The position numbers and the translations under genes were made by a program. A stretch of DNA of 64,000 nucleotides, taken from assembly GCA_027485995.1 (NCBI GenBank), contig JAIXPW010000221.1, positions 1-64,000 of the forward strand. Reading direction: 5' to 3'. The notes below the pieces were generated by a model. That model was not told the DNA's origin and ran no database searches. It saw nothing but the letters and a program-made list of their open reading frames with translations. This DNA comes from Verrucomicrobiaceae bacterium. GTDB lineage: Bacteria > Verrucomicrobiota > Verrucomicrobiia > Verrucomicrobiales > Akkermansiaceae. Shown in pieces: positions 1 through 64,000 of this stretch (position 1 is its first letter; each line of letters starts with the position of its first letter).

Positions 1-1082
1 ATGTATTTCGCGACCTCGCGGAAATCGGAGAGGCGGCCGTTGGTGCAGGAACCGAGGAAGGCGACGTCGATCTTGACGCCCTTGATCGGGATGCCGGCGG
101 GCAGCTTCATGTATTCCAGAGCCTCGACGATCGACTGGCGCTCCAGCGGGGTCGCGGCCTTGGCGGGGTCGGGGATGGTTTCTGAAACCGCGATGCCGTG
201 GTCCGGGGAGATGCCCCAGGTAACCGTGGGCTCGATGTCGGCGGCGTCGATCACGACGATATCGTCGTAGTGGGCGTCGGCATCGGAGGCGAAGGATTTC
301 CAGCGCTCGACGGCGGCGTCCCAGTCGGCACCGGTGGGACAATACGGCCGCCCCTTGAGATACTCGAAGGTCGTTTCGTCCGGGTTGACGTAGCCGCAGC
401 GGGCACCGCCTTCGATGGCCATGTTGCAGACGGTCATGCGCTCTTCCAGCGACATGCGGTCGAAGACCTCGCCGGCGTACTCGTAGGCAAAACCGATGCC
501 GCCCTTGGCTCCAAGCAGGCGGATGATGTGGAGGGTAACGTCCTTGGCATACACCCCGGGGCGGAGGTGGCCGTTGACCTCGATGCGGCGGACCTTGAGT
601 GGCTCGATGGCCATCGTCTGAGTGGCCAGCACGTCGCGCACCTGGGTGGTGCCGATGCCGAAGGCGATCGCACCGAAAGCTCCGTGAGTGGCGGTGTGGG
701 AGTCGCCGCAGGCGATCGTGGTGCCGGGCTGGGTGATGCCCTGTTCCGGTCCGACGACGTGGACGATGCCTTGCTTTCCGGAACGGAGGTCGAAGTAGGT
801 GACCCCGAAGTCCTCACAGTTCTTGCGCAGGGCCTCCATCATCTCCGCAGCGAGCGGATCATTGGGCCGGTCCTGGTGCTCGGTGGGCACGATGTGATCG
901 ACCGTGGCGAAGGTGCGCTGCGGGTACTTCACCGTCAGGCCGAGATCACGGAGCATTCCGAAGGCCTGCGGGGAGGTCACCTCGTGGATGAGGTGGGTCC
1001 CGATGAAAAGCTGCGTGCGGCCGTCGGCCAGTTGTCCCACCGTGTGGGCGTCCCAAACTTTTTGATAGAGGCTCTTGCCCAT
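1..1082 (-). CDS. leuC: 3-isopropylmalate dehydratase large subunit, 3' end cut by window edge
   Basis: Leucine biosynthesis enzyme that isomerises 2-isopropylmalate to 3-isopropylmalate with LeuD, using a [4Fe-4S] cluster; cytoplasmic. The minus-strand translation starts [15 protein letters not shown] at 1082 and carries family hallmarks: [22 protein letters not shown], the [15 protein letters not shown] block and [13 protein letters not shown], whose Cys is a cluster ligand. About 360 residues are present; the family is usually near 470, so the C-terminal part, including the remaining cluster cysteines, lies off the left edge. A long plus-strand frame over this region is only its antisense shadow. 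leuD is not visible. Confidence 0.96.
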
Positions 1083-1170
1083 GGCTTGATGCGCCGACTC
1101 CGGCGGGGGCGAAAGCTGCACCTCCCGCAGGAAAATGTCAAAGCCGCATCGCTGAAATGCAGATGAGGGC

Positions 1171-1395
1171 TCAGGCGATGTTGATGAAGCCGAGGACCAG
1201 TGCCACCAGCAGAGAAAGCACGACCAAGGCGATCAGGACCTTTCTCGCAACCAGGAACCGGGCAATGGTTGATCGAGACTCTGTTCCGTCCACCCAGGCA
1301 TCCCAAGAGCCAGCCTTGGGTGGGCTGGTGCGATGGTAGTGTCGGATCTGGGCCTGAAATCGGGGTCCGGACTCTGAAGACGCAGGTCGTTTCAT
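1171..1395 (-). CDS. small tail-anchored membrane protein, unknown
   Basis: A 74-residue protein with a polar, basic first half and a single strongly hydrophobic segment at the very C-terminus (about residues 50-72, [15 protein letters not shown]), the layout of a tail-anchored membrane protein. It lies upstream of leuC in the same direction, with about 90 bp between them. No recognised domain. A real gene seems likely because the hydrophobic segment is clean and no larger gene competes for the region, but the family is unknown to me. Confidence 0.5.
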
Positions 1396-1447
1396 TGCAT
1401 TACGTTACGAACCGATCTGCGCTGCCAGACTCCCCCCGTGTCAATTC

Positions 1448-1481
1448 AAAAAGCCTCCCGTCCTGAAACGGGAGGCTTTGA
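1448..1481. terminator. bidirectional hairpin terminator
   Basis: Perfect inverted repeat AAAGCCTCCCGT / ACGGGAGGCTTT (1450-1461 with 1468-1479) around a 6-nt loop, with A/T tracts on both sides. It sits downstream of the small lipoprotein gene ending at 1513 (minus strand), so it probably ends that transcript. Confidence 0.8.
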
Positions 1482-1512
1482 AACTGGCAAACGGATCGCA
1501 AGGCGAGGGGCC

Positions 1513-1671
1513 TTACTTCGCCGGGATCACTTCCTGTGGCGCGGCGGCCGGGATCTCCTGGAACTTCGGCAAAGCGCGGAGTCCTGGGGGTTTCGGTTCG
1601 CCGGTGCAGCAGCAGGAAGCGGAAAGAAGGGCGAACACGGAAGCGCCCGTCGCAAGAAGAATGCGGATCAT
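1513..1671 (-). CDS. tiny Cys-rich lipoprotein
   Basis: A 52-residue predicted lipoprotein: MIRILLATGASVFALLSASC forms a signal peptide ending in a lipobox (LSAS-C), followed by two more cysteines and a Pro-rich tail. The ATG at 1671 was chosen over an in-frame start at 1734 because it places the signal sequence at the N-terminus. After processing only about 33 residues would remain, in the size range of entericidin-like lipoproteins. It resembles the lipoprotein at 1787-1906 in layout. Function unknown. Confidence 0.6.
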   Translation of the reverse strand: MIRILLATGASVFALLSASCCCTGEPKPPGLRALPKFQEIPAAAPQEVIPAK

Positions 1672-1786
1672 GGGTTGGAAGTGGAAAGTTTCGATGATGA
1701 GAGGGAAAAGGGACCGGAGTGGGCTGACCTGCAACCCGCTCCGGAAATCAGTTGGAACGGGGATCCCATTCCAAAATCAGACCGCC

Positions 1787-1906
1787 TTACTTGGCAGGAG
1801 CAACGTATCCCGGAGCGGTTGGAGCGGGCTTGCTGTTGCAGCAGGAAGTGGCGAGAAGAGTGCCGGCGGCGGCAGCGGCGAGTGCGGCAATTTTGACGAG
1901 TTTCAT
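1787..1906 (-). CDS. tiny Cys-rich lipoprotein
   Basis: A 39-residue predicted lipoprotein: MKLVKIAALAAAAAGTLLAT leads into SCCNSK, a lipobox with a Cys doublet, and a short Pro/Ala tail ending PAK. The ATG at 1906 follows a longer in-frame extension that would bury the signal peptide, so the short form is preferred. It shares the SCC doublet and the PAK ending with the lipoprotein at 1513-1671, suggesting a duplicated pair. Function unknown. Confidence 0.6.
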   Translation of the reverse strand: MKLVKIAALAAAAAGTLLATSCCNSKPAPTAPGYVAPAK

Positions 1907-2030
1907 GTGTATGGAATCGGTTGAGTTGGTTTCATGAATCCCAAGGCGACAGCCAAGGAACCGGGCGACTCTAACGACAGCGGATGACCGTGCAAGGAGA
2001 ATCGCGGTCGGGAAATGCGGGAGGATTCGG

Positions 2031-2058
2031 TTGCCAGCGGGGGGAAATTGCCTAGAGT
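2031..2058 (+). promoter_or_regulatory. possible sigma-70 promoter of asd
   Basis: TTGCCA (2031-2036), a 16-nt spacer and TAGAGT (2053-2058) lie about 35 bp upstream of the asd ATG at 2093. Both hexamers deviate from consensus; position is the main support. Confidence 0.35.
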
Positions 2059-2092
2059 CCCGCCCCCCGGACACAGGTCCGGCCTCCTACCC

Positions 2093-3094
2093 ATGAACAC
2101 GGAACCACACGTGGCGATCGTCGGTGCCACCGGCGCGGTCGGCGAAGAAATGATGCTCTGTCTGGAACAGCGGAAGTTTCCCGTCGGGAAATTGACCCTG
2201 CTCGCCTCAGCCCGCTCGGCCGGAAAGAAGCTGAAATTCCGCGGCGAGGACGTGGTGGTGCAGGAGCTCACGCATGACTCGTTCAAGGGCGTCGATATCG
2301 CGCTATTCAGCGCCGGAGGCGGGATTTCCCTCGAGTTCGGACCCTCCGCCGCCGCTGCTGGAGCGGTGGTGATCGACAACTCCTCCGCCTTCCGGATGGA
2401 CGACGGCGTTCCTCTCGTGGTCCCGGAAATCAATCCCGAAGCCGCGAAGAACCGCCCGCGCGGGATCATCGCCAATCCGAACTGCACGACCATCATTTCC
2501 CTGATGGCCCTCGCGCCGCTGCATGAGGCCTTCGGGCTCAAGTCAATCATCGCCTCATCCTACCAGGCGGTGTCCGGATCCGGGGCCCAGGGCATCATCG
2601 AGCTGGAAGAGCAAGTCAGGGCCATCGCCAACGGCCAGCCCTTCACTCCGAAGGTCTATCCCCGCCAGATCGCCTTCAACGTCATTCCACAGGTCGATTC
2701 CTTCACCGACAACGGCTACACCAAGGAGGAGCTCAAGATGCTCAATGAAGGCCGCAAGATCCTCGGGCTTTCCGACCTGAAGGTTTCCTGCACCTGCGTT
2801 CGCGTGCCGGTTTATCGTTCGCACTCGGTCTCGATCACGGCGGTGTTTGAGAAGCCGATCACGCCCGAAGCCGCGCGCGCCGCCTACGCAGGCAAATCCG
2901 GCATCCAGGTCGTCGATGATCCGGCCAACAAGGTCTTTCCGGTGCCGCTCGACACCACCGGCAAGGATGACTGCCTGGTCGGACGCATCCGCAAGAACCT
3001 CGTCCTCGACAATGCCCTCGACCTCTGGGTCGTCGGCGACCAGGTCCGCAAGGGTGCCGCGCTGAATGCGGTGCAGATCGCGGAGATTCTTTGA
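2093..3094 (+). CDS. asd: aspartate-semialdehyde dehydrogenase
   Basis: Reduces beta-aspartyl phosphate to aspartate semialdehyde with NADPH, the branch point to lysine/diaminopimelate, threonine and methionine; cytoplasmic homotetramer or dimer. The 333-residue protein has the full family length. It shows the N-terminal nucleotide-binding loop GATGAVGEE (residues 11-19), the active-site segment NPNCTT with catalytic Cys131, and the SSYQAVSGSGAQG stretch. The ATG at 2093 is preferred to an upstream in-frame ATG at 2015 because family members begin just before the Rossmann strand. Confidence 0.97.
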   Translation: MNTEPHVAIVGATGAVGEEMMLCLEQRKFPVGKLTLLASARSAGKKLKFRGEDVVVQELTHDSFKGVDIALFSAGGGISLEFGPSAAAAGAVVIDNSSAFRMDDGVPLVVPEINPEAAKNRPRGIIANPNCTTIISLMALAPLHEAFGLKSIIASSYQAVSGSGAQGIIELEEQVRAIANGQPFTPKVYPRQIAFNVIPQVDSFTDNGYTKEELKMLNEGRKILGLSDLKVSCTCVRVPVYRSHSVSITAVFEKPITPEAARAAYAGKSGIQVVDDPANKVFPVPLDTTGKDDCLVGRIRKNLVLDNALDLWVVGDQVRKGAALNAVQIAEIL

Positions 3095-3177
3095 AGAGGG
3101 ATCGTGGATCGGAGATCATGGATTGAAGACCTTCATCCAGATCCCCAATCTCCGATCTCCGATCAACTGCCACGCTC
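3095..3177. repeat. intergenic imperfect inverted repeat built from ATCGGAGAT words
   Basis: The gap between asd and the prenyl synthase gene contains GTGGATCGGAGATCATGGATTG on one side and, in inverted orientation, repeated ATCTCCGATCTCCGATC words on the other. It can fold into a hairpin and may act as a transcriptional attenuator or terminator, or be a dispersed repeat. No function is shown by the sequence alone. Confidence 0.45.
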
Positions 3178-4059
3178 ATGACCCTGAAGTCCTACCTCGC
3201 CGCCCGCGCCAAGGAAGTGGATGCCACGCTCGACCGGCATCTGCCGAAAAAGTCCGCCGCGCCAGCCACGATCCACGCCGCGATGCGCTACACGGTCTTC
3301 GCCGGTGGCAAGCGCCTTCGACCGATCCTCTGCCTCGCGGCTGCAGAGGCCTGCGGGGGGACCTTGGAAAACGCGATGCTTCCCGCCTGCGCGGTCGAGG
3401 TCCTGCACACCTACTCGCTGGTCCACGACGACCTGCCCTGCATGGACGACGATGATCTGCGCCGCGGTCGGCCGACCTGCCACAAGGTCTATGGCGAGGG
3501 CATGGCCGTGCTGACCGGCGACGCTCTCCTAACAGAAGCCTTCCTTTTCCTCGCGCAAACCCCCGCCACGAAACGCTACTCGGCGAAGGACTATGTGGCC
3601 GAACTCGCTCTAACAGGCGGCTCGCGCCACCTCATCGGCGGCCAGGTGCTCGACCTTGAGGGCGAAGGCCAGAAGGCGACCAAGGCCCGCCTCGTGAAGA
3701 TCCACGAAGCGAAAACCGCCGCGCTGCTGATGAGTTCGCTGCGTCTCGGGGCGATGACCGCCAATGCCACGCCGAAGCAGCTCGAAGCTCTAACAGTGTT
3801 CGGCCACGCCCTCGGCCATGCCTTCCAGGTGATCGACGACATCCTCGACGTCACCCAGTCCACCGAAGTTCTCGGCAAGACCGCCGGAAAGGACGCCGCT
3901 GTTGAAAAGACCACCTACCCCTCGCTGATGGGCCTGGAAAAGTCCCGCAAGGAGGCTGCCAAGCTCACCAAGCAGGCCATGGACGCCCTGAAGCCTCTCG
4001 GGAAAAGCGCCGACCGTCTTCATGAAATCGCGGCGTATCTGTTGGAGCGAGAGTATTGA
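3178..4059 (+). CDS. ispA: farnesyl/geranylgeranyl diphosphate synthase
   Basis: Head-to-tail condensation of isopentenyl diphosphate with allylic diphosphates in isoprenoid synthesis (quinone, undecaprenyl and hopanoid precursors); cytoplasmic. The 293-residue protein is normal length for short-chain trans-prenyltransferases. It has the GGKRLRP substrate loop (residues 43-49), the first Asp-rich motif DDLPCMDDDD (84-93), GDALL (114-118) and the second Asp-rich motif DDILD (220-224). The bases before the first Asp motif suggest a C15 product (IspA type), but chain length cannot be settled by eye. Confidence 0.93.
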   Translation: MTLKSYLAARAKEVDATLDRHLPKKSAAPATIHAAMRYTVFAGGKRLRPILCLAAAEACGGTLENAMLPACAVEVLHTYSLVHDDLPCMDDDDLRRGRPTCHKVYGEGMAVLTGDALLTEAFLFLAQTPATKRYSAKDYVAELALTGGSRHLIGGQVLDLEGEGQKATKARLVKIHEAKTAALLMSSLRLGAMTANATPKQLEALTVFGHALGHAFQVIDDILDVTQSTEVLGKTAGKDAAVEKTTYPSLMGLEKSRKEAAKLTKQAMDALKPLGKSADRLHEIAAYLLEREY

Positions 4060-4146
4060 AGAGGTGAATGGTGAATGGTGAATGGTAAGTTGTGGAAGAG
4101 GTCAGTCTGACCACCATTCACGATTTACAATTTACCACTCACCTCT
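4060..4146. repeat. convergent intergenic stem with tandem GAATGGT words
   Basis: Between two convergent genes. The left arm has three tandem GTGAATG copies after TTGAAGAGG; the right arm is a diverged inverted copy that also ends in the complement of TTGAAGAGG. The two arms can pair along about 35 nt with interruptions, so a bidirectional terminator role is plausible. Confidence 0.5.
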
Positions 4147-4905
4147 TCAAACCCTCACCACCGTCAGCTCAGGCCTGCAATTGAAGCGCATGGGGAGCAG
4201 GGAGGTGCCGAGTCCTCGACCGACGAAGAGTTTCCCTGAGGGTGAATCGTAGAGGCCGGCGACGTAGCGATTCACGAAACTGGGAAGAAACAAGGCACCG
4301 ACCAGCGGGACGCGGCACTGCCCGCCGTGCGAGTGGCCGCTGAGGATGAGGTCGTAGGGCTGTGTGCCCGGCTTGTCACCTACCGCCGGATAGTGGCAGA
4401 GCAGGATCTTCGGCTTCGGTTCGACACGCTTAAGACCATAGGGCCCACTGGTGCCATGGAGGACGAAATCTCCGAAATCGACCGCTTCATTCGTCAGCCA
4501 CGCCCCGCCTGCAGCCTTCCCGCCAGAGCGGAAGATCTTGAGCGAGGCTGGATCGTAGGGATCGTGATTGCCCATCACGCCATAAAGTGGAGCACCACAG
4601 GATTTGAGAAGATCAAACGCCTCGGCCAGATGCTCGGTGTTCTTGCGGTCCACCAGATCGCCGGTGAAACAGACGAGATCCGGTTTCTCGGCGCGGGTGA
4701 TCTCCAGGATCGACTCCAGCCAGGCGCGGTTGCCGCGGTAGTGAAGATCTGTTAGATGGACGATCGTCTTGCCGAGTCCGAGGTGGGAGAAGTCCAGCCG
4801 CGTGACGTCCAGCCATCTCGGTTCCACGCCCAAGGCATCCACCGCCGCCAGCCCACCGAGGGCCAGTGTCATGCGTTTCAGAAAAGTGCGTCGGGTCACC
4901 GCCAT
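4147..4905 (-). CDS. Tat-exported calcineurin-like phosphoesterase
   Basis: A 252-residue metallophosphoesterase of the YkuE/LpxH-like superfamily. The start TRRTFLKRMTLALGG is a twin-arginine signal. Metal-binding motifs appear in order: DLH (residues 53-55), GDLVD, GNHD and GHSHGGQ. The product would act outside the cytoplasm or at the membrane. Many relatives of this layout are called phosphodiesterase or UDP-2,3-diacylglucosamine pyrophosphatase-like; the substrate cannot be deduced here. It is convergent with the prenyl synthase gene. Confidence 0.88.
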   Translation of the reverse strand: MAVTRRTFLKRMTLALGGLAAVDALGVEPRWLDVTRLDFSHLGLGKTIVHLTDLHYRGNRAWLESILEITRAEKPDLVCFTGDLVDRKNTEHLAEAFDLLKSCGAPLYGVMGNHDPYDPASLKIFRSGGKAAGGAWLTNEAVDFGDFVLHGTSGPYGLKRVEPKPKILLCHYPAVGDKPGTQPYDLILSGHSHGGQCRVPLVGALFLPSFVNRYVAGLYDSPSGKLFVGRGLGTSLLPMRFNCRPELTVVRV

Positions 4906-4964
4906 GCGGGGGATTTCCTAACACAGGACGGACTCCACTGGGTGTGAATTCTCGGTGAAGTTTG

Positions 4965-5468
4965 ATGAAGCACGGGCTTTTCCTTAGAACGAATCTCGGA
5001 TTTCATCATGGAGTGGATCGAACGCTGACTCCCCTGGATTTCCTCAATGCCCTGCGCTGCGGGGCGGTCATCTCCGCCGTGGTGGGTTCGTGGTATCCGG
5101 CGATCGCGTATCAGTTTCTTTATCTGAACCGGGACCGCTTTGATTGGGGCGAAGCCGTGCTCTTTTACGTCTTGTCGTTCGTGCCGGCCTTCGTGGTCCT
5201 GGCGATTCTGATTCATCTTTTTCCCGGGCGGATGTTCAAGTGGTCGAAACTCATCCGGCATCGTGAAGCCCTCATCCTGACGATGATCGGCTGCCTCCTC
5301 GGCACCTTGCTGGGCTCGGTGAGCCTGATTTTCTTCATCACTGAACTGGGTCTGGACCTTCACAGTTTGAGTCGGGTGATCCTCTTCATCACCACCGGAG
5401 CCTGCTACGGAACCCTCCTCGGAGGAGCGGCAGCGGGCCTGTTGGAGTTCAGGAAAAGACGGCTTTGA
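4965..5468 (+). CDS. multi-pass membrane protein, unknown
   Basis: About 167 residues with roughly four hydrophobic segments (for example GAVISAVVGSWYPAIAY, AVLFYVLSFVPAFVVLAILI and LILTMIGCLLGTLLGSVSLI) and a basic C-terminus RKRRL. A TTG at 4962 directly precedes the chosen ATG at 4965. Four bases separate its stop from the next gene, so the two are probably co-transcribed. No family recognised. Confidence 0.6.
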   Translation: MKHGLFLRTNLGFHHGVDRTLTPLDFLNALRCGAVISAVVGSWYPAIAYQFLYLNRDRFDWGEAVLFYVLSFVPAFVVLAILIHLFPGRMFKWSKLIRHREALILTMIGCLLGTLLGSVSLIFFITELGLDLHSLSRVILFITTGACYGTLLGGAAAGLLEFRKRRL

Positions 5469-5472
5469 ATCC

Positions 5473-6363
5473 ATGCGCATGTCTGCCGAACCATCCATCT
5501 CCCTCCATGTTCCTGTGGCTCAACGCCGCCGGTTTGTCGTCGCCTGCATCGCCCTGTGGGTCGGCGCGGCAGGGCTCTGGTGGCTGTGCGCGTCGTTCCG
5601 GCATTGGGCGATTGTAATGGAGTGGATCTTTGCTGGGTGCTTGATGGTGCTGGTGCTGATCGGGCAATGGATTCTAGAGCGACGGCTGCGAAAGAAATGG
5701 CTACCGTTTCAAGGGCAGACACTTTGGTGTCTGAGAGTGGTAATGATCGCTCCAGTGCTTGCGGTGGTTCTCGTATGGGCGATCAAGCCGATCAGGCCGA
5801 TGATTCCAGGATCTTATCGATCGATTAGCCATGGTTTTTTGGACTTCATGACGGTGCGTGGAGGTCGTTATGCCAATATTTCGTTCTCAGAACAAGTGAC
5901 GTCGCTGCCGAACTTTACGTTTCATCTGCCTGATCGCTATGCAGCCGATGAATTGCGGTTTCATACCGCGTATCGCTGGGACCACCCTGGGTGGATCATC
6001 CGGAAGGGCCAGAGGACAATCCAGAAGGAGAACGGGCTCGAAACCCAACCGATGAGCGGTGCCGGCCTACTTAAGGTTTTCGAGGATATCAGCGGTAAGA
6101 AGATTCCCGCTCCCGATGAAGCAGCTGTCATCGCCATACTGGAGGCCCGATCCCACGAATGGCTGACAGGCAAAAGTTTCGACCCCAAATCGGCCCGACT
6201 TCGAGACCGCTTAGTGATCAGTGCTACAACGTGGGTGGAACGTCGCGAACCGAAGTGGTTGGCCTATGCCCTTGCCGGAACCGTCTTAGTCTTTGTGGCG
6301 TTCGCCATCTCCATCACCGCCAAGGCGACGATGGGAGAGGAGTTCTCCGAGAACTCCAACTGA
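5473..6363 (+). CDS. membrane-anchored protein, unknown
   Basis: A 296-residue protein with three hydrophobic segments in the first third, a soluble central region (about residues 125-255), and one C-terminal transmembrane segment (about 262-284, AYALAGTVLVFVAFAISI). An ATG two codons downstream (5479) is an equally good start. It follows the 4965-5468 membrane gene after four bases. The centre has no recognised motif, and base composition is a little lower in GC than its neighbours. Confidence 0.6.
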   Translation: MRMSAEPSISLHVPVAQRRRFVVACIALWVGAAGLWWLCASFRHWAIVMEWIFAGCLMVLVLIGQWILERRLRKKWLPFQGQTLWCLRVVMIAPVLAVVLVWAIKPIRPMIPGSYRSISHGFLDFMTVRGGRYANISFSEQVTSLPNFTFHLPDRYAADELRFHTAYRWDHPGWIIRKGQRTIQKENGLETQPMSGAGLLKVFEDISGKKIPAPDEAAVIAILEARSHEWLTGKSFDPKSARLRDRLVISATTWVERREPKWLAYALAGTVLVFVAFAISITAKATMGEEFSENSN

Positions 6364-6364
6364 C

Positions 6365-6970
6365 TCAATACCCCTTCCAGAACGCAAACGCGCAGACCAC
6401 CACGGCGATGCCATACGCGAGCCCGGCGGAGCAGAGCGCTTTCCAGCGGCCTTGCGAGGCGGTGACCCAGCCGATCATGTCGCGGAAGAGGTAGGGCATG
6501 CCGACCCAGAACAGCGAGGCGGTGATAAGCACGTAGGTGTAGATCGGGATCAGCAGGCGCGAGGTCGGGTCCTTCAGAAACGCGGCAGACAGAAGCGGCG
6601 AAGCCATCATCAGGCCGAGCAAGCCGAGTGCGCGGACGGCGAGGAAATCCTTCACGCTGATCGAGACCAGGATGATCGAGGCCGGCACCAGCAGGCGGAG
6701 CAGCGGCTTGAGGTTGTTGAACTCGCCGAGGTCCATCGCGAGGGCGCTGAGCTTGCCGAGGCCTGGAGGCGCGATGATCAGCCAGAACCACATCAGGCCG
6801 ATGCCGAGGAGGATCTGACCGATGAACTTGTCGCGCGGAAACTTTTTCAGGAAGGCCTGCGAGGCCGGGGCCTTGAACAGCAGGACCGCATGCAGGGCCA
6901 CCAGGCCAATGCCAAGCGTGAGCCCGGTGCCGAACAGCGGGAGCTTCTCGTAAGGGTGCATGGCGTCCAT
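6365..6970 (-). CDS. multi-pass membrane protein, unknown
   Basis: About 200 residues and five to six hydrophobic segments, among them FGTGLTLGIGLVALHAVLLF, IGQILLGIGLMWFWLII and LRLLVPASIILVSIS, and a C-terminal TM ending FAFWKGY. Starts at 7009, 6970 and 6961 are all possible; 6970 keeps a short cytoplasmic lead before the first TM. It is convergent with the gene ending at 6363. No family recognised. Confidence 0.6.
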   Translation of the reverse strand: MDAMHPYEKLPLFGTGLTLGIGLVALHAVLLFKAPASQAFLKKFPRDKFIGQILLGIGLMWFWLIIAPPGLGKLSALAMDLGEFNNLKPLLRLLVPASIILVSISVKDFLAVRALGLLGLMMASPLLSAAFLKDPTSRLLIPIYTYVLITASLFWVGMPYLFRDMIGWVTASQGRWKALCSAGLAYGIAVVVCAFAFWKGY

Positions 6971-7132
6971 GTGTGGCGGGACATTCGATGACCCCGGGCC
7001 ATCGGACAAGGCTGAACTGAGGCCCCGGACTCAAGAATCAGGAACCCGGAATCAAGAGGTAGAGTGGACGAATTTGCTTCGTAGCTCGCTTTTCCAGCAG
7101 AGGCCGCTTATGGCTTTGATCGAATCCTCCTC

Positions 7133-8413
7133 ATGAAACCCCGTTCCATTCCCTGGCCTGATCTTTGCCTGCTGCTGGCCACTGCCGGGGGAGTGACCTT
7201 TTTCCTGCTCCAGCAACGCAGCGCCGAGACCCTGGAGGCGGAAAATGCCCGGCTCAGCCAGCGGATCGAGGCCTGGAAAAAACGCGGCGAAGCCACCGAG
7301 GACGATCCGAAATCCGGTCTCAGCGCCAAACTCCTCGCCAAGGCCGGCCCCTCCGGCATGGCAAAGCTCGCGGCCATTCTGCGCGGAGCGATGTTAGGAA
7401 ATCCGGCCCAGGTCCGGGAATCGCTACTCCTCGAAAACCAGTGGCGCACCCTTGATACAGCGACGCTGGAAAAAATGGTCGCCGACGCCCGCGCGGCGGA
7501 TCTTTCAGAGGAGGATCGGGAAGCGGTCATCGACAAGTTGCTCGAAGTGCTGGTCGAAAAGGATCCCGCCCGGGCCTTCGCGGTGATCGAGGAGGGATTC
7601 GCCGGGAAAACTCCGAGGGAGATCCAGCAGCAGCTTTCGAAACGCAGCGGGCTCTTCGAAAAATGGATCCAGAGCGATGGCCCGCAGGCGCTGGCGTGGC
7701 TCGACAGGCAGATCGCGGCCGGGCTTTTCGACAGCCGTTCGCTGGCGGGCACGTCGAATGTCAGGCAGCAATATGAAAGCCTGATCTATCAGAAAACGAA
7801 GGAAGGCAGCCGCATTGCCGCGCTCGATCCCCTCGACCGTCTGCCGACGCTCCAGTCATGGCGGCTGCGCGATCTCTCCCTCGAAGACCAGATCGCCTTG
7901 GCCAAGGTCGCCCGGACCAGCGGACTCAAGCCCTCCGAAGTCGCCGAGGTGATGAAGCCTTTTCTGAACAAGGCGATGCAATCCGGCGATCTGTCCGGGG
8001 CCGATGCGTTTTTCGAAAAGATCGACCCGACCCCGGAGGAGCTGCCCCGACTTTCCGAAGCCGCAGCCGGATCTGCCATGTTCGCGCTTGGAAAAAAGGC
8101 TGATCAACTCACCGGCGACGAGGTTCCCGCCATCCGCAACTGGCTGGCGGAAAAGTCTCCGGAGGGCGATGCCTACATCGGCTCGACGATTGGCAAGGGC
8201 TTCAGCAATGGTTGGGATGCCGGACAAATCTACGCCACGATGGAACGACTGCAGAAAGATCAGCCTTCGGACGATCTCATCAGCACCTTCCTCATCGGTG
8301 CCTCGGAGGGCAACAAGCAGAAGCTCGATCCGGCGACCGCCCTGGACTTCGCCAACCGCATCACGGATCCCGGAAAGCGCGCGGTCACCCTCAACGCCAT
8401 CAAGGGCCAATGA
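7133..8413 (+). CDS. membrane-anchored helical protein with DPxxAxxW-type repeats, unknown
   Basis: A 426-residue protein with an N-terminal membrane anchor (residues 8-25), a short coiled stretch (EAENARLSQRIEAWKKR), and a long Ala/Leu-rich helical body. Fragments such as DPARAFAVIEEG and GPQALAWLDRQI recall the helical-hairpin repeats of the protein at 19645-21105. Its stop codon overlaps the next start (ATGA at 8410-8413), so the two are translationally coupled. Probably periplasmic; role unknown. Confidence 0.7.
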   Translation: MKPRSIPWPDLCLLLATAGGVTFFLLQQRSAETLEAENARLSQRIEAWKKRGEATEDDPKSGLSAKLLAKAGPSGMAKLAAILRGAMLGNPAQVRESLLLENQWRTLDTATLEKMVADARAADLSEEDREAVIDKLLEVLVEKDPARAFAVIEEGFAGKTPREIQQQLSKRSGLFEKWIQSDGPQALAWLDRQIAAGLFDSRSLAGTSNVRQQYESLIYQKTKEGSRIAALDPLDRLPTLQSWRLRDLSLEDQIALAKVARTSGLKPSEVAEVMKPFLNKAMQSGDLSGADAFFEKIDPTPEELPRLSEAAAGSAMFALGKKADQLTGDEVPAIRNWLAEKSPEGDAYIGSTIGKGFSNGWDAGQIYATMERLQKDQPSDDLISTFLIGASEGNKQKLDPATALDFANRITDPGKRAVTLNAIKGQ

Positions 8414-9624
8414 ATGCGATGAAAACGATCCGCCTGCTGGTCTTGCTGCTAGGCGTCGCCTTTTTCTGGAGTGGTGTGCGCAAAGGGTCGGTCGTGAGCC
8501 GTCTGAAGGCCGAACACGAGGTTCTGGTCAGCCGGGCCAGATCCATCGGAGTTCCGGAAAACGAAAACTACGAAGAGCGTAGTAGTTCGCGTGCACCCAG
8601 CAGGCCATCCTCTTCGAGGATTCCAGCCGAGCGGCTCAAGGATGAGCTTGTCGCGGCCTATCATCGTTTGAAGTCGCTTGAAGATTCAGAGGATCCTGAA
8701 ACCCGATTGAAGGTCGAGGCGGAGGTAAGGGAATGGATCGGGCGATTGATCGACCTCTCTCCGAAGGAATTGAAGCGGATGATTGCCGATCTGACATCGG
8801 ATTCGTCCCTGGATCCGAAGGAGGTCCGAGACCTGATCAGCGTGGCCCTGAATCTCGCGGCGTCACGCCAGGGGGAGGCGGCTGCTGAGCTGGCGCTGCT
8901 TCATCGAAAGGAGGGGGGGAGCGTGAGTGGCGTCATGTCTTCTTGGGCCAGGCTGGATCCCTCAAACGCCTTTGCCTGGCTGGCGAGGAACAAGGCCGAG
9001 CTGGGCGAGGAGTATCAGTCCGTGCTGCAGCAGGCGGTCAGTCAGTCGGGAGCCTCCGATCCGGCTCAGGCCATCGATGGGTTGCAGCTCATGCCAGATG
9101 GACGGCAACATTCCGCGACGGCGAAGGCGCTGACAGCCATGCTCGCGGATGAACCCTCCCGCGCTGCCATGGCGGCGGCGATCCTTGAGAAGGAGGTCGG
9201 TCTGAACGATGAGGCTGATCTGTTTGATGGCCTTGGGAAGTCGATGGTGGATCATGCCGGAGATTTGAGCGCCGCGTGGTTGAAGGGGCTTTCTTCCGAA
9301 CAGGCGATGTATCTTGCGAACGGCGTGAACCAATCATCAAAAGCCCTTGAGCGGCCGGGTGCCTGGTTGGATTGGATGGCAGGTGCGCTCCTGCCTGAGC
9401 AGATGTCGTCCACTGCCAAGCCTCTCCTCACGAAATGGATCAATGAGGACTACGAGGCCGCCGGTGAGTGGATCAACCGCCAGCCCGCCGGGGATTTCCG
9501 CAACGAGGCCGCTGCGAACTACGCGCGGATGATGGCGAAGCGTTTCCCCGACACCGCGAAGGACTGGGCGAATTCCTTGCCGGAAGGGCCGGAGAAGCGG
9601 TGCTTGCTCGAAGATCTCAAGTGA
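8410..9624 (+). CDS. membrane-anchored helical protein with DPxxAxxW-type repeats, unknown
   Basis: A 404-residue paralogue-like partner of the preceding gene, joined by an ATGA overlap at 8410; a second ATG at 8419 would remove three residues. After an N-terminal anchor (MKTIRLLVLLLGVAFFW) and a Ser/Arg-rich linker it has a helical body containing DPSNAFAWLAR, DPAQAIDGLQLMP, YEAAGEWINRQPAGDFRNEA and a final DTAKDWANSLPEG unit. Probably a periplasmic scaffold-like protein. No enzymatic motif seen. Confidence 0.7.
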   Translation: MNAMKTIRLLVLLLGVAFFWSGVRKGSVVSRLKAEHEVLVSRARSIGVPENENYEERSSSRAPSRPSSSRIPAERLKDELVAAYHRLKSLEDSEDPETRLKVEAEVREWIGRLIDLSPKELKRMIADLTSDSSLDPKEVRDLISVALNLAASRQGEAAAELALLHRKEGGSVSGVMSSWARLDPSNAFAWLARNKAELGEEYQSVLQQAVSQSGASDPAQAIDGLQLMPDGRQHSATAKALTAMLADEPSRAAMAAAILEKEVGLNDEADLFDGLGKSMVDHAGDLSAAWLKGLSSEQAMYLANGVNQSSKALERPGAWLDWMAGALLPEQMSSTAKPLLTKWINEDYEAAGEWINRQPAGDFRNEAAANYARMMAKRFPDTAKDWANSLPEGPEKRCLLEDLK

Positions 9625-9630
9625 GCCCGA

Positions 9631-10146
9631 TTACGGACTGAGGGTCGCCAGCTTCTTGCCCAGCTTGGAAGAGAACAGCGCGAGAACGATTCCGATTCCA
9701 CAGGGGGCGAGGTGGGACAGCAGTTCGGATTGGGAGACCGGCTCAGGGCGCTCGAGCAGGCTGGGGCCGGTCCGAGGCTTCACCATCGCTTCGCTGATCT
9801 GGAAGATTGCAGGGCTCAGGTGGTCGAGGAAGAAGTAGAGCCCGAACCCGAGAATCACGAGGGAGTAAAGGTGTCCGACGGTGGTTCCACCGAGTTCAAG
9901 GTTCGGATCGGTCTGCCCAACAATCTTGCGGCTCAAGCCGGAGGCAAAAACCCAGCCGAGAATGGCCAGAATCAAGTAGAATCCTGGAACCGAAACCATG
10001 CTCAAGAGGACAAGGAGGTTCCGCCCCACGCTGTCGCCATAACTGGCGATGTGATCAATTCTCAAGAGCAGTCCCAGAACCGCCGAGATCATCCAGTAGA
10101 TGGCGAACACCCTGAACAGGACGATGACAAGTGTGGAGAGTCTCAT
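9631..10146 (-). CDS. multi-pass membrane protein, unknown
   Basis: About 171 residues starting MRLSTLVIVLFRVFAIYW, with three to four hydrophobic segments and a polar loop (about residues 120-140) before a last TM. An upstream ATG at 10161 would add five residues. It is convergent with the gene ending at 9624, only six bases away. No family recognised. Confidence 0.55.
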   Translation of the reverse strand: MRLSTLVIVLFRVFAIYWMISAVLGLLLRIDHIASYGDSVGRNLLVLLSMVSVPGFYLILAILGWVFASGLSRKIVGQTDPNLELGGTTVGHLYSLVILGFGLYFFLDHLSPAIFQISEAMVKPRTGPSLLERPEPVSQSELLSHLAPCGIGIVLALFSSKLGKKLATLSP

Positions 10147-10215
10147 GGAAATTGAATGCATGCAGTCTGCCCCGGTCGTTCACCGTTCGTCACGCTTTTC
10201 ATCCCAGCCCCAACA

Positions 10216-10257
10216 AACAAGGCCTCCGAAGATCGTGTCTCCGGAGGCCTTTTGTTC
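10216..10257. terminator. hairpin terminator downstream of the sialate esterase gene
   Basis: AACAAGGCCTCCG pairs with CGGAGGCCTTTTGTT around a short loop (10217-10255), with T/A tracts on both sides. It lies just after the sialate esterase gene on the minus strand. Confidence 0.75.
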
Positions 10258-10292
10258 GTTTCGAATTTCAGATTTCGAGCTTCGGATTTTCT

Positions 10293-11882
10293 TCAATCCA
10301 CATCCGTGCGGAACGGCGAGGCGGGGAGGCCTTCCTTGTTGAAGAGGTTCACATCGGGCACGTTCGCCCAGCCATAGCGGACGGCCTTAGGATCGGCCAC
10401 GCCTTCACCGGAGACGACGACCTTGTCGCCCTTGATCTCGGCCTTGGCAGGAACGAATTTCCCATCAGCCCCGGCGATGGTGAAGCCTTTCAATTCGCCA
10501 TCCTTGGCGACGAGTCCGCCACCGGTGTGGGTGAAGGTGAGAGCAATCTTGTCGCCCTGCGCCTTCATCGAGGCATACAGCGGGCCGGAGTATTCGATCC
10601 TCTCGCCATAGGTCAGGGCGCGGGCGGCGAGGGCGAGGCGCTGGCCGACGGGCTCCTTCTGGGTCGGATGGATGTCGGTGGCATTGCCCACGTCGGTGGT
10701 CACGGCCATGGCAGTGTTCTTCGACTTGGAAAGCGTGAGGAACTGGGCCTCGCGGATCTCAGGCGGCTGGCCGTTGAAGGGGGCGATCTGGACGAAGAAG
10801 AACGGGAAATCCCCCTGCTTCCACTTGGAGCGCCAGTCGGCGATCATGGCCGGGAACAGCGTCCGATACTGCTTCGCCTGACCGGCATTCGACTCGCCCT
10901 GATACCAGATGGCGCCCTTGATGCCGTACGGGATGATCGGCGCGACCATGCCGTTGTAGAGGGCGGTCGGGCTGTTCTGATTGCCTTCCGGACCGGCGGG
11001 AGGATTCGGCGCCGGGCTGGAAGGCACCGGCTTCGGAGGCAGAGGTTGGCCGGCGGCCTTGGCAGCGGCGGTCGCTTCGGTCCAGGCCTTCAATTGTTCG
11101 TTGAAGCCCTTGCCGACGGTCTCGTCCCATTCCTTCTTCTTCGCCTGAAACTCAGCCAGCTTCGCCGGATAGGCGGCGGCCACGGCATCGTAGTTCGCCT
11201 GCGAGGCCTTCACCGAGTCGACATAGCCTTTCAGCTCCGGATCGGAGCCGAAGCCTTCGAAGCTGGTCCATGCCTGGGCCGGAGTGCCGCCCCACGAGGT
11301 GTGGATCATCCCAACCGGCACACCGAGCTTCTTGTAGAGATCACGCGCGAAGAAGTAACCGACTGCGGAAAAGCTGCCGACGGTTTCCGGCGCGCACTCG
11401 ACCCATTTCCCGACCGCTTCGGTCTGGGGTTTCGCCGAGACCTTCTTGGTCACGGTGAACATGCGGATCTTCGGGTAGTTGGCCTTCGGGCCTTCCTCCT
11501 TGGCGTTGTGGGCCTTGGCGAAGGTCCACTCCATGTTCGACTGTCCGGAGCAGACCCAGACCTCACCGACGAGGAGGTTGTTGACGGTCACCGTGTTGTC
11601 GCCGGTGATCTTCATCGTGAGTGGAGCGCCCTCCTTGAGCGGCTTGAGGCTCACGCTCCAGGTGCCGTTGGCCGCAGTGGTGGAAACCTTCTGATTGCCG
11701 AGTTCGACGGTCACCTTTTCGCCATCGCGAGCGGTGCCCCAGACAGGAACCGCCTGGCCGCGCTGGAGGACGGCCCCGTCGGTGAAGAGCGGGTTCGGTT
11801 TCACTTCGGCCCAAAGGGAGCCGGTGGCGAGTGCCGCCAGCGCGAGCGCAGCGAACGGAATGGTGGTGGGTTTCGAGGTCAT
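10293..11882 (-). CDS. exported sialate O-acetylesterase
   Basis: A 529-residue secreted SGNH-type esterase that removes O-acetyl groups from sialic acids or other acetylated sugars. It has a signal peptide (residues 1-25, cleaved near SLWA-EV) and a beta-rich N-terminal region starting PNPLFTDGAVLQRGQ. Then come the family motif GEVWVCSGQSNMEW with likely nucleophile Ser115, HTSWGGTPAQAWTS, GAIWYQGESNA, and the C-terminal Asp-His box DIHPTQKEPVG. An insertion of about 100 residues lies between the SWGG and WYQGE motifs. Such esterases are typical of Verrucomicrobiota that degrade host or algal glycans. Confidence 0.93.
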   Translation of the reverse strand: MTSKPTTIPFAALALAALATGSLWAEVKPNPLFTDGAVLQRGQAVPVWGTARDGEKVTVELGNQKVSTTAANGTWSVSLKPLKEGAPLTMKITGDNTVTVNNLLVGEVWVCSGQSNMEWTFAKAHNAKEEGPKANYPKIRMFTVTKKVSAKPQTEAVGKWVECAPETVGSFSAVGYFFARDLYKKLGVPVGMIHTSWGGTPAQAWTSFEGFGSDPELKGYVDSVKASQANYDAVAAAYPAKLAEFQAKKKEWDETVGKGFNEQLKAWTEATAAAKAAGQPLPPKPVPSSPAPNPPAGPEGNQNSPTALYNGMVAPIIPYGIKGAIWYQGESNAGQAKQYRTLFPAMIADWRSKWKQGDFPFFFVQIAPFNGQPPEIREAQFLTLSKSKNTAMAVTTDVGNATDIHPTQKEPVGQRLALAARALTYGERIEYSGPLYASMKAQGDKIALTFTHTGGGLVAKDGELKGFTIAGADGKFVPAKAEIKGDKVVVSGEGVADPKAVRYGWANVPDVNLFNKEGLPASPFRTDVD

Positions 11883-11990
11883 GTGGAGAAAAAGGAGTCT
11901 GCTACTACGCAGCGACCGGCCTTTTCCTTCAGGGAGGCTGATGATTGTGGCTCCACCCCACAGAGGCTTTCCGCTTTGGAAACAGAGTGA

Positions 11991-12331
11991 TCAGTGACCA
12001 CGATTGATCCGAATCAACTGCCCAGTGAGCGACTCGAGCTCCAGTAATTGGCTATGTACTTTCTCTGCCAGTGCAGAGCAGTCCGGATTCTCGGTGCAGA
12101 CGATGATGCCTTGGTGATCGGGATTCTGGCGATGAAGACGGATGAAGTCCTGACGATTGTGGGTGATGACGGCCCGTTTTGTTCGATGGCGAAAGCAAGC
12201 ACCGACTCATCCGGAATGGCGTCATTGGCCTTTCCCGCATCCAGTGAAGTCAACACATCGTGTCCCAACTGACGGAGGGCGATGACGGCGGGCAGCGGAA
12301 AGTTTTCGTTCGAATACAATCTCGCCAACAT
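11991..12331 (-). pseudogene. PIN-like DUF5615 toxin gene with a frameshift
   Basis: The first 52 codons read MLARLYSNENFPLPAVIALR...FAIEQN, the N-terminal half of a DUF5615 (PIN-like) toxin with acidic D/E residues. The frame then becomes nonsense. Adding one base in the A4/T4 run at 12177-12180 restores AVITHNRQDFIRLHRQ and GIIVCTENPDCSALAEK down to a stop at 11991, a normal-length protein of about 113 residues. This looks like a single-base deletion or a sequencing error. Without correction the product would end at 12014 with an unrelated tail. Its partner is the overlapping DUF433 gene. Confidence 0.75.
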
Positions 12332-12663
12332 GAATCATCCCCGTTGGCTACGATTTCACGATCCATCTCATCCCGGTGGGCCCTGGCGTAGTTCCAAGCA
12401 TTGGCCAGATCCTCGGCGGTGAGGGTTGGATAGGCGGCAAGCAATTCAGCATCCGTCCTACCTCCCCGGCGCATGGCTTCGAGCAACCAGACCGGGATAC
12501 GGGTGCGGATGATGCGGGCTGAACCTCCGCAGATGCCTTCGCGGAAATCAATTCCGGGATGGGCGTTCGCCACCTCCATGGCCACAAGCGTGAGCAGACG
12601 AACCTGATCTCCCTTCGGAAGATGCAGCACCGCCTCGCGGAGGTCATCGAAGCTCGTGGTCAT
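12250..12663 (-). CDS. DUF433 antitoxin-like protein with an abnormal C-terminal run-on
   Basis: A DUF433 protein, the usual antitoxin partner of DUF5615 toxins. The recognisable part runs to about residue 110: GSARIIRTRIPVWLLEAMRR, then RTDAELLAAYPTLTAEDLANA, a helix-turn-helix-like region. After VANGDDSC the frame runs on for about 27 residues inside the toxin gene, giving an 82-bp overlap. Such pairs usually overlap by only a few bases, so the normal stop may have been lost. The run-on residues look non-native. Confidence 0.75.
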   Translation of the reverse strand: MTTSFDDLREAVLHLPKGDQVRLLTLVAMEVANAHPGIDFREGICGGSARIIRTRIPVWLLEAMRRGGRTDAELLAAYPTLTAEDLANAWNYARAHRDEMDREIVANGDDSCWRDCIRTKTFRCPPSSPSVSWDTMC

Positions 12664-12710
12664 GACACTTATTTAGCACAAGCAGCCTCAGGACGCGCCA
12701 AACTTTTTCC

Positions 12711-13985
12711 TCACAGCTCCTTGATCCAAATGTTGGCAAAATCGATGGACGCGCCGTGATGCTGGAGGGCGAGCTTGCCCTTGGCGGGGACGTTGGGGAG
12801 TTGGGCGTTGTCGATGACCTTCTGGCCGTTGAGATCAACGGTAAGACGGTCGCCCTTTATGGTCACCATGGTGCGGTTCCATTCGCCGAGCGGTCTGTCG
12901 GCCTTCACTTTCGGGGTGACTCCCGCACGGACTTCGGGCGGGAGGCTGCCATTGGTGCGGTAGCCAAAGACCTCGCCGGAACCGACGGGCCAGTTCCAGA
13001 GGTTGACCTGGCTTTTCTCGTTGCCGCGAAGATAGACGCCGCTGTCGAGTTCCTGCACTTCGACCATTTCCGTCTGGCCATCCGGGCCCTTCTTTTCATT
13101 GCCATCAGGACCGATGACCGGACGCTTCATGAGCGGTCCGATGCCGGACCAGCGCCAGTCGAAGACGAGGGTGAAGTCGCCATACTCCTTTTCGGTCCAG
13201 ATCTGACCGGCGGACTTGGCCGCGCCGTTGTGCTTGAGGAGGCCGTTGGTGGCGGTCCAGCTGGCATCGCCTTCCTTTTCGGGCTTCCAGCCGGCGAGGG
13301 TGAGACCATCGAAGATCTGGGTGAAGCCGCTGGCCCTGACGAGGGGGAGGTTGGCCTTCTTCGGCAGCTCGGAAATGCGGATGTTTCTGAAGGCGACTCG
13401 GTCGCCGTGGCCGCAAAAGGTGAGATGACCGGCGCGGCGCTTGGCTCCCTCATGCTTAGGGAACTCCACGTTGAGCTTGTCGAGGTCGGCGGTGAGGACG
13501 ATCTGGCCGTTGACCACGACGCGGATGTCCTTTCCTTCGACGAACACCCGTTCGTGGTTCCACTCGCCAACGGGCTTGAGGGCCCCCTGCTTGGCGGGGA
13601 CCATGGTGTAGAGCGAGCCGTGGAACTGGTAGGGCTTGAGGTCCTTGTACTTCGGTGCCGTGCTGTCGAGGATCTGGAGTTCCATGCCCACGTAGGCGGC
13701 GTCGCCGTTGCCGGGGTAATGGATGCCCAGGCCGTTGTTCGCGCCGGGCGCGAGCTGGAACTCGAAGTCGAGGACGTAGTTGGAGAAGATCTCGTCGGTG
13801 GTGAGGTTCCGACCCTGCGGGGTGCAGACAATGGTTCCATTTTCCACGGCGTATCCCTCTCCGTGCCAGCCGGCGAGGTCCTTGCCGTTGAAGAGTTCGC
13901 GGAACTTCGCCACCGGAAGCGCCTCCTCCGCGAAGGCGGGGGCGGCGAGGGAGAACAGGGAGAGGAGGAGGAAACGGGTGTTCAT
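12711..13985 (-). CDS. exported two-domain DUF1080 (3-keto-disaccharide hydrolase) protein
   Basis: A 424-residue secreted protein with a signal peptide (residues 1-19) and two DUF1080 concanavalin-like domains. The first (about 25-205) has FRELFNGKDLAGWHG and the second (about 222-424) has FTQIFDGLTLAGWKPE; each ends in a NIRI or NIWI strand. The family is now linked to hydrolysis of 3-keto-glycosides. Only six bases separate it from an upstream Gfo/Idh/MocA oxidoreductase, which fits a pathway in which sugars are oxidised at C3 and then cleaved. The pathway is inference. Confidence 0.9.
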   Translation of the reverse strand: MNTRFLLLSLFSLAAPAFAEEALPVAKFRELFNGKDLAGWHGEGYAVENGTIVCTPQGRNLTTDEIFSNYVLDFEFQLAPGANNGLGIHYPGNGDAAYVGMELQILDSTAPKYKDLKPYQFHGSLYTMVPAKQGALKPVGEWNHERVFVEGKDIRVVVNGQIVLTADLDKLNVEFPKHEGAKRRAGHLTFCGHGDRVAFRNIRISELPKKANLPLVRASGFTQIFDGLTLAGWKPEKEGDASWTATNGLLKHNGAAKSAGQIWTEKEYGDFTLVFDWRWSGIGPLMKRPVIGPDGNEKKGPDGQTEMVEVQELDSGVYLRGNEKSQVNLWNWPVGSGEVFGYRTNGSLPPEVRAGVTPKVKADRPLGEWNRTMVTIKGDRLTVDLNGQKVIDNAQLPNVPAKGKLALQHHGASIDFANIWIKEL

Positions 13986-13991
13986 GGTCTG

Positions 13992-15065
13992 TTAGAGATC
14001 GATGGTTTTGCCTGTGCGGAAGCTTTCATCGGCGGCGGCGACGATGCGCATGGAGGAAATGGCGTCCTGCATGTGGTCGGTGAGGTCGAGGTCGTTCAGG
14101 ATGGCGTTGAGAAAGTACTCCTGTTCGCGATGACAAAGCTGGTCGTGGTCGGGCTCGTCGTCGAGGCGGATTGTTTCATCGGCGCGGGCGAAGCTTCCTT
14201 CGGGCGTGAGCTGCGAATGATGCAGCCGCAGGGCCTGGGTCTGGGTGTGGGCGTCGACATTCGCGCTCTGCCCTTCGGCGGCGGCCTTTTCGGCGACGAT
14301 TGAGACGCAGCCTTTCGGGCCAACCACGTCCTTCACGAAAAACGCGACCTCGCTCATCATCGGCCCCCAACCGGCCTCGTACCAGCCGACGGAGCCATCG
14401 GCGAAGGTGACCTGGAGCGCGCCGTAGTTGATCTTGCCCTCGGGCAGCTCGTCGCTGAGTCGGGCCCCGATTCCGGAAACGCGGATCGGTTTCGAGCGGG
14501 TCATCTGGCACATGACATCGACGTAGTGGACGCCGCAGTCCACGATCGGAGAAATGGACGCCATCAGGTTCTTGTGGGTCAGCCAGCTGGCTCCGGAGGA
14601 TTGCTGGTTGAGGTTCATGCGCATGACCAGCGGTTTGCCGAGGGTGTGGGACAGCTCGATGAAGCGGATCCAGCTCGGGTGGTGGCGGAGGATGTAGCCG
14701 ATGACCAGCTTGCGGTCGGCCTGGATGGCGGCGGCGACGATCTGCTCGGCTTCGGCCACGGTTTCCGCCAGCGGTTTCTCCATGAAGACATGGCATCCGG
14801 CAGCGAACGCGGCGAGGGCGTATTCAGCGTGGGTGTCCGGGTAGGTGGAGACGGAGACGGCATCGGGCTTCGTCTCGCGCAGGGCTTCATGGAAATCCCC
14901 GAACTCCGGGTAGCCACCGCCGAGTTCGGCATTGAGCTTGGCGCGGGATTCCGGTGAACGGGTCACCAGGCCACAGATTTCGAAGCCGGGAAGGCGATGA
15001 TAGGCGAGGGCGTGGGAGCGGCCCATGTGGCCGGCACCGACGCAAAGAACGCGGATGGATTTCAT
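13992..15065 (-). CDS. Gfo/Idh/MocA-family oxidoreductase
   Basis: A 357-residue NAD(P)-dependent sugar oxidoreductase. The N-terminal Rossmann fold has VLCVGAGHMGRSHALAY (glycine motif near residues 9-14), the conserved EKPLAETVAEAEQI follows (Glu-Lys-Pro near residue 96), and a beta-sheet C-terminal domain includes DCGVHYVDVMCQM with a likely catalytic His. No signal peptide is seen, so it is probably cytoplasmic. It is first in a two-gene operon with the DUF1080 protein, suggesting a role in 3-keto-sugar metabolism. Confidence 0.92.
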   Translation of the reverse strand: MKSIRVLCVGAGHMGRSHALAYHRLPGFEICGLVTRSPESRAKLNAELGGGYPEFGDFHEALRETKPDAVSVSTYPDTHAEYALAAFAAGCHVFMEKPLAETVAEAEQIVAAAIQADRKLVIGYILRHHPSWIRFIELSHTLGKPLVMRMNLNQQSSGASWLTHKNLMASISPIVDCGVHYVDVMCQMTRSKPIRVSGIGARLSDELPEGKINYGALQVTFADGSVGWYEAGWGPMMSEVAFFVKDVVGPKGCVSIVAEKAAAEGQSANVDAHTQTQALRLHHSQLTPEGSFARADETIRLDDEPDHDQLCHREQEYFLNAILNDLDLTDHMQDAISSMRIVAAADESFRTGKTIDL

Positions 15066-15159
15066 GCGGAAGCGGGAAGGACGAAAGGAACGCGGCCAGA
15101 ACGGCGATTCCCAAGCGGATGTTTCAATCCTTCACGCCAGAGCGCGCCTCTGCGACACA

Positions 15160-15193
15160 AAAACGCCCCGGCTCCATGAAGCCGAGGCGTTCC
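15160..15193. terminator. hairpin terminator
   Basis: AACGCCCCGGCT (15162-15173) pairs with AGCCGAGGCGTT (15180-15191), with one mismatch and a six-base loop. It is followed on the minus strand by TTTTGTG and lies downstream of the calcium-motif protein gene ending at 15224. Confidence 0.7.
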
Positions 15194-15223
15194 GGGATCG
15201 CGGCCTTGGAGGGCCGCTTCCTT

Positions 15224-16669
15224 TTATTCCCCCCCGGGAACAAATCCTGAGAAATAGGTCGTGCCGTTCTGGCTGATGACGATGGGCTGGCCTGCCGCGA
15301 GGAAATCCAAGAGGAGCTCGTCCGGCTCATCGGGGATGATCTCGAAATGGCGGTGCCCCTGGATGGCGTTCTGAACCTGGGCCATCACCAGGCTGCCACG
15401 TTCAATGCCTCCGATGGAGATCGTGTAGGTCCCCACTGGCAGGTTTTCAGCCTCGATTTCGACCTCGATGACTCCGACGAGGCCGATGTCCACCACGACC
15501 TTTGCTTCCGCCTGACTGGGCGTGCTGGCAGCAGCGGTGAGGGACTGGGTGAGAACGGTGGTGACTGGGGGTTCCGCAGTTCCTCCTCCGGGTGGGAGCG
15601 GATCAGGGGGAGCGGGAATGGTGCCTGAATAGTAAGCCACCCCGCCGAGTTCGATGACGATGGGCTGGTTGATGACCTCGAAGTTCAGAGGAAGACACTC
15701 CCCGCTCGTGGTGGTGGAAGTGCTCTTGAATTCACGCTCGCCCGAGGCCTTGCCGTTGCCACCGGCAAGCACCAGGGTGCCGCGAACCACGCCACCAATC
15801 CTGATGATGTAAACGCCAGGATCGAAGTCGCCTGCGTCCACTTTCAGCACGGTCGTGCCCGTGGCCATGCGCTGGATGGTGACACGCACCTCACTGTGAT
15901 TGAGGGCGGAACTGGTCGGAGTCAGGTCGGTGTGGACCTTGGCTTCATCCTCCTCGTCGTGGTGATCGGCATCGTCCTCGTCATCAAGACCATCGTTGTC
16001 ATCGTCGTTGTCATCGCGGTTCTTGTATCCGTCACCGTCAGCATCGTCCTCATCCGCATCGCCGTTGAGCCTGCCATCGCCATCGGTGTCGTCCTCGTTC
16101 GACGCGCTGTTCGATCTGGTGTCGCCATCGATGTCGGAGTCGGCGGTGTCCATGGTGTTGTCACCATCGATGTCGAGCTCGACGATGTCGTCGTCATCAA
16201 GGCTGTCGCCATCGATGTCATCCTCGGCCGAGTCATCATCGAGGCGACCGTCACCGTCGATGTCGAGTTCACCGGCCGAGTTGTCGGCCCGACGGTCGCC
16301 ATCGGTGTCGAGTTCCAGAGGATCGGTGTCGCCCATCTGGTCGCCGTCGATGTCGGTTTCCCCGAGTGAGTCATCCGCCTGGCGGTCGCTGTCGATGTCC
16401 TTTTCGGCGGGGTTGTCGTTGTTGATGTGGTCGCCGAGATATTGGCCGGTGTAGGGACCGGACTTGGCGATGCCACCGTCGACGTTGTCGTCGAGAGCGT
16501 TGGGTATGCCGTCGTTGTCAACATCAGGATCGACGATGTTGGGGACGCCATCGCCATCGAGGTCGGGGGCATTGGTGGCACCGTGCACCTGCAGCGGTGA
16601 GAGGCCGAGACTGAGCGCAGCGATCCACCTCAAGCCGGTTTTCATCCGGAACAGGGGGTGTGGTTTCAT
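15224..16669 (-). CDS. exported protein with many DxDxDG calcium-binding repeats
   Basis: About 481 residues. After a signal peptide (start ATG 16669; the region ends near QVHGA) comes a strikingly acidic stretch of about 190 residues made of thrombospondin type-3-like units such as DLDGDGVPNIVDPDVDNDG and DIDGDGRLDDDS. Two similar beta domains follow, each with an IIRIGGVVRGTL or TISIGGIERGSL core and a final YFSG or YYSG motif, joined by a Pro/Gly linker. Probably a secreted or surface calcium-stabilised protein. An in-frame ATG at 16744 would hide the signal peptide. Confidence 0.8.
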   Translation of the reverse strand: MKPHPLFRMKTGLRWIAALSLGLSPLQVHGATNAPDLDGDGVPNIVDPDVDNDGIPNALDDNVDGGIAKSGPYTGQYLGDHINNDNPAEKDIDSDRQADDSLGETDIDGDQMGDTDPLELDTDGDRRADNSAGELDIDGDGRLDDDSAEDDIDGDSLDDDDIVELDIDGDNTMDTADSDIDGDTRSNSASNEDDTDGDGRLNGDADEDDADGDGYKNRDDNDDDNDGLDDEDDADHHDEEDEAKVHTDLTPTSSALNHSEVRVTIQRMATGTTVLKVDAGDFDPGVYIIRIGGVVRGTLVLAGGNGKASGEREFKSTSTTTSGECLPLNFEVINQPIVIELGGVAYYSGTIPAPPDPLPPGGGTAEPPVTTVLTQSLTAAASTPSQAEAKVVVDIGLVGVIEVEIEAENLPVGTYTISIGGIERGSLVMAQVQNAIQGHRHFEIIPDEPDELLLDFLAAGQPIVISQNGTTYFSGFVPGGE

Positions 16670-16783
16670 GATCGTGATCGGTGAGGGTGTGGGGTTTTCT
16701 CCGCGCTGAGGGGATGAGTAGCGCTGTCTGACCGGATCCGGCAAAGGCTTTGAGGTAACGGCTTGGTTGGAATTCGTCCGCGT

Positions 16784-19486
16784 TCAGTGGACCACGCGGA
16801 GCCTCAGGAATCGGCGTGGAGCGGAAAGGGTGGTGGCAGTGTCGCGGATGAGGATGGATTTCGGGGTGCTGCCCGCAGTTTCTCCGGAGACGTAGCCGAT
16901 CCCGGTGAACGCTCCGCCGTTGACGCTGGTGGCCAGCGGGGTCCATGGGGGAGCGAGGGTGGAAGAGGCCTCGACGATGAGCGTGATGTCCGTCCGGGCA
17001 GGGTCGCGTGGGATCTGGAGGGAGAGGCTTTTCCCGTTGGCAAAGGTGGCAAGATTGGCCTGGGGCGATGGATTTGAGAGATTGGGATCGGTCCCGAGGG
17101 CGTATTCGACGAGGTTGGTCAGGCCATCGAGGTCGGGGTCCGCTTGATCGGGTGCGTTTGGTGCGCCGAGATTGGCGGTTTTCCAAAGGGCCAGCGGCGA
17201 GTCATCGACGATCCGGAAAAGCACCCCGCCGCCGAAAACGCCTCCGCCGGCAGCAGTGCCGAAGATGGTTCCGCTGGAGTCGGTAGCCAAGCCGCCGGTG
17301 AACACCAGGCCTGCGCCGTCATCTGCCGTCGCTGCACCCGGCATGCTCCCCACCATGCCCGTGAAGCCGGCCAGGATCCGCAGGCCGCTGCCGGAGTATC
17401 GGTAAACAGCCCCCACGCTGGCCGGTCCACCTGTCGCGGCCAACCCGAGGATGGCTCCGTCGGCGGTGGAATGCAGGTCACCGACTGGCGTCCCGGCGTT
17501 GGTGCCGTCGAACTCCGCGACCACCGACCAGGAATTGTTGACGGGATTGATCCGGAAGAGGGTCCCAGCATCGGCGGCACCTCCGAGCCCGGTGGTTCCA
17601 TACAGATAGCCATCGGAGCCAAGAACCAGCCCTCCCCGTGGGCTGCGCGGACCCGTGGTGCCGAACTGGGCCACCAGCGAATAGACCCCGAGGGCGGAAA
17701 TCCGATAGATGACTCCGGTGTTCGAAGCCCCCCCGGTTTCCGTGACCCCGTAGAAGGCGAGGTTCGGTGCGAACACCAACGGCCCGCGCGGGCTGGCTCC
17801 CGGGGCCACTCCAGCGGTGCCGGTGAACGAGACAAGTCGCGTCCGAACGCCGGAGGTGGTGACCTTGTAAACCGCCCCCTTGGCACTGGCTCCCCCTTCC
17901 CGTCCGACTCCGTAAAGGGCTCCGTCCGAGCCAATCACCAGGCCTCCTTCTGCAAGCGAGCCGTTGGCAGTGGTGAAGGTGTTGAGTAGGCTGGTTCCAA
18001 TGCCCGGCGTGTAGCGGAACGCCGTCCCCCGCCCCGATCCTCCCCCACTGGTGGAAACGCCGTAGTAGCTCCCGCTTTTCTCCACCAAGGCCCCGTCCGG
18101 CGCATCGCCCAAAGAGCCTCCGATCGGCGCGACCACCGACAAGTCCCCGGCTGCGCTGCGCGACACCAGCGCGCCGCCTCCGACCGAGCCACCCGCCGCC
18201 ATCGGAACCAGCCAGCCGCTTGCCCCATCCGACACCGGGGCTCCGGAAGGCCGCCAGCCGAGTTCGGGAGAAAGGTTTGCCACCGTTGTGAAGACCCCGG
18301 TGGTTGAGAGTTTGAAGACCGTTCCGAGATTCGCCGGGCCACCTGAGGAGGTACAGCCTTGAAGGAAGCCGGCCCCAGCGGAAACCAATCCTGCGCGCGG
18401 CACGGCCCCCAGAGCGGCTCCGGACTCCCCGGTGAAACTCTTCAGAAGGCTGTAAGCCCCAGCCGTCGAACACTGGAAAAGCCCGCCGAGCCCGGAGCTG
18501 CCACCCGCCGCGCAGCAACCGAAAAGCGTGTTTCCAGAAGCCACCAGCTCGCCCACCGGCTGCGAGGCCGAGGCATCGGCAAAGTTCCACAGGTCCGTGA
18601 ACCCATTCAAGGTCGTCAGGCTGAACAAGGTCCCGAATCCATTCGCGCCGCCAAACTCCGTCGTGCCGTAGTATTTCCCGTCGGAATGAAGATAGAGCCC
18701 GCCGGCGGGATTCGCGCCGGGCCTCAGACCGGAGGTGCCGGTGAAGTCGATCACATCAGTGAACACCCCGGCCGTGGTGATCTTGTAGATCGTCCCGAGT
18801 CCGCTGGCCCCGCCGGATCTCGTCACGCCGTAGAGCGTGGTTCCCAGGCTTGGCAAGGTCAGGGCCCCGACCGGCTCCGCGCCGCGCTTCGCTCCCGTCG
18901 TGAGCCCCGTGAACTCCGCCAGGGTGGTCAAGGTGCCGGAAATGCTGATCTTGAAGACGGTTCCGCGCCCGTTGACGCCTCCGGCCTCGGTCGTGCCGTA
19001 GAGAAAGCCGTCGGTGAAAGCCACCAGCGGACCGGGCACCGAGCCCTTCGCCGCCCCTGTGGTGCCCGTGAACTCGACCAGCTTGGTGTAAACTCCCGTC
19101 CCGGAAATCTTGAATGCCACGCCGAATCCGTTCGCCCCGCCTGCAGAGGTGGTGCCGTAAAGCTGGCCGTCCGATCCCTGGACGAGGCCGGCCGTGGGGC
19201 CATCGCCCGGAGCTGCCCCAGCATTGCCGGTGAAGGAAACCACCGTCTCGACCACCCCTGCCGCCGTGACCCGGAACACCGCGCCGTAACCATGGGCCCC
19301 GCCGCTGGTGGCCGTGCCATACGACTCACCGCTCGCGAGCCTGAGCAGCCGTCCTGTCGGCTGGGACCCAGGCTGGGTAAAGGATTTCAGGACCTCATAC
19401 CCTCCCAACGCGGGCATGGCGAAGCAGGCCATGGCTGTCAGGAAAACAGAGGCCAGTCGGATCCGCGGGGTTGACCGGGGGGTCAT
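16784..19486 (-). CDS. large exported TIGR03803 (Gloeo_Verruco) tandem-repeat protein
   Basis: A 900-residue secreted protein with a signal peptide (residues 1-28) and about fourteen repeats of 45-60 residues built on YGTTxxGGxxGxGTxFKI, each usually followed by a VxFTG strand (for example GQLYGTTSAGGANGFGVAF and GYLYGTTGLGGAADAGTLF). This is the TIGR03803 pattern, found mainly in Verrucomicrobiota, Gloeobacter and relatives, and probably forms a beta-propeller-like fold. After the repeats, DPDLDGLTNLVEYALGTDP and a C-terminal beta domain form a common verrucomicrobial secretion-type tail. Two units (near NTLFGCCAAGG and WLVPMAAGG) are degenerate. Confidence 0.88.
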   Translation of the reverse strand: MTPRSTPRIRLASVFLTAMACFAMPALGGYEVLKSFTQPGSQPTGRLLRLASGESYGTATSGGAHGYGAVFRVTAAGVVETVVSFTGNAGAAPGDGPTAGLVQGSDGQLYGTTSAGGANGFGVAFKISGTGVYTKLVEFTGTTGAAKGSVPGPLVAFTDGFLYGTTEAGGVNGRGTVFKISISGTLTTLAEFTGLTTGAKRGAEPVGALTLPSLGTTLYGVTRSGGASGLGTIYKITTAGVFTDVIDFTGTSGLRPGANPAGGLYLHSDGKYYGTTEFGGANGFGTLFSLTTLNGFTDLWNFADASASQPVGELVASGNTLFGCCAAGGSSGLGGLFQCSTAGAYSLLKSFTGESGAALGAVPRAGLVSAGAGFLQGCTSSGGPANLGTVFKLSTTGVFTTVANLSPELGWRPSGAPVSDGASGWLVPMAAGGSVGGGALVSRSAAGDLSVVAPIGGSLGDAPDGALVEKSGSYYGVSTSGGGSGRGTAFRYTPGIGTSLLNTFTTANGSLAEGGLVIGSDGALYGVGREGGASAKGAVYKVTTSGVRTRLVSFTGTAGVAPGASPRGPLVFAPNLAFYGVTETGGASNTGVIYRISALGVYSLVAQFGTTGPRSPRGGLVLGSDGYLYGTTGLGGAADAGTLFRINPVNNSWSVVAEFDGTNAGTPVGDLHSTADGAILGLAATGGPASVGAVYRYSGSGLRILAGFTGMVGSMPGAATADDGAGLVFTGGLATDSSGTIFGTAAGGGVFGGGVLFRIVDDSPLALWKTANLGAPNAPDQADPDLDGLTNLVEYALGTDPNLSNPSPQANLATFANGKSLSLQIPRDPARTDITLIVEASSTLAPPWTPLATSVNGGAFTGIGYVSGETAGSTPKSILIRDTATTLSAPRRFLRLRVVH

Positions 19487-19578
19487 AGTGGGTGCGCTCA
19501 GGGTGGGGAGCTTTGAAGCTTTTCCCGCCCCGCCGCAAGGGTTACTCTGATCGGGCGACCCTCGCGAAGCACGGGTCA

Positions 19579-19594
19579 GTAACCGATCGGTTAC
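19579..19594. promoter_or_regulatory. 16-bp perfect palindrome, candidate operator
   Basis: GTAACCGATCGGTTAC is a perfect palindrome in the divergent gap between the repeat-protein gene (start 19486, minus) and the gene starting at 19645 (plus). A near copy, GTAACCGAATGGTTAG, lies at 23979-23994 upstream of the two-component operon. Confidence 0.45.
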
Positions 19595-19644
19595 GGAGAA
19601 CCCATTGCCCCAGTCACCCCCCTCCCCCTAGCCTCCACCCGACC

Positions 19645-21105
19645 ATGAGATTCCCCAGGAACGGCTCTGCAGCCGCGAACGCCATACTGGTGTTCGCAGG
19701 CGCGTTGCTGGGCACCACCTTGACGTGGTGGCTCGCCCCAGGCGGCGGATCCAACGACACTTTCGCACCGCTGGCCTCGGCCAATGGTCCGGAAACCCGG
19801 TCGTCGGCACGGGGCCCCGCGCTTAAGCCCCGGGCCGACGGCTCAGGGATCCCGAAGTCTCCCGATCACGGCACCGCCAACGAAGAATCCACCGGCCTCG
19901 AACGCGCCGAAACGTTCCGCAACGCCGGGGCCAATGCCGCCCGCAAGAACCTCCAGGCCGCCCTCTCCGAAGCCGCCGGCATTTCCTCCCGCGCCGACCA
20001 ACTCGAGTTCTATCGAGGTATCTACGGCGTCTGGTCCGCCACCGATCCCGTGGCCGCGCTCGACTTCGCGCAGGCGAATTTTCCTGCCGGTCAGTTGCTT
20101 TCCGACAGCATCGGCATCGCGATGAACAAGTGGGCCGACAAGGACCCGCGTGGAGCCTGGGTCTGGGCCGACCAGCATCTCGCCGGGCCGCTGAAGGATC
20201 GCGCGCTCACCGACCTGATGATCGGCTGGTCGCGCCGATCACCCCAACAGGCCGCCGATTGGCTGACCAGCACCGGCCTCACCTCGCAGCCACTTTTCAA
20301 CGCCCTCGCCACCACCTGGGCCGAGACCGATCCCACCTCCGCGGCGAAATGGGCTGCCTCGCTGCCTGCCGGACACGCCAGGGACACGGCCGTCGTTGGA
20401 GTCGCCGGGGCCTGGGCCGCCAATGATCCCAAGGCCGCCGCCGATCATTATTCGAGCGAACTCGCCAAGGGCAAGGACCTCAATCTCGCCATCGCCATCG
20501 CCGACGTCTGGGCCACCACCGATCCCGCCGCCACGGCGAAATGGCTGGCCGAGCTGCCCGAAGGCGCGACCAAGAACGAGGCCGCCGCCACCCTCGCCAC
20601 CGTCTGGGCCGCCAGCGATATCTGGGCCGCTGTCGCGTGGAGCGAATCCATTTCCGATGCCGACACCCGCCGTCAGGTCATCGCCCACATCGGCACCACC
20701 TGGGGCGCGATCGAACCCGTCGCCGCCCTGGAATGGCTCAACAGCCTGCCCACCGCGCAGGCCACCGATGGCGTCACCGGAGCCCTTTATTCCTGGGCCG
20801 GGACCGACCCCGTCGGCATGCAGGATTGGGTCAACCAGTCCGCTGCCGGCTCCCTCACCGACCGCGCCCGCCAGAGCCTCGGCGATGTCGTCACCGAGAC
20901 AAACCCGCCCGACGCCTTGTCCCTCGCCCTCGGCATGAATTCGGAAATCGCCCGCAACGAGACCCTCGCCCGCTATTTCCGCGAATGGCGGAAACGCGAT
21001 GACGCCGCCGCCCAGGACTGGCTTCAGACCCACTGGTCCACCCTCCCCGCCACCGCCCAGACCCAGCTCGCCGCCGTGCAGGGCAAGGCGGTGATTTCGA
21101 AGTGA
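19645..21105 (+). CDS. membrane-anchored tandem-repeat protein (WAxxDPxAAxxWxxxLP units)
   Basis: About 486 residues: an N-terminal anchor or signal (residues 10-30), a low-complexity linker, then about ten helical-hairpin units of 30-33 residues with consensus A-x-WAxxDPxAAxxWLxxLPxG, for example WAETDPTSAAKWAASLPAG and WATTDPAATAKWLAELPEG. The pattern forms an alpha-solenoid-like array. The ATG at 19645 is chosen over 19492 because it precedes the hydrophobic segment. Related but less regular proteins are encoded at 7133-9624. Function unknown; a periplasmic scaffold is plausible. Confidence 0.8.
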   Translation: MRFPRNGSAAANAILVFAGALLGTTLTWWLAPGGGSNDTFAPLASANGPETRSSARGPALKPRADGSGIPKSPDHGTANEESTGLERAETFRNAGANAARKNLQAALSEAAGISSRADQLEFYRGIYGVWSATDPVAALDFAQANFPAGQLLSDSIGIAMNKWADKDPRGAWVWADQHLAGPLKDRALTDLMIGWSRRSPQQAADWLTSTGLTSQPLFNALATTWAETDPTSAAKWAASLPAGHARDTAVVGVAGAWAANDPKAAADHYSSELAKGKDLNLAIAIADVWATTDPAATAKWLAELPEGATKNEAAATLATVWAASDIWAAVAWSESISDADTRRQVIAHIGTTWGAIEPVAALEWLNSLPTAQATDGVTGALYSWAGTDPVGMQDWVNQSAAGSLTDRARQSLGDVVTETNPPDALSLALGMNSEIARNETLARYFREWRKRDDAAAQDWLQTHWSTLPATAQTQLAAVQGKAVISK

Positions 21106-21119
21106 GGCCACGTTTCAAG

Positions 21120-21225
21120 GCAATCCTCTCCATGCCCCAAGGAGGGCATCATGAGATAGCCCGAGGGTGGAACCCCGGGTGGGCTGCTGGCGCTTGGATT
21201 GAGCCCTGTAGGGGCGACATGAGGC
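21120..21225. repeat. GC-rich intergenic repeat-like segment
   Basis: This segment (GAGGGCATCATGAGATAGCC, then GGAACCCCGGGTGGG and GCCCTGTAGGGGCGACAT) resembles the dispersed CCCGGG-containing intergenic sequences of Verrucomicrobiota and Planctomycetota. It contains short inverted repeats and no convincing gene. Confidence 0.35.
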
Positions 21226-21263
21226 TGCTTGATTGATTGAGGAGATTTGGGAGACTGCTCGAC

Positions 21264-21527
21264 ATGAAATTGGACATCGACATTCCTGATAGCCTGTTCG
21301 ATCAGGTCAAGGCTCGCAGCGTTATGGAAGGATGTTCGATTGATTCCATGATCACTCGGCTTTTGGAGAGTTCGCTGGATGATGCTTCTATTTCGTCGAT
21401 TCAGAACCTATCCGAAGATGAGTTGTTCAATGCGCCTTGGCTAGAAATCGCTCGCCGCTATGTGCGTCCTGGCATGAGCCACGACTTGGATGAAATTGAT
21501 GCGGCCATTGAATTGGGCACACGTTGA
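21264..21527 (+). CDS. small antitoxin-like protein, orphan
   Basis: An 87-residue acidic protein starting MKLDIDIPDSLFDQVKARSV, the strand-helix layout of ribbon-helix-helix antitoxins, with a C-terminal acidic helix ending DEIDAAIELGTR. The ATG at 21264 is preferred to one at 21237 because the beta strand then starts the protein and GGAG lies upstream. No toxin gene follows. The region is lower in GC than its flanks, consistent with transfer. The RHH assignment is tentative. Confidence 0.5.
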   Translation: MKLDIDIPDSLFDQVKARSVMEGCSIDSMITRLLESSLDDASISSIQNLSEDELFNAPWLEIARRYVRPGMSHDLDEIDAAIELGTR

Positions 21528-21552
21528 TTGCCCTCAAGGTGGCGGCGTGGGA

Positions 21553-21843
21553 TCAGCACTTTCCTTTCATCACGGCCTTGAGCTTGCCTAATAGAAAGCA
21601 TGCGGTTCCTCCCAATAATCCGAAAAAGATGGGAATCACAACTGCGCTGATAATGGCGCTCAACGCACCTTCCACGCCATGTTGGTAAGTTCCAAAAGCG
21701 AGGACACAATCTCGACCGAGCATGGAACCAATCGCGGATATGATTCCGATGGGCACCATCCCGATTGCGACAAGTGTGCCCACGGCCTTCACGTTGCGGC
21801 CCCACGTGGTTCCCGCTTTGCCGATCTTTCTGATTCCGAACAT
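21553..21843 (-). CDS. small membrane protein, unknown
   Basis: A 96-residue protein with two hydrophobic segments: about residues 21-41 (VGTLVAIGMVPIGIISAIGS) and about 60-85 (LSAIISAVVIPIFFGLLGGT). It ends MKGKC. It lies six bases downstream of the sensor kinase gene on the same strand and may be part of that operon. No family recognised. Confidence 0.5.
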   Translation of the reverse strand: MFGIRKIGKAGTTWGRNVKAVGTLVAIGMVPIGIISAIGSMLGRDCVLAFGTYQHGVEGALSAIISAVVIPIFFGLLGGTACFLLGKLKAVMKGKC

Positions 21844-21848
21844 GATTG

Positions 21849-23213
21849 TTAGGTCGATTTCTCACTCCCCGCCGGGACACGGAATTCAAACTCGATCCAC
21901 CCCGGTTCGCTCGGATTCAGCACGAGGTCGCCACCATGGGCGCGGATCAACTCGCGGGCGATGTTAAGGCCCAGTCCATGGCCACGGACGTTCTCGCCGA
22001 CCTTGCTGCCGCGATGGAAGCGATCGAACAAGTGCGCCTGATCCTCCTCGGAAATCGCCTCGCCGGTGTTGCGGATGCGGACGATCGCCCACTCGCCGTC
22101 GGTGTTTCCAATGACCTCGATCGCCCCGCCCTCGGAGGCGTACTTCGCGGCGTTCTCGACCAGGTTCTGAAGCACCATCGCCACTCGACGCCGATCGGCC
22201 CGCGCGGTCAGGCTTTCCGGAAGTTCCATCTCGACGCTGAGATTGCGGTCGGCCACGAGCACCACGAGGTCGTCCGCCGCCGCTTCGATCATCGCCTTGA
22301 GATCGATTTCCTCGGACTCGATGACCAGCCTTCCGGCGTCCGCCTGGGCCAGCAGCAGCAGGTCCTCGATCAGGGTTGTAAGACGCCGCGTCTGCTGTCT
22401 GAGCAATGAAACCTCGGCGGCCTGGGCGTCTGTTAGACCGGTTTCATGGGAAAGATGGTCCAGCCCCGCGCGGAGAATGGTGACGGGAGTCTTGAGCTGA
22501 TGCGAGGCATCCGCCGAAAAGCGCGCGGCGGCGGCGTAGGAGGATTGGAGGCGGTCGAAGCTGCGATTCAGAACTTCTGTTAGACGAGCGATCTCATCCT
22601 TCGCCCCTGGCATCGGCAGTCGCTCGTGAGGATTCGCCGTGCTGATGCGTTCCGCCGCTGCGGAAAGCCCGGCCACCGGAGCCACCGCCCGCCGGCCCAG
22701 CCACAGGCCACCGATGAAGACCACGAGTCCCACGACCGGCAGCGAGACCAGCAGCGCCAGTCTCAGATCTTCCTGGAAGCGCTCGATCGTCCCGAGCCGC
22801 GAGCCGATGCGGATCAGATACGGGCCCTCCTGCCAGATGCCGACGCGGCAGTTGCGCTCGAACATCACCACGGTCTTCGTATCGCCGGTTTTTCCCTCGA
22901 TCGTCGTGTCGTGGAGGTTCGGGGAGCGATAGAGAACCTGGCCTTCCGGGCCCTCGATGATCAGGTAGTGGCGCTGAAGCGCCAACGGAATGAACTTCGC
23001 AGCAAGTGGTCGGCGGGGATCGACCGGCGCGCCACGGAAATTCTGCAGGTCCCGGAACAACTCATCCGCATCCGTCTTCAGAAGCTCGTCCAGTTGCTGG
23101 ATCTGATGAAAATACAGCACCGGCATCAGCACCAACGCCCCCGATCCGACAGCCACCATGGTGAGCAGCGCCGCATAGACGCCTACTTTCACCTTGAGGG
23201 ACCAGCGTTTCAT
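21849..23213 (-). CDS. sensor histidine kinase
   Basis: A 454-residue membrane histidine kinase. TM1 is about residues 10-35, the periplasmic sensor about 36-150, TM2 about 152-173, then HAMP (about 174-228) and the HisKA box SADASHQLKTPVTILRAGL with phospho-acceptor His238. The ATPase domain shows the N box NLVENAAKYA and the G box GHGLGLNIA. It phosphorylates the regulator encoded immediately upstream, which it overlaps by four bases (ATGA). The periplasmic domain gives no hint of the signal. Confidence 0.95.
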   Translation of the reverse strand: MKRWSLKVKVGVYAALLTMVAVGSGALVLMPVLYFHQIQQLDELLKTDADELFRDLQNFRGAPVDPRRPLAAKFIPLALQRHYLIIEGPEGQVLYRSPNLHDTTIEGKTGDTKTVVMFERNCRVGIWQEGPYLIRIGSRLGTIERFQEDLRLALLVSLPVVGLVVFIGGLWLGRRAVAPVAGLSAAAERISTANPHERLPMPGAKDEIARLTEVLNRSFDRLQSSYAAAARFSADASHQLKTPVTILRAGLDHLSHETGLTDAQAAEVSLLRQQTRRLTTLIEDLLLLAQADAGRLVIESEEIDLKAMIEAAADDLVVLVADRNLSVEMELPESLTARADRRRVAMVLQNLVENAAKYASEGGAIEVIGNTDGEWAIVRIRNTGEAISEEDQAHLFDRFHRGSKVGENVRGHGLGLNIARELIRAHGGDLVLNPSEPGWIEFEFRVPAGSEKST

Positions 23214-23887
23214 TTCGAGGTCTGCATGACATAGCCCACGCCACGGACCGTGCCAATCACCGACTCCGTTCCGGGGCGATCGAGCTTCTTTCTCAGCCGC
23301 ATCACGAAGATCTCCACCGTCCGAGTGTCATACTCATGCTCCCTCTCCCAGATCCGCTCGCAGATCTCATCCCGGGAAAACGTGCGGCCCGGTTCGCGCA
23401 TGAACACGCTCAGGACATCGAACTCACGGGGCGAAAGCTCGATGCGCTCCTCACCGCGCATCACCCGGCGCTTTTCCAGATCCATGCAGAGATCCCCCAC
23501 GCGGCAGGCCTGCTGGACCTCCGCCGTGCCGTTGCGGCGGCCCAGAACGTCCACCCGGGCCAGCAGTTCCTCAATGGCGAAGGGCTTGGTCAAATAGTCA
23601 TCCGCCCCGGACTTCAGTCCATTGACGCGGTCTCCGACCTCCGAGCGCGCGGTCAGCATCATCACCCGCAGCGGCAGCTTCGCCGCACGGATCCGCCCGA
23701 GGAGTTCGAAGCCATCAAAGCCCGGCAGGTTCACGTCCAGCAGCACGAGATCGAAGCGCGAGCCGGTCACCGCTTTCAGACCCGCAGGGCCATCGGCGGC
23801 GTGCGTGACGGAGTGGCCCGCACGGGTCAATGATCGGCTGACCTGACCCGCAAGCTGCGGCTCGTCTTCGACTAAAAGAATGTCCAT
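23210..23887 (-). CDS. OmpR/PhoB-family response regulator
   Basis: About 225 residues. The receiver domain starts MDILLVEDEP, has phospho-acceptor Asp51 in LVLLDVNLPG, and the conserved Lys in YLTKPFA. The C-terminal winged helix carries LSPREFDVLSVFMREPGR and IWEREHEYDTRTVEIFVMRL. First gene of the two-component operon. The ATG at 23887 is chosen because receiver domains begin there. A palindrome at 23979-23994, about 90 bp upstream, is a candidate autoregulatory site. Confidence 0.95.
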   Translation of the reverse strand: MDILLVEDEPQLAGQVSRSLTRAGHSVTHAADGPAGLKAVTGSRFDLVLLDVNLPGFDGFELLGRIRAAKLPLRVMMLTARSEVGDRVNGLKSGADDYLTKPFAIEELLARVDVLGRRNGTAEVQQACRVGDLCMDLEKRRVMRGEERIELSPREFDVLSVFMREPGRTFSRDEICERIWEREHEYDTRTVEIFVMRLRKKLDRPGTESVIGTVRGVGYVMQTSK

Positions 23888-23978
23888 GGGTTTTGGAGAG
23901 AAATGACTCTCCACTGAAGCAGCAAGGAGTCAATACCCCACCAGAAACGCGTCCCGTCCATGCCCCCTCAAGGCGGCT

Positions 23979-23994
23979 TGAGTAACCGAATGGT
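23979..23994. promoter_or_regulatory. imperfect palindrome upstream of the two-component operon
   Basis: GTAACCGAATGGTTAG contains TAACC/GGTTA arms spaced by four bases and closely matches the perfect palindrome at 19579-19594. It lies about 90 bp upstream of the response-regulator start. Confidence 0.4.
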
Positions 23995-24002
23995 TAGATA
24001 AA

Positions 24003-24057
24003 GCCCGTCCCAACCCGGATCGATGCTGCTGAGCGGACCGCAGACTTTGGGACGGGC
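24003..24057. terminator. long hairpin downstream of the YHS gene
   Basis: GCCCGTCCCAA (24003-24013) and TTGGGACGGGC (24047-24057) form a perfect 11-bp stem with a 33-nt loop. On the minus strand the stem is followed by TTTAT, and it begins seven bases after the YHS gene stop. Confidence 0.55.
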
Positions 24058-24063
24058 GTGGAT

Positions 24064-24552
24064 TCAATCAAACCAACCTGTGGACGGCTTCTTCTTCGAA
24101 ACAGTCGGCCAATTCGCATCGGCAATCTTCAGGTTGCCATTGGTATCCTTGTTGAACTTGTCACGGATGCTCTTGTCATACTGCAAAAGCAGACGGCCAT
24201 CGACGATCTGGAAGGCATCGACCTCGATCTTCACCAAATCACCCTTGGAGACCCCATAGGCGCAGAAGCCACCGAATTGTGGCTCATACTTGGCGGGCTC
24301 CTTGTCGAAGGCGGCCTTGTTGGCGGCGTTGGCGAAGAAGTAGTTTGCTCCGTTGACCGTGCTGTAAATCTCGGCCTGCCCCTTCACTGGTTTGCCCTCG
24401 GTAAAGAAGGCAACGGGATCGTAGCCCTGAAGGGCGCGCCCGGTCTTGTCCAGGTTCTTCGCCTGTGCGTGGAGATGGCCGGAAAACCCGAGGCCGAGAA
24501 CCAGGAGAAGTGCGAACTGAACGATGCGTCGAATAGTGGATTGTGTTTTCAT
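24064..24552 (-). CDS. exported YHS-domain protein
   Basis: A 162-residue protein with a signal peptide (about residues 1-29, ending HLHA-QA) and a YHS-type region containing ALQGYDPVAFFTEGKPVKG, YFFANAANKAAFDKEPAKY and FGGFCAYGVSKG. YHS proteins of this class are often linked to metal or redox stress. The ATG at 24552 is chosen over 24570 because the candidate ECF promoter at 24564-24589 ends just upstream, giving a very short leader. Downstream of the Rieske gene on the same strand, with its own promoter. Confidence 0.88.
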   Translation of the reverse strand: MKTQSTIRRIVQFALLLVLGLGFSGHLHAQAKNLDKTGRALQGYDPVAFFTEGKPVKGQAEIYSTVNGANYFFANAANKAAFDKEPAKYEPQFGGFCAYGVSKGDLVKIEVDAFQIVDGRLLLQYDKSIRDKFNKDTNGNLKIADANWPTVSKKKPSTGWFD

Positions 24553-24563
24553 ACGTGAGATGA

Positions 24564-24589
24564 GTCGCACCCGATCCGGATTCCTTACA
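24564..24589 (-). promoter_or_regulatory. candidate ECF-sigma promoter of the YHS gene
   Basis: Minus strand TGTAAGGAA (24581-24589), an 11-bp spacer, then TGCGAC (24564-24569). The spacing is identical to the two sites at 27134-27159 and 27853-27878. It ends 11 bp before the YHS start. Confidence 0.7.
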
Positions 24590-24602
24590 CCCGATCCACG
24601 AT

Positions 24603-26414
24603 TCAGCGAACCGATTGAATCGAATCCACCCGCAGCACCGGCGTGACTCCGTGAAGTTCAAGCATTCCGGACACCTCGATGAATGTGCCTGCGAGTTGGA
24701 TGTCATAGTTCAGAGCCTCTCCCTCCGGCCCGGCCAGCATGAACACGACACCGTCGCCAGAACCGTCACGAACCAGCAGTCCCGGCGGCACACCGCCGCT
24801 GAGGCAGCGAATGGCGCAGGCGCGATGGACCTTGCCGGTGGCCGGCCGCATCACGCCGGACCAGCATTTGGTATCGACGAGTTCGCCGGTGAATTTCCCC
24901 TTGCCCAGTGACGACACATCCTCGTCGGGTGAGGGTGCCGCGCCTTGATCGACGATGGTGAAGGTTTCCGGGCGGTTCATCTCGATCATTCGGAACGGCT
25001 CTCGAACGATCAAACTGCCATCGAACTTCACACGATGACCATGTGCACCAGCGATCAAGGTCTTCACTCCGAATTTCCCTGCCCCCACGAGAATATGGTC
25101 CACCGTCGTGCCATCAGCAGCCTCGAGGCGGAGTCTTGGGATAGGAGTTTCATAAATCACCCCTTCAAAGGATTTCACCACTCCAAACTCGTAGCGTCCG
25201 CGATCTACCGGATTCTGAAACCACACGATCATGGCAATGATCATCGGAATCGAGACGGCGGCAGGAATCACTGCAGCACGAAGCCGACGCGCGAGGGCCG
25301 GAGCCATCCGCGCCTGCCAGCCGATGTAGAATTCCATCTTCTCCACAGGCCGGGATTCCGGCACAGGAACACCCTCGGATTTCGTGCCCGGCGGCAGAGC
25401 CTGGGTTGATAGAAAGACGGCGGTGCCAACCATCCGCAGCGGATAGGTTTCAAGAACCTCGTCGAAGGGCGGCGGGCTGCAGCCGTCCTCCGCCTTGTAT
25501 TGGAATCCGTGCCATGGGCAGGTGATGCAGCCGTTGACGATGCGGCCTTCGCCGATCGGTCCGCCCTGGTGGCGACAGACGTTTGAGAGCGCGAAGAGTC
25601 GGCCATCGCGAACGAACAACGCGAAGCGCTTGCCGCCTGCGACGACGACCCTGCCTTCGTTCTCCGAAAGGTCGCGGACATAGGCCACCTTCTCGAAGCC
25701 CTCTCCCGCGAGTTCGCTGGCCCGGCGATCCAGCGCCCGCTCTTTTGCAGCGGCAGCCAGATGGAGGGCCATCAGCGCGACAAACCCGGTGCCTAACAGG
25801 ATCGGGAACACCGGACTCCGCTCCGCCTGCAGCACGCCCAGAAGCACGTGCGCGACGATCAGTCCGTAGGCGGCATACACGAGTTGGTGGAGTCGCTTCC
25901 AAGTGCGAGGTCCCAGATGGCGCAGCCAGAAATCGTGGCTGGTGGCAGCCATCAGGAAGAGAACCAGCAGCGCGAGGAATCCGAGGATTTCAAACGGAAA
26001 GCGCGAGATCGAGCGGAGGTCGGAAAGCGGTGAGAGATAGTCGTTTCCGTAGGCGGTGAAAACGCTCACCAGCGGGTTCCTGTCGCCCAGTGCGTGATAC
26101 TGGAAAATCGTGAGCACGCCATGAATCAGCGCCATGACGGCCAGTGTCACACCGAGATGGCGGCGGTTGTAGAGCAGAGGCAGGAAGCGGGGCACCAACC
26201 TCGAAAGTGGTCCAATGGCGAGAGTGACATGCAGCAACAGGAACGCGGTGACCGAGGTGAAACGGATGAGAAACATCTCCGCGGTGGTGCCCGGATGGCG
26301 CAGGGCGGTGATCGCACCGAATACGCTGACCGCCAACAGGACGACTCCCAGCAGGGTGAAATCATAGATCCGCTTCTGCCGATTCCAGCCGACCGCTTGA
26401 TAGAGATGCGACAT
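24603..26414 (-). CDS. ferric-reductase-like membrane domain fused to a Rieske domain
   Basis: A 603-residue membrane redox protein. The first 220 residues have about six TM helices with His pairs (near 62, 98, 107, 176 and 189) typical of heme-binding ferric-reductase/MsrQ-like domains. A complete Rieske [2Fe-2S] domain follows (Cys280/His282 in CRHQGG, Cys299/His302 in CPWH). Then come one TM (about 383-402) and a C-terminal beta region with CWSGVMRPATGKVHRACAI, a cysteine/histidine segment. Probably passes electrons across the inner membrane. It lies in the ECF-sigma gene group. Confidence 0.88.
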   Translation of the reverse strand: MSHLYQAVGWNRQKRIYDFTLLGVVLLAVSVFGAITALRHPGTTAEMFLIRFTSVTAFLLLHVTLAIGPLSRLVPRFLPLLYNRRHLGVTLAVMALIHGVLTIFQYHALGDRNPLVSVFTAYGNDYLSPLSDLRSISRFPFEILGFLALLVLFLMAATSHDFWLRHLGPRTWKRLHQLVYAAYGLIVAHVLLGVLQAERSPVFPILLGTGFVALMALHLAAAAKERALDRRASELAGEGFEKVAYVRDLSENEGRVVVAGGKRFALFVRDGRLFALSNVCRHQGGPIGEGRIVNGCITCPWHGFQYKAEDGCSPPPFDEVLETYPLRMVGTAVFLSTQALPPGTKSEGVPVPESRPVEKMEFYIGWQARMAPALARRLRAAVIPAAVSIPMIIAMIVWFQNPVDRGRYEFGVVKSFEGVIYETPIPRLRLEAADGTTVDHILVGAGKFGVKTLIAGAHGHRVKFDGSLIVREPFRMIEMNRPETFTIVDQGAAPSPDEDVSSLGKGKFTGELVDTKCWSGVMRPATGKVHRACAIRCLSGGVPPGLLVRDGSGDGVVFMLAGPEGEALNYDIQLAGTFIEVSGMLELHGVTPVLRVDSIQSVR

Positions 26415-26417
26415 GGC

Positions 26418-26783
26418 TCAGGGGCGTGTGGTCTCGGTTTCGGGCAGGGACTTGAAAGCTGGTGCCCGCCAGGTCAACGCGGCGGCGAAGGCCATAATCC
26501 CGACGACTGTTAGAATCAGGATCGCCCGGCGGTGGCTTCGGCGTAGTTCCTCCGCGCGGTCGGGTCCGCCACCAATCCCTGGCCGGACTGCTTTCATCAC
26601 AATCAACGGCCACAGCGCGATGATGCCTGGAGCAACCAGCACCCGGAAGCCGAGGCTGCCACCGGCCGTGGCGGGATCCAGTCGCTTGATGTGCCTTGCG
26701 AAAAACCAAATCGCGATGGCGATTCCAGCCACCCCATAGGCTGCGGCGATTTTCAGCAGAAGGCTGATTGCGGTCTCAATCAT
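26418..26783 (-). CDS. small membrane protein, unknown
   Basis: A 121-residue protein with three hydrophobic segments (about residues 5-28, 46-64 and 86-104) separated by basic loops. It starts inside the end of the upstream zinc-finger gene (8-bp overlap) and ends three bases before the ferric-reductase/Rieske gene, so it is part of that operon. It may be an accessory subunit of the redox protein, judging only from position. Confidence 0.7.
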   Translation of the reverse strand: MIETAISLLLKIAAAYGVAGIAIAIWFFARHIKRLDPATAGGSLGFRVLVAPGIIALWPLIVMKAVRPGIGGGPDRAEELRRSHRRAILILTVVGIMAFAAALTWRAPAFKSLPETETTRP

Positions 26784-27078
26784 GGTGATGACGCGAGAGG
26801 GTTTCCTTCAGCCTGGACTTCGATTCCTCGGAAAGCCGGGGATCACACGGACTGGAGGTTTCCTCCGCGAGTCGTCTGCTCAGACCGCCAAGCAGGCCGA
26901 GCTGATCGCGATATCTCAAGCACCACACGCAAATGCCATAGTGCCAGCGCATCCTCAGCTGGGTGACCTTGGACAACGGCTGCTCTCGTTCGACTGAAAT
27001 CAATCGCGTCATTTCGCGACAGCGGGGGGTGATCGCGCAAATCAGGGCGACAAACACATGGCCTAGCCAAATTTTCAC
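26776..27078 (-). CDS. zf-HC2-like anti-sigma factor candidate
   Basis: About 100 residues. CREMTRLISVEREQPLS followed by HYGICVWCLRYRDQL gives the Cys, then His-x3-Cys-x2-Cys pattern of zf-HC2 anti-sigma zinc fingers. A hydrophobic stretch precedes it (HVFVALICAI). GTG at 27078 is preferred because the longer frame opens with a weak TTG at 27126. It lies downstream of the ECF sigma gene with its own candidate ECF promoter, consistent with feedback control. Confidence 0.72.
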   Translation of the reverse strand: MKIWLGHVFVALICAITPRCREMTRLISVEREQPLSKVTQLRMRWHYGICVWCLRYRDQLGLLGGLSRRLAEETSSPCDPRLSEESKSRLKETLSRHHHD

Positions 27079-27133
27079 ACGGGCGATCAAAGCGGGAATA
27101 AAGTGAGGAATGATTGCTCTTAGCAAAGGGTAA

Positions 27134-27159
27134 GTCGGATCTCGCCGGACTTCCTTACA
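27134..27159 (-). promoter_or_regulatory. candidate ECF-sigma promoter of the anti-sigma/redox operon
   Basis: Minus strand TGTAAGGAA (27151-27159), 11 bp, TCCGAC (27134-27139). It lies between the sigma gene stop and the anti-sigma start. Same motif and spacing as at 24564-24589 and 27853-27878. Confidence 0.75.
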
Positions 27160-27201
27160 GAGTCATTGAAGATTTTTTCCCGAGCTCCCCCCACAAGGCG
27201 C

Positions 27202-27786
27202 TCACGCCCTTCCGAACCAATTCATCTCCAAACATTCGCGCAGGGCCATCCGGGCGCGGTGCAGCATGACCCAGAGATTGCTTTGGGAAATGCCGAGAGT
27301 TTCGCAGATCTCCGGCGTCCCGGCATCATCCATTTCCCGCATCATGAAGGCGTTGGCCACGCGTGGAGGCAGCTTCTTCATGCAATCACGCATGGTCTGC
27401 CAGAATTCCCCGCTGAATGTCACCGCCTCGTCCTCCTGCCAATCCTTCGGACCGATGTCGTGGTTCCAGAAGCCGTCCTCGAATTTATGGGACATTTCAT
27501 CGCCCAGGAACTCCATGTCGGTGAAGGGGGTTTCCCGCCCGTGCTTGCGGAAATGGTCGGCGATCTTGTGCTTCAAAATACCCACCAGCCAGCTCCGTTC
27601 GGACGAGCGGCCTGTGAAGTTATCCACCGCCTTCACTGCAGCGAGCAAGGTGTCCTGAACCAGATCCTCCGCGGTTTCCGGTTTCCGGACACGCAGCAAT
27701 GCAAAGCGGTAAAGGCAATCGCCATGCTCATCGACCCAGCACTTCGGGTCAACCTGCGGGGCCTCATTGCTGGAGGGTTTCTGCAC
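27202..27786 (-). CDS. ECF-type RNA polymerase sigma factor
   Basis: A 194-residue sigma-70-family protein. Region 2 shows LYRFALLRVRKPETAEDLVQ and DTLLAAVKAVDNFTGRSSER with SWLVGILKHKIADHFRK; region 4 shows LPPRVANAFMMREMDDAG and ICETLGISQSNLWVMLHRAR (helix-turn-helix). It begins with GTG at 27786. An acidic linker of about 40 residues separates the two regions. It is divergent from the DoxX operon and upstream of the zinc-finger anti-sigma candidate; the three TGTAAGGAA-N11-TSCGAC sites nearby are its likely targets. No site was seen before its own start. Confidence 0.92.
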   Translation of the reverse strand: MQKPSSNEAPQVDPKCWVDEHGDCLYRFALLRVRKPETAEDLVQDTLLAAVKAVDNFTGRSSERSWLVGILKHKIADHFRKHGRETPFTDMEFLGDEMSHKFEDGFWNHDIGPKDWQEDEAVTFSGEFWQTMRDCMKKLPPRVANAFMMREMDDAGTPEICETLGISQSNLWVMLHRARMALRECLEMNWFGRA

Positions 27787-27852
27787 TTAACCGTTTGCTA
27801 GTTGGGCGTCAGAGGGACCGCAACGCCAAAAGTCCCACTTCAAAGAATTCCG

Positions 27853-27878
27853 TGTAAGGAAACATCGCCCCATCCGAC
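27853..27878 (+). promoter_or_regulatory. candidate ECF-sigma promoter of the DoxX operon
   Basis: TGTAAGGAA (27853-27861), 11 bp, TCCGAC (27873-27878), about 48 bp upstream of the DoxX ATG at 27927. Matches the two minus-strand sites in both sequence and spacing. Confidence 0.75.
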
Positions 27879-27926
27879 CAATCCCACGCATGCCGGAACG
27901 CCATGCACAAGACCAAGGAAACCTCC

Positions 27927-28322
27927 ATGAAAGCCATCTATCAAATCTGTCGGGCTCTGGCAGCGATCATCCTGCTCCAGACACTTTACTTCAAATTCAG
28001 TGGGGCTCCCGAGTCCGTTTACATTTTCACCAAGGTCGGCGCAGAGCCGGTCGGCAGGATCGGCAGCGGGATCGTCGAACTGATTGCAGCCGTTCTGCTG
28101 TTCGTGCCTCGATTCAATTGGCTGGGCGCTGGCTTGGCCGCAGGCGTCATGCTGGGGGCGATCGGCAGCCACCTCACGGTGCTCGGCATCGAAGTGATGG
28201 GCGACGGTGGCCTGCTGTTCTCGCTGGCCTGTGTCGTGTTCGTCTGTGCGATGTTCATCCTCTGGGTGCGGAAATCCGAGTTGCCGGTGATCGGCCGCAT
28301 GTTTGAACCCCGCCGCGCATGA
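27927..28322 (+). CDS. DoxX-like membrane protein
   Basis: A 131-residue four-TM protein of the DoxX-like superfamily: YQICRALAAIILLQTLYFKF, then GIVELIAAVLLFVPR, and two further TMs, ending in a basic tail. Family members are inner-membrane proteins tied to redox or thiol stress. The ATG at 27927 is chosen because AGGAAAC precedes it by a suitable distance; an ATG at 27903 is also in frame. First gene of an operon with a candidate ECF promoter; it overlaps the next gene by four bases. Confidence 0.85.
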   Translation: MKAIYQICRALAAIILLQTLYFKFSGAPESVYIFTKVGAEPVGRIGSGIVELIAAVLLFVPRFNWLGAGLAAGVMLGAIGSHLTVLGIEVMGDGGLLFSLACVVFVCAMFILWVRKSELPVIGRMFEPRRA

Positions 28323-28810
28323 AGAACTTGCTTGCGATGAACATGGAGCTTCTCGATCAAGCGATCCAGATGATCCGGAATCAGCCGGACGGACACTACA
28401 GCCAGACCTGCAGGGAGGTATTCTCGAGCACCATCGGCCAGCATGTCCGTCACTGCGTGGAGCACTATGAGGAGTTCCTGACGGCCATATCAGAGGGGAG
28501 GATCCTGGATTACGAAAAGCGTCCGCGTGACCTGCGCTTGGAAACCGACACCGGAGAGGCCTTGCGGCGGCTGACTGCGGTCCGCAACTCACTTGGTGAA
28601 CTGAGTGATCCCGGACACGGACTGGAAGTGATGGACAATGGCGCGTCAACCCCTGCCCTATCCTCGACCGCCCGCGAGGTGCAGTATCTGCTTTCTCACA
28701 CCGTCCACCATTTCGCCCTGATCGCTGTGATCGCCGGTCTCGGCGGCACGAGTGTTCCTGACGACTTCGGGATCGCGCCATCGACACTCAAACACCGCAA
28801 CCGCGCCTGA
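28319..28810 (+). CDS. DinB-family four-helix protein
   Basis: A 163-residue protein of the DinB/YfiT superfamily of metal-binding four-helix bundles. Candidate metal ligands are in TIGQHVRHCVEHYEEFL and the C-terminal box YLLSHTVHHFALIA. Members act as thiol-dependent S-transferases or remain uncharacterised. It starts at the ATGA shared with DoxX and its stop shares one base with the next ATG, so all three are translationally coupled. Confidence 0.82.
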   Translation: MKNLLAMNMELLDQAIQMIRNQPDGHYSQTCREVFSSTIGQHVRHCVEHYEEFLTAISEGRILDYEKRPRDLRLETDTGEALRRLTAVRNSLGELSDPGHGLEVMDNGASTPALSSTAREVQYLLSHTVHHFALIAVIAGLGGTSVPDDFGIAPSTLKHRNRA

Positions 28811-29478
28811 TGTGCTCCGCTGCCTGGAAATTCACTGACGGTGGCTATGAACTCGGGTTCAACCGCGATGAAAAGTGGAACCGTCCCCCCTCGCTTGATC
28901 CACAGTGGGAAAGGGAGCATCCGGTGCCGGGGGCCTGTGCGCGCGACGGAGCCGCTGGAGGCACCTGGTTGTTCACCAACTCCTTCGGCATCACCCTCGC
29001 GGTGATGAACGCTTATCCAGATGGCCGTATCCCGGAGGCTGGAGAAATTTCCCGTGGGTTCATCCCTTTCCTCGCTGCCGCCAACGAGTCACCCGAGCAG
29101 ATCGAAGTGGCCTTGATGCAAACCTCCTGGCAGAAGTTTGCTCCGTGTCGCGTGCTGATGATCGCCGCTTCTGGAGCTCGGCATTATGGATGGGATGGGA
29201 TCAGCTTCTCCAGCCTCCAGTCCCCGGAAGAAAATTTCCTCACGACCTCTTCATTCAAGTGTGAGGAGGTCTGCGCGACTCGCAGAGCGAGATTCAAGGA
29301 GATCTCGGATTGGCCGATCGCCGGGATTCTCGATGACGAGTTGGCCGCTGATCCCGCTGCAGCGATCCATGCCTCACGGAGTGATGGCGGCACGGTGAGC
29401 CGAACCTCGGTGATCGCGGATGGCCGTGGCATCCGCTTTGCCGTGAGGCGCAGGGGGGAGTTGTTCCAGCAGTTATGA
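28810..29478 (+). CDS. NRDE/TANGO2-family protein
   Basis: A 222-residue NRDE-domain protein: MCSAAWKFTDGGYELGFNRDE contains the N-terminal Cys2 and the NRDE motif that names the family, followed by GGTWLFTNSFGITLAVMN. Family roles are debated (heme or lipid handling; TANGO2 in eukaryotes). The N-terminal Cys after Met recalls Ntn-hydrolases. Its stop overlaps the start of the triple-fusion gene (ATGA). Confidence 0.82.
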   Translation: MCSAAWKFTDGGYELGFNRDEKWNRPPSLDPQWEREHPVPGACARDGAAGGTWLFTNSFGITLAVMNAYPDGRIPEAGEISRGFIPFLAAANESPEQIEVALMQTSWQKFAPCRVLMIAASGARHYGWDGISFSSLQSPEENFLTTSSFKCEEVCATRRARFKEISDWPIAGILDDELAADPAAAIHASRSDGGTVSRTSVIADGRGIRFAVRRRGELFQQL

Positions 29479-32036
29479 GAAACCCGCAGGTCATGATTAC
29501 CAAGAAACGCCTGCTGCTTTTCCTCTATCTGATCGCCCTCCTGGCTTCCTGGGTGGTCATGTCGAATCGCCGGGTTCCTCTCCCCCAGCGCGCTGGCTGG
29601 CAAGAGATCTCCATTCCGACGGATGACGGCAGCTCGGCCATGCTGCGCTACCGACGCTTCGCCGGAACCAATCCCGGACTCGCCCCTCTGGTGCTGGTGC
29701 ATGGCAGCCCGATGGCATCCTCGTGCTTTGATCCGCTGCTGGCTGCGTTGCCGCGCGACCGCACGATTCTTGTGCCGGACCTGCCAGGCTTCGGTGCCTC
29801 ATCGTCGGGCTTTTCGGACTTTTCATTTCCGGCTCACGCCGAGGCCCTCGCACATTTGGTGGAGGCGGAGAACCACAAGTCGGCGCACTGGATCGCCTAC
29901 AGCCAGGGCGGCGGTCCGGTGCTGGATCTTTCGGCACGAATGCCGTCGATGTGCGAGTCGGTCGTGCTGCTTTCGAGCATTGGCGTGCAGGAGCATGAGC
30001 TGACCGGGGACTATTTCCTCAACCACATCCTCCACGGCACCCAGTGGATCGCCCTCGAAGGCCTGCGCTGGGGGCTGCCGCATTTCGGAGTCCTGGATGA
30101 CGTCCTGCTGAACGTCCGTTACGCCCGGAATTTCTACAACGGCGACATGCGACCGCTGCGAGGCCACCTGAACGCGCTCGCCTCCCCGGTGCTGATCATT
30201 CATGGAGAATCGGACCGCTTGGTGCCGCCCTCGGCCGCGCGAGAGCATTTCCGCATCGTGCCTCAGAGCCGGGCCGAATGGCTTTCGGGCGGGCACATGG
30301 TGCTCATGTCGGAATGGAAAATCGTGGCGGGAATGATCGAGGGTTTTCTCAAGGACGTGGAATCGGGTGCCGCGCCAGACCGAAGTCGGGCCGATCCCGT
30401 GAGGGTCGAAAGCGCGGCGAAGCCTTTCGACAAAAAGGCGATGGAGCTCTCCGGGATGTCCTACCACCTGACCTTGGCGGGAATCGCACTCGCCACGCTC
30501 GTCAGCGAGGATCTCGCCTGTCTCGCAGCCGGGCTCCTGGTCGCCCGTGGCCTGATTCCGCTTGGTGGGGGAATCGGTGCGGCGTTTTCCGGAATCTTCC
30601 TCGGTGACATGTTGCTCTATCTTGCGGGCAAATTTGGAGGTCGATGGTGCGTCGAACGTGTGCCGCTTCGCTGGATCATCAGCGAACGAAATCTCGATGC
30701 CGGGCGTGATTTTCTTCAGAAGAAAGGAGCCATGGCGGTGTTCATCAGCCGCTTCACCCCGGGCATGCGGCTGCCGCTTTATGTTGCTTCGGGCATCGTA
30801 AAAGTCCCGACGTCGAAGATGGCGCTTTGGTTCATGCTCGCCGGCCTGGCGTGGTCGATTCCGGTGGTGAGCCTCACCGCATTTTTCGGTGATCGCGCTG
30901 TCCAGTGGCTTCCAACAAACGGCACGGCGGTGTTCCCGGCGGCGTTGGCGCTTATCGTCCTGATGTGGGCGCTGCTGAGGCTTCTCACCCAACTCGCGAC
31001 GCACAGGGGGCGACGCATTCTCTGGGCGAAATGGCAGCGCTTGACCCGCTGGGAGTTCTGGCCGCCATGGGTGTTCTATCCGCCGGTCGTGATCATGGTG
31101 TTTCTCCTGGGCCTGCGACGTCGCAATCTGCTCGCCTTCACCGCAGCGAATCCGTCCATGCCCCACAGCGGCATCGCCGGCGAATCCAAGTCGGACATCC
31201 TCGGGCATCTGCTGCCATCAGGAGCCGTGGCTCCATTTCTCAGCCTGCCTGCGAGCACACCCGACCGACTGGAAGCTGTTAGAAAATGGAATCCCGGCTT
31301 CCCTCTCGTCGTGAAGCCGGATGTCGGCGAGCGCGGCAGGGACGTGGTGATCGTCCACGACGAGTTCTCGCTGGCGCATGAGATCGAAAAGCGGACCTGC
31401 GACACAATCATCCAGAAATACGTGGAAGGCGCGGAATTTGGCGTGTTCTACCTCCGCCACCCCGATGAAAAGACCGGGCGGATCTTCTCAATCACCACCA
31501 AGATCATGACCTCCGTCATCGGAGACGATGTGCAGACTCTTGAGGAACTGATTCTGAACGATGACCGCGCCGTCCTCTCGCATCGGCATTTCAGACGCCT
31601 CCATCAGCAACGACTCGGCGAAATCCCAGCCATGGGTCAACGCGTGCGACTCGCCAGCCTCGGATCACACTGTCGGGGAGCACTATTTCTCAATGGCAAC
31701 CATTTGATCACGCCCTCTCTCGAGGCCGAAATGGATCGCATTGCCCGCACCTTCGATGGCTTCCACTTCGGTCGATTCGACCTTCGCTGTCCGGACGAAG
31801 AAGCCCTGAAGCGCGGCGAGGGCATCCGTCTGATCGAACTCAACGGCGTCACTTCGGAGGCGACCCATATCTACCATCCCCACACGCCGCTCCTCAGCGG
31901 CTATCGCGCGCTCATCCGTCAGTGGCGGCACTCTTACGACATCGGCATGGCGAACGCCGCAGCCGGTGCGCGGGTTTCCACCTGGCGGGAACTGGCCATT
32001 CTCGTGAGAGAGCACTTCAATCCCGACAAACACTGA
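29475..32036 (+). CDS. triple fusion: alpha/beta hydrolase, VTT (DedA-like) membrane domain, ATP-grasp ligase
   Basis: An 853-residue membrane protein with three modules. After an N-terminal TM (13-29), residues about 50-297 form an alpha/beta hydrolase: oxyanion loop HGSPM, nucleophile Ser143 in AYSQGG, Asp247 in HGESD and His274 in GGHMVL. Residues about 335-505 form a VTT/DedA-type domain with FSGIFLGDMLLYLAGKFGG and FISRFTPGMRLPLYVASG. Residues about 560-830 form an ATP-grasp domain with Lys614 in LVVKPDVGERG and the metal ligands Asp769, Glu788 and Asn790. All catalytic residues appear intact. It precedes an OlsB-like acyltransferase, suggesting lipid synthesis, transport or modification (inference). 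Confidence 0.86.
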   Translation: MRNPQVMITKKRLLLFLYLIALLASWVVMSNRRVPLPQRAGWQEISIPTDDGSSAMLRYRRFAGTNPGLAPLVLVHGSPMASSCFDPLLAALPRDRTILVPDLPGFGASSSGFSDFSFPAHAEALAHLVEAENHKSAHWIAYSQGGGPVLDLSARMPSMCESVVLLSSIGVQEHELTGDYFLNHILHGTQWIALEGLRWGLPHFGVLDDVLLNVRYARNFYNGDMRPLRGHLNALASPVLIIHGESDRLVPPSAAREHFRIVPQSRAEWLSGGHMVLMSEWKIVAGMIEGFLKDVESGAAPDRSRADPVRVESAAKPFDKKAMELSGMSYHLTLAGIALATLVSEDLACLAAGLLVARGLIPLGGGIGAAFSGIFLGDMLLYLAGKFGGRWCVERVPLRWIISERNLDAGRDFLQKKGAMAVFISRFTPGMRLPLYVASGIVKVPTSKMALWFMLAGLAWSIPVVSLTAFFGDRAVQWLPTNGTAVFPAALALIVLMWALLRLLTQLATHRGRRILWAKWQRLTRWEFWPPWVFYPPVVIMVFLLGLRRRNLLAFTAANPSMPHSGIAGESKSDILGHLLPSGAVAPFLSLPASTPDRLEAVRKWNPGFPLVVKPDVGERGRDVVIVHDEFSLAHEIEKRTCDTIIQKYVEGAEFGVFYLRHPDEKTGRIFSITTKIMTSVIGDDVQTLEELILNDDRAVLSHRHFRRLHQQRLGEIPAMGQRVRLASLGSHCRGALFLNGNHLITPSLEAEMDRIARTFDGFHFGRFDLRCPDEEALKRGEGIRLIELNGVTSEATHIYHPHTPLLSGYRALIRQWRHSYDIGMANAAAGARVSTWRELAILVREHFNPDKH

Positions 32037-32037
32037 G

Positions 32038-32790
32038 ATGCTTTCCCTCATCTTTTCCAACAGCTATCAGGTGTGCGTGACACGTGAGCCTGAAGACATC
32101 CGGGCGGCACAGCAGCTCCGCTACGAGGTCTTCAACGTCGAGTTGGGCGAAGGCCTGGCCACCTCGCGCGAAGAGAAATTGGACGCGGATCCTTTCGATG
32201 CCCAGTGCGACCATCTTGTCATCAAGGAGAAGGCTAGCAGCCGGGTGGTGGGAACCTACCGCCTGCAAACCGGGGCCATGGCCGAGGCGGGTCTGGGCTA
32301 CTACAGCGCGCAGGAGTTCGATTTCCAACCCTATGAGATCTTGAGAAACGAGGTGTTGGAGCTCGGTCGCGCTTGCATCCATGTGGACCACCGAAGGGGG
32401 GCCGTGCTGGACCTTTTGTGGCGCGGCATCGCCCGTTACGCATCGCTTCATGGATCCCGATACCTTCTAGGATGCAGCTCGCTCACTTCGCAAGACCCAA
32501 CGGAAGGCTGGGGCCTCTATCAGTCTTTGAAAGACCGCCATCTGGCCCCTCCTGAATTGCGAACAGCGCCGATCGGTGAGTATCAGATGCCTGATCCGGG
32601 ACAGGCCATGCCGCCCGTGAAAATCCCAAAACTTTTCGCCGCCTACCTGAATATCGGCGCGGTCATCGCCGGGCCGCCGGCACTGGATCGCGACTTTCAA
32701 ACCATCGACTTCCTGACGATCCTCGACGTCACGGCAGTATCGGGAGTGGGCCTCAAACACTTTTTCGGTGGATGGGATAGCGAGCATTGA
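32038..32790 (+). CDS. OlsB-like N-acyltransferase (GNAT fold)
   Basis: A 250-residue protein of the ornithine-acyl-ACP N-acyltransferase/hemolysin-like family, which makes lyso-aminolipids. Typical features: [40 protein letters not shown] and the core [20 protein letters not shown] with LLGCSSL. It starts one base after the stop of the triple-fusion gene, so the two are coupled. The acceptor amine (ornithine, another amino acid or another amine) cannot be told from sequence. No OlsA-type second acyltransferase is visible nearby. Confidence 0.85.
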
Positions 32791-32893
32791 AGGGATGCTC
32801 AAGCTCGTGGCCTTGCGACCGTCTTGGCCTGCTGAGGTTCTACCGTGTTTGAGGCCTCGATTTCGTTTCAGCTTCCTGAAAGCATCGCAGACA

Positions 32894-34807
32894 GTGAAAT
32901 TCGCCGCCCTCCTGCTCGCCGCCGTCGCCTGGGTTCTCCCCCTTATCGGAGACGCTGCGGTGAAGCCGAACATCGTCTTCATCCTCGCCGATGACCTCGG
33001 CTGGGCGGACACCGCGCTTTATGGCCAGACGAAACTCTATCGCACGCCGAACCTGGAACGATTGGCGAAGCGCGGCATGACCTTCGATCGCGCCTACGCT
33101 GCCAGCCCGCTGTGCTCCCCCACCCGCTCCAGCATCCTCACCGGCCTGCATCCGGCCCGCACCGGGATCACCACGCCGAACTGCCATGAGCCTCGCGTGG
33201 TCCTTCAAGCCACCACCGGGAAAACCGCGCCGCCTTCGAAAAAATCGATCGCACCCGACCCACCGACCCGCCTCAACACCACCTGGCCGACGCTTTCCAA
33301 GGCCCTGAAGTCCGCCGGTTACGCGACCGGGCATTTCGGAAAATGGCATCTCGGCGCCGAGCCCTACTCGCCGCTCCAGCAGGGCTTCGATGTCGATGTC
33401 CCCCACTATCCAGGCCCCGGACCGGCGGGCAGTTTCGTGGCTCCGTGGAAATTTCCCGACTTCGATCCGCAGACGCCGAACGAGCACCTCGAAGACCGCA
33501 TGGCCAAGGAGGCCGTGGCCTTTCTGGAAAAGCACAAGGACGAGCCCTTCTTTCTCAACTACTGGATGTTCAGTGTCCACGCGCCCTTCGATGCCAAGAA
33601 GGCGCTGATCGAAGAGTATCGCAGCAAGATCGATCCCACCAATCCGCAGCGCAGTCCAACCTATGCCGCGATGGTCGAGAGCATGGACGACGCCGTCGGC
33701 ACGCTGCTCGACACGCTCGACCGCCTCGGCATCGCCGATCGCACGATCATCGTCTTTTTCTCCGACAACGGTGGCAACATGTATGACGAGGTCGATGGCA
33801 TCACGCCGACCAGCAATGCCCCATTGCGCGGAGGAAAGGCCACCGTCTTCGAGGGCGGCATCCGCGTGCCCTGCGTGGTCAGTTGGCCGGGCTTGATCAA
33901 GGCGGACACACGCAACGAAACCGTGATCCAGAGCTGCGATTTCTATCCGACCCTGCTGGAGGCCACGGGTCTAACAGCCCTGCCCGGCCAAGCCTTCGAT
34001 GGCGTGAACCTGATGCCGGTCCTGCAAGGCGGCACGCTGGAGCGCGACGCGATCTTCACCTACTTCCCGCACGATCCGGGCGTGCCCGACTGGCTGCCGC
34101 CCTCCGTCGTGATGCATCAGGGCGACTGGAAACTGATCCGCATCTTCTTCGGCGGAGAAAACGGAAAGCATCGCTGGAAACTCTTCAATCTTCGCACGGA
34201 TCCAGGCGAGAAGAACGACCTATCAGCCACCGAAACAGAGCGCGTCAAGACGATGGACGCGCGCATCGAGGCCTTTCTAACAGACACCAAGGCCGTCCAG
34301 CCGATCGCCAATCCCGCATTCGATCCCGCCAAGTATCAGCCCAAGGAGGAAGGCGTTCAGAACAATCGCGCCAAGGACAAGTCCAAGCCGAAGGCCACAC
34401 CGACACCCAAGGACGATGCCGCTGATCCGAAGCTCCAGGGCTGGAGGGCACGCCAATGCACGGCGACCGTCAATGCGGGCATCGTCACTCTAACAGCCCA
34501 GGGCGTGTCTCCCTTTCTCGGCGTCGGCGCGGCGGCCGATGGCCCGGCCACGCTCAAGTTCCGGACCCGCAGCGCGACGGGCGGCGAGGGCAGGGTCGAG
34601 TGGCTGACTCCCGGGAAGGCTCCACTTCCCGGGAACTCGGTCCCATTCATCGTGAAGCCCGGCGATTGGCAGGAAATCTCCGTGAAGATCCCCGCCGAAG
34701 GGCCGATCGGCATCCTCCGCCTCTACCTCCCCGCACAGCCGCAAGCCCTGGAACTCGACTGGGTCGAGCTCTCCGGCAAGGCGAAGCCGAAGCGCTGGGA
34801 GTTTTAA
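32894..34807 (+). CDS. exported arylsulfatase-family hydrolase
   Basis: About 637 residues from a GTG start. The frame stays open to an ATG at 32768, but GTG 32894 directly begins a signal peptide ([20 protein letters not shown]). Sulfatase hallmarks: [11 protein letters not shown] (metal Asp pair), [12 protein letters not shown], whose Cys becomes formylglycine, [14 protein letters not shown] and [16 protein letters not shown]. After the catalytic domain, a Lys/Pro-rich linker leads to a C-terminal beta domain of about 120 residues (from [14 protein letters not shown]). Likely desulfates glycans outside the cytoplasm. No anaerobic sulfatase-maturase is seen. Confidence 0.9.
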
Positions 34808-34823
34808 GCCGGTGCCCGAAGCC

Positions 34824-35507
34824 TCAGCCCCTGCGCCGCTCGAGGATGACCAGCATCATGAAGGAAAGAATGAGATTCATTTCCTCACGTGAAGTCATGT
34901 TGCCGAGCTTGTCAATCTGGAAGCGTCCTTCGAAAAACGCAGGCTGCTTCGTCATCCGCATGGCGCCTTCGCCGTTGCTGCGACTGGCGAGGTAGCGCGG
35001 GTGGAACAGGTAGCCGGTGAGGATGCCGATGATCGGAATTTCGCCGAGGATGGCGTCCGCGACCTTGGCTCCGGGATTCTCCTCCTTGATCGAGAAATCC
35101 GGGACCTCGTCTCCGGGATTGAAGGTCTCGTAGTGGGCTTTCCAGATCGAGCGCCAGCCACGACGGCCCACGCTGCCGATGGCCCCGCCGCTGGCATCGG
35201 TCATGAAGTAGCGGGCGGACCAGTCGATGACCTTGTTGGTCTTGATGTCCGCGAGACGGGTGGTGCGGGAGGAGTCGGTGAAGATCTCGACGTGCTCCTT
35301 GAACTTGAAGAATTTCTGCTTGGTGTGCAGCACGGTGCGGCCAGCGGCGTCGGTGACATTCGCCTGGGTGGTGAGCGCCAGAATCTTGAAGGACAGGGTC
35401 AGCGGATACTGGAGCCCCGAGAGCGCCTTGGCGACCTGGTCATTCGGCAAAGGAGGTGGCGGAGTGATCGAAGAAACCGGGGCTGCGTAGGGATTCTCGT
35501 CGGACAT
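34824..35507 (-). CDS. NPYAAP-leader protein with LURP1/tubby-like beta domain
   Basis: A 227-residue protein that begins MSDENPYAAPVSS, an N-terminal motif common in Verrucomicrobiota and Planctomycetota membrane proteins. The body (LSFKILALTTQANVTDAAG, VLHTKQKFFKFKEHVEIF) resembles LURP-one-related/tubby-like beta-barrels of the scramblase superfamily. A moderately hydrophobic stretch (AILGEIPIIGILTGYLF) and a C-terminal one (MNLILSFMMLVILE) may contact the membrane. Convergent with the sulfatase gene. Family placement is tentative. Confidence 0.6.
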   Translation of the reverse strand: MSDENPYAAPVSSITPPPPLPNDQVAKALSGLQYPLTLSFKILALTTQANVTDAAGRTVLHTKQKFFKFKEHVEIFTDSSRTTRLADIKTNKVIDWSARYFMTDASGGAIGSVGRRGWRSIWKAHYETFNPGDEVPDFSIKEENPGAKVADAILGEIPIIGILTGYLFHPRYLASRSNGEGAMRMTKQPAFFEGRFQIDKLGNMTSREEMNLILSFMMLVILERRRG

Positions 35508-35678
35508 GATGGGGGGAATTAGCAGGTGGCAGGCCGGATGGCGAGAGGGTTTGCATGCCTTGGTCGGCGGGGAAGGAATGACGAATTCCGAAATCCGAAT
35601 GACGAAGGAATGGCCCCGAAGGCAAACGACTTGTGATTATCCACGCCGATCGATCAGGCCTTTGGTCACTATGATTTC
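35508..35678. repeat. intergenic segment with repeated CCGAAATCCGAATGACGAA words
   Basis: Lies between proS (ending 35679) and the NPYAAP gene. It includes GACGAATTCCGAAATCCGAA followed by TGACGAAGGAATG, a direct/inverted word repeat of the kind dispersed between genes in this window. No gene is supported. Confidence 0.35.
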
Positions 35679-37193
35679 TCAATAGCTCCGGCCCCAGATC
35701 GCGCGTGAGCGGGTGGGGGTGCCGGTGAGGATGCAAGGTGCTTCGGGCTCGTTCTGCTTGTCGAGCGGCAGGCAGCGGATGGTGATCTTGTGCTGCTTGG
35801 AAAGCTCGTCCTCCTGGTCCGGCGAGGCGGCCCATGGCGTGATCAGCCAGCCGCCGTCTTCCTTGGCCCAATGGGCGTGGAAATCTTCAAGGCGGGTGCA
35901 CTCGGTGATGTTCGCATCGCGGAAGTCGGTGGCCTTTTTCAGCAGTGAATCGTGGATCTCGAGGAGGACGTCCGAGGCGCGCTGGATGAAGTCCTCCTTG
36001 TCGAGAAACTCCTTGGCGGAAACCGGCTGATCGCGACGCTGGAGGCAGACTTTCCGCGTTTCGATGTCCCGTGGTCCGATCTCGATCCGGATCGGCACGC
36101 CCTTCTTGATCCATTCCCACTTCTTCACGCCGCCATTGAGATCGCGGGTATCGACGACGACCCGCAGCGGATCGCCATGGAAAAGCTGATTGCGCAGGGT
36201 GGCGGCGAGGGCCTGGCAGGCTTCGAGCACGGCGGCCTTGCTGTCTTCCTTCGGCGTGACCGGGAGAATGACGATCTGCTGGGTGGCGACGCGCGGTGGC
36301 AGGACCAGCCCGTCGTCATCGGAATGCGCCATGATCAGCGTGCCGATCATGCGGGTCGAAACGCCCCACGAGGTGGTGTGGGCGTGCTCGACCGCACCAT
36401 CGCGTCCGGTGAACGAGATGTCCTGGGCCTTCGAGAAATTCTGGCCGAGGTAGTGCGAGGTGCCGGCTTGGATGGCTTTCCGGTCCTGGACCATCGCTTC
36501 GACGGTTAGAGTCATGTCGGCACCGGGGAAGCGCTCGTTTTCCGTCTTCTCGCCGGGGATGACCGGGATGGCGAGGTGGTCGCGGAGGAACTCCTCGTAA
36601 AGCCCGTGGATCATCCGGGTTTCCTCGATCGCCTCAGCCTTGGTCTCATGCGCGGTATGGCCTTCCTGCCACAGGAACTCGGCGGTGCGGAGGAACAGGC
36701 GCGGACGCATTTCCCAACGCATGACGTTGGCCCACTGGTTGATCAGCAGCGGCAGATCGCGATACGACTGCACCCAGCGGGCAAAGGCGGCACCGATGAT
36801 CGTCTCGGAAGTCGGGCGGATGACGTAGGGCTCGGTGAGCTTGCCACTGGGGATCATCTTCGTTTTTCCGGTGACCTCGTCCTTAACCGCTTCGAGGCGA
36901 TGGTGGGTGACGACGGCGCACTCGGTGGCGAAGCCCTCGGCGTGCTCGGCTTCCTTTTCCAGGTAGGAAAGCGGGATCAGCAGGGGGAAGTAGGCGTTCT
37001 GGTGGCCGGTGGCCTTGAAGCGTCGGTCGAGCTGCTGCTGGATGAGTTCCCAGATGCCGTAGCCCCAAGGCTTGATGACCATGCAGCCTCGGGTTTCCGA
37101 GTTCTCCGCCATGTCGGCGGCACGGATGACTTGTTGATACCACTCGGGGAAATCCTCCGCGCGGGTCGGGCTGATGGCGGTCTTGTCTGACAT
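35679..37193 (-). CDS. proS: prolyl-tRNA synthetase, archaeal/eukaryote-like type
   Basis: Charges tRNA-Pro with proline in the cytoplasm. The 504-residue protein belongs to the class II ProRS form without the large bacterial editing insertion: RPTSETIIGAAFARWVQSYR, WANVMRWEMRPRLFLRTAEF with LWQEGHTAH, then AHTTSWGVSTRMIGTLIMAH (motif 3 region), and the anticodon-binding domain. It ends in Tyr, as these forms typically do. The ATG at 37193 has no competing upstream start. No second proS is in view. Confidence 0.95.
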   Translation of the reverse strand: MSDKTAISPTRAEDFPEWYQQVIRAADMAENSETRGCMVIKPWGYGIWELIQQQLDRRFKATGHQNAYFPLLIPLSYLEKEAEHAEGFATECAVVTHHRLEAVKDEVTGKTKMIPSGKLTEPYVIRPTSETIIGAAFARWVQSYRDLPLLINQWANVMRWEMRPRLFLRTAEFLWQEGHTAHETKAEAIEETRMIHGLYEEFLRDHLAIPVIPGEKTENERFPGADMTLTVEAMVQDRKAIQAGTSHYLGQNFSKAQDISFTGRDGAVEHAHTTSWGVSTRMIGTLIMAHSDDDGLVLPPRVATQQIVILPVTPKEDSKAAVLEACQALAATLRNQLFHGDPLRVVVDTRDLNGGVKKWEWIKKGVPIRIEIGPRDIETRKVCLQRRDQPVSAKEFLDKEDFIQRASDVLLEIHDSLLKKATDFRDANITECTRLEDFHAHWAKEDGGWLITPWAASPDQEDELSKQHKITIRCLPLDKQNEPEAPCILTGTPTRSRAIWGRSY

Positions 37194-37256
37194 GGGCGGG
37201 GAGGGATTAGACCATTGAACCTCGAACGTCCAACCCGGAAGTTTGGAGGGTGGGGT

Positions 37257-37285
37257 TTGACTTTCCCCGACGGCTTCTGTTTAAA
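37257..37285 (+). promoter_or_regulatory. sigma-70-like promoter with a near-leaderless start
   Basis: TTGACT (37257-37262), a 17-bp spacer and TTTAAA (37280-37285) end only seven bases before the ATG at 37293. Transcription would begin at or next to the start codon. Confidence 0.55.
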
Positions 37286-37292
37286 CCTGCGA

Positions 37293-38246
37293 ATGGACGA
37301 AAGCTCGCAGCTCCCCGGACGATTCCTGCCCTCCAAGGTTTACGCCCGTTGGAAATGGACGGTGCGCTTCGGTCTGTTCGCGGTGCCGCTGATCTTGTTT
37401 CTCGTGGGTGGATTCGTGCTCTATCTTGAGCCCTCCCGGTATGAGAGCAAGGCGGTCTTCGAATATCACGGCAACCGCACTCCGGTCGAAGCAGCGGCCT
37501 TGTTGAAATCCCGCAATGTTCAGGTCGATGTCTGTGACACGCTGGAACTCAACAAGCAGCTCGACTTGGACAGGGAGACCGTCATTGAAACGCTCTCCAA
37601 GGCGACGGAAACCCAGTTGGATCCAGTCACCGGGCTGATCGAGGTCCGCGTGACCCATGCACGGAAAGAACTGGCACGGGATGTCGCGGCAGGGTTGGTC
37701 AAGGCACTCGACCGCTATGAGACCACACTTTCCAGGAACGCGATCAACTTCCGCCTGCAGGCGCTGAGACTCGCGATCCGCAATGGCGAGGACAAGGCAG
37801 ACGCTCGTCGCAAGGACCTGCTGCAGCTCATTGCCGTGCGTGGCGAGGCGCCTGCCGACCCCGCTTCCAAGCTGGACATCACAGCCTCAAGGATCGAGTG
37901 GGAGCAGGAGTGCCGTCGGGTGGCCGACAACAAGAACCGCGCGGCGGAGATGGACCTGGAACTCGCCAGCCTCGGAAAATTCACGACGATCCACACGGAT
38001 CCGGTCATTTCCCAGACCCCGGCCGGAAAGAAGTCTGAGGACAGTCTGGGCGAAGTCAGCCTCGAAGCTCTCGGTTACGGCCTGCTTTTCGCGCTGCTGG
38101 TTCCCTATCTTTTCGAACTCGCCTGCCCCTTTTATCGCCGCCGAATCAAGCTGCCTGTGAGAAAAGCAGTGGCAACGGACTCGACTGACGAGTGGTCCAC
38201 TCCGACGAAACCGTCTGACCTTGTGCCTTCCGGTCTGAACGGTTGA
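37293..38246 (+). CDS. Wzz-like chain-length determinant protein
   Basis: About 317 residues with TM1 near residues 26-47 (VRFGLFAVPLILFLVGGFVLY), a periplasmic helical domain with coiled-coil character, and TM2 near 266-286 (LGYGLLFALLVPYLFELACPF). This is the Wzz/polysaccharide co-polymerase layout: YESKAVFEYHGNR after TM1 matches the family's first strand. The ATG at 37293 is chosen because a good promoter ends just before it. No glycosyltransferases are adjacent, so the polymer it controls is unknown. Confidence 0.75.
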   Translation: MDESSQLPGRFLPSKVYARWKWTVRFGLFAVPLILFLVGGFVLYLEPSRYESKAVFEYHGNRTPVEAAALLKSRNVQVDVCDTLELNKQLDLDRETVIETLSKATETQLDPVTGLIEVRVTHARKELARDVAAGLVKALDRYETTLSRNAINFRLQALRLAIRNGEDKADARRKDLLQLIAVRGEAPADPASKLDITASRIEWEQECRRVADNKNRAAEMDLELASLGKFTTIHTDPVISQTPAGKKSEDSLGEVSLEALGYGLLFALLVPYLFELACPFYRRRIKLPVRKAVATDSTDEWSTPTKPSDLVPSGLNG

Positions 38247-38252
38247 AAGCGG

Positions 38253-38282
38253 GAGCCAAGACAGTCCTCCCTTTTTTGGCTC
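38253..38282. terminator. hairpin terminator after the Wzz-like gene
   Basis: GAGCCAA (38253-38259) pairs with TTGGCTC (38276-38282); the loop carries CCCTTTT. It starts seven bases after the stop codon. Confidence 0.5.
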
Positions 38283-38459
38283 GCGATCGGCGACCAGGAC
38301 GGCCAAGCCCGAAGATCGCCGCTCCCAGGCCGCTGCCGGTTGGGAATCTCAGTGGGTTTTCGCCCAGCCCGGTGACCGAAAACCGCCGTGAATGGATCAA
38401 GAAGCGCGGGTGAGATTCCCGGAAATCGTCCGCCGCCCGATGAAAAGCGAGAAGGGGGT

Positions 38460-38488
38460 TTGACAGTCCGGGGCTGGATCGTCTTAGT
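38460..38488 (+). promoter_or_regulatory. sigma-70-like promoter
   Basis: TTGACA (38460-38465), a 17-bp spacer and CTTAGT (38483-38488), about 31 bp upstream of the ATG at 38520. Confidence 0.5.
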
Positions 38489-38519
38489 AGGTTCCTCCAA
38501 ACCCCACTGACCGTCCCGC

Positions 38520-39263
38520 ATGAGCGAGAATGAAAACCAACCAGCTCCGTCCAAGCAGACGTCGAGCGTGCCCCTGAAGAAGGAAACCGTTCGCGTCACG
38601 CTGAAAGCGGCCGATGCTCCTCCTGCCGTTGCTCCTCCAGCTCCCACGGTGGCCCCTCCGGTGGCGACCGTTCCTGGCTCAGCCCCGGTCGTCCGTCCGC
38701 CGACACCGTCCGCTCCAAGTGCTCCTGCTGCGCCTACGGTTGGTGGTGCACCACGTCCTCCCGGCCCAGCGCCGACCATTCCTCTGAAGCCTGTCGGCGC
38801 TCCGACCGCTCCGGGCATGGGTGCCCCCACGATTCGTCTGGCCACCGCGCCAGGACCAGGATCCACCGGTGCCCCCACCATTCCACTCCGTCCCTCAGGA
38901 GCGCCAACCGCTCCAGGCGCAGGGCCCACCGTCGCCCTTCCTAAGGCCACCGTCCAGCTTCAGGCCCCGACCCAGCCGCTCGGCACCGCTCGTCCGACCC
39001 TCACCCAGTCCCCCACCCTCCAAGGTGAGGAAGAGGAAGACGAAGGCTCCGGCGAAACCGTTGGCAATGTCCTCTCGGTCGTTGGTTTCATCGCCGCCAT
39101 CGCACTCCTTGCATTCCAGCTCATGATCTCCAGCACCTGGGTCGGCGCGAAGTACGTGCAGAACCCTGGCGAGGAAAAAGGCACCCCGAAGAGCTACAAT
39201 CCTCCGGCTGAGAGCCCTGCCGACCGCAGCCTTCTCAGTGAAATCTTTGCATCCGAACAATAA
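38520..39263 (+). CDS. Pro/Ala-rich single-pass membrane protein
   Basis: A 247-residue protein. The first 160 residues are low-complexity Pro/Ala/Thr with recurring short strands (KKETVRVTLKA, APTIPLKPVGAPTAPGMG, APTIPLRPSGAPTAPGAG), then an acidic patch (EEEEDEG), a TM segment near 183-203 (VLSVVGFIAAIALLAFQLMI) and a short tail. It resembles disordered cytoplasmic linkers anchored in the membrane. No enzyme motif. A 26-codon membrane peptide gene follows after eight bases. Confidence 0.7.
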   Translation: MSENENQPAPSKQTSSVPLKKETVRVTLKAADAPPAVAPPAPTVAPPVATVPGSAPVVRPPTPSAPSAPAAPTVGGAPRPPGPAPTIPLKPVGAPTAPGMGAPTIRLATAPGPGSTGAPTIPLRPSGAPTAPGAGPTVALPKATVQLQAPTQPLGTARPTLTQSPTLQGEEEEDEGSGETVGNVLSVVGFIAAIALLAFQLMISSTWVGAKYVQNPGEEKGTPKSYNPPAESPADRSLLSEIFASEQ

Positions 39264-39271
39264 CTGAAACC

Positions 39272-39352
39272 ATGTTCCTTCCCATCCTCAATCTCATCAT
39301 CGGTGGCACGGTTGCCTACTTCGCCTACACGGCCTGGGCTCTGCCGCTCTGA
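39272..39352 (+). CDS. 26-residue membrane peptide
   Basis: ATG 39272 to TGA 39352 encodes MFLPILNLIIGGTVAYFAYT plus AWALPL, a single hydrophobic helix. It starts eight bases after the stop of the Pro/Ala-rich membrane protein gene and so could be translated from the same mRNA, perhaps as a small partner subunit. The evidence is position and composition only. Confidence 0.45.
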   Translation: MFLPILNLIIGGTVAYFAYTAWALPL

Positions 39353-39441
39353 AACCTGATTCATCCATTTCACCACGGGCTGCCTCGTTTAATCGCGGGG
39401 CAGCCCTTGACGTTTCATCCACCTGCATCCACGTTCCGCTC

Positions 39442-39762
39442 ATGGCACTCCAACTCACCGAAGCCAATTTCCAATCCGAAGTGATCGATTCCGATCAACC
39501 TGTTCTCGTCGATTTCTGGGCGGAATGGTGTGGCCCCTGCAAAATGATCGGCCCTGTCATCGATCAGGTCGCCACCGACCTCGAAGGCCAGGCCAAGGTC
39601 GGCAAGGTCAATGTCGATGACGCCCGCGAGCTTTCCGCGAAGTACGGAGTCCGCAGCATCCCGCTCCTCCTGTTCTTCAAGAACGGCGAGGTGAAGGACC
39701 AGATCGTCGGGGCCAATGTCACGAAGGACCAGCTCAAGGCCAAGCTCCTCGCCCTGGCCTGA
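39442..39762 (+). CDS. trxA: thioredoxin
   Basis: A 106-residue thioredoxin, the standard length, with the WCGPCK active site (Cys30, Cys33), DFWAEW before it, the cis-Pro in VRSIPLLLFF, and a C-terminal helix. Reduces protein disulfides with electrons from thioredoxin reductase in the cytoplasm. A terminator hairpin lies just after it. Confidence 0.97.
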   Translation: MALQLTEANFQSEVIDSDQPVLVDFWAEWCGPCKMIGPVIDQVATDLEGQAKVGKVNVDDARELSAKYGVRSIPLLLFFKNGEVKDQIVGANVTKDQLKAKLLALA

Positions 39763-39781
39763 GCCGCGTCAAAACTCTTCC

Positions 39782-39818
39782 AAAAGCCGGACTTCCTCAC
39801 AGGGGTCCGGCTTTCTCG
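39782..39818. terminator. terminator downstream of trxA
   Basis: AAAGCCGGAC (39783-39792) pairs with GTCCGGCTTT (39805-39814), followed by a T-rich run (CTCGTTTTT). The convergent minus-strand gene ends inside the loop, so the hairpin may serve both genes. Confidence 0.8.
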
Positions 39819-40309
39819 TTTTTCAGCGACCGCTCAAAGGCCTGCCCTTCCAGACAGTGCCGCAGCCACCAGCCCACCAGCGCCAGCACGATGAAGCCTG
39901 AGTCGTAGAACAACCAGTCGTCCGGCTGGATGTGATAGTCGCCGATCGGCTCCTCCGACCACGGCAGCAGCCAGGGAACCCCACCTGAAACCGCATCCGC
40001 CGCCAGATGCAGCGCAGCGGCCACCCACCCCACCACCGCCACCCTCAGCCGCGTTCCTTTTGGAAACCACCACGTCATCCCGGCGCAGACCGGAAGGAGG
40101 AGGACCAGAAACAGAAGCGTGTGCGACCAGCTCTCATAACGGTCCTCCAGCGAGAGATGCGGCGAGCAGAGATCCGGCAGCACTCCGAACAGGGCCACCA
40201 CCGGCAGCGTCCAGTCCGGAAACACCCGCACACCCCGCCACCTCAGCGAGACCAGCTCGATCGCGAGACAGCCTGTCACCGGCAGGAGCGCATGAAAGCC
40301 ATCGAACAT
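39797..40309 (-). CDS. membrane-bound metal-dependent hydrolase (YdjM-like)
   Basis: About 170 residues with four hydrophobic segments and the family pattern of polar residues between them: ALFGVLPDLCSPHLS, ESWSHTLLFLVLLL and ALHLAADAVSGGVPWLLPWS, where Asp/His residues may bind metal. This fits the LexA-binding inner-membrane hydrolase (YdjM) family. The ATG at 40309 (MFDGFHALLPVTG) is preferred over a TTG at 40429 because AGGGA lies upstream and family members begin near the first TM. Confidence 0.7.
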   Translation of the reverse strand: MFDGFHALLPVTGCLAIELVSLRWRGVRVFPDWTLPVVALFGVLPDLCSPHLSLEDRYESWSHTLLFLVLLLPVCAGMTWWFPKGTRLRVAVVGWVAAALHLAADAVSGGVPWLLPWSEEPIGDYHIQPDDWLFYDSGFIVLALVGWWLRHCLEGQAFERSLKNEKAGPL

Positions 40310-40571
40310 GGTTGGTGGTCCCTGAAGAATGGCAGCTTCTGGATGGATTCCAAGTTCATCCATGAAATCTGCATTGAAGTCCGTCATCGAAACGTCCTGC
40401 CCGGCGTCTCCCTTTATGGGGACAGACAAACTGTGTGGTCTCTCATCTTCCCCTTAAGGTTTCCCCAGGGGCGAAAGAAAAACAGGCGTTTTCCTGGTTT
40501 TCCCTGTAATCGCGGCCTGCAAACGGTGTTTAGGATGTTGGGAGCCGGTGACGGGAATCCCCCGGGTCCCC

Positions 40572-41159
40572 ATGAGCCATGAACGCTGCGAAATCGATCT
40601 CACTGCCTGCCTGGACCAGGCGCGCCAGGGCGACGAGTCTGCCGCGCGGGAGCTTTTCCGCCATTTCCTCCCGATGGTGGCCCGCATCGTCCGTGCCCAT
40701 CGCCCGCCCCGGGACGACGATTCCGATCTCATCCAGGAGACATTCCTACGGGTCTTCCGGCATCTCGGCCGCCTCGATGGTCCGGCGAAGATGGAGCACT
40801 GGGTGGCGCGCATCACGACCAACGTCTGCCGCTCGCGGGCCCGGCTTTGGCGGCGCAGGCCGGAGCTGCGGTTCACCGATCTCCCGGAATCCCAGCAGGC
40901 CTCCATGGTCGCCAGCCTCGGGTCCGAGACGGAATCCGCCGCCTACGATGTCGACAACCACGAACTGTTGGAGCGCCTACTCCAACAACTCCCTCCCGCC
41001 GACCGCGCTCTGGTCGTCCTCCTCGATCTCGATCAGCTCCCTCTCGCCGAAGCGGCCCGACAGCTCGGATGCAGCCGGGGTGCGCTGGCCGTGCGAGCCT
41101 TTCGCGCCCGCCAGCGCTTGAAAGCGATCTGGCAACAATTGAACCGATCCCGCCCATGA
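40572..41159 (+). CDS. ECF-type RNA polymerase sigma factor
   Basis: A 195-residue ECF sigma factor. Region 2: AARELFRHFLPMVARIVRAH and DSDLIQETFLRVFRHLGRL; region 4: LQQLPPADRALVVLLDLDQL and EAARQLGCSRGALAVRAFRA, ending in a basic helix. The ATG at 40572 (MSHERCEID) is preferred to one at 40548. It overlaps the next gene by four bases (ATGA); that gene's single-TM product is its likely membrane anti-sigma partner. Confidence 0.9.
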   Translation: MSHERCEIDLTACLDQARQGDESAARELFRHFLPMVARIVRAHRPPRDDDSDLIQETFLRVFRHLGRLDGPAKMEHWVARITTNVCRSRARLWRRRPELRFTDLPESQQASMVASLGSETESAAYDVDNHELLERLLQQLPPADRALVVLLDLDQLPLAEAARQLGCSRGALAVRAFRARQRLKAIWQQLNRSRP

Positions 41160-41473
41160 ATCCCGATCCACTCGACCGCTTTCTGGAAAGTGCCCGCCGC
41201 GGCAGCGCTTCTCACAGCAGCGACCCGCCCGTCTCGGCCACCTTGGAGGCCGCCGTCATCCGGGGCTTCCATCAGGTGCGTCGCGACCATTCCGAGACCC
41301 TGCGGACCTGCGCCGTCGTTCTCCGCAGGGCTTGGATCGGCTCAGTGGTCGCGGCCGTTCCCCTGTTGGGATGGGTGCAGTGGTTTCCGCCAAGCGTGCC
41401 GACCCACCGCTCCGCCTTGGAATCCTTGTTCGATCCCCCGCCCGATCTCGATCTCTCACTCGTCCAGCCATGA
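41156..41473 (+). CDS. small single-TM protein, candidate anti-sigma factor
   Basis: A 105-residue protein with a cytoplasmic N-terminal half (LDRFLESARRGS, VIRGFHQVRR), a TM near residues 60-77 (WIGSVVAAVPLLGWVQWF) and a short outer tail. Size, topology and ATGA coupling to the ECF sigma gene suggest a membrane anti-sigma role, but no zinc-finger or known anti-sigma motif is seen. Confidence 0.65.
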   Translation: MNPDPLDRFLESARRGSASHSSDPPVSATLEAAVIRGFHQVRRDHSETLRTCAVVLRRAWIGSVVAAVPLLGWVQWFPPSVPTHRSALESLFDPPPDLDLSLVQP

Positions 41474-41889
41474 TTCGCAACGCGACATCCATACGCCTCG
41501 CCCTCCAGCTTTCCGCCCTGATCCTTTTCGTGGCGGCGTCCAGCGGCTACATCGGCTGGCGCATCGGATCAAACCGTACCCCGCCCGGCCCACCACCCGT
41601 CAAGTCGATCGAGGAGACCTTGTCCGAGCTCACCAAGGAGCTGAGCCTGACCGACGATCAGGTCCTCCGCATCCGCCCGATCCTCGAAAAACGCGAACGC
41701 CTGGCGGCCATGCAGGCCCAGAACATCGCCGGGCGGATGAATGCCTTCGCGGAGGAAATGCGCACGGCCCTCGACGAGCGGCAGCGGTCCATCTTCGACG
41801 AACGCACGCGGGAAATTCGCGCCAAGGCCCAGCAACGACGCCCTCGGCCCGGCCCGGAGGTGGATCACCAGGAAAATCCGAAGAAATGA
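41470..41889 (+). CDS. periplasmic CpxP/heavy-metal-sensor-like protein
   Basis: A 139-residue protein with an N-terminal anchor (about residues 10-30) and a helical outer domain: LSELTKELSLTDDQVLRIRP and RMNAFAEEMRTALDERQRSI, the LTDxQ-containing pattern of CpxP/zinc-resistance sensor-like (LTXXQ) proteins. ATGA overlap with the previous gene makes this a three-gene coupled operon, fitting an envelope-stress system. Confidence 0.75.
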   Translation: MIRNATSIRLALQLSALILFVAASSGYIGWRIGSNRTPPGPPPVKSIEETLSELTKELSLTDDQVLRIRPILEKRERLAAMQAQNIAGRMNAFAEEMRTALDERQRSIFDERTREIRAKAQQRRPRPGPEVDHQENPKK

Positions 41890-41924
41890 TGTAATCGCGC
41901 TTCGGAAGCGGAGTTTGCCTTTTC

Positions 41925-43466
41925 ATGACTCCATTCCAACTGCCCTTCATCGTCCGCAATCTCCTCGCCACCACATTCCTCGGTCTGTCGCTTTCCCTCT
42001 GCCTGACACCACCGCCGGCAACTGCCCAGGTCTCGGCCCAATGGAGTGATCCGGTGGACGTGCCGCCGGTCCTGCCTGGTGCCACTCTCGGCGGCGGAGT
42101 GGGTTACAGCCTGGCCATCGCATCCACAGGAAGAATTTACACCTTTGCGATGGAAACCCCTGCCAGTGGGGGAATTCCCGCCTCCCGCCTGAAGTATACC
42201 GATGCCCCGCGCGCCTCATCTCCGGTCTGGGGAAACATCCCTCTGCCGACCTCGGCCCTGGGCAGCGGCGTGTCGAGCCCCTGCATCGTGATCGACGCCG
42301 ACGACAACCTCCATCTGGCGTGGTACGCTCCGGCCACCCGCCGCATCGGCCATGCCATCTATCTCTCCACATCCGGAACCTGGACGGACGAGCAGTTTCT
42401 CTACACCGCGAGCGCCTCTCAGCCGGTGAAATACATGCAGGTGGAGGTGGACCGCTCCGGCACCATCCATTTCCTCTGGCACGAGGGAGACCCCGATGTC
42501 TCCGCTGCAAGCGCCGATGTCCGCTACGCCCGTCGCCCTTCCGGCTCCGCCACTTTCACCGTCCGCTCCACTCCGCTGAACCTAACCGCCGCGCTCAACG
42601 CCGCGTTTCCCCTCGCCCACTTCGGCGGCTGTGATGGAGCGGCCCTGGCCGTGGCTTGGCGCGAAGAGACCACGCCGGGCGGCTGGGATGTGAAAATGAA
42701 TGTCAGCAACGACAACGGCGTGACTTGGCGGACCACGCCGCTGGTGGTGGCGAATGGTCCAGGAAACCAATGGGACCCCTCGATCGTGATCGACCGCCAC
42801 AACATCGTCCACCTCACCTACCCGGACAAGACCGGCATCGTCTCGGTCCTGCATTACTTGCGATTCGACGACGTGCCCGCCTTGTTCGCGCAGACCGCCA
42901 CGCTGGCACAGCCCCTCAGCGACCGGCAGCTCACGCCCGATGGCGAGAGCCACGAACTGCCCTACTCGTGTTACGACTTCCAGCGGGACATCGTCTGGCT
43001 TTCCTGGAAACAACGCCACATCATCGAAAGCCTGGGGCTGCGCGACGATGTGCTGCTCGTTCATGCCCTTCGAAAAGGCGAGGTGGTCAGCGAAACCGAA
43101 CGCCTGTCGGACGTGCGCACCAGTGGTGAGAACATCAGGTTTCCCGACTTCCAGGCCGCCCCGGATGGCCATGTCTTCTTCACTTATGAGACAGGCCTCG
43201 ACACCCACATGAAGTTGATGGAGCGCCTCGCCACTCCAGATCCGCTGGCACTTGCCCCCAGCCTCACTGCCTCGGATTCCTCATCTCTCGAATGGGCGTT
43301 CCCGACCGAGTTCGCAGTCAGTTACCAGGTCGAGAGTTCGGACGACCTGGTGACCTGGACCCCGGTTGGCGATCCATTCACCGGCGACGGCGAGGATGCC
43401 ACGGTCGTTCAAGCGATCACCGGCCAAGCCCGTTCGTTCCTCCGCTTGCGTTCCACCCGCCCCTGA
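41925..43466 (+). CDS. exported sialidase-like beta-propeller protein
   Basis: A 513-residue secreted protein with a signal peptide (cleaved near PATAQ) and recurrent beta-propeller strands such as SPCIVIDADDNLHLAWYAPA, GTIHFLWHEGDP, DPSIVIDRHNIVHLTY, and WDVKMNVSNDNGVTWRTTPL, which includes an Asp-box-like SxDxGxTW. A C-terminal domain (from AVSYQVESSDDLVTWTPVGD) resembles the verrucomicrobial tail domain found on exported proteins. Catalytic sialidase Arg triad not verified, so it may be non-enzymatic. Its start follows the ECF operon by 35 bp. Confidence 0.72.
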   Translation: MTPFQLPFIVRNLLATTFLGLSLSLCLTPPPATAQVSAQWSDPVDVPPVLPGATLGGGVGYSLAIASTGRIYTFAMETPASGGIPASRLKYTDAPRASSPVWGNIPLPTSALGSGVSSPCIVIDADDNLHLAWYAPATRRIGHAIYLSTSGTWTDEQFLYTASASQPVKYMQVEVDRSGTIHFLWHEGDPDVSAASADVRYARRPSGSATFTVRSTPLNLTAALNAAFPLAHFGGCDGAALAVAWREETTPGGWDVKMNVSNDNGVTWRTTPLVVANGPGNQWDPSIVIDRHNIVHLTYPDKTGIVSVLHYLRFDDVPALFAQTATLAQPLSDRQLTPDGESHELPYSCYDFQRDIVWLSWKQRHIIESLGLRDDVLLVHALRKGEVVSETERLSDVRTSGENIRFPDFQAAPDGHVFFTYETGLDTHMKLMERLATPDPLALAPSLTASDSSSLEWAFPTEFAVSYQVESSDDLVTWTPVGDPFTGDGEDATVVQAITGQARSFLRLRSTRP

Positions 43467-43544
43467 ACGGTTGCGACTGCCGGGGATGAGCCCGCTGGAG
43501 TCGCGGCATGCGAGTCCGCGGAATGGGCAAGCCTGAATCCTGAA

Positions 43545-43685
43545 ATCCAAACCACGAAATTCACGAGACAACACGACGGCCTCGGAGTTCCGATTCGCCC
43601 CGGACTCATCCATCAGGCCAGTGCGAAGACCGTCAAGTTGGCGTCTCGTTTCGTGCCCTTTCGTGGCTCTTGTGGTTTCTCACAT
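43545..43685. repeat. imperfect inverted repeat of CCACGAAATTCACGA words
   Basis: AACCACGAAATTCACGAGAC near 43551 and an inverted, diverged copy (GTTTCGTGCCCTTTCGTGGC) near 43648 bracket a short spacer. A similar single arm (TTTCGTGAATTTCGTGG) occurs near 44605. No gene is supported between 43467 and 43724. Confidence 0.45.
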
Positions 43686-43724
43686 CCTTCAAAAAGATAA
43701 GTCCAAGTTTCAAGCAGCCCGCCC

Positions 43725-44288
43725 TCACCTCAGCTTCCGCTTCTTCGGATTCCGGCTCTTGCCGCCGAAGACGACTTCCTTGATGTCGAAGGCTTCCGGG
43801 TCGTACTCGCCGCGATACCAGCCGATCTGGCCGTTGAGGGCTTCCAGGTACTGGAACACTCCACCAAAGTCCTCAGGCGGGCAGGCGCGGGCACCACCGA
43901 TCATCATCGGGCCCTCGACGTCGCTCTCCTCCTTCGATTCGAAGACGACCTCATGGATCCAGTCCTCGGCGAAATCGTAGCGGTAAAGCATGCGCAGCGG
44001 CAGGCGCTTTTTCCCGATGTACTCCGCCAGTGTAATTCCGAGTTCATCCTGGAATTCGCCACCGGCCGGTACCTGGTCCGCCAGACCCACGGGGCCGATC
44101 ACGTCGGTGAGACGCTTGCCCTTGCCGTGGCGGAACTCATGCGGGTGCTTGTTTTCCCAGCCCATCGCATCCTGGATGGCATTGTTCAACTGGAGGAAAT
44201 TGAACGAGGCAGGCACGGAAAATTTCCGCCAGATCTGCGGGTTGATCTGGTAGAGGAAGACCTTGATGACGACTCGGGAAATGCTCAC
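43725..44288 (-). CDS. pRiA4b ORF-3-like protein
   Basis: A 187-residue protein of the plasmid pRiA4b ORF-3-like family, also carried by some IS1096-type elements: VFLYQINPQIWRKFSVPASF, LNNAIQDAMGWENKHPHEF, LRMLYRYDFAEDWIHEVVFE and GGARACPPEDFGGVFQYLEA. The long frame starts at 44342, but GTG 44288 is chosen because the family begins just before the first strand. The C-terminus is very basic (KSRNPKKRKLR). Function unknown; the family is often near mobile genes, and here it lies next to the repeat-punctuated region. Confidence 0.8.
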   Translation of the reverse strand: MSISRVVIKVFLYQINPQIWRKFSVPASFNFLQLNNAIQDAMGWENKHPHEFRHGKGKRLTDVIGPVGLADQVPAGGEFQDELGITLAEYIGKKRLPLRMLYRYDFAEDWIHEVVFESKEESDVEGPMMIGGARACPPEDFGGVFQYLEALNGQIGWYRGEYDPEAFDIKEVVFGGKSRNPKKRKLR

Positions 44289-44661
44289 GGGGGGCAGAGT
44301 AAGGAGAGAGAAAGGGCTCCGCAAGGAAATGACCATGCGCACTCAGTCAGGGTCCCCACCCTTGGGAGGGATCATGGCGAAATCCGGAACGAAGAGGTTC
44401 TCTCACCGCCAAGACGCCAAGGTCGCCAAGTCGAACCGGCGAAGAATTGCGAGGCGGGGAGTGGACCTGATTTCAAAGACACTCATTTGTAGTTTCCTTG
44501 GCGCTCTTGGCGCCTTGGCGGTTCAAATTCTTCCCATCTAGCCCGGCTTTGCCATGGAGCGCTCCCTTGTAGCGTTTCGGACCTGCTTGGCTTTCGTGAG
44601 GTTTCGTGAATTTCGTGGTCGATGTTTCCGGACTCTGGGTTAAGCCCCCCTGACCGGAATT
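44289..44661. repeat. 373-bp gene-free stretch with a GCCAAG-word inverted repeat
   Basis: Contains ACCGCCAAGACGCCAAGG near 44404 and an inverted copy (CCTTGGCGCTCTTGGCGCCT) near 44499, about 75 bp apart, with a spacer of no obvious function. A CGTGAATTTCGTGG arm lies near 44605. It looks like a MITE-like or extragenic palindromic element. No coding gene is supported. Confidence 0.5.
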
Positions 44662-45135
44662 TCATTTTTCGGCATCCGGAGCCTTGCCGGTGCAGGCCCT
44701 GTAGGTCAGCGGAAACAGCAAACGGAGCGCATCGTCTTCGGTCATCAGTGCCCACCCGATCCTTTGGCGGACCTCCTCCGGCTGCTTGGCCAGATTCTTC
44801 GAAAATCCCAGGTCTCCCCAATGGAGCAGGACTTTACGAATGGTACTTCGGTGGGCCTCGCCCGCTGCAGCGTCCCATGGGGAGGAGGCGCTGACCTTGA
44901 AGAACGTAGCCAGCGCCTCTTCCGAGCCCTTCGCCACCTCGCGGATCAGTCCGGCATAGTCGGGGTGCTGGGCCGCTAGGAGCTCTTCGCCGTATGCATG
45001 AAGTCTCCCGTAAGTGGATCCCACCGTGAAAGAGACATCGCGCACGGGATCCTTGGCGACAGGCGGGGCGTCCGCAACTTCACGGGCACCGGAAACGGAG
45101 ACAACGAACAATGCGAGTGGAATGAGTGTTTTCAT
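44662..45135 (-). CDS. exported protein, unknown
   Basis: About 157 residues starting MKTLIPLALFVVSVSGA, a signal peptide, at ATG 45135; an in-frame ATG at 45189 would bury it. The mature part is helical (YGRLHAYGEELLAAQHPDY, IREVAKGSEEALATFFKV), with no known domain. It is the last gene of the element-punctuated minus-strand run; the repeat at 45233-45485 lies upstream. Confidence 0.65.
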   Translation of the reverse strand: MKTLIPLALFVVSVSGAREVADAPPVAKDPVRDVSFTVGSTYGRLHAYGEELLAAQHPDYAGLIREVAKGSEEALATFFKVSASSPWDAAAGEAHRSTIRKVLLHWGDLGFSKNLAKQPEEVRQRIGWALMTEDDALRLLFPLTYRACTGKAPDAEK

Positions 45136-45232
45136 GGGTGTGGATGGAATGGCAACCAAGTCCGGAGATCCCTGATGCTTGTCTGTCATCAGGATATCCC
45201 AAAAGACACCCGATGACTCTAGCTACAACTTC

Positions 45233-45485
45233 AGTGTCTGGCAATTTTGAACCTTGCGACTTTCCTTCAGATTCGCAGATGCCTTCGCCAAACATCCCTG
45301 CGACACCCCATCAGACCAGGCGGCTCAGCGGCGGCAAAGAATGAGGAGATCCGGACAGGAAATCTCACGCAACGGCGCAACGGAGCGACGAATCAAAGCC
45401 ATTGCCAAGCCCCGGTCTTCGTTGCGTCGCTGCAGCGTTGCGTGAAAAATCGGAATGCGCGCGATTATCTGTCAGAGCGTTTGCG
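45233..45485. repeat. cassette-boundary-like element, copy 1
   Basis: The high-coordinate end CGCGATTATCTGTCAGAGCG and the diverged low-coordinate end GTGTCTGGCAATTTT are partly complementary. Inside are two inverted arms built of CACGCAACG/CGTTGCGTG words (45372-45393 and 45418-45444). The element lies between the methyltransferase gene and the exported-protein gene. Confidence 0.5.
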
Positions 45486-45607
45486 CTGCATCCACAGTCG
45501 CCGAGGCTATCGCGGACAGGGAAGGGCGAATCACCTGGTCGCTCCGGGCTTGTTCGACTTTGGGCGCAGCCGAACTCTCCGCTATCGCTCCGACTTCGCA
45601 CTACGTC

Positions 45608-46522
45608 TCAATGATCAAATTCTTGTTCTGTTCGCTTCACGTGCAAGAAAAGATTTACATCTTCTGGTTCGGCTCCAATGAAGATATCTGCTGAGCTTGC
45701 GCCAGCCGTCTCTGCCAATGTGCGGAGATCGCTCCGACTCCGATGATTTAAGTTCCAGCCACCCACAAGCTCCATGTAGGAGCGGCTCGGATTGCGATCT
45801 GAAAAATTGCCTAGAACTAGTTCCCCATTAATCTTCAACGCCTTAAGATAGCGACTTAATAGCCTTACGAAAACCTTATTATCGAAATAGTCAAATAACC
45901 CTGCAATCCATATCAAGTCATATGATTTTGTGGGATTGAAACGCAATGCGTTCTTCTGAATTAGGTTTATTCTATCAAGGTATTCGTGATTCAGATTCCG
46001 AGCGTATTCAAGCGCGTTGGGGTCTAAATCTACGCAGTCAATCACAATGGGGTAAGATGGATTCCTTGCAATCCATTCATACATGCTGCGTCCCGGTCCG
46101 ATTGCGATCTTAAGCACCTCAAGTCTATTTCTACTTCTTGAATACTGGTCTAGCAACCTGTGGAAATACTCTTTTCTATTCCTCACTGCTTTTGGTGCAG
46201 AGTGTTGATGATAATAAACATCCCAGCGGGACAATTCCGGATCGTCGCATATTGCACAACGGTATATCCTGTCGATAATCTCAAAATCTCCGGCATAGCC
46301 ATGTGGCTTGGCGAGTGCTAACCCCTGCATGGTTGAAACAGCAAGCGATGGCCCCATGGCCGTCCGTAGGCTCAACGTATCTTCGGAGGTCAGACTCCCG
46401 TTGAGCGCCATAGTGTGCAGTTCACAAATGATGAAGTCCAATCGAGAGTAGTCCTGCATTTCGGGACCGCCCTTCTTTGTCAGGTTTTCGATGAACTTAA
46501 GAGTGCTAATTTCAATTGGCAT
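45608..46522 (-). CDS. class I SAM-dependent methyltransferase, AT-rich
   Basis: A 304-residue protein. The methyltransferase core is seen as EVLKIAIGPGRSMYEWIA (motif I-like, GxGxS), IVIDCVDLDPNALEYARNLN (acidic end of strand 2) and YDLIWIAGLFDYFDNKVFVR (motif IV-like). The N-terminal third has PHGYAGDFEIIDRIYR, a segment seen in some uncharacterised methyltransferases. Its base composition is visibly much lower in GC than the surrounding genes, with many A/T-ending codons, indicating recent transfer. It is bracketed by elements 1 and 2. Substrate unknown. Confidence 0.8.
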   Translation of the reverse strand: MPIEISTLKFIENLTKKGGPEMQDYSRLDFIICELHTMALNGSLTSEDTLSLRTAMGPSLAVSTMQGLALAKPHGYAGDFEIIDRIYRCAICDDPELSRWDVYYHQHSAPKAVRNRKEYFHRLLDQYSRSRNRLEVLKIAIGPGRSMYEWIARNPSYPIVIDCVDLDPNALEYARNLNHEYLDRINLIQKNALRFNPTKSYDLIWIAGLFDYFDNKVFVRLLSRYLKALKINGELVLGNFSDRNPSRSYMELVGGWNLNHRSRSDLRTLAETAGASSADIFIGAEPEDVNLFLHVKRTEQEFDH

Positions 46523-46534
46523 AAGAAATTTTCT

Positions 46535-46804
46535 TCCGGACAGTTATTTAACGACTGGTCGTGGTTGTTCGCGACGAGTCGTCTTGCATCGCGACTTTTT
46601 CGGTTTCATGCAAGCAAGGTGTGTGAATCTGAGGACCTTGGCAATTTCGAAAAACGACCAAGGGCTTCCGGCTTCCCGGTGAATCAGCGTCAAACGAGGA
46701 GAAGAGCGCCGGAGACACCTGGGAAGAGGATGCTACCCGCAGGGCGAGGAGAATCCCTTGCGGACCTAGAAAGAAGTGAAAATCATCTATCTAAGCATCT
46801 GCCA
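46535..46804. repeat. cassette-boundary-like element, copy 2
   Basis: Low end GGACAGTTATTTAACGACTG starts about 12 bp before the methyltransferase start codon; high end AATCATCTATCTAAGCATCT is a decayed form of the consensus. It shares a CTTGGCAATTT...CCAAGG stem and a conserved short reading frame (about 46620-46690) with copies 3 and 4. Confidence 0.55.
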
Positions 46805-46844
46805 TGACAGGCTCACCGCACAACGATTCAGGCTTGGCACACCC

Positions 46845-47588
46845 CTACCGAGAACGCCCATCTACTTCAGGTTGAGGTTTCTCGCTACCCTCCGACTTCG
46901 ACTTGGGGCGAATAGCGGGTTGCCCAGCGCTGCCTTGTTCGGCCTTGGCTTGGAGCTGTTCAAGGTCGCGGCAGAACAGTTGATAATTGTCTGGGAAACT
47001 CTTGTTGTGGGGGAAGAAGTATCGCCGCTTGAGCCAGAATCCATAACGCTCGTCACCCCCTGCGCCGTCGGCTGATAGCCTGAGGGAACCGAGTGCTTGC
47101 CGGCACAAATCCCACTCGTCGACGGCCGCCAGGGCATCCAGGTGCGGTACGGCCCACGACGGCTTTTTCTTCACCGCTGTCCGCAGTCGGTTCAACAGGA
47201 CCTCCAAGGACTTTCCATTGCCGTTCACGTTGTAATCGTAGGCAAGTAGGAGATCGGAAATCTCCTCCCTGCCCGGATCGCCGCCTTTCCTCAGTTCCTT
47301 GCTGTCCAGCAACCACAGATACTTCCGGTCGCCCTCCGCCGCGATGCGGAGGAGCCAGGTCGAAAGGATGAAATCGTGATCGCCGGATTCATCCGGGTGC
47401 GCGACGAGCCGCTTCAGCAACTCCTCGTCGACGGGACGTGAGAGCCTCTTGCCCACAAGATTGTATTCATAGGAGCCCTTCTCTCGGAGCTTGGCTTCGA
47501 TCTCCTTTGAACTCCTGCTCTCATTCACTGCGCATGAGACTTGGAACACTAGCGCAGGAAGAACCAAAAGCTTGACGATGGTCTTCAT
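46845..47588 (-). CDS. lipoprotein, unknown
   Basis: A 247-residue predicted lipoprotein: MKTIVKLLVLPALVFQVSC has the lipobox QVSC, then a helical polar body (KEIEAKLREKGSYEYNLVG, YLWLLDSKELRKGGDPGREE) and a charged, low-complexity C-terminus. No domain recognised. It follows the SLOG-like gene by 78 bp with no element between, so the two may form one two-gene cassette. Confidence 0.65.
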   Translation of the reverse strand: MKTIVKLLVLPALVFQVSCAVNESRSSKEIEAKLREKGSYEYNLVGKRLSRPVDEELLKRLVAHPDESGDHDFILSTWLLRIAAEGDRKYLWLLDSKELRKGGDPGREEISDLLLAYDYNVNGNGKSLEVLLNRLRTAVKKKPSWAVPHLDALAAVDEWDLCRQALGSLRLSADGAGGDERYGFWLKRRYFFPHNKSFPDNYQLFCRDLEQLQAKAEQGSAGQPAIRPKSKSEGSEKPQPEVDGRSR

Positions 47589-47666
47589 GGTGATGGTTGA
47601 AGTAAGGGTTGCGCGAAACGTTTGAAGATTGGCACGGAGGGAATATGGCGTCCAGAGCGAAGAGAA

Positions 47667-48212
47667 CTAGAGACCCTGTTCGCCGTTGCCACCATTGACT
47701 TGCTGGCCATTTGCGGGCTCTTGATCATGGGCCATCGCATCGAGTCCGCGTAACAGCCCGGAGACGACATCGAAAGCGTATTGATAGGCTTGTGGGGTCT
47801 TACTTGCACGCGGTCCAGCGACATTGAGTTCGTGAATGGAGCGGCTGCTGACGAAATCCGCCACCAGTTCGACGGCGCGCGACACGGAAACCTGTCCCGC
47901 GTCGATGAGCTTGTATGGTCTGCCCATCTTGATGCAGCGGTAAGTGGTCTCTTCGGTGCCGCCCTCCAAGTCAGTGAAGTAGATGATAAGTGTGGCGTCG
48001 GAGTCGTCGATGTTCTGGATGGTGCGGAGACGGTAGCCACCCTTCTTGAGTTCCTTGAGCGGATAGCGGTCGGGTATCACGCCGCACTCGTCGATGCGAC
48101 CTGTAGGGCACCAGCCGCCACAGGGAAAGCCGAGCGCTAAAGCCGCGTCCAAGGCTGCGCGGTCAACACCGGTCTGGCCTCCAGAAATGATTTTCAGAGC
48201 TTTCGGTTTCAC
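47667..48212 (-). CDS. putative molybdenum carrier/SLOG-like protein
   Basis: About 181 residues. KIISGGQTGVDRAALDAALA with LGFPCGGWCPTGRIDECGVI matches the putative molybdenum carrier (SLOG-like Rossmann) family, whose Gly-rich loop may bind a nucleotide. TLIIYFTDLEGGTEETTYRC continues the fold. GTG 48212 is chosen because the family begins there and it lies about 10 bp from the end of element 3; the frame stays open further upstream into the element. Confidence 0.75.
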   Translation of the reverse strand: MKPKALKIISGGQTGVDRAALDAALALGFPCGGWCPTGRIDECGVIPDRYPLKELKKGGYRLRTIQNIDDSDATLIIYFTDLEGGTEETTYRCIKMGRPYKLIDAGQVSVSRAVELVADFVSSRSIHELNVAGPRASKTPQAYQYAFDVVSGLLRGLDAMAHDQEPANGQQVNGGNGEQGL

Positions 48213-48222
48213 GGAACGGCTA

Positions 48223-48425
48223 GCAAACGTCTGACAATGATTTGGCGACAAGTCGTGATGGTGCGCGACGAGTCGTTCTGTATCGCGACATTGTCGGGGC
48301 ACCGCAATCAAAGTGTGGGAATCCCCGGACCTTGGCAATTTCCAAAAGCAGCCAAGGGCTTCCGGCCTCCGGGTGAATCAGCGTCATGCTTGGGGAAATG
48401 TGCGATCACTTGTCAGAGCCTTTGC
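48223..48425. repeat. cassette-boundary-like element, copy 3
   Basis: The clearest copy. Low end GCAAACGTCTGACAATGAT and high end ATCACTTGTCAGAGCCTTTG are imperfect inverted repeats of about 19 nt with one bulged base. It lies 11 bp after the stop of the zinc-ribbon gene and 10 bp before the GTG of the SLOG-like gene. Inside is a CTTGGC...GCCAAG stem. Confidence 0.6.
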
Positions 48426-48436
48426 ATTGTGCCTGG

Positions 48437-48868
48437 TTAGGCGCTTGCGGGTGGATCGGCGATGATGGGTCCATCTGGTATTCCGAAAGCGCTGGAGGGT
48501 GTGTCGAGGTCGAACGGGTAGCTAGGCTCGATTTGGAAAGGAATGCCGGCTCCTCGGAGGCGTTGCGCCTCGTGCCATGTTTCGAGCGCGCTGCCGACAA
48601 ACGGCGGAAGCTCGCCGCGGATGGCGAGGGTGCGGGTGACAGGGATGCCGTGTGTGAACCCCTGATTGAGAGTGATGAGGACCGCGGCTGAAGCATCCGG
48701 CAACGGGGGGATGGAGATGCTGTAACGGACATCGTCGCAGAAGATGGGAACCGGGAAACTGGTCGCAACCTCCCATGCGCAAGCCGGCGACGAACAACGA
48801 ACGACCAAAGAACCACCACTCCGGAAATGGTGAAGTCGTGAAGAGCAGTCTGGGCAGTGTTCCTTCAT
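48437..48868 (-). CDS. zinc-ribbon protein, unknown
   Basis: About 143 residues. MKEHCPDCSSRLHHFRSGG followed by VVRCSSPACAWE gives a CxxC...CxxxxC zinc-ribbon-like N-terminus. The remainder is a beta-rich domain (RYSISIPPLPDASAAVLITL) with no recognised family. The start is uncertain: ATG 48946 is also in frame and would overlap the upstream exported-protein gene by 19 bp. Probably co-transcribed with it. Confidence 0.6.
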   Translation of the reverse strand: MKEHCPDCSSRLHHFRSGGSLVVRCSSPACAWEVATSFPVPIFCDDVRYSISIPPLPDASAAVLITLNQGFTHGIPVTRTLAIRGELPPFVGSALETWHEAQRLRGAGIPFQIEPSYPFDLDTPSSAFGIPDGPIIADPPASA

Positions 48869-48927
48869 GGGAGACGCTTGTGCTGGAATAATCGTCAAAC
48901 CAAAACCGCGACCCTGCTTTGTCTGCG

Positions 48928-49482
48928 TCACGGCGTGTCCGGCCATAGTTGGCTATCCACGATTCCTTCGACGCCTCGCGCCTCAGCATAAAGCCCTACA
49001 GGCCCGAGTGACAGCGTCACCGAATCCGTGCTCGTGAAATACACCGAGTAGGCTTTGCCCACCCGATCCAGCACCGTATAGCGAGGAAGTGGGTGTTCCT
49101 GCAGAAATCGGAGCGAGTCGGTGTAGGCTTCCTTGGTCTGCGCGCCATAGGCTGAGATCGCAGCTCGTTCCACTCGTTCTCTGGAAATCCTCAGAAACTC
49201 CTCCTTCGAAAGGTGCGGCGCGAATCGAAGGTCAATTCGATACTTGGTCTTATCAGGAGGTGCCGCGCTTAATGTTGGACTCACCCGATGCCTTATCTCC
49301 AGCTCGAACGTGGACTCAATTCGAATCGACTTTGAATCGTGGGTGATGGTCCACCTCTTGGGGTCGATTGCCTTGCGCAGTTCCGTCGCCAAATAGTCCA
49401 CCCGACCTTCCAAGTCGGTCTTCTCAGCGGCGAAGCCAAAACCCGTAAGAAGTCCTGTCAGGATCAAGGTCGGTAGGTTCAT
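48928..49482 (-). CDS. exported protein, unknown
   Basis: About 184 residues with a signal peptide (MNLPTLILTGLLTGFGFA) from ATG 49482. Mature part: EGRVDYLATELRKAIDPKRW, FAPHLSKEEFLRISRERVE, and a beta-rich C-terminus. No domain recognised. Its start lies 14 bp from the end of element 4, the same arrangement as for the SLOG-like and methyltransferase genes. Confidence 0.6.
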   Translation of the reverse strand: MNLPTLILTGLLTGFGFAAEKTDLEGRVDYLATELRKAIDPKRWTITHDSKSIRIESTFELEIRHRVSPTLSAAPPDKTKYRIDLRFAPHLSKEEFLRISRERVERAAISAYGAQTKEAYTDSLRFLQEHPLPRYTVLDRVGKAYSVYFTSTDSVTLSLGPVGLYAEARGVEGIVDSQLWPDTP

Positions 49483-49496
49483 CGTGTTGTGGATTC

Positions 49497-49676
49497 GGCC
49501 CAACAGTGATTTGGCGATGAGTCGTGATGGTTCGCGACCTCATCAGATTCAGGCGAGCAAGGTGTGTGAATCCGCAGACCATGGCAATTTCCAAAAGCGG
49601 CCAGGGGCTTGCGGCATCCGGGTGAATCAGCATCATGCGCGGGGAAAAGTGCGCGATGGTTTGTCGGCGCATTTGC
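49497..49676. repeat. cassette-boundary-like element, copy 4
   Basis: High end GCGCGATGGTTTGTCGGCGC and low end GGCCCAACAGTGATTTGGCG. On the minus strand the low end contains GTTGGGC, a match to the canonical attC R-prime motif GTTRRRY, the only such match at that position among the copies. The element lies between the beta-flower-like gene (18 bp) and the exported protein (14 bp). Confidence 0.6.
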
Positions 49677-49694
49677 TCTTGAGGATTGGCCTCC

Positions 49695-50102
49695 TCAACC
49701 TCCGAAATCACCTGCCCCGGCGAGGAATGCATCCCAACTCATCCCCCACTGATCGGTGAATGGCGGTGGTTCTGGATTCTCGAAACCAAACGGCGGCATT
49801 GCCGGAATATCGGGCATCACACCGAAGGCGGGCGATTGCCGGATGGCGGGCCTCGGCGGGCCTGCGACTGCATCCTGGATGAAAGCAACCGCGTGACCAT
49901 TCCGATCCCGAAACCACCCCTCCGAATAGAAGCCCAGAACGTGGCCGTTGGTATCCCTCACGTAGCCGTCCCGGGTTCTCGCGATCAGGGCTCTGGCAGA
50001 GTTATACACGGAGTACCAGAGGCCGAATGGCCTTTCGCTGAGCCAACCGACCGGGTTGCCATGGAGATCGTAGATTGGACGTGGATGCACGGCCTCAGCC
50101 AA
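49695..50102 (-). CDS. small beta-repeat protein resembling the 4-fold beta flower family
   Basis: A 135-residue protein. Three to four short repeats read IYDLHGNPVGWL, ARTRDGYVRDTNGHVLGFYS and GWFRDRNGHAVAFIQ, followed by a Pro-rich tail (PPFGFENPEPPP). The G-x-x-RDxNGxVxGF pattern recalls 4-fold beta flower domains; the assignment is tentative. The start is TTG at 50102 or GTG at 50090. It lies between elements 4 and 5. Confidence 0.55.
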   Translation of the reverse strand: MAEAVHPRPIYDLHGNPVGWLSERPFGLWYSVYNSARALIARTRDGYVRDTNGHVLGFYSEGWFRDRNGHAVAFIQDAVAGPPRPAIRQSPAFGVMPDIPAMPPFGFENPEPPPFTDQWGMSWDAFLAGAGDFGG

Positions 50103-50124
50103 CCAGAACCCGCCGGCAATTCAA

Positions 50125-50244
50125 CTGTTCTGACAGACTGCCGTGCGACGGATCAGAATCAGCGCCCAGAACCAGTCTTCGTTGCGGCGCTGCGGCCTTG
50201 CGCGAGAAATCAGAATGAGCGCGATTGTTTGTCAGGGCATTTGC
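50125..50244. repeat. cassette-boundary-like element, copy 5 (short form)
   Basis: Low end GTTCTGACAGACTGC and high end GCGCGATTGTTTGTCAGGGC pair imperfectly. The inside matches element 1 (CAGTCTTCGTTGCGGCGCTG), so copies 1 and 5 form one subfamily and copies 2-4 another. Confidence 0.55.
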
Positions 50245-50315
50245 CTTGAACCTGGCCGAGACACGCTCAGGTGCCTTCCTTCGTCTTGAATCCTGATTGG
50301 TGGACCCCCTTGAGC

Positions 50316-50479
50316 TGGCTGACGATCGAGGGCTGCCCGCATTCCACATCTTAAAAAGGACCGCGAGAGCAACGCAAGAAAGCCGGAATCGAAGCAGTTT
50401 TCGCTACAGGCTCTTTTTCATTCGTCGGTCATTCTCAAACGCCTGCAACTCGTACGAGACTATTTGTCAGAGCATTTGC
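50316..50479. repeat. cassette-boundary-like element, copy 6 (poorly bounded)
   Basis: The high end ACGAGACTATTTGTCAGAGC matches the consensus well; the low end (GGCTGACGATCG near 50317) is uncertain. No gene lies between copies 5 and 6 (about 70 bp), so there may be an empty or deleted unit. The stretch 50103-50598 otherwise holds no supported gene. Confidence 0.45.
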
Positions 50480-50598
50480 CTTGTCGTTACCGTCCGCCCT
50501 TCCCTTCGTTGATGGAGCCGATTGACGTGGTCATGCAGGTCGAAGAAGATGCCCGTGCTGCGCGTCGCAAAGGTCACCTCCTCGAATCTGCCCTCATG

Positions 50599-51345
50599 AT
50601 CACCACCACCTATGTTGCTGAGATAGCATTGAAGCGGGATCAGGTGGAGTCCTTCGAGCGCTATCCCTTTTCACTCCCGGCCGTGAGATCACTGGAAACG
50701 ATGGAGTTTCATCCGGCGGTCACCTTTCTGGTCGGTGAAAACGGGTCTGGAAAGTCCACCTTGTTGGAAGCCATCGCAGTGGCCTGTGGATTCAACGCGG
50801 AGGGCGGCTCAAAGAATTTCAACTTCAGCACCCGCGCCTCCCACTCGGAGCTTCATCGCTTTCTCCGGGTCTCGCGCGGACACCCCAGACCCCGCGGCGG
50901 CTACTTCTTCCGGGCGGAGAGTTTTTTCAACGTCGCCACAGAAATTGAGAGGCTCGACGCCGAACCCGCTCCTGCTCCGCCGATCGGGCCTGCCTATGGC
51001 GATCGGCCGCTGCACGAGCAATCCCACGGCGAATCCTTTCTGGCCCTGGTGATGAACCGTTTCCACGGCCACGGACTCTACCTTCTGGACGAACCCGAAG
51101 CGGCCCTGTCGCCGAAGCGGCAACTGGCGGTGTTGACCCGGATGCATGATCTGGTGAAGGAGAAATCGCAGTTCATCATTGCAACCCACTCGCCGATCCT
51201 GATGGCCTACCCGGAGGCGTTCATCTATCAGTTCACCCCCGATGGTGTTGAACGCGTCGCTTACGAAGAAACCGAGCACTACCGGATCACGCGGAGTTTC
51301 CTCAGCAATCCCGACCGGATGTTGGAGATCCTATTTGAGGAATGA
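50599..51345 (+). CDS. AAA-type ATPase (OLD/ABC-like predicted ATPase)
   Basis: About 248 residues of the short ABC-like ATPase family (COG3910-type). Walker A GENGSGKSTLLEAIA, signature-like HGESFLALV, Walker B LYLLDEPEAALSP and the switch His in FIIATHSPILMA are all present, as is the family's opening block LKRDQVESFERYPFSLPA. The ATG at 50599 fits the family start; in-frame ATGs at 50464 and 50512 would add up to 45 residues of unrelated sequence. Related proteins are sometimes linked to phage defence, but no partner nuclease is present. Confidence 0.85.
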   Translation: MTTTYVAEIALKRDQVESFERYPFSLPAVRSLETMEFHPAVTFLVGENGSGKSTLLEAIAVACGFNAEGGSKNFNFSTRASHSELHRFLRVSRGHPRPRGGYFFRAESFFNVATEIERLDAEPAPAPPIGPAYGDRPLHEQSHGESFLALVMNRFHGHGLYLLDEPEAALSPKRQLAVLTRMHDLVKEKSQFIIATHSPILMAYPEAFIYQFTPDGVERVAYEETEHYRITRSFLSNPDRMLEILFEE

Positions 51346-51474
51346 CGAACCCTAAGTCCCACGCTTCGGTGGATTCCTTCGGGTTTCTTGGGCTTTTGGG
51401 CGGATCCGGTTCGGAAAATCCGGTCTCCTGGTGGTTGTGCTCGTCAGGCCGCACGGCGATTTCGTATTCTTTGA

Positions 51475-52197
51475 ATGATGAAACCCACCCGCTTCCTGTT
51501 TCTTGCCACGGCCCTCCTTCCCACCCTCTGCCTCGCGGCACCAGATGAGGCGAAGCCCAACACGCTGACCGACAAGGAAAAGTCCGAGGGCTGGAAGCTG
51601 CTGTTCGATGGCAAGAGCCTCGATGGCTGGCACAATTTCAAGAAGGCCGACGTGCGTCCGGGCTGGGTCATCAAGGATGGCAGCCTCGTCTGCGCCGACC
51701 CGCACAATGCCGGAGACATCGTGACCAAGGATCAGTTCGCAGCCTTCGAGTTGCAACTCGACTACAACATCTCCGAAGGCGGCAACAGCGGCATCATCTT
51801 CCACGTCACCGATGAGGGCGGCGCGGTTTGGGCGACCGGTCCGGAGTTTCAACTGGAGGACAACGCCAAGGCCGCCGACCCGCAGCGCTGCGGCTGGCTC
51901 TATGCGCTCTATCAGCCACCCGTCGATCCCAAGACCGACAAGCCGCTCGATGCCACCAAGCCCGCCGGCGAGTGGAACCATGTCCGCCTCATCGTCACGC
52001 CTGAGAAGTGCGTCCACGAGATCAACGGCGTGAAATACTTCGAGTACGCCATGGGCAGCGAGGATTTCAAGGCACGCGTGGCAAAGAGCAAGTTCGGCTC
52101 GATGCCGCTCTTCGCCAAGTCCGGCAAGGGCTACCTCGCCCTGCAAGGCGACCACGGCTCCATTTCCTTCCGCAACATCAAGGTTCGCCCATTATGA
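51475..52197 (+). CDS. exported single-domain DUF1080 (3-keto-disaccharide hydrolase) protein
   Basis: A 240-residue secreted protein: signal peptide (residues 1-22), then GWKLLFDGKSLDGWHNFKK, GGNSGIIFHVTDEGG and FQLEDNAKAADPQRCGWLYA, ending in FRNIKVRPL, a complete DUF1080 domain. It probably hydrolyses 3-keto-glycosides outside the cytoplasm. Its stop shares the ATGA with the next small gene, which is unusual for an exported enzyme and suggests a linked function. Confidence 0.9.
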   Translation: MMKPTRFLFLATALLPTLCLAAPDEAKPNTLTDKEKSEGWKLLFDGKSLDGWHNFKKADVRPGWVIKDGSLVCADPHNAGDIVTKDQFAAFELQLDYNISEGGNSGIIFHVTDEGGAVWATGPEFQLEDNAKAADPQRCGWLYALYQPPVDPKTDKPLDATKPAGEWNHVRLIVTPEKCVHEINGVKYFEYAMGSEDFKARVAKSKFGSMPLFAKSGKGYLALQGDHGSISFRNIKVRPL

Positions 52198-52544
52198 ACA
52201 AACTCGACGACAGCCACTTCTCGTTCAAGTGCCCGATGTCCTTCGAAGGCATGACGCCCTCGGAAAATGGTCGCTTCTGTGACCAGTGCCGCAAGGAGGT
52301 CTTCGATCTAACAGACTGCTCGCTGGAGGAGGTCGCCGAGCTCCAAAAGAAGCATGGACCCATCTGCGGTTCCATCCGTGTGGCTCAGGCAGCGGCGGTG
52401 GTCGCGATGTCCCTGTCGGCTGCCGCCTGCCAGGATGGAAAGACAACGGATCATATTCCTAGGCTGAACGATTCCAAGGGTGGCATCAGCGGTGGGATGA
52501 TCTATTTCCCGCTGGTTTCGCTCTTCGGCGAGGGGAAGGAGTGA
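52194..52544 (+). CDS. small zinc-ribbon-like protein with hydrophobic segment
   Basis: A 116-residue protein coupled by ATGA to the DUF1080 gene. The N-terminal half has CPMSFEGMTPSENGRFCDQC, with four Cys in CxxxxxxxxxxxxxCxxC-like spacing, then VFDLTDCSLEEVAELQKKH. A moderately hydrophobic stretch AQAAAVVAMSLSAAACQ follows, perhaps a membrane or lipidated segment. Similar short proteins occur in Bacteroidota and Verrucomicrobiota; function unknown. Confidence 0.7.
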   Translation: MNKLDDSHFSFKCPMSFEGMTPSENGRFCDQCRKEVFDLTDCSLEEVAELQKKHGPICGSIRVAQAAAVVAMSLSAAACQDGKTTDHIPRLNDSKGGISGGMIYFPLVSLFGEGKE

Positions 52545-52957
52545 CATTGGACTTGCGGCTCTTGGTTGGCTCTCGCTTCGTGGATTCGGCCAAGCGGCAA
52601 TCTCCATAGTATCTGATCTCGGCGGTCCGGCTCTCGACTCCGGCAAGGATCGGAGAGATTAGCCCCGGGTCGACTTGTTCTCCGAAGCCTCGGCGAAAAA
52701 GGAGGCTGTATTCCGGCCGACCACCCGAGGAATCATTCAAACAGATTCGACCCCGGCCGTGGGTCGCAGCAGCGTGCGAAGGCCATTGATTGCCGACGCT
52801 TCTGGCACGCCTTTCAGGGTGCAAATCAAAAGATAAACCAACCCGGGGTGGTCGCTAGCGCTCGACCCCGGGCTATTGGCTGAAATCCCTTCAGGATATG
52901 GATGCGCGGCAGTCACCTTCTCCAACCCTTGAGTGCCTTGTGGGCAAGGTGGAGGGC
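52545..52957. other. 413-bp stretch without a supported gene, with a CCCGGGGT inverted repeat
   Basis: CCCGGGGT (52842-52849) pairs with ACCCCGGG (52865-52872), next to CCTTTCAGGGTGC and ATCCCTTCAGGATATGG, the word style of dispersed intergenic elements in Verrucomicrobiota and Planctomycetota. Short frames here lack coding features. Confidence 0.4.
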
Positions 52958-54757
52958 TTAATCCCCGCTCTTCAGCACCTTGATGAAGGCGTCCTGCGGG
53001 ATGTTGACCTTGCCGATGGCCTTCATCTTTTTCTTACCTTCCTTCTGCTTCTCGAGGAGTTTGCGCTTACGGGAGATATCGCCGCCGTAGCACTTGGCGG
53101 TGACGTCCTTGCGAAGGGCGGAGATGCTTTCGCGGGCGATGATTTTCCCGCCGATGCAGGCCTGGATGGCGACGACGAAGAGCTGGTTCGGAATGACGTC
53201 CTTGAGGCGTCCGGCGAGGGCGCGACCGTAGCCTTCCGCCTTGTCGCGGTGGACGATGGTGGCGAAGGCCTCGATGGGTTCGCCGGCGATCATCATCTCC
53301 ATCTTGACCATGTTCGCGGCGCGGTAGCCGGCGTGCTCGTAGTCCATCGAGCCGTAGCCACGGGTGCAGGACTTCAGGCGGTCGTTGAAATCGACAAGGA
53401 TCTCCGCCAGCGGCATGAGGCAGGTCAGCATGACGCGGGATTCGTCGATGGTCTCGGTGTTGACCACGTCGCCGCGCTTTTCCATGACGAGGGACATGAT
53501 GTCGCCGATGTATTCGCCGGGCACCATGACGAAGACCTTCACCAGCGGCTCGCGAACTTCCTGGATGATCTGGGAGTCGGGGAAGAACGAGGGATTGTCG
53601 ACGATGAGTTCCTCGCCGTTGGTCTTGGTGACCTCGTAGATCACGGACGGGTAGGTGGAAATGACGTCCATGTTGAACTCACGGCGGAGTCTTTCCTGGA
53701 TGATCTCCATGTGGAGCAGGCCGAGGAAGCCGCAGCGGAAGCCGAAGCCGAGGGCGGTCGAGCTTTCCGACATGTAGGTGAAGGCGGCGTCGTTGATCTG
53801 AAGCTTGCCCATCGCGGTCTTCAGGGCCTCGTAGTCGGAGGTGTCGATCGGATAGATTCCGGAGAAAACCATCGGCTGGATCTCCTTGTAGCCGGGAAGG
53901 GCTTCCGGACAGGGGTGGGTGGAGTCGGTGAGGGTGTCGCCGATCTTCGCCTCGTCGGCCGACTTCATGTTGGCGATGACGTAGCCCACGTCGCCGGCGA
54001 CGAGTTTCTCGCGGGCGTTCATTTTCGGGGTGAAGACGCCGACTTCCTTGATCTCGTAGGTCTTGTTGGTGGCGAAAAGCTTCACCCGCTGGCCCTTTTT
54101 CACGGTGCCGGAGAAGATCCGGACGTAGGAAACGACGCCGCGGTAGGTGTCGTAGATCGAGTCGAACACGGTGGCGCGGAGGAGCTTGTCGGGGTTTTCG
54201 ACGGGAGCGGGAACGCGGGCGACGATGGCTTCCAGGATGTCCTCGATGCCGATGCCGGCCTTGGCGGAGGCGGGGATGGCGTCCTCGGCGGGAATGGCGA
54301 GGATTTCCTCAAGCTGCTTCTTGCAGCGCGGCACGTCGGCGGCCGGGAGGTCGATCTTGTTGAGGACCGGGATGATGACGAGGTTCTGCTGGAGCGCGAG
54401 GTGGAGGTTCGCCACGGTCTGGGCCTCCACGCCTTGGGCGGCGTCGATCATCAGGATGGCGCCCTCGCAAGCAGCCAGCGAGCGGGCGACCTCGTAGGAG
54501 AAATCGACGTGGCCTGGGGTGTCGAGGAGGTTGAGCTTGTAGGTGATGCCGTCCTTGGCCTTGTACTCCATCGCCACCGGGTGGGATTTGATGGTGATGC
54601 CCTTTTCACGCTCCAGATCCATGGCATCGAGCAGCTGGGCGCTGCTTTCGCGCTGGGTGATGGTGCTGGTCATTTCCATCAGTCGATCGGACAGCGTGGT
54701 CTTGCCGTGATCGATATGGGCGATGATCGAAAAATTGCGTGTCAGCGAGGTGGACAT
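52958..54757 (-). CDS. lepA: elongation factor 4 (back-translocating GTPase)
   Basis: A 599-residue translational GTPase, the normal LepA length. G1 HIDHGKTTLSDRL, G2 region REKGITIKSHP, G3 DTPGHVDFSYEV, G4 NKIDLP and G5-like SAKAGIGI are present, followed by domains II, III, V and the LepA-specific C-terminal domain (KCYGGDISRKRKLLEKQKEG). ATG 54757 begins MSTSLTRNFSIIAHIDHGK; the frame extends upstream but carries no homologous residues. Acts on stalled ribosomes in the cytoplasm. Confidence 0.97.
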   Translation of the reverse strand: MSTSLTRNFSIIAHIDHGKTTLSDRLMEMTSTITQRESSAQLLDAMDLEREKGITIKSHPVAMEYKAKDGITYKLNLLDTPGHVDFSYEVARSLAACEGAILMIDAAQGVEAQTVANLHLALQQNLVIIPVLNKIDLPAADVPRCKKQLEEILAIPAEDAIPASAKAGIGIEDILEAIVARVPAPVENPDKLLRATVFDSIYDTYRGVVSYVRIFSGTVKKGQRVKLFATNKTYEIKEVGVFTPKMNAREKLVAGDVGYVIANMKSADEAKIGDTLTDSTHPCPEALPGYKEIQPMVFSGIYPIDTSDYEALKTAMGKLQINDAAFTYMSESSTALGFGFRCGFLGLLHMEIIQERLRREFNMDVISTYPSVIYEVTKTNGEELIVDNPSFFPDSQIIQEVREPLVKVFVMVPGEYIGDIMSLVMEKRGDVVNTETIDESRVMLTCLMPLAEILVDFNDRLKSCTRGYGSMDYEHAGYRAANMVKMEMMIAGEPIEAFATIVHRDKAEGYGRALAGRLKDVIPNQLFVVAIQACIGGKIIARESISALRKDVTAKCYGGDISRKRKLLEKQKEGKKKMKAIGKVNIPQDAFIKVLKSGD

Positions 54758-54874
54758 TGTGAAAACGGGCCGGAGCGGGCGGAAGAGAACCACGAACTGC
54801 AAGAAAGACACGCAAAAACCGTCATCGGGGCGATTGAGGGGTTGGCGGACGGCGGGAAATTCTGCTAACAGCCT

Positions 54875-56287
54875 GTGACTTTGACGCAGCGCTTTCAAAT
54901 CGAGGACATTCTCGCGCAGGACCACCACGGGGTGGTTTTCGCAGCGGTGGATTCAGAAACGGGTCGCCACGTGGCGCTGCGGCGGTTTTTCCCGTTCGGT
55001 TCGGACGGTGGTGGCCTGCAACCTGAGGAGCGCGCGGCCTACGACATTGGGGTGAAGCGTCTCGCCGAAGTCGTCCACCCGGCTCTTCGGGCGGTGGTGA
55101 CTGGTGGCTGCGATCCGGTCGACGGCATGCCATTCCTTGTCACCGAATGGGTCGAGGGCTCCTCGCTTTCCAAGCTTTTGCAGCAGGGATTCCTGACGGT
55201 GGAGTCCGCGATCGTGCTGATGGATCAGGCGCTGGAGGTCTCCGAGCTGCTTTCCCAGGTGCTCGCGGATGACGAAGTCTGGGTGGAAACGGCCCCTTCC
55301 GCGATCGTCGTCGGGGGTGGGGAGTCGGATCGCGGGATCACGTTCTGGATCTCTCCGTTCCGCTGGCTCAGCACCGAGGAGACACGCCCCGGCCTGATGC
55401 CGCTTGTCGAGCTGCTCGACGAGGTGATGGGCTGGAAGGCAGGCACCGTGAGCGACGACGCTGGCGGCGGTCTCGGCTCGTGGCGGAACTGGCTCGCGGC
55501 CAATGCCCAGAAGGCGACCTTGGCAGCCGCCCGTGCAGCCCTGGCCACTGCCACCAAAGGCGGGCAGGTCGCATCGTCCGCTCCCGCCATGGCGAGGAAA
55601 GTTCCTCCCGCAAAGTCGGCTGCGGTGCATCGTCCGATCATCGTCGCCAAGCCTCAAAGCTCCTGGGTCGGGAAAGCGGTGATCGCCGTGCTGGTGCTGA
55701 CCGCGCTGGGACTTGGTGGAGTGCTGTATTACCGAAATCTGAAAGAGAAATCCCCGGAGGCCAGCTCGGCTGCACTGGAGGAAAAGCCGGCGAATCAGCC
55801 CAAGGCGTCAAAGAGCGCGCTTGATCAGGTCGACCTCTCCAAGAAAAAGGAAAAGGACGAGCGCGAGACCAATACCCGGCAGGCGATGGGCGATCCGACA
55901 CCCGGCACGGTGAAACCAGCCGTTGCCACGCCACCGGCGGTAGCGGAAAAGACCCCTCGAAAGGAAGCGGCGAAGGTTTTCGGTCCTGAGGATGGAGATG
56001 AACTGATCAAGCTCGCCGGCACGACGGTCACCCTGGAAGGAACGGTCCAGGAAGTGCGTCTTTCCGAATCGAAGAAGACCCTGTTTCTGAACCTCAAGTT
56101 GCCATACGACAAGAAGTGGGCCCGGGGGGAGTTTGCCACGTCTCCCGAGAACGCCGAGAAAGACCGGAAGTGGATGGATCCGTGGCTGGGGAAGAAAGTC
56201 CGCATCAACGGAGAGGCGACCTACCGCTTGGGCAACCCGACAGTCGTTTACACCAAGCAGGGAGACGTCGAAGTGCTTTCCAAGTGA
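54875..56287 (+). CDS. degenerate kinase-like protein with TM and OB-like C-terminal domain
   Basis: A 470-residue protein from a GTG start. Residues 6-180 resemble a protein-kinase N-lobe and hinge (FQIEDILAQDHHGVVFAAV, VALRRFFPFG, PFLVTEWVEGSSLSKLLQQG) but Lys of VAxK is Arg and no HRD or DFG motif follows, so catalysis is unlikely. A linker leads to a TM near 267-287 (AVIAVLVLTALGLGGVLYY), a charged linker, and an OB-like C-terminal domain (GTTVTLEGTVQEVRLSESKK, KKVRINGEATY). Divergent from lepA, 117 bp apart. Confidence 0.72.
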   Translation: MTLTQRFQIEDILAQDHHGVVFAAVDSETGRHVALRRFFPFGSDGGGLQPEERAAYDIGVKRLAEVVHPALRAVVTGGCDPVDGMPFLVTEWVEGSSLSKLLQQGFLTVESAIVLMDQALEVSELLSQVLADDEVWVETAPSAIVVGGGESDRGITFWISPFRWLSTEETRPGLMPLVELLDEVMGWKAGTVSDDAGGGLGSWRNWLAANAQKATLAAARAALATATKGGQVASSAPAMARKVPPAKSAAVHRPIIVAKPQSSWVGKAVIAVLVLTALGLGGVLYYRNLKEKSPEASSAALEEKPANQPKASKSALDQVDLSKKKEKDERETNTRQAMGDPTPGTVKPAVATPPAVAEKTPRKEAAKVFGPEDGDELIKLAGTTVTLEGTVQEVRLSESKKTLFLNLKLPYDKKWARGEFATSPENAEKDRKWMDPWLGKKVRINGEATYRLGNPTVVYTKQGDVEVLSK

Positions 56288-57136
56288 TCAGGTCTTGAAA
56301 TCCCGCGTCTGGAACGCCAGCCAGCCGATGATGAACAGGGTGGCATTCAAGCCGCCGAGGATGATGTAGGACTCGGCAATCTTCGGCCAGTCGATGTGCT
56401 TTTCCAACAGGAACAACCACGAGCTCATCCGGTAGGTGACGAAGTATTCCTCGTAGGGTTTGAAGAACGGGAAGTTCTGCAGGATCATGTCGACGAAGAG
56501 GATCGCCAGCGTGACGATCGTGGCCGCCGCCGGTTTGATCCTCAGGCATGAAAACATGAAGGCGATCGAGGACAGCGTGATCATGCTGATGCCGATTCCC
56601 ACGGCCCCCATGCCCAGGCGTGTGATGCCATCCGCCCAGTTCGGAAAGGCGGAGAAGATCTTCATCTTTGGTTCGAAGACAAAGAGGCCGCCCGGGAAAC
56701 CGACTGCCGCGCCAGCCATGAGGTAGCCGGTGATGCCGACAAACATCACGAAAGTGAAGGTGTAGAGGGCGACGGCTGAGTATTTCACCAGCAGCAACCG
56801 CAGCCGGGTGATGGGGCGGGCGAAGACGAGGCGCAGGTTTCCATCCTCGTTTTCCTTCGCCACAATGTCACCGCCGACGAGGGCGAAGAAGATCGAGCCG
56901 AGGGTGAACATGCTCAGCAGGATCATCATGAAGCTGATCGAGAGCGAGCTGTAGAAGGTGTCGAAATCCAGGCCGTTCTGCTCCAGCATCGTGCGTGAGG
57001 CGCGCTGGGCTCCATCGAGCTTGTAAACAAACAGGATGAGCGCTTCCAACGCCAGGAACGCCACATACCCCATGTAGGTCCTTGGACGGGCGAAGAGCTT
57101 GCGGAGTTCGCCGCGGAGTTGTTCGTAGAAAATCAT
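56288..57136 (-). CDS. ABC-2 type transporter permease
   Basis: A 282-residue membrane subunit with six hydrophobic segments and the ABC-2 layout: an N-terminal TM (YMGYVAFLALEALILFVY), a cytoplasmic loop with GGDIVAKENEDGNLRLVFAR (the conserved E-x-G segment), then four TMs and a C-terminal one. It overlaps the ATPase gene by four bases (ATGA), so it forms the permease half of that transporter. Substrate unknown. Confidence 0.88.
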   Translation of the reverse strand: MIFYEQLRGELRKLFARPRTYMGYVAFLALEALILFVYKLDGAQRASRTMLEQNGLDFDTFYSSLSISFMMILLSMFTLGSIFFALVGGDIVAKENEDGNLRLVFARPITRLRLLLVKYSAVALYTFTFVMFVGITGYLMAGAAVGFPGGLFVFEPKMKIFSAFPNWADGITRLGMGAVGIGISMITLSSIAFMFSCLRIKPAAATIVTLAILFVDMILQNFPFFKPYEEYFVTYRMSSWLFLLEKHIDWPKIAESYIILGGLNATLFIIGWLAFQTRDFKT

Positions 57137-58065
57137 CGGTCGAGGGCGTGGGGATCGGGGGTCCCGTTGCGGCGGAGTTCCAGGTAGAAGTCTTCCAGCG
57201 ATTTCCTCACCGGCGTGAGGGCGCGTACAGCAATGCCCGAGGCGACCAGTGCGGCGACGAGCACGGCGGGATCAGCATCCGGTGGCAGGGAGACTTTTCC
57301 GCGCTCCAGGACCTCGCCACCGTGCGCGGCGACGACGGACAAGGCGCGGTCCCAGGGATCGAGCTCGACATTGAACACCGGCACGTCGCTGGAAAGTTCG
57401 CGGACGCTGCCCTCGTGGATCCGCCGGCCCTCGCGGAGGATGGCGACGCGGTCACACATGATCTCGACCTCACCCAGCAGATGCGAATTGAACAGGACGG
57501 TCATGCCGCGCTCCCGGCGCAGGCTGAGGATGAATTCACGGAACCAGTGGATGCCTTCCGGATCGAGTCCATCGGTCGGCTCGTCGAGCAGCAGCACCTC
57601 GGGCTCGGGCAGCAGGGCCTGGGCGAGGGCAAGCCGCTGGCGCATGCCGTGGCTGTAGGTGCGGACCTTCGAGCCGATGCGCTTCGTGAGTCCCACACGC
57701 TCCACCACCTCGCGGGCGGCGGCGGCATCGAAACCCTCCGAGTAGCTGGTCAGGATGCGGAGGTTTTCCCAGCCGCTGAGGTATTCGTAAAAGGCCGGGG
57801 ACTCGAAGATCGCGCCGACCTTCCGCAGCGCCTTGGCGCGTTCACGACCGACGTCGAAGCCGCCGATTTTCACGCCGCCCTTCTGGGGCTCGACCATGCC
57901 GAGAATGATGCCGAGCGTGGTGCTTTTCCCGGCTCCATTGTGGCCGAGGAGACCATAGATCTCACCCTTCTTCACGCTGAAGGAAACATCCTCGAGCGCT
58001 GGCTTTCCTGCGAATTGTTTCCACAGCCCGGAGACTTCTAACATCGGCGGAGCATCCATGATCAA
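57133..58065 (-). CDS. ABC transporter ATP-binding protein
   Basis: A 310-residue ATPase with Walker A LLGHNGAGKSTTLG, Q-loop region, signature YSHGMRQRLALAQAL, Walker B VLLLDEPTDGLDPEG and switch His in FNSHLLGEVE, followed by a regulatory C-terminal part. It pairs with the ABC-2 permease gene downstream and overlaps the pseudopilin gene upstream by four bases. Likely exports or assembles an envelope component. Confidence 0.93.
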   Translation of the reverse strand: MIMDAPPMLEVSGLWKQFAGKPALEDVSFSVKKGEIYGLLGHNGAGKSTTLGIILGMVEPQKGGVKIGGFDVGRERAKALRKVGAIFESPAFYEYLSGWENLRILTSYSEGFDAAAAREVVERVGLTKRIGSKVRTYSHGMRQRLALAQALLPEPEVLLLDEPTDGLDPEGIHWFREFILSLRRERGMTVLFNSHLLGEVEIMCDRVAILREGRRIHEGSVRELSSDVPVFNVELDPWDRALSVVAAHGGEVLERGKVSLPPDADPAVLVAALVASGIAVRALTPVRKSLEDFYLELRRNGTPDPHALDR

Positions 58066-58580
58066 GGCGAGGTGACGAAGCGCAGGTCGCTGGAGGCGCT
58101 GAGGTCCGCGTAGACGATGTTGGTGCTCTTCGGGCCAGGGTGCCAGCCTTCCTTGTCGGCGATCAGCGGGATGGCCTGGGGCTTTTCGTCGAGGTTGAAG
58201 AAGGCGAGGTTGGAGGCCAGTCGACCGCTCTGGGTGGAGTTCCAGAGGTAGCTGCTGCCGGTCTTTGCGAACTGCTTGCCATCGGCCGGGCAGTGGAAGG
58301 CTTCCTCATTGTTCAGGTAGGGCATGAGCACGGTTTCCAGAACCGCCACGTCATCATTCTTCGAGGAGCGTGAGGAGGCGATGTCGGGCATGCGGCGGTT
58401 GTTTTCCTGAAGATAGGACTCCAGCGCCACACCGAGGGCGCGCATTTTCGTCAGGCAGGACACCTGGCGGGACTTGTCGATGTTCTTGCGGAGGAACGGA
58501 TAGGAAATGGCCGCCAGCGTGCCGATGATGGCGATCACGACGAGCAGCTCGACCAAGGTGAATCCACGGCGCGTTCTCAT
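58062..58580 (-). CDS. type II/IV pseudopilin-like protein
   Basis: A 172-residue pseudopilin: RRGFTLVELLVVIAIIGTLA is the classic prepilin leader and hydrophobic helix, cleaved after Gly by a prepilin peptidase, with Glu5 of the mature protein. The C-terminal domain ends with a DUF1559-like pattern (HCPADGKQFAKTGSSYLWNS, ADKEGWHPGPKSTNIVYADL). Verrucomicrobia encode many such proteins. Its start shares one base with the stop of the upstream gene. Confidence 0.88.
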   Translation of the reverse strand: MRTRRGFTLVELLVVIAIIGTLAAISYPFLRKNIDKSRQVSCLTKMRALGVALESYLQENNRRMPDIASSRSSKNDDVAVLETVLMPYLNNEEAFHCPADGKQFAKTGSSYLWNSTQSGRLASNLAFFNLDEKPQAIPLIADKEGWHPGPKSTNIVYADLSASSDLRFVTSP

Positions 58581-59209
58581 TATCGTCTCCCTCCGAATTC
58601 GCCGCCGCGAAGGCCTTGCATCGTCTCATTCATCGCCTCCATCAGCGGGGCGAGGTCGAGCTTGGTGTCGGCGTTGGCTTTTTCAAAATAAGCGCGCATT
58701 CCCTGTTCGCTGGCCTTGGTCAGCAGGTCATCGCCCAGCTCGCGGGTGCGTTTCATTTCGGCCTGGGTGCGGCCGCTCTCGATCTCCTTCAGGCCCTGCT
58801 CGACGAATTTCTTCCGTTGGTCCGGCGGCATCGCATCGAGTGCCTCCATGAAGGTGTCCATCGTCTCGCGGATGGTCAGATCGAAAAACAGCTCGCGCTC
58901 CCTGGAGTTGAGCTTGCTGAAGAAGACCTCGTTTGAACGCTCGTCGCGGTTCTTCTGGCGTTCGCGGAAGTCGAGACGGTTCACCAGTCCGGCGATGTTC
59001 CGGATTTCCTTCTCGCGGCGTGCCGCCTCGGCTGGATCAGGATCGCCTTCCAGCTTCGACCAATCGTCGAGCTTCGCCTTGGCGACCGTGCGCTCGAGCA
59101 TGCTGGCGGTGACGCGTCGCGACGAGGCCCAGGCGCGGACTCCCCAAACGCCGATCCAGACGAGGACCAGAACGGCGAGGGCTTTGATGATGATGGCGCG
59201 GCGACCCAT
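58580..59209 (-). CDS. membrane-anchored helical protein, unknown
   Basis: A 209-residue protein with an N-terminal TM (about residues 8-28, IKALAVLVLVWIGVWGVRAW) and a charged helical body (LVNRLDFRERQKNRDERSNE, FMEALDAMPPDQRKKFVEQG). It ends LRGGEFGGRR. First gene of a four-gene coupled block with the pseudopilin and the ABC transporter genes (overlaps of 1, 4 and 4 bases). Probably in the periplasm and linked to their function; no domain recognised. Confidence 0.7.
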   Translation of the reverse strand: MGRRAIIIKALAVLVLVWIGVWGVRAWASSRRVTASMLERTVAKAKLDDWSKLEGDPDPAEAARREKEIRNIAGLVNRLDFRERQKNRDERSNEVFFSKLNSRERELFFDLTIRETMDTFMEALDAMPPDQRKKFVEQGLKEIESGRTQAEMKRTRELGDDLLTKASEQGMRAYFEKANADTKLDLAPLMEAMNETMQGLRGGEFGGRR

Positions 59210-59287
59210 GACGGAGGCGAAATTAGCGGGGAAATGGCGACACGCAAGAGCCTGGGATGGAGAAAGCGGCTGGCGCAGGTTTTCCGA

Positions 59288-60877
59288 TCAGGAAGCACGT
59301 TTGCCGATCCGTCTGCGGACGATGGCGAGAAACTCGGCGGCCTCCTCGACGCGGAAGAGCTTCGCGAGGAAAAAGTAAACCCCTCCCGCGACCGGGATCA
59401 CCAGCGACAACCCGGCGATGCGGGCGAGAGCGCTCATCTGGCCGAGATCATGGAAGAGGAAGCGGTTCGAGGCCAGGCAGATGCCGGCCATGGCCGCTCC
59501 GGCGAGCAGGAGCTTGGCGATCAGGATCAGCAGCGCCCGCGTTTCCAGGCCTGTGGTCATCCGCGACATGACGAGGTAGAGGATGATGAAATTCGTGGTG
59601 GCCACGAGGCTGGTGGTGATCGCCAGGGCCTCGACGCCCATGCGGAGCACCACGACGAAGTACCAGTTCGAGCTCACGCTCAACGCGATCGCCAGGAAGC
59701 TGACCAGCATCGGCACCCATCTACGGTCTGCGGCATAAAAGGCCGGTTGCAGGACTTTCAACCACGAATACGCCAGCAGTCCGATGCCATAGCCACGCAG
59801 CGCTGCGGCTGTGACGAGGCGGTTTTCCGGGGTGAATCGGCCGTGTTCGAACAGCGCGCTGATGATCGGCTCGGCGAGGAAGCAAAGCCCGAGCGCGGAG
59901 GGCAGCACCAGGAAGGTCACCAGCCGGATGCCCTTTGCCAGCAGCCCGCGGAAGTCGTCGCCGAGCTTGCCGGTGGCGGCGAGTGACAGCGCGGGAAGCG
60001 TCACGGTGGCGACCGCCACGCCGAAGACGCCGATGGGCAGCTGCATCAGGCGGAAGGCTCCGTTGAGCGCACTGACGGCAGACTGGCCGATGGAGGTCGC
60101 GAACTGCGAGTTGATGACGACATTGATCTGGACCACCGACGCGGAGATCACCGCCGGTCCCATCAGCGAGAAAATTTTCCGCACATTCGAGTCGTTCCAG
60201 TTCCAATCCGGTCGCCAGCGGAACCCGAGGCGGCGCAGCGAGGGGAACTGGCAGACGAGCTGGCCGAGCCCGCCGACCAGCACGCCGATCGCCATGCCGA
60301 CCATCGTCATCGGCCCGCGATTCGGATCGAGCCAGAGGCCGATGCCGGTGCCGGCGATGATCGAGCCGAGATTGAAGAAGCAGGAGGAAAGCGCCGGGAT
60401 GCCGAAGACGCCGCGCGCATTGAGGATGCCCATCACCAGGGCGGCCAGGCTGACCAGCAGCATGAAGGGCCACATGATGCGTGTCATCTTCACCGTCAGG
60501 GCGATGTCATCCGGCGAGAAAGTCTTGTGGCCGAAGGCCGTCAGCAGGTGCACGAGCTGCGGCGAAAAGATGATCCCGACGATCGAAATGGCCGACATCG
60601 CGATTGCCACGATAGTGATCATCCGCGCGGCGAGCGGCCACGCGCTTTCCGGTCCGGTTTCCTTGATCTTCTTCGAAAAGGTCGTGACGAAGGCCTGGGA
60701 CAACGCGCCTTCCGCGAACAGATCGCGCAGCAGGTTCGGGATGCGGAAGGCGATGTTGAAGCAGTCTGTCAGGACGCCGTAGCCGAACATCGCGGCGAAG
60801 ATCTGATCGCGAACAAGCCCCAGAACGCGGCTCGCCATCACGGCGGCGCTGACTTTCCAGGTGGCTTTGGCGGACAT
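59288..60877 (-). CDS. murJ: lipid II flippase MurJ
   Basis: Flips undecaprenyl-linked peptidoglycan precursor across the inner membrane. The 529-residue protein has about fourteen TM helices; conserved features are the start SRVLGLVRDQIFAAMFG, CFNIAFRIPNLLRDLFAEGA and AFVTTFSK, as well as GVFGVAVATVTLPALS. The ATG at 60877 begins MSAKATWKVS. It follows tsaC by 11 bp on the same strand, so the two are likely co-transcribed. Confidence 0.93.
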   Translation of the reverse strand: MSAKATWKVSAAVMASRVLGLVRDQIFAAMFGYGVLTDCFNIAFRIPNLLRDLFAEGALSQAFVTTFSKKIKETGPESAWPLAARMITIVAIAMSAISIVGIIFSPQLVHLLTAFGHKTFSPDDIALTVKMTRIMWPFMLLVSLAALVMGILNARGVFGIPALSSCFFNLGSIIAGTGIGLWLDPNRGPMTMVGMAIGVLVGGLGQLVCQFPSLRRLGFRWRPDWNWNDSNVRKIFSLMGPAVISASVVQINVVINSQFATSIGQSAVSALNGAFRLMQLPIGVFGVAVATVTLPALSLAATGKLGDDFRGLLAKGIRLVTFLVLPSALGLCFLAEPIISALFEHGRFTPENRLVTAAALRGYGIGLLAYSWLKVLQPAFYAADRRWVPMLVSFLAIALSVSSNWYFVVVLRMGVEALAITTSLVATTNFIILYLVMSRMTTGLETRALLILIAKLLLAGAAMAGICLASNRFLFHDLGQMSALARIAGLSLVIPVAGGVYFFLAKLFRVEEAAEFLAIVRRRIGKRAS

Positions 60878-60888
60878 GGAACTGCGGA

Positions 60889-61923
60889 TTATTTCGCGGC
60901 CGCGCGGCGGAGACGATCCATGATGGCCACGCCCAGGCCAGTCTCGCTGACCGGCTCGACGACGATGGCATCGAGCCCGGCCTCATCGAGCAGGCGCATC
61001 AGGAAAAACAGCCGGATGGCGGCCTCCGCGAGCTTGCCGTTGCCGGGGCTGAGCGACTCGACCATTTCCCACTCGTGGAGGTCGAGGTAGCCATCGTTTT
61101 CCTCGCCGCGATAGCTGAGCAGGCCGTAGCGCTTGCCCTCTTCCGGCACGAAGTCGGAAGGCTTCGTCAGCAGGATCATCGGAGTACGAGGCGCATAGTG
61201 GCTGGCGAGCTGGCCGGGGGCCTGGACTGCTTCGCCGGGCTTCAGCTTGACCTTCTCGACGCGGCCAAAGGGCTGCAGCTGCTCCTTCGTCACCGGGCCC
61301 GCACGCAGCAGCCAGAACAGCGGCTTTTTCCCCTCGCGCGGCTCGATGGAAATGATCGTGCTTTCCAGACCTTCGCAGCAGGCCCCGCCATCGACGATCA
61401 GCGGGATGCGGCCATCGAGTTCCTTCTGCACGGCGCTGGCCGAGGTCGGGGAAATACGGCCGAAGCGGTTGGCACTCGGTGCGGCGATCGGTCGGCCCAG
61501 CTCCTTGCAGACCGCGCGGAAAATCGGGTGGGCGCTCTGGCGGATGGCGACGGTCGGCAGCCCGCTGGTCACAATGTCCGGCACGACGTCCTTTTTCGGC
61601 AGCACCAGGGTCAGCGGCCCCGGCCAGAAGGTGGAGGCCAGTTTTTCAACCGTGTCCTTGATCGATTCATCGACATTCGCCAGGTCGTACATCTCGCCCT
61701 TGCGGCTGATGTGGACGATCAGCGGATCGAACGACGGGCGCTCCTTGGCGGCGAACACCTTCGCCACCGCATCGGCGTTGAAGGCGTCCGCGCCGAGGCC
61801 ATAAACGGTCTCGGAAGGCAGGGCGACAATCTCGCCAGCGGCCAGCAGTTCGGCGGCCGCGCTGACGGCGGACTTCATGTCGTCCTCGCTGGCAATAATG
61901 ATCCGGGTCTCAGTCACGCCCAC
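60889..61923 (-). CDS. threonylcarbamoyl-AMP synthase, SUA5 type
   Basis: A 344-residue long-form (Sua5) enzyme that makes threonylcarbamoyl-AMP for the t6A tRNA modification at position 37. The N-terminal YrdC domain shows ALPSETVYGLGADAFN, FAAKERPSFDPLIVHIS, WPGPLTLVLPKK, and PSANRFGRISPTSASAVQKE. The C-terminal Sua5 domain begins near residue 215 with PGQLASHYAPRTPMIL. Start ATG 61923. Confidence 0.93.
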   Translation of the reverse strand: MGVTETRIIIASEDDMKSAVSAAAELLAAGEIVALPSETVYGLGADAFNADAVAKVFAAKERPSFDPLIVHISRKGEMYDLANVDESIKDTVEKLASTFWPGPLTLVLPKKDVVPDIVTSGLPTVAIRQSAHPIFRAVCKELGRPIAAPSANRFGRISPTSASAVQKELDGRIPLIVDGGACCEGLESTIISIEPREGKKPLFWLLRAGPVTKEQLQPFGRVEKVKLKPGEAVQAPGQLASHYAPRTPMILLTKPSDFVPEEGKRYGLLSYRGEENDGYLDLHEWEMVESLSPGNGKLAEAAIRLFFLMRLLDEAGLDAIVVEPVSETGLGVAIMDRLRRAAAK

Positions 61924-62012
61924 CGCTTAGCAGATGCCCCCCGCCGACGGGAAACCGCATTTTCGCAATTCGTCACCGGCAGCCGAAAGGTTCTAACGGT
62001 CAGTCCGCCGGG

Positions 62013-62041
62013 TTGACTCTCCGTCCCGGCGGGGCTAAGCC
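62013..62041 (+). promoter_or_regulatory. sigma-70-like promoter with a short leader
   Basis: TTGACT (62013-62018), a 17-bp spacer and TAAGCC (62036-62041) end nine bases before the ATG at 62051, predicting a leader of only a few bases. Confidence 0.4.
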
Positions 62042-62050
62042 TCCGTAGCC

Positions 62051-62920
62051 ATGAACCTGCGTCTTCTTTCCCGCCTCTGCGGCCTCGCTCTCATTTCCGT
62101 GACTGCGGCCCATGGCCAGATCAGCGCCACGCTGCGGCTGAACAAGACCCAGTATGTCGCCGGGGAGGCCGTCATCGGAGTGGTGACGATCACCAACAAC
62201 TCCGGCCAGGACCAGGTTTTCCAGACCACCACCCGGATGCCCTGGCTGGATTTCGTGATCAAGGATGGCAAGGGCGAGCCGACGACCCCGAAGGGCCGCG
62301 TGGGCTTTGGAGCGGTGAAGATCCCAGCCGGCCAGACGATGGCCCGAGAGGTGGTGTTGAACTCGTTTTTCCAACTCTCCGATCCCGGCAGCTACTCGGT
62401 TTACGGCGTGGTCCGCACCCCTGGTCAGATGTCAGAGGGCTTCAGCACCAACCGCCTGCTCTTCAACCTCAGCGCCGCCCGTCCCTACTGGACCCAGAAG
62501 GTCGGTGTGAAGGGGAATGCCTCGAAACTCCGCGAATTCCGCGTCCTGAACTACTCGGGCAACCAGAAAACCGAGCTCTACGTCCAGGTCATGGACTGCT
62601 CCACCGGCACCTCCATCCAGACCTACTCCATCGGCGAGGTGCTGATGTTCCGGAAACCCCAGATCACCGTCGACCGCAACCAGGTCCTCCACGTCTTCTT
62701 CCTATCCGGCCCGACGATGTGGACCCACATTCAGGTCGATACCAACGGCAAGCTCCTCAAGCGGGAATTCCACATCCGCGGCCCTCAGGGCGATCCCCAG
62801 CTTCTGGCCATGAGGGACGGCAGCATCGGAATCTCCAACAGCATCCCCTACGACCCGAAAGCCGCTGCCGAGGCGAAGGCCAAGGTCCGCAAGGCCTCGG
62901 ATCGACCCGCAGGTTTCTAA
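62051..62920 (+). CDS. exported protein, unknown
   Basis: A 289-residue secreted protein: signal peptide (about residues 1-22, cleaved near AHG-Q), an immunoglobulin-like beta domain (LNKTQYVAGEAVIGVVTITN, VVLNSFFQLSDPGSYSVYGV) and a second beta-rich region (TELYVQVMDCSTGTSIQTYS, HVFFLSGPTMWTHIQVDTNG). The C-terminal 25 residues are helical and charged. No enzymatic motif; likely a binding or structural envelope protein. Confidence 0.68.
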   Translation: MNLRLLSRLCGLALISVTAAHGQISATLRLNKTQYVAGEAVIGVVTITNNSGQDQVFQTTTRMPWLDFVIKDGKGEPTTPKGRVGFGAVKIPAGQTMAREVVLNSFFQLSDPGSYSVYGVVRTPGQMSEGFSTNRLLFNLSAARPYWTQKVGVKGNASKLREFRVLNYSGNQKTELYVQVMDCSTGTSIQTYSIGEVLMFRKPQITVDRNQVLHVFFLSGPTMWTHIQVDTNGKLLKREFHIRGPQGDPQLLAMRDGSIGISNSIPYDPKAAAEAKAKVRKASDRPAGF

Positions 62921-63010
62921 GCTCCGAAAGGTGCTGCGGATCCCCCAAATCCCTTTACTTTGCCGAGGCTTTTCTTAACCCTTCCTAATTGTTTTCAAAA
63001 GCGAAGCATC

Positions 63011-63622
63011 ATGCGCACCATTTTCAATCGGATCCTGGCCCTCGCGGCCATCAGCCTGCTTTCCGCCGCTCCGGCTGAGGCACGCTATTTCAAGACAGTC
63101 GTGATCGATGCCGGTCACGGCGGTCACGACAAGGGGGCCCAGTGGGGCCAGGTTTATGAGAAGCACCTCTGCCTGGACACCGCGACCCGTCTGGAAGCCT
63201 ACCTGAAGTCGATGGGATTCAGGACGGTGATGACCCGCAGCAGCGACAATTTCGTCTCCCTTCCCGGACGCGTTTCCATCGCCAACCGATACTCCGACGC
63301 GATTTTTGTGTCGGTGCATTACAACTTCACCTGGAACCGCGATGCCTGCGGACTTGAAACCTTCTACTGCAACAGCACGGAAAGCCAGACGCTCGCCCAG
63401 TATGTCCAGCAGAACATCTGCAGGAAAGTACGCGCCACCGACCGGCATTCGAAGTTCGCCCGCTTTTATGTGATCCGCCACACGAAGATCCCCGCAGTCC
63501 TGGTGGAGTGCGGTTTCGTCAGCAATACGTCCGAGCGCAACCGCATGAAGACGGCGGCCTATCGGGATTCCCTCGCCAAGGGCATCGCCGAATCCGTCAT
63601 GCGCTATCGCAAGAGCGGTTGA
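63011..63622 (+). CDS. exported N-acetylmuramoyl-L-alanine amidase (Amidase_3)
   Basis: A 203-residue zinc amidase that cleaves the amide between MurNAc and L-Ala in peptidoglycan. Signal peptide residues 1-24 (cleaved near AEA-RY), then the zinc-binding motifs: VVIDAGHGGHDKGA (His36), Glu in VYEKHLCLD, FVSVHYNFTW, and the catalytic Glu in VLVECGFVSN. The ATG at 63011 directly starts the signal peptide; an upstream frame start at 62960 is not needed. Short, catalytic domain only, no binding repeats. Confidence 0.92.
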   Translation: MRTIFNRILALAAISLLSAAPAEARYFKTVVIDAGHGGHDKGAQWGQVYEKHLCLDTATRLEAYLKSMGFRTVMTRSSDNFVSLPGRVSIANRYSDAIFVSVHYNFTWNRDACGLETFYCNSTESQTLAQYVQQNICRKVRATDRHSKFARFYVIRHTKIPAVLVECGFVSNTSERNRMKTAAYRDSLAKGIAESVMRYRKSG

Positions 63623-63668
63623 GATTTTGTCACTGCCACCCCGTTCCGGTTCCGATACGCTCGGCGAC

Positions 63669-64000
63669 ATGGGTGCGGTGACAGCTGAGGAAATGCGGAG
63701 GATCGAGGAAGTGGCCTTCCGTGGAGGAGCCACGCCGGCAGGACTCATGGAAACGGCTGGCCGACGTCTCGGGCTGGCGATGAGGCGCTTTTTCCCGATT
63801 CCCGGAACCGCCGTCGCTTACCTCGGGAAAGGCCACAACGCCGGAGACGCCCTCATCGCCCTCCGTGAACTGCGGGCCGCAGGCTGGCGGATCAAGGTGC
63901 GGGCCGCGTTTCCGGCGGTGGAATGGGCCGCGCTGACCCGCGCGGTGCTTCGCTCGCTTGGCGAGGTCGAGCGGCTGGACGGGCCGCTGGATCCGGTCGA
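63669..64000 (+). CDS. nnr: NAD(P)H-hydrate epimerase domain, cut by the right window edge
   Basis: The first 110 residues show the YjeF N-terminal domain: MGAVTAEEMRRIEEVAFRGG, LMETAGRRLGLAMRRFF and VAYLGKGHNAGDALIALREL, where GxGxNxGDxL is the epimerase signature. The enzyme repairs damaged NAD(P)H hydrates. Many bacterial versions are fused to a C-terminal ADP-dependent dehydratase domain, which would lie beyond the edge. The symbol is given for the usual bifunctional form. Confidence 0.85.
   Translation, partial: MGAVTAEEMRRIEEVAFRGGATPAGLMETAGRRLGLAMRRFFPIPGTAVAYLGKGHNAGDALIALRELRAAGWRIKVRAAFPAVEWAALTRAVLRSLGEVERLDGPLDPV

Follow-up and report, generated by a model that had tools for sequence, protein, structure and literature searches.

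A candidate local regulon under an ECF sigma factor of the TIGR02943 family in a Verrucomicrobiaceae bacterium

A 64,000-nt stretch of contig JAIXPW010000221.1 from a Verrucomicrobiaceae bacterium (the window) carries an ECF sigma factor gene with an adjoining zf-HC2 anti-sigma candidate, surrounded by genes for membrane, secreted and redox-type proteins. The question raised by this locus is whether these genes form one regulon, read from promoters that the sigma factor would recognize, and what such a regulon might serve.

Promoter-type sites around a sigma/anti-sigma pair

The initial annotation proposed three identically spaced sites of the form TGTAAGGAA-N11-TSCGAC that flank the sigma gene. 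All three are found where it placed them, on the same strands and with zero mismatches, and the sigma gene indeed lies between P1 and P3 (Table 1). The pattern itself is in need of some revision: it is exact at the three places, but relatives do not conserve its T ahead of SCGAC, and the motif extends 5 nt downstream of CGAC as NNAYC. Judged from sequence comparison, the better motif is TGTAAGGWW-N13-CGAC-NNAYC. The sites lie approximately 10-70 nt from their genes and in the orientation correct for promoters; at P2 the YHS ATG is 11 nt after the end of CGAC.

The sigma protein scores 176.4 bits against TIGR02943, above the cut-off of 162.2, and is thus assigned to that family. The zinc motif of the putative anti-sigma factor, C36-x25-H62-x3-C66-x2-C69, is perfect and satisfies the ZAS pattern C/H-x23-26-H-x3-C-x2-C, and C36, H62, C66 and C69 are invariant in 8 aligned sequences. 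The score of this protein against NF052368 is 38.8 bits over residues 35-79, under the cut-off of 50. Its start codon is uncertain and could be the listed TTG at 27126 or a GTG near 27078. The DoxX ORF opens at 27903, and its ATG at 27928 is preceded by a Shine-Dalgarno-like AAGGAA. No copy of the motif is found in front of the sigma gene itself, which suggests negative feedback through the anti-sigma factor and not positive autoregulation. A sigma-70 promoter scan gave fewer matches than in shuffles, and is therefore uninformative on expression of the sigma gene itself.

Table 1. Predicted genes and promoter-type sites of the locus (positions in the window).
Feature	Positions	Strand	Family or sequence
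Secreted YHS-domain protein, ATG 24552, N-terminus signal-peptide-like	24064..24552	-	NF041384, 136 bits (cut-off 70)
Candidate ECF promoter P2, upstream of YHS	24559..24589	-	TGTAAGGAA-N12-GCGAC-TCATC
Ferric-reductase-like (MsrQ-like) membrane domain, Rieske domain and C-terminal region, fused, 603 aa	24603..26414	-	PF01794, PF00355
Membrane-type protein, 121 aa, overlaps zf-HC2 end	26418..26783	-	no family
Putative zf-HC2 anti-sigma factor	26776..27126	-	ZAS motif; NF052368 below cut-off
Candidate ECF promoter P1, between sigma and anti-sigma genes	27129..27159	-	TGTAAGGAA-N12-CCGAC-TTACC
ECF sigma factor, 194 aa, GTG start as listed	27202..27786	-	TIGR02943; Sigma70_r2 + r4_2
Candidate ECF promoter P3, upstream of DoxX	27853..27883	+	TGTAAGGAA-N12-CCGAC-CAATC
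DoxX family membrane protein	27928..28322	+	PF07681
DinB-superfamily protein	28319..28810	+	PF12867; 4-nt overlap with DoxX
NRDE/TANGO2 protein	28810..29478	+	PF05742
Fusion of alpha/beta hydrolase, VTT (DedA-like) membrane domain and ATP-grasp-like C-terminus	29475..32036	+	PF00561, PF09335
OlsB-like GNAT acyltransferase	32038..32790	+	PF13444
Sulfatase-like protein, directly after OlsB-like gene	32768..34807	+	ORF listing; family by eye only

Scarcity and conservation of the motif

Many random occurrences genome-wide had been named in advance as evidence against the regulon. Instead, the exact pattern occurs three times in the whole assembly, at the three sites. The relaxed form TGTAAGGW-N13-SCGAC also has 3 matches, versus 0 for the reversed control, and the looser core GTAAGGW-N14-CGAC has 3, all within 3.3 kb, versus 11 for the reversed pattern across 5.7 Mb. 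For GTAAGG-N15-CGAC, 3 copies per 64 kb are observed versus 0.087 under a first-order Markov null (maximum of 2 in 300 runs). It should be noted that the 5.7 Mb assembly is 84% complete, and further regulon targets could be missing from it.

A sigma orthologue (E below 1e-100) is present in 3 of 260 family genomes (G000, G011 and G286), and clustered, non-repeat motifs are found in these same three genomes only. Two other matches are ascribed to chance: that in G003 lies where a panB-like ORF begins, and this genome has no sigma orthologue; the C47 match of G286 falls within a long ORF of the opposite strand. The same core adjoins sigma/anti-sigma genes in relatives whose sigma is 65-97% identical. 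P1 is kept in G011, G286 and L057 though the flanks have diverged (G286 and L057 sigma 71-79% identical). G011 and G043 both have P2 in the same place and also keep P3, which L057 has with AGAC replacing CGAC. Across eight Verrucomicrobial loci, which include L056, nearly identical to the window, the GTAAGG/CGAC spacing is 15 in 18 cases, 16 in 2 and 19 in 2, and none of the 13 remaining spacings examined has any; scrambled pairs show no spacing peak. The NNAYC extension was not in the search pattern, and its A is found in 17 and its C in 16 of 18 sites. The motif also recurs beside the sigma gene in more distant relatives, and the DoxX and YHS promoters are found again in other lineages.

More distant sigma homologues (35-45%) of sister families are mostly without a nearby motif, and no copy is found at L039-L050, distant homologues of sister families used as negative controls. 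Thus the motif should not be taken as general to TIGR02943 members. What stands of the local sigma regulon proposed initially is that ECF-type promoters adjoin the likely sigma gene, with a motif that is unique in the assembly and clustered only in sigma-bearing family genomes.

In Burkholderiales and one Rhodothermaceae the motif falls within the sigma coding sequence, at the codons for the promoter-recognition helix. The codons TGT AAG GAR ... xCG ACN AAY are found in all 10 beta-proteobacterial genes examined. Cys-Lys at that place is coded TGT-AAG in 16 of 17 genes and TGT-AAA in the other, and sigma genes that lack this Lys have TGC for the most part. Perhaps the family conserves a design in which sigma drives its anti-sigma gene from a dedicated promoter, placed between the two genes in Verrucomicrobiaceae and moved into the sigma gene in these groups, but this is doubtful. 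The in-gene motif, first taken as a coding coincidence, is treated as a lead only, because the sequences are related and the codon test ignores phylogeny.

Extent and possible role of the regulon

The sites very probably mark a self-contained local regulon of the TIGR02943-family sigma factor, read through TGTAAGGWW-N13-CGAC-NNAYC promoters. The small zinc anti-sigma factor (ZAS zf-HC2) would hold the sigma factor until oxidation, or a related envelope stress, is sensed at its zinc-thiol site; the sigma factor, once released, would bring RNA polymerase to the promoters, three in the assembled genome. P1 would drive the anti-sigma gene together with the small membrane protein and the MsrQ-like/Rieske redox membrane protein, P2 the secreted YHS protein, and the divergent P3 the run from DoxX through DinB, NRDE and the hydrolase/DedA/ATP-grasp fusion to the OlsB-like gene. 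The 121-aa membrane protein, which has a 96% identical counterpart in G011, was left out of the earlier gene list. The sulfatase-like gene may be part of the OlsB-like operon. Residues 600-696 of the triple fusion are cyanophycin-synthetase-like.

Could the sites be something else? A chance pattern or a small dispersed repeat might be suspected of so short a motif, but has next to no likelihood given the Markov expectation, the 0 further copies in 5.7 Mb, the conservation in other lineages, and spacers and flanks that are unlike each other in the three copies. It is very improbable that some other DNA-binding regulator uses the sites as operators. Recognition by the sigma factor is deduced from sequence, which leaves room for such a regulator, but the motif is asymmetric and two-part with fixed spacing, is placed and oriented before genes as promoters are, agrees with the -35/-10 geometry known from a characterised relative, and co-occurs with this sigma from genome to genome.

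A smaller regulon is a more serious alternative, albeit an unlikely one. Only the promoter-adjacent genes (zf-HC2 and the redox membrane protein, YHS, DoxX) would respond, and later genes such as the fusion and the OlsB-like gene would have other promoters or functions, leaving no redox-lipid link. The reach of the operons is read from gene overlap alone, and G286 has sigma, anti-sigma and P1 but 0 DoxX-operon genes in the 17 kb examined. The proposed link of redox stress with lipid modification depends on a predicted OlsB-like acyltransferase that scores 152 bits against NF052554, far under the cut-off of 350. Against a smaller regulon, the five genes from DoxX to OlsB-like overlap or abut, a consensus scan of this run shows promoters and terminators no commoner than in shuffled sequence, and in L057 a P3-like site precedes the same genes in the same order, 45-70% identical.

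Two findings back the redox-stress part of the initial proposal: the sigma factor is homologous to sigma factors that control msr genes, and relatives have MsrP or MsrA among the targets. An oxidative-envelope role is somewhat favored. In relatives L058-L060, the promoter lies before MsrP (NF003767, 423-434 bits, cut-off 207), with an MsrQ-like gene and sigma-zfHC2 next in line. In G286 the promoter precedes a signal-peptide (secreted) MsrA (TIGR00401, 180.6 bits), and in plasmid relatives sigma-zfHC2 is paired with MsrPQ or DoxX. No Msr enzyme is found at the three window promoters, no MsrP was found in the window's genome, and its sole MsrA is without the motif.

Comparison with known systems

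Most of what is known of this ECF family comes from two pathogens. In Verrucomicrobia it now has a promoter code that can be tested and a compact regulon that looks complete, and its targets repeatedly include methionine-sulfoxide repair (MsrA, or MsrP accompanied by an MsrQ-like gene). The regulon also connects several little-understood proteins (secreted YHS, TANGO2/NRDE, the MsrQ-like/Rieske and hydrolase-DedA-ATP-grasp fusions) with a probable envelope-oxidation response. No earlier description of such a system in Verrucomicrobia was found in the literature, and a search for the -35 string matched only unrelated primers and RNA papers.

In Neisseria meningitidis, sigma-E is NMB2144 and the anti-sigma MseR is NMB2145 (PMC2893595, PMC3240639). 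The Neisseria consensus is a -35 GTMAGBWTT, a spacer of 12-13 and a -10 CGTC (PMC2893595). The window (GTAAGGWWT, 12, CGAC) shares the -35 core GTAAG and a 12-nt spacer; against GTMAGBWTT its spacer and GTAAGG core fit, relatives read GTAAGGATT, and the window reads GTAAGGAA(T/G/A), with A and not T as the eighth base. Between the Neisseria CGTC(TAAH) and CGAC-NNAYC one core base differs, and the two have in common the A at the third position after the core. Both systems have a small ZAS anti-sigma adjoining the sigma, and very few promoters, one of them before a DoxX gene; in the window P3 precedes such a gene, which is not in an operon of the DUF692/DUF2063 type. However, the Neisseria sigma sits inside the operon that it drives and is autoregulated, whereas the window sigma is without its own site, and the window regulon has no msrAB and has other partner genes (Rieske/MsrQ-like, YHS, DinB, NRDE, fusion, OlsB-like).

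The regulons of both Neisseria sigma-E and H. influenzae RpoE2 include msrAB and DoxX (PMC7907618). RpoE2-HrsE resembles the window system in its ZAS anti-sigma, weak sigma autoregulation, DoxX-type target and link to envelope oxidative damage; its targets (msrAB, dmt, MtsZ) differ, and a hypochlorite response, shown for RpoE2-HrsE (PMC7907618), is presumed for the window system. As to the MsrP-MsrQ system, which repairs methionine sulfoxide in the periplasm, the MsrQ-like protein of the window falls under the MsrQ cut-off (NF003831, 43.8 bits, cut-off 130), is Rieske-fused and belongs to a genome without MsrP, but it has the MsrQ-like haem membrane domain, and in soil relatives the same promoter precedes a genuine MsrP together with an MsrQ-like gene. 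The system looks like one of a familiar kind, a distant relative of the Neisseria and Haemophilus oxidative-damage switches.

Promoter motif at the sigma locus and in its relatives

The three ECF promoters that the initial annotation had proposed around the sigma gene lie exactly where it placed them, without mismatch, and the regulon it built on them was not refuted by random genome-wide occurrences, the exact pattern being found three times in the assembly (5.7 Mb, 84% complete), always at this locus. Over the whole assembly TGTAAGGW-N13-SCGAC gives 3 matches versus 0 for the reversed pattern, and GTAAGGW-N14-CGAC gives 3 versus 11. A first-order Markov null predicts 0.087 copies of GTAAGG-N15-CGAC per 64 kb, and by our own arithmetic, from the reversed-control rate of about 11 per 5.7 Mb, the chance of three sites in 3.3 kb is ~1e-7 to 1e-8.

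Relatives were gathered with the sigma protein as query. G011, a genome of the same family (sigma 97% identical), retains all three sites, and the core adjoins sigma and anti-sigma genes in the family genome G286 (79%) and in the relatives' loci L057 (71%) and, from soil genomes, L058-L060 and L076 (65-67%). Among GTAAGG/CGAC pairs counted at spacings 8 to 23 in eight Verrucomicrobial loci, one of which (L056, from G011) nearly duplicates the window, 18 have spacing 15, two each have 16 and 19, and no other spacing occurs; scrambled pairs show no spacing peak in these loci. Alignment of 18 sites from the window and seven loci, L056 excluded, represents fewer than 18 independent events, since some soil sites are orthologous. 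Conserved outside the searched pattern are a preceding T (16/18), T as ninth base (15/18) and, after CGAC, NNA (17/18), Y (all) and C (16/18). All three window sites have this NNAYC part.

P1 is retained amid differing flanks in the window, G011, G286 and L057. P3 is retained in the window, G011 and the family genome G043, and L057 has AGAC replacing CGAC. P2 is retained in the window, G011 and G043; in each of these just 11 nt separate CGAC from the YHS ATG, a conserved gap that suggests a nearly leaderless YHS mRNA.

Among 260 genomes of the family, the sigma factor (E below 1e-100) is found only in the window's genome, G011 and G286, and the same three alone have at least two clustered, non-repeat motif copies. 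Copies in G169 and G029 were rejected as repeats of one sequence, and the two in G280 as lying on different contigs. The G043 locus is a decayed copy with two promoters still intact; only an N-terminal fragment of its sigma is left, YHS lacks its middle, and segments of the fusion protein continue the DoxX reading frame.

Coordinates of promoter sites and associated features
Locus	Position (strand)	Feature
Window	27129-27159 (-)	P1, between sigma and anti-sigma genes
Window	24559-24589 (-)	P2, before YHS
Window	24552-24569	CGAC of P2 to YHS ATG
Window	27853-27883 (+)	P3, before DoxX
Window	27202-27786 (-)	TIGR02943 ECF sigma
Window	26776-27126 (-)	zf-HC2 anti-sigma
Window	21849-23914	histidine kinase and response regulator
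L051 (G043:C14)	5854-7110	decayed locus
L058	4158-4182	promoter before secreted protein
L076	8784-8808	promoter before secreted protein
L064	16797-16821	promoter before MsrA
L064	16893-17504	MsrA
L064	15560-16708 (-)	ArsM-like methyltransferase
L038	6951-6975	motif (CGTC variant) before radical SAM protein
L078	10787-10811	motif before radical SAM protein
L067, L069-L075, L077, L078	about 100 nt before gene end	core in region 4.2 codons of sigma gene, mostly with NNAYC
L079	10507-10531	core in region 4.2 codons of sigma gene

Gene products and wiring

The sigma factor scores above the TIGR02943 cut-off. The zf-HC2 protein, which has an N-terminal extension and an uncertain start codon, scores under its family cut-off; its zinc motif, C-x25-H-x3-C-x2-C, is invariant in all eight sequences compared and fits the ZAS rule C/H-x23-26-H-x3-C-x2-C (PMC7907618). 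In the 603-aa protein a Rieske domain is fused to a haem membrane domain resembling MsrQ and to one more region, and the N-terminus of the YHS protein resembles a signal peptide. The genes of the divergent unit, which may share one transcript, overlap or abut head to tail; they encode DoxX, DinB, NRDE/TANGO2, the fusion of hydrolase, DedA and ATP-grasp parts and, last, an acyltransferase of OlsB-like type (152 bits versus a cut-off of 350) that might have a lipid role. Immediately downstream of YHS are the histidine kinase and response regulator, which adjoin it in G011 too.

Because the motif sits between sigma and anti-sigma genes, and none was found before the sigma gene itself in the window, activation at P1 would yield more inhibitor rather than more activator, i.e., negative feedback. 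In soil relatives the shared promoter precedes MsrP, and in L058 the next genes are an MsrQ-like one, then sigma and anti-sigma. With the MsrP promoter upstream of it, the sigma gene of the soil relatives may be autoregulated.

Promoter core within sigma genes

The recognition-helix codons themselves spell the promoter core, mostly with NNAYC, in each of the ten Burkholderiales-type sigma genes examined and in a single gene from Rhodothermaceae; this might serve as an internal promoter for the anti-sigma. Of 17 genes with Cys-Lys in the helix (Beta, Delta, Gamma, Rhodothermaceae), 16 use TGT-AAG and the other TGT-AAA; sigma genes without the helix Lys mostly use TGC. The -10 half is imperfect in Delta and Gamma genes. 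Shared ancestry may account for this codon pattern.

Targets in relatives and known systems

In one relative the promoter precedes an MsrA with a signal peptide, a unit that adjoins the ArsM-like gene. Plasmid relatives in other Proteobacteria have sigma-zfHC2 beside MsrPQ or DoxX, and Sphingopyxis has a near-match with the NNAYC element upstream of a TVP38/FAD protein. MsrP was not found in the window's genome (5.7 Mb assembly, 84% complete), nor the motif before its MsrA. Two loci have the motif ahead of a radical SAM gene, L078 with a DUF3641 protein and L038 with one that looks similar by eye, a hint of a second recurrent target, perhaps tied to arsenic chemistry. The secreted protein of L058 and L076 is conserved, unnamed and of ~130 aa; downstream are HbpS-like/cupin, YHS (L076), SMP-30/gluconolactonase and aquaporin-like (L058) proteins.

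Neisseria sigma-E, which is restrained by a ZAS anti-sigma, recognizes GTMAGBWTT (-35), 12-13 nt and CGTC (-10); its regulon includes msrA/msrB and an operon with DoxX (PMC2893595). H. influenzae RpoE2 shows little autoregulation and likewise controls msrAB and a DoxX operon, in response to oxidative stresses that include hypochlorite (PMC7907618). Given these parallels and the MsrP, MsrA, MsrPQ and DoxX contexts in relatives, the role that we can best infer for the regulon would be in envelope oxidation. Its predicted targets in the window would be YHS, DoxX and the redox membrane protein, with no Msr enzyme among them.
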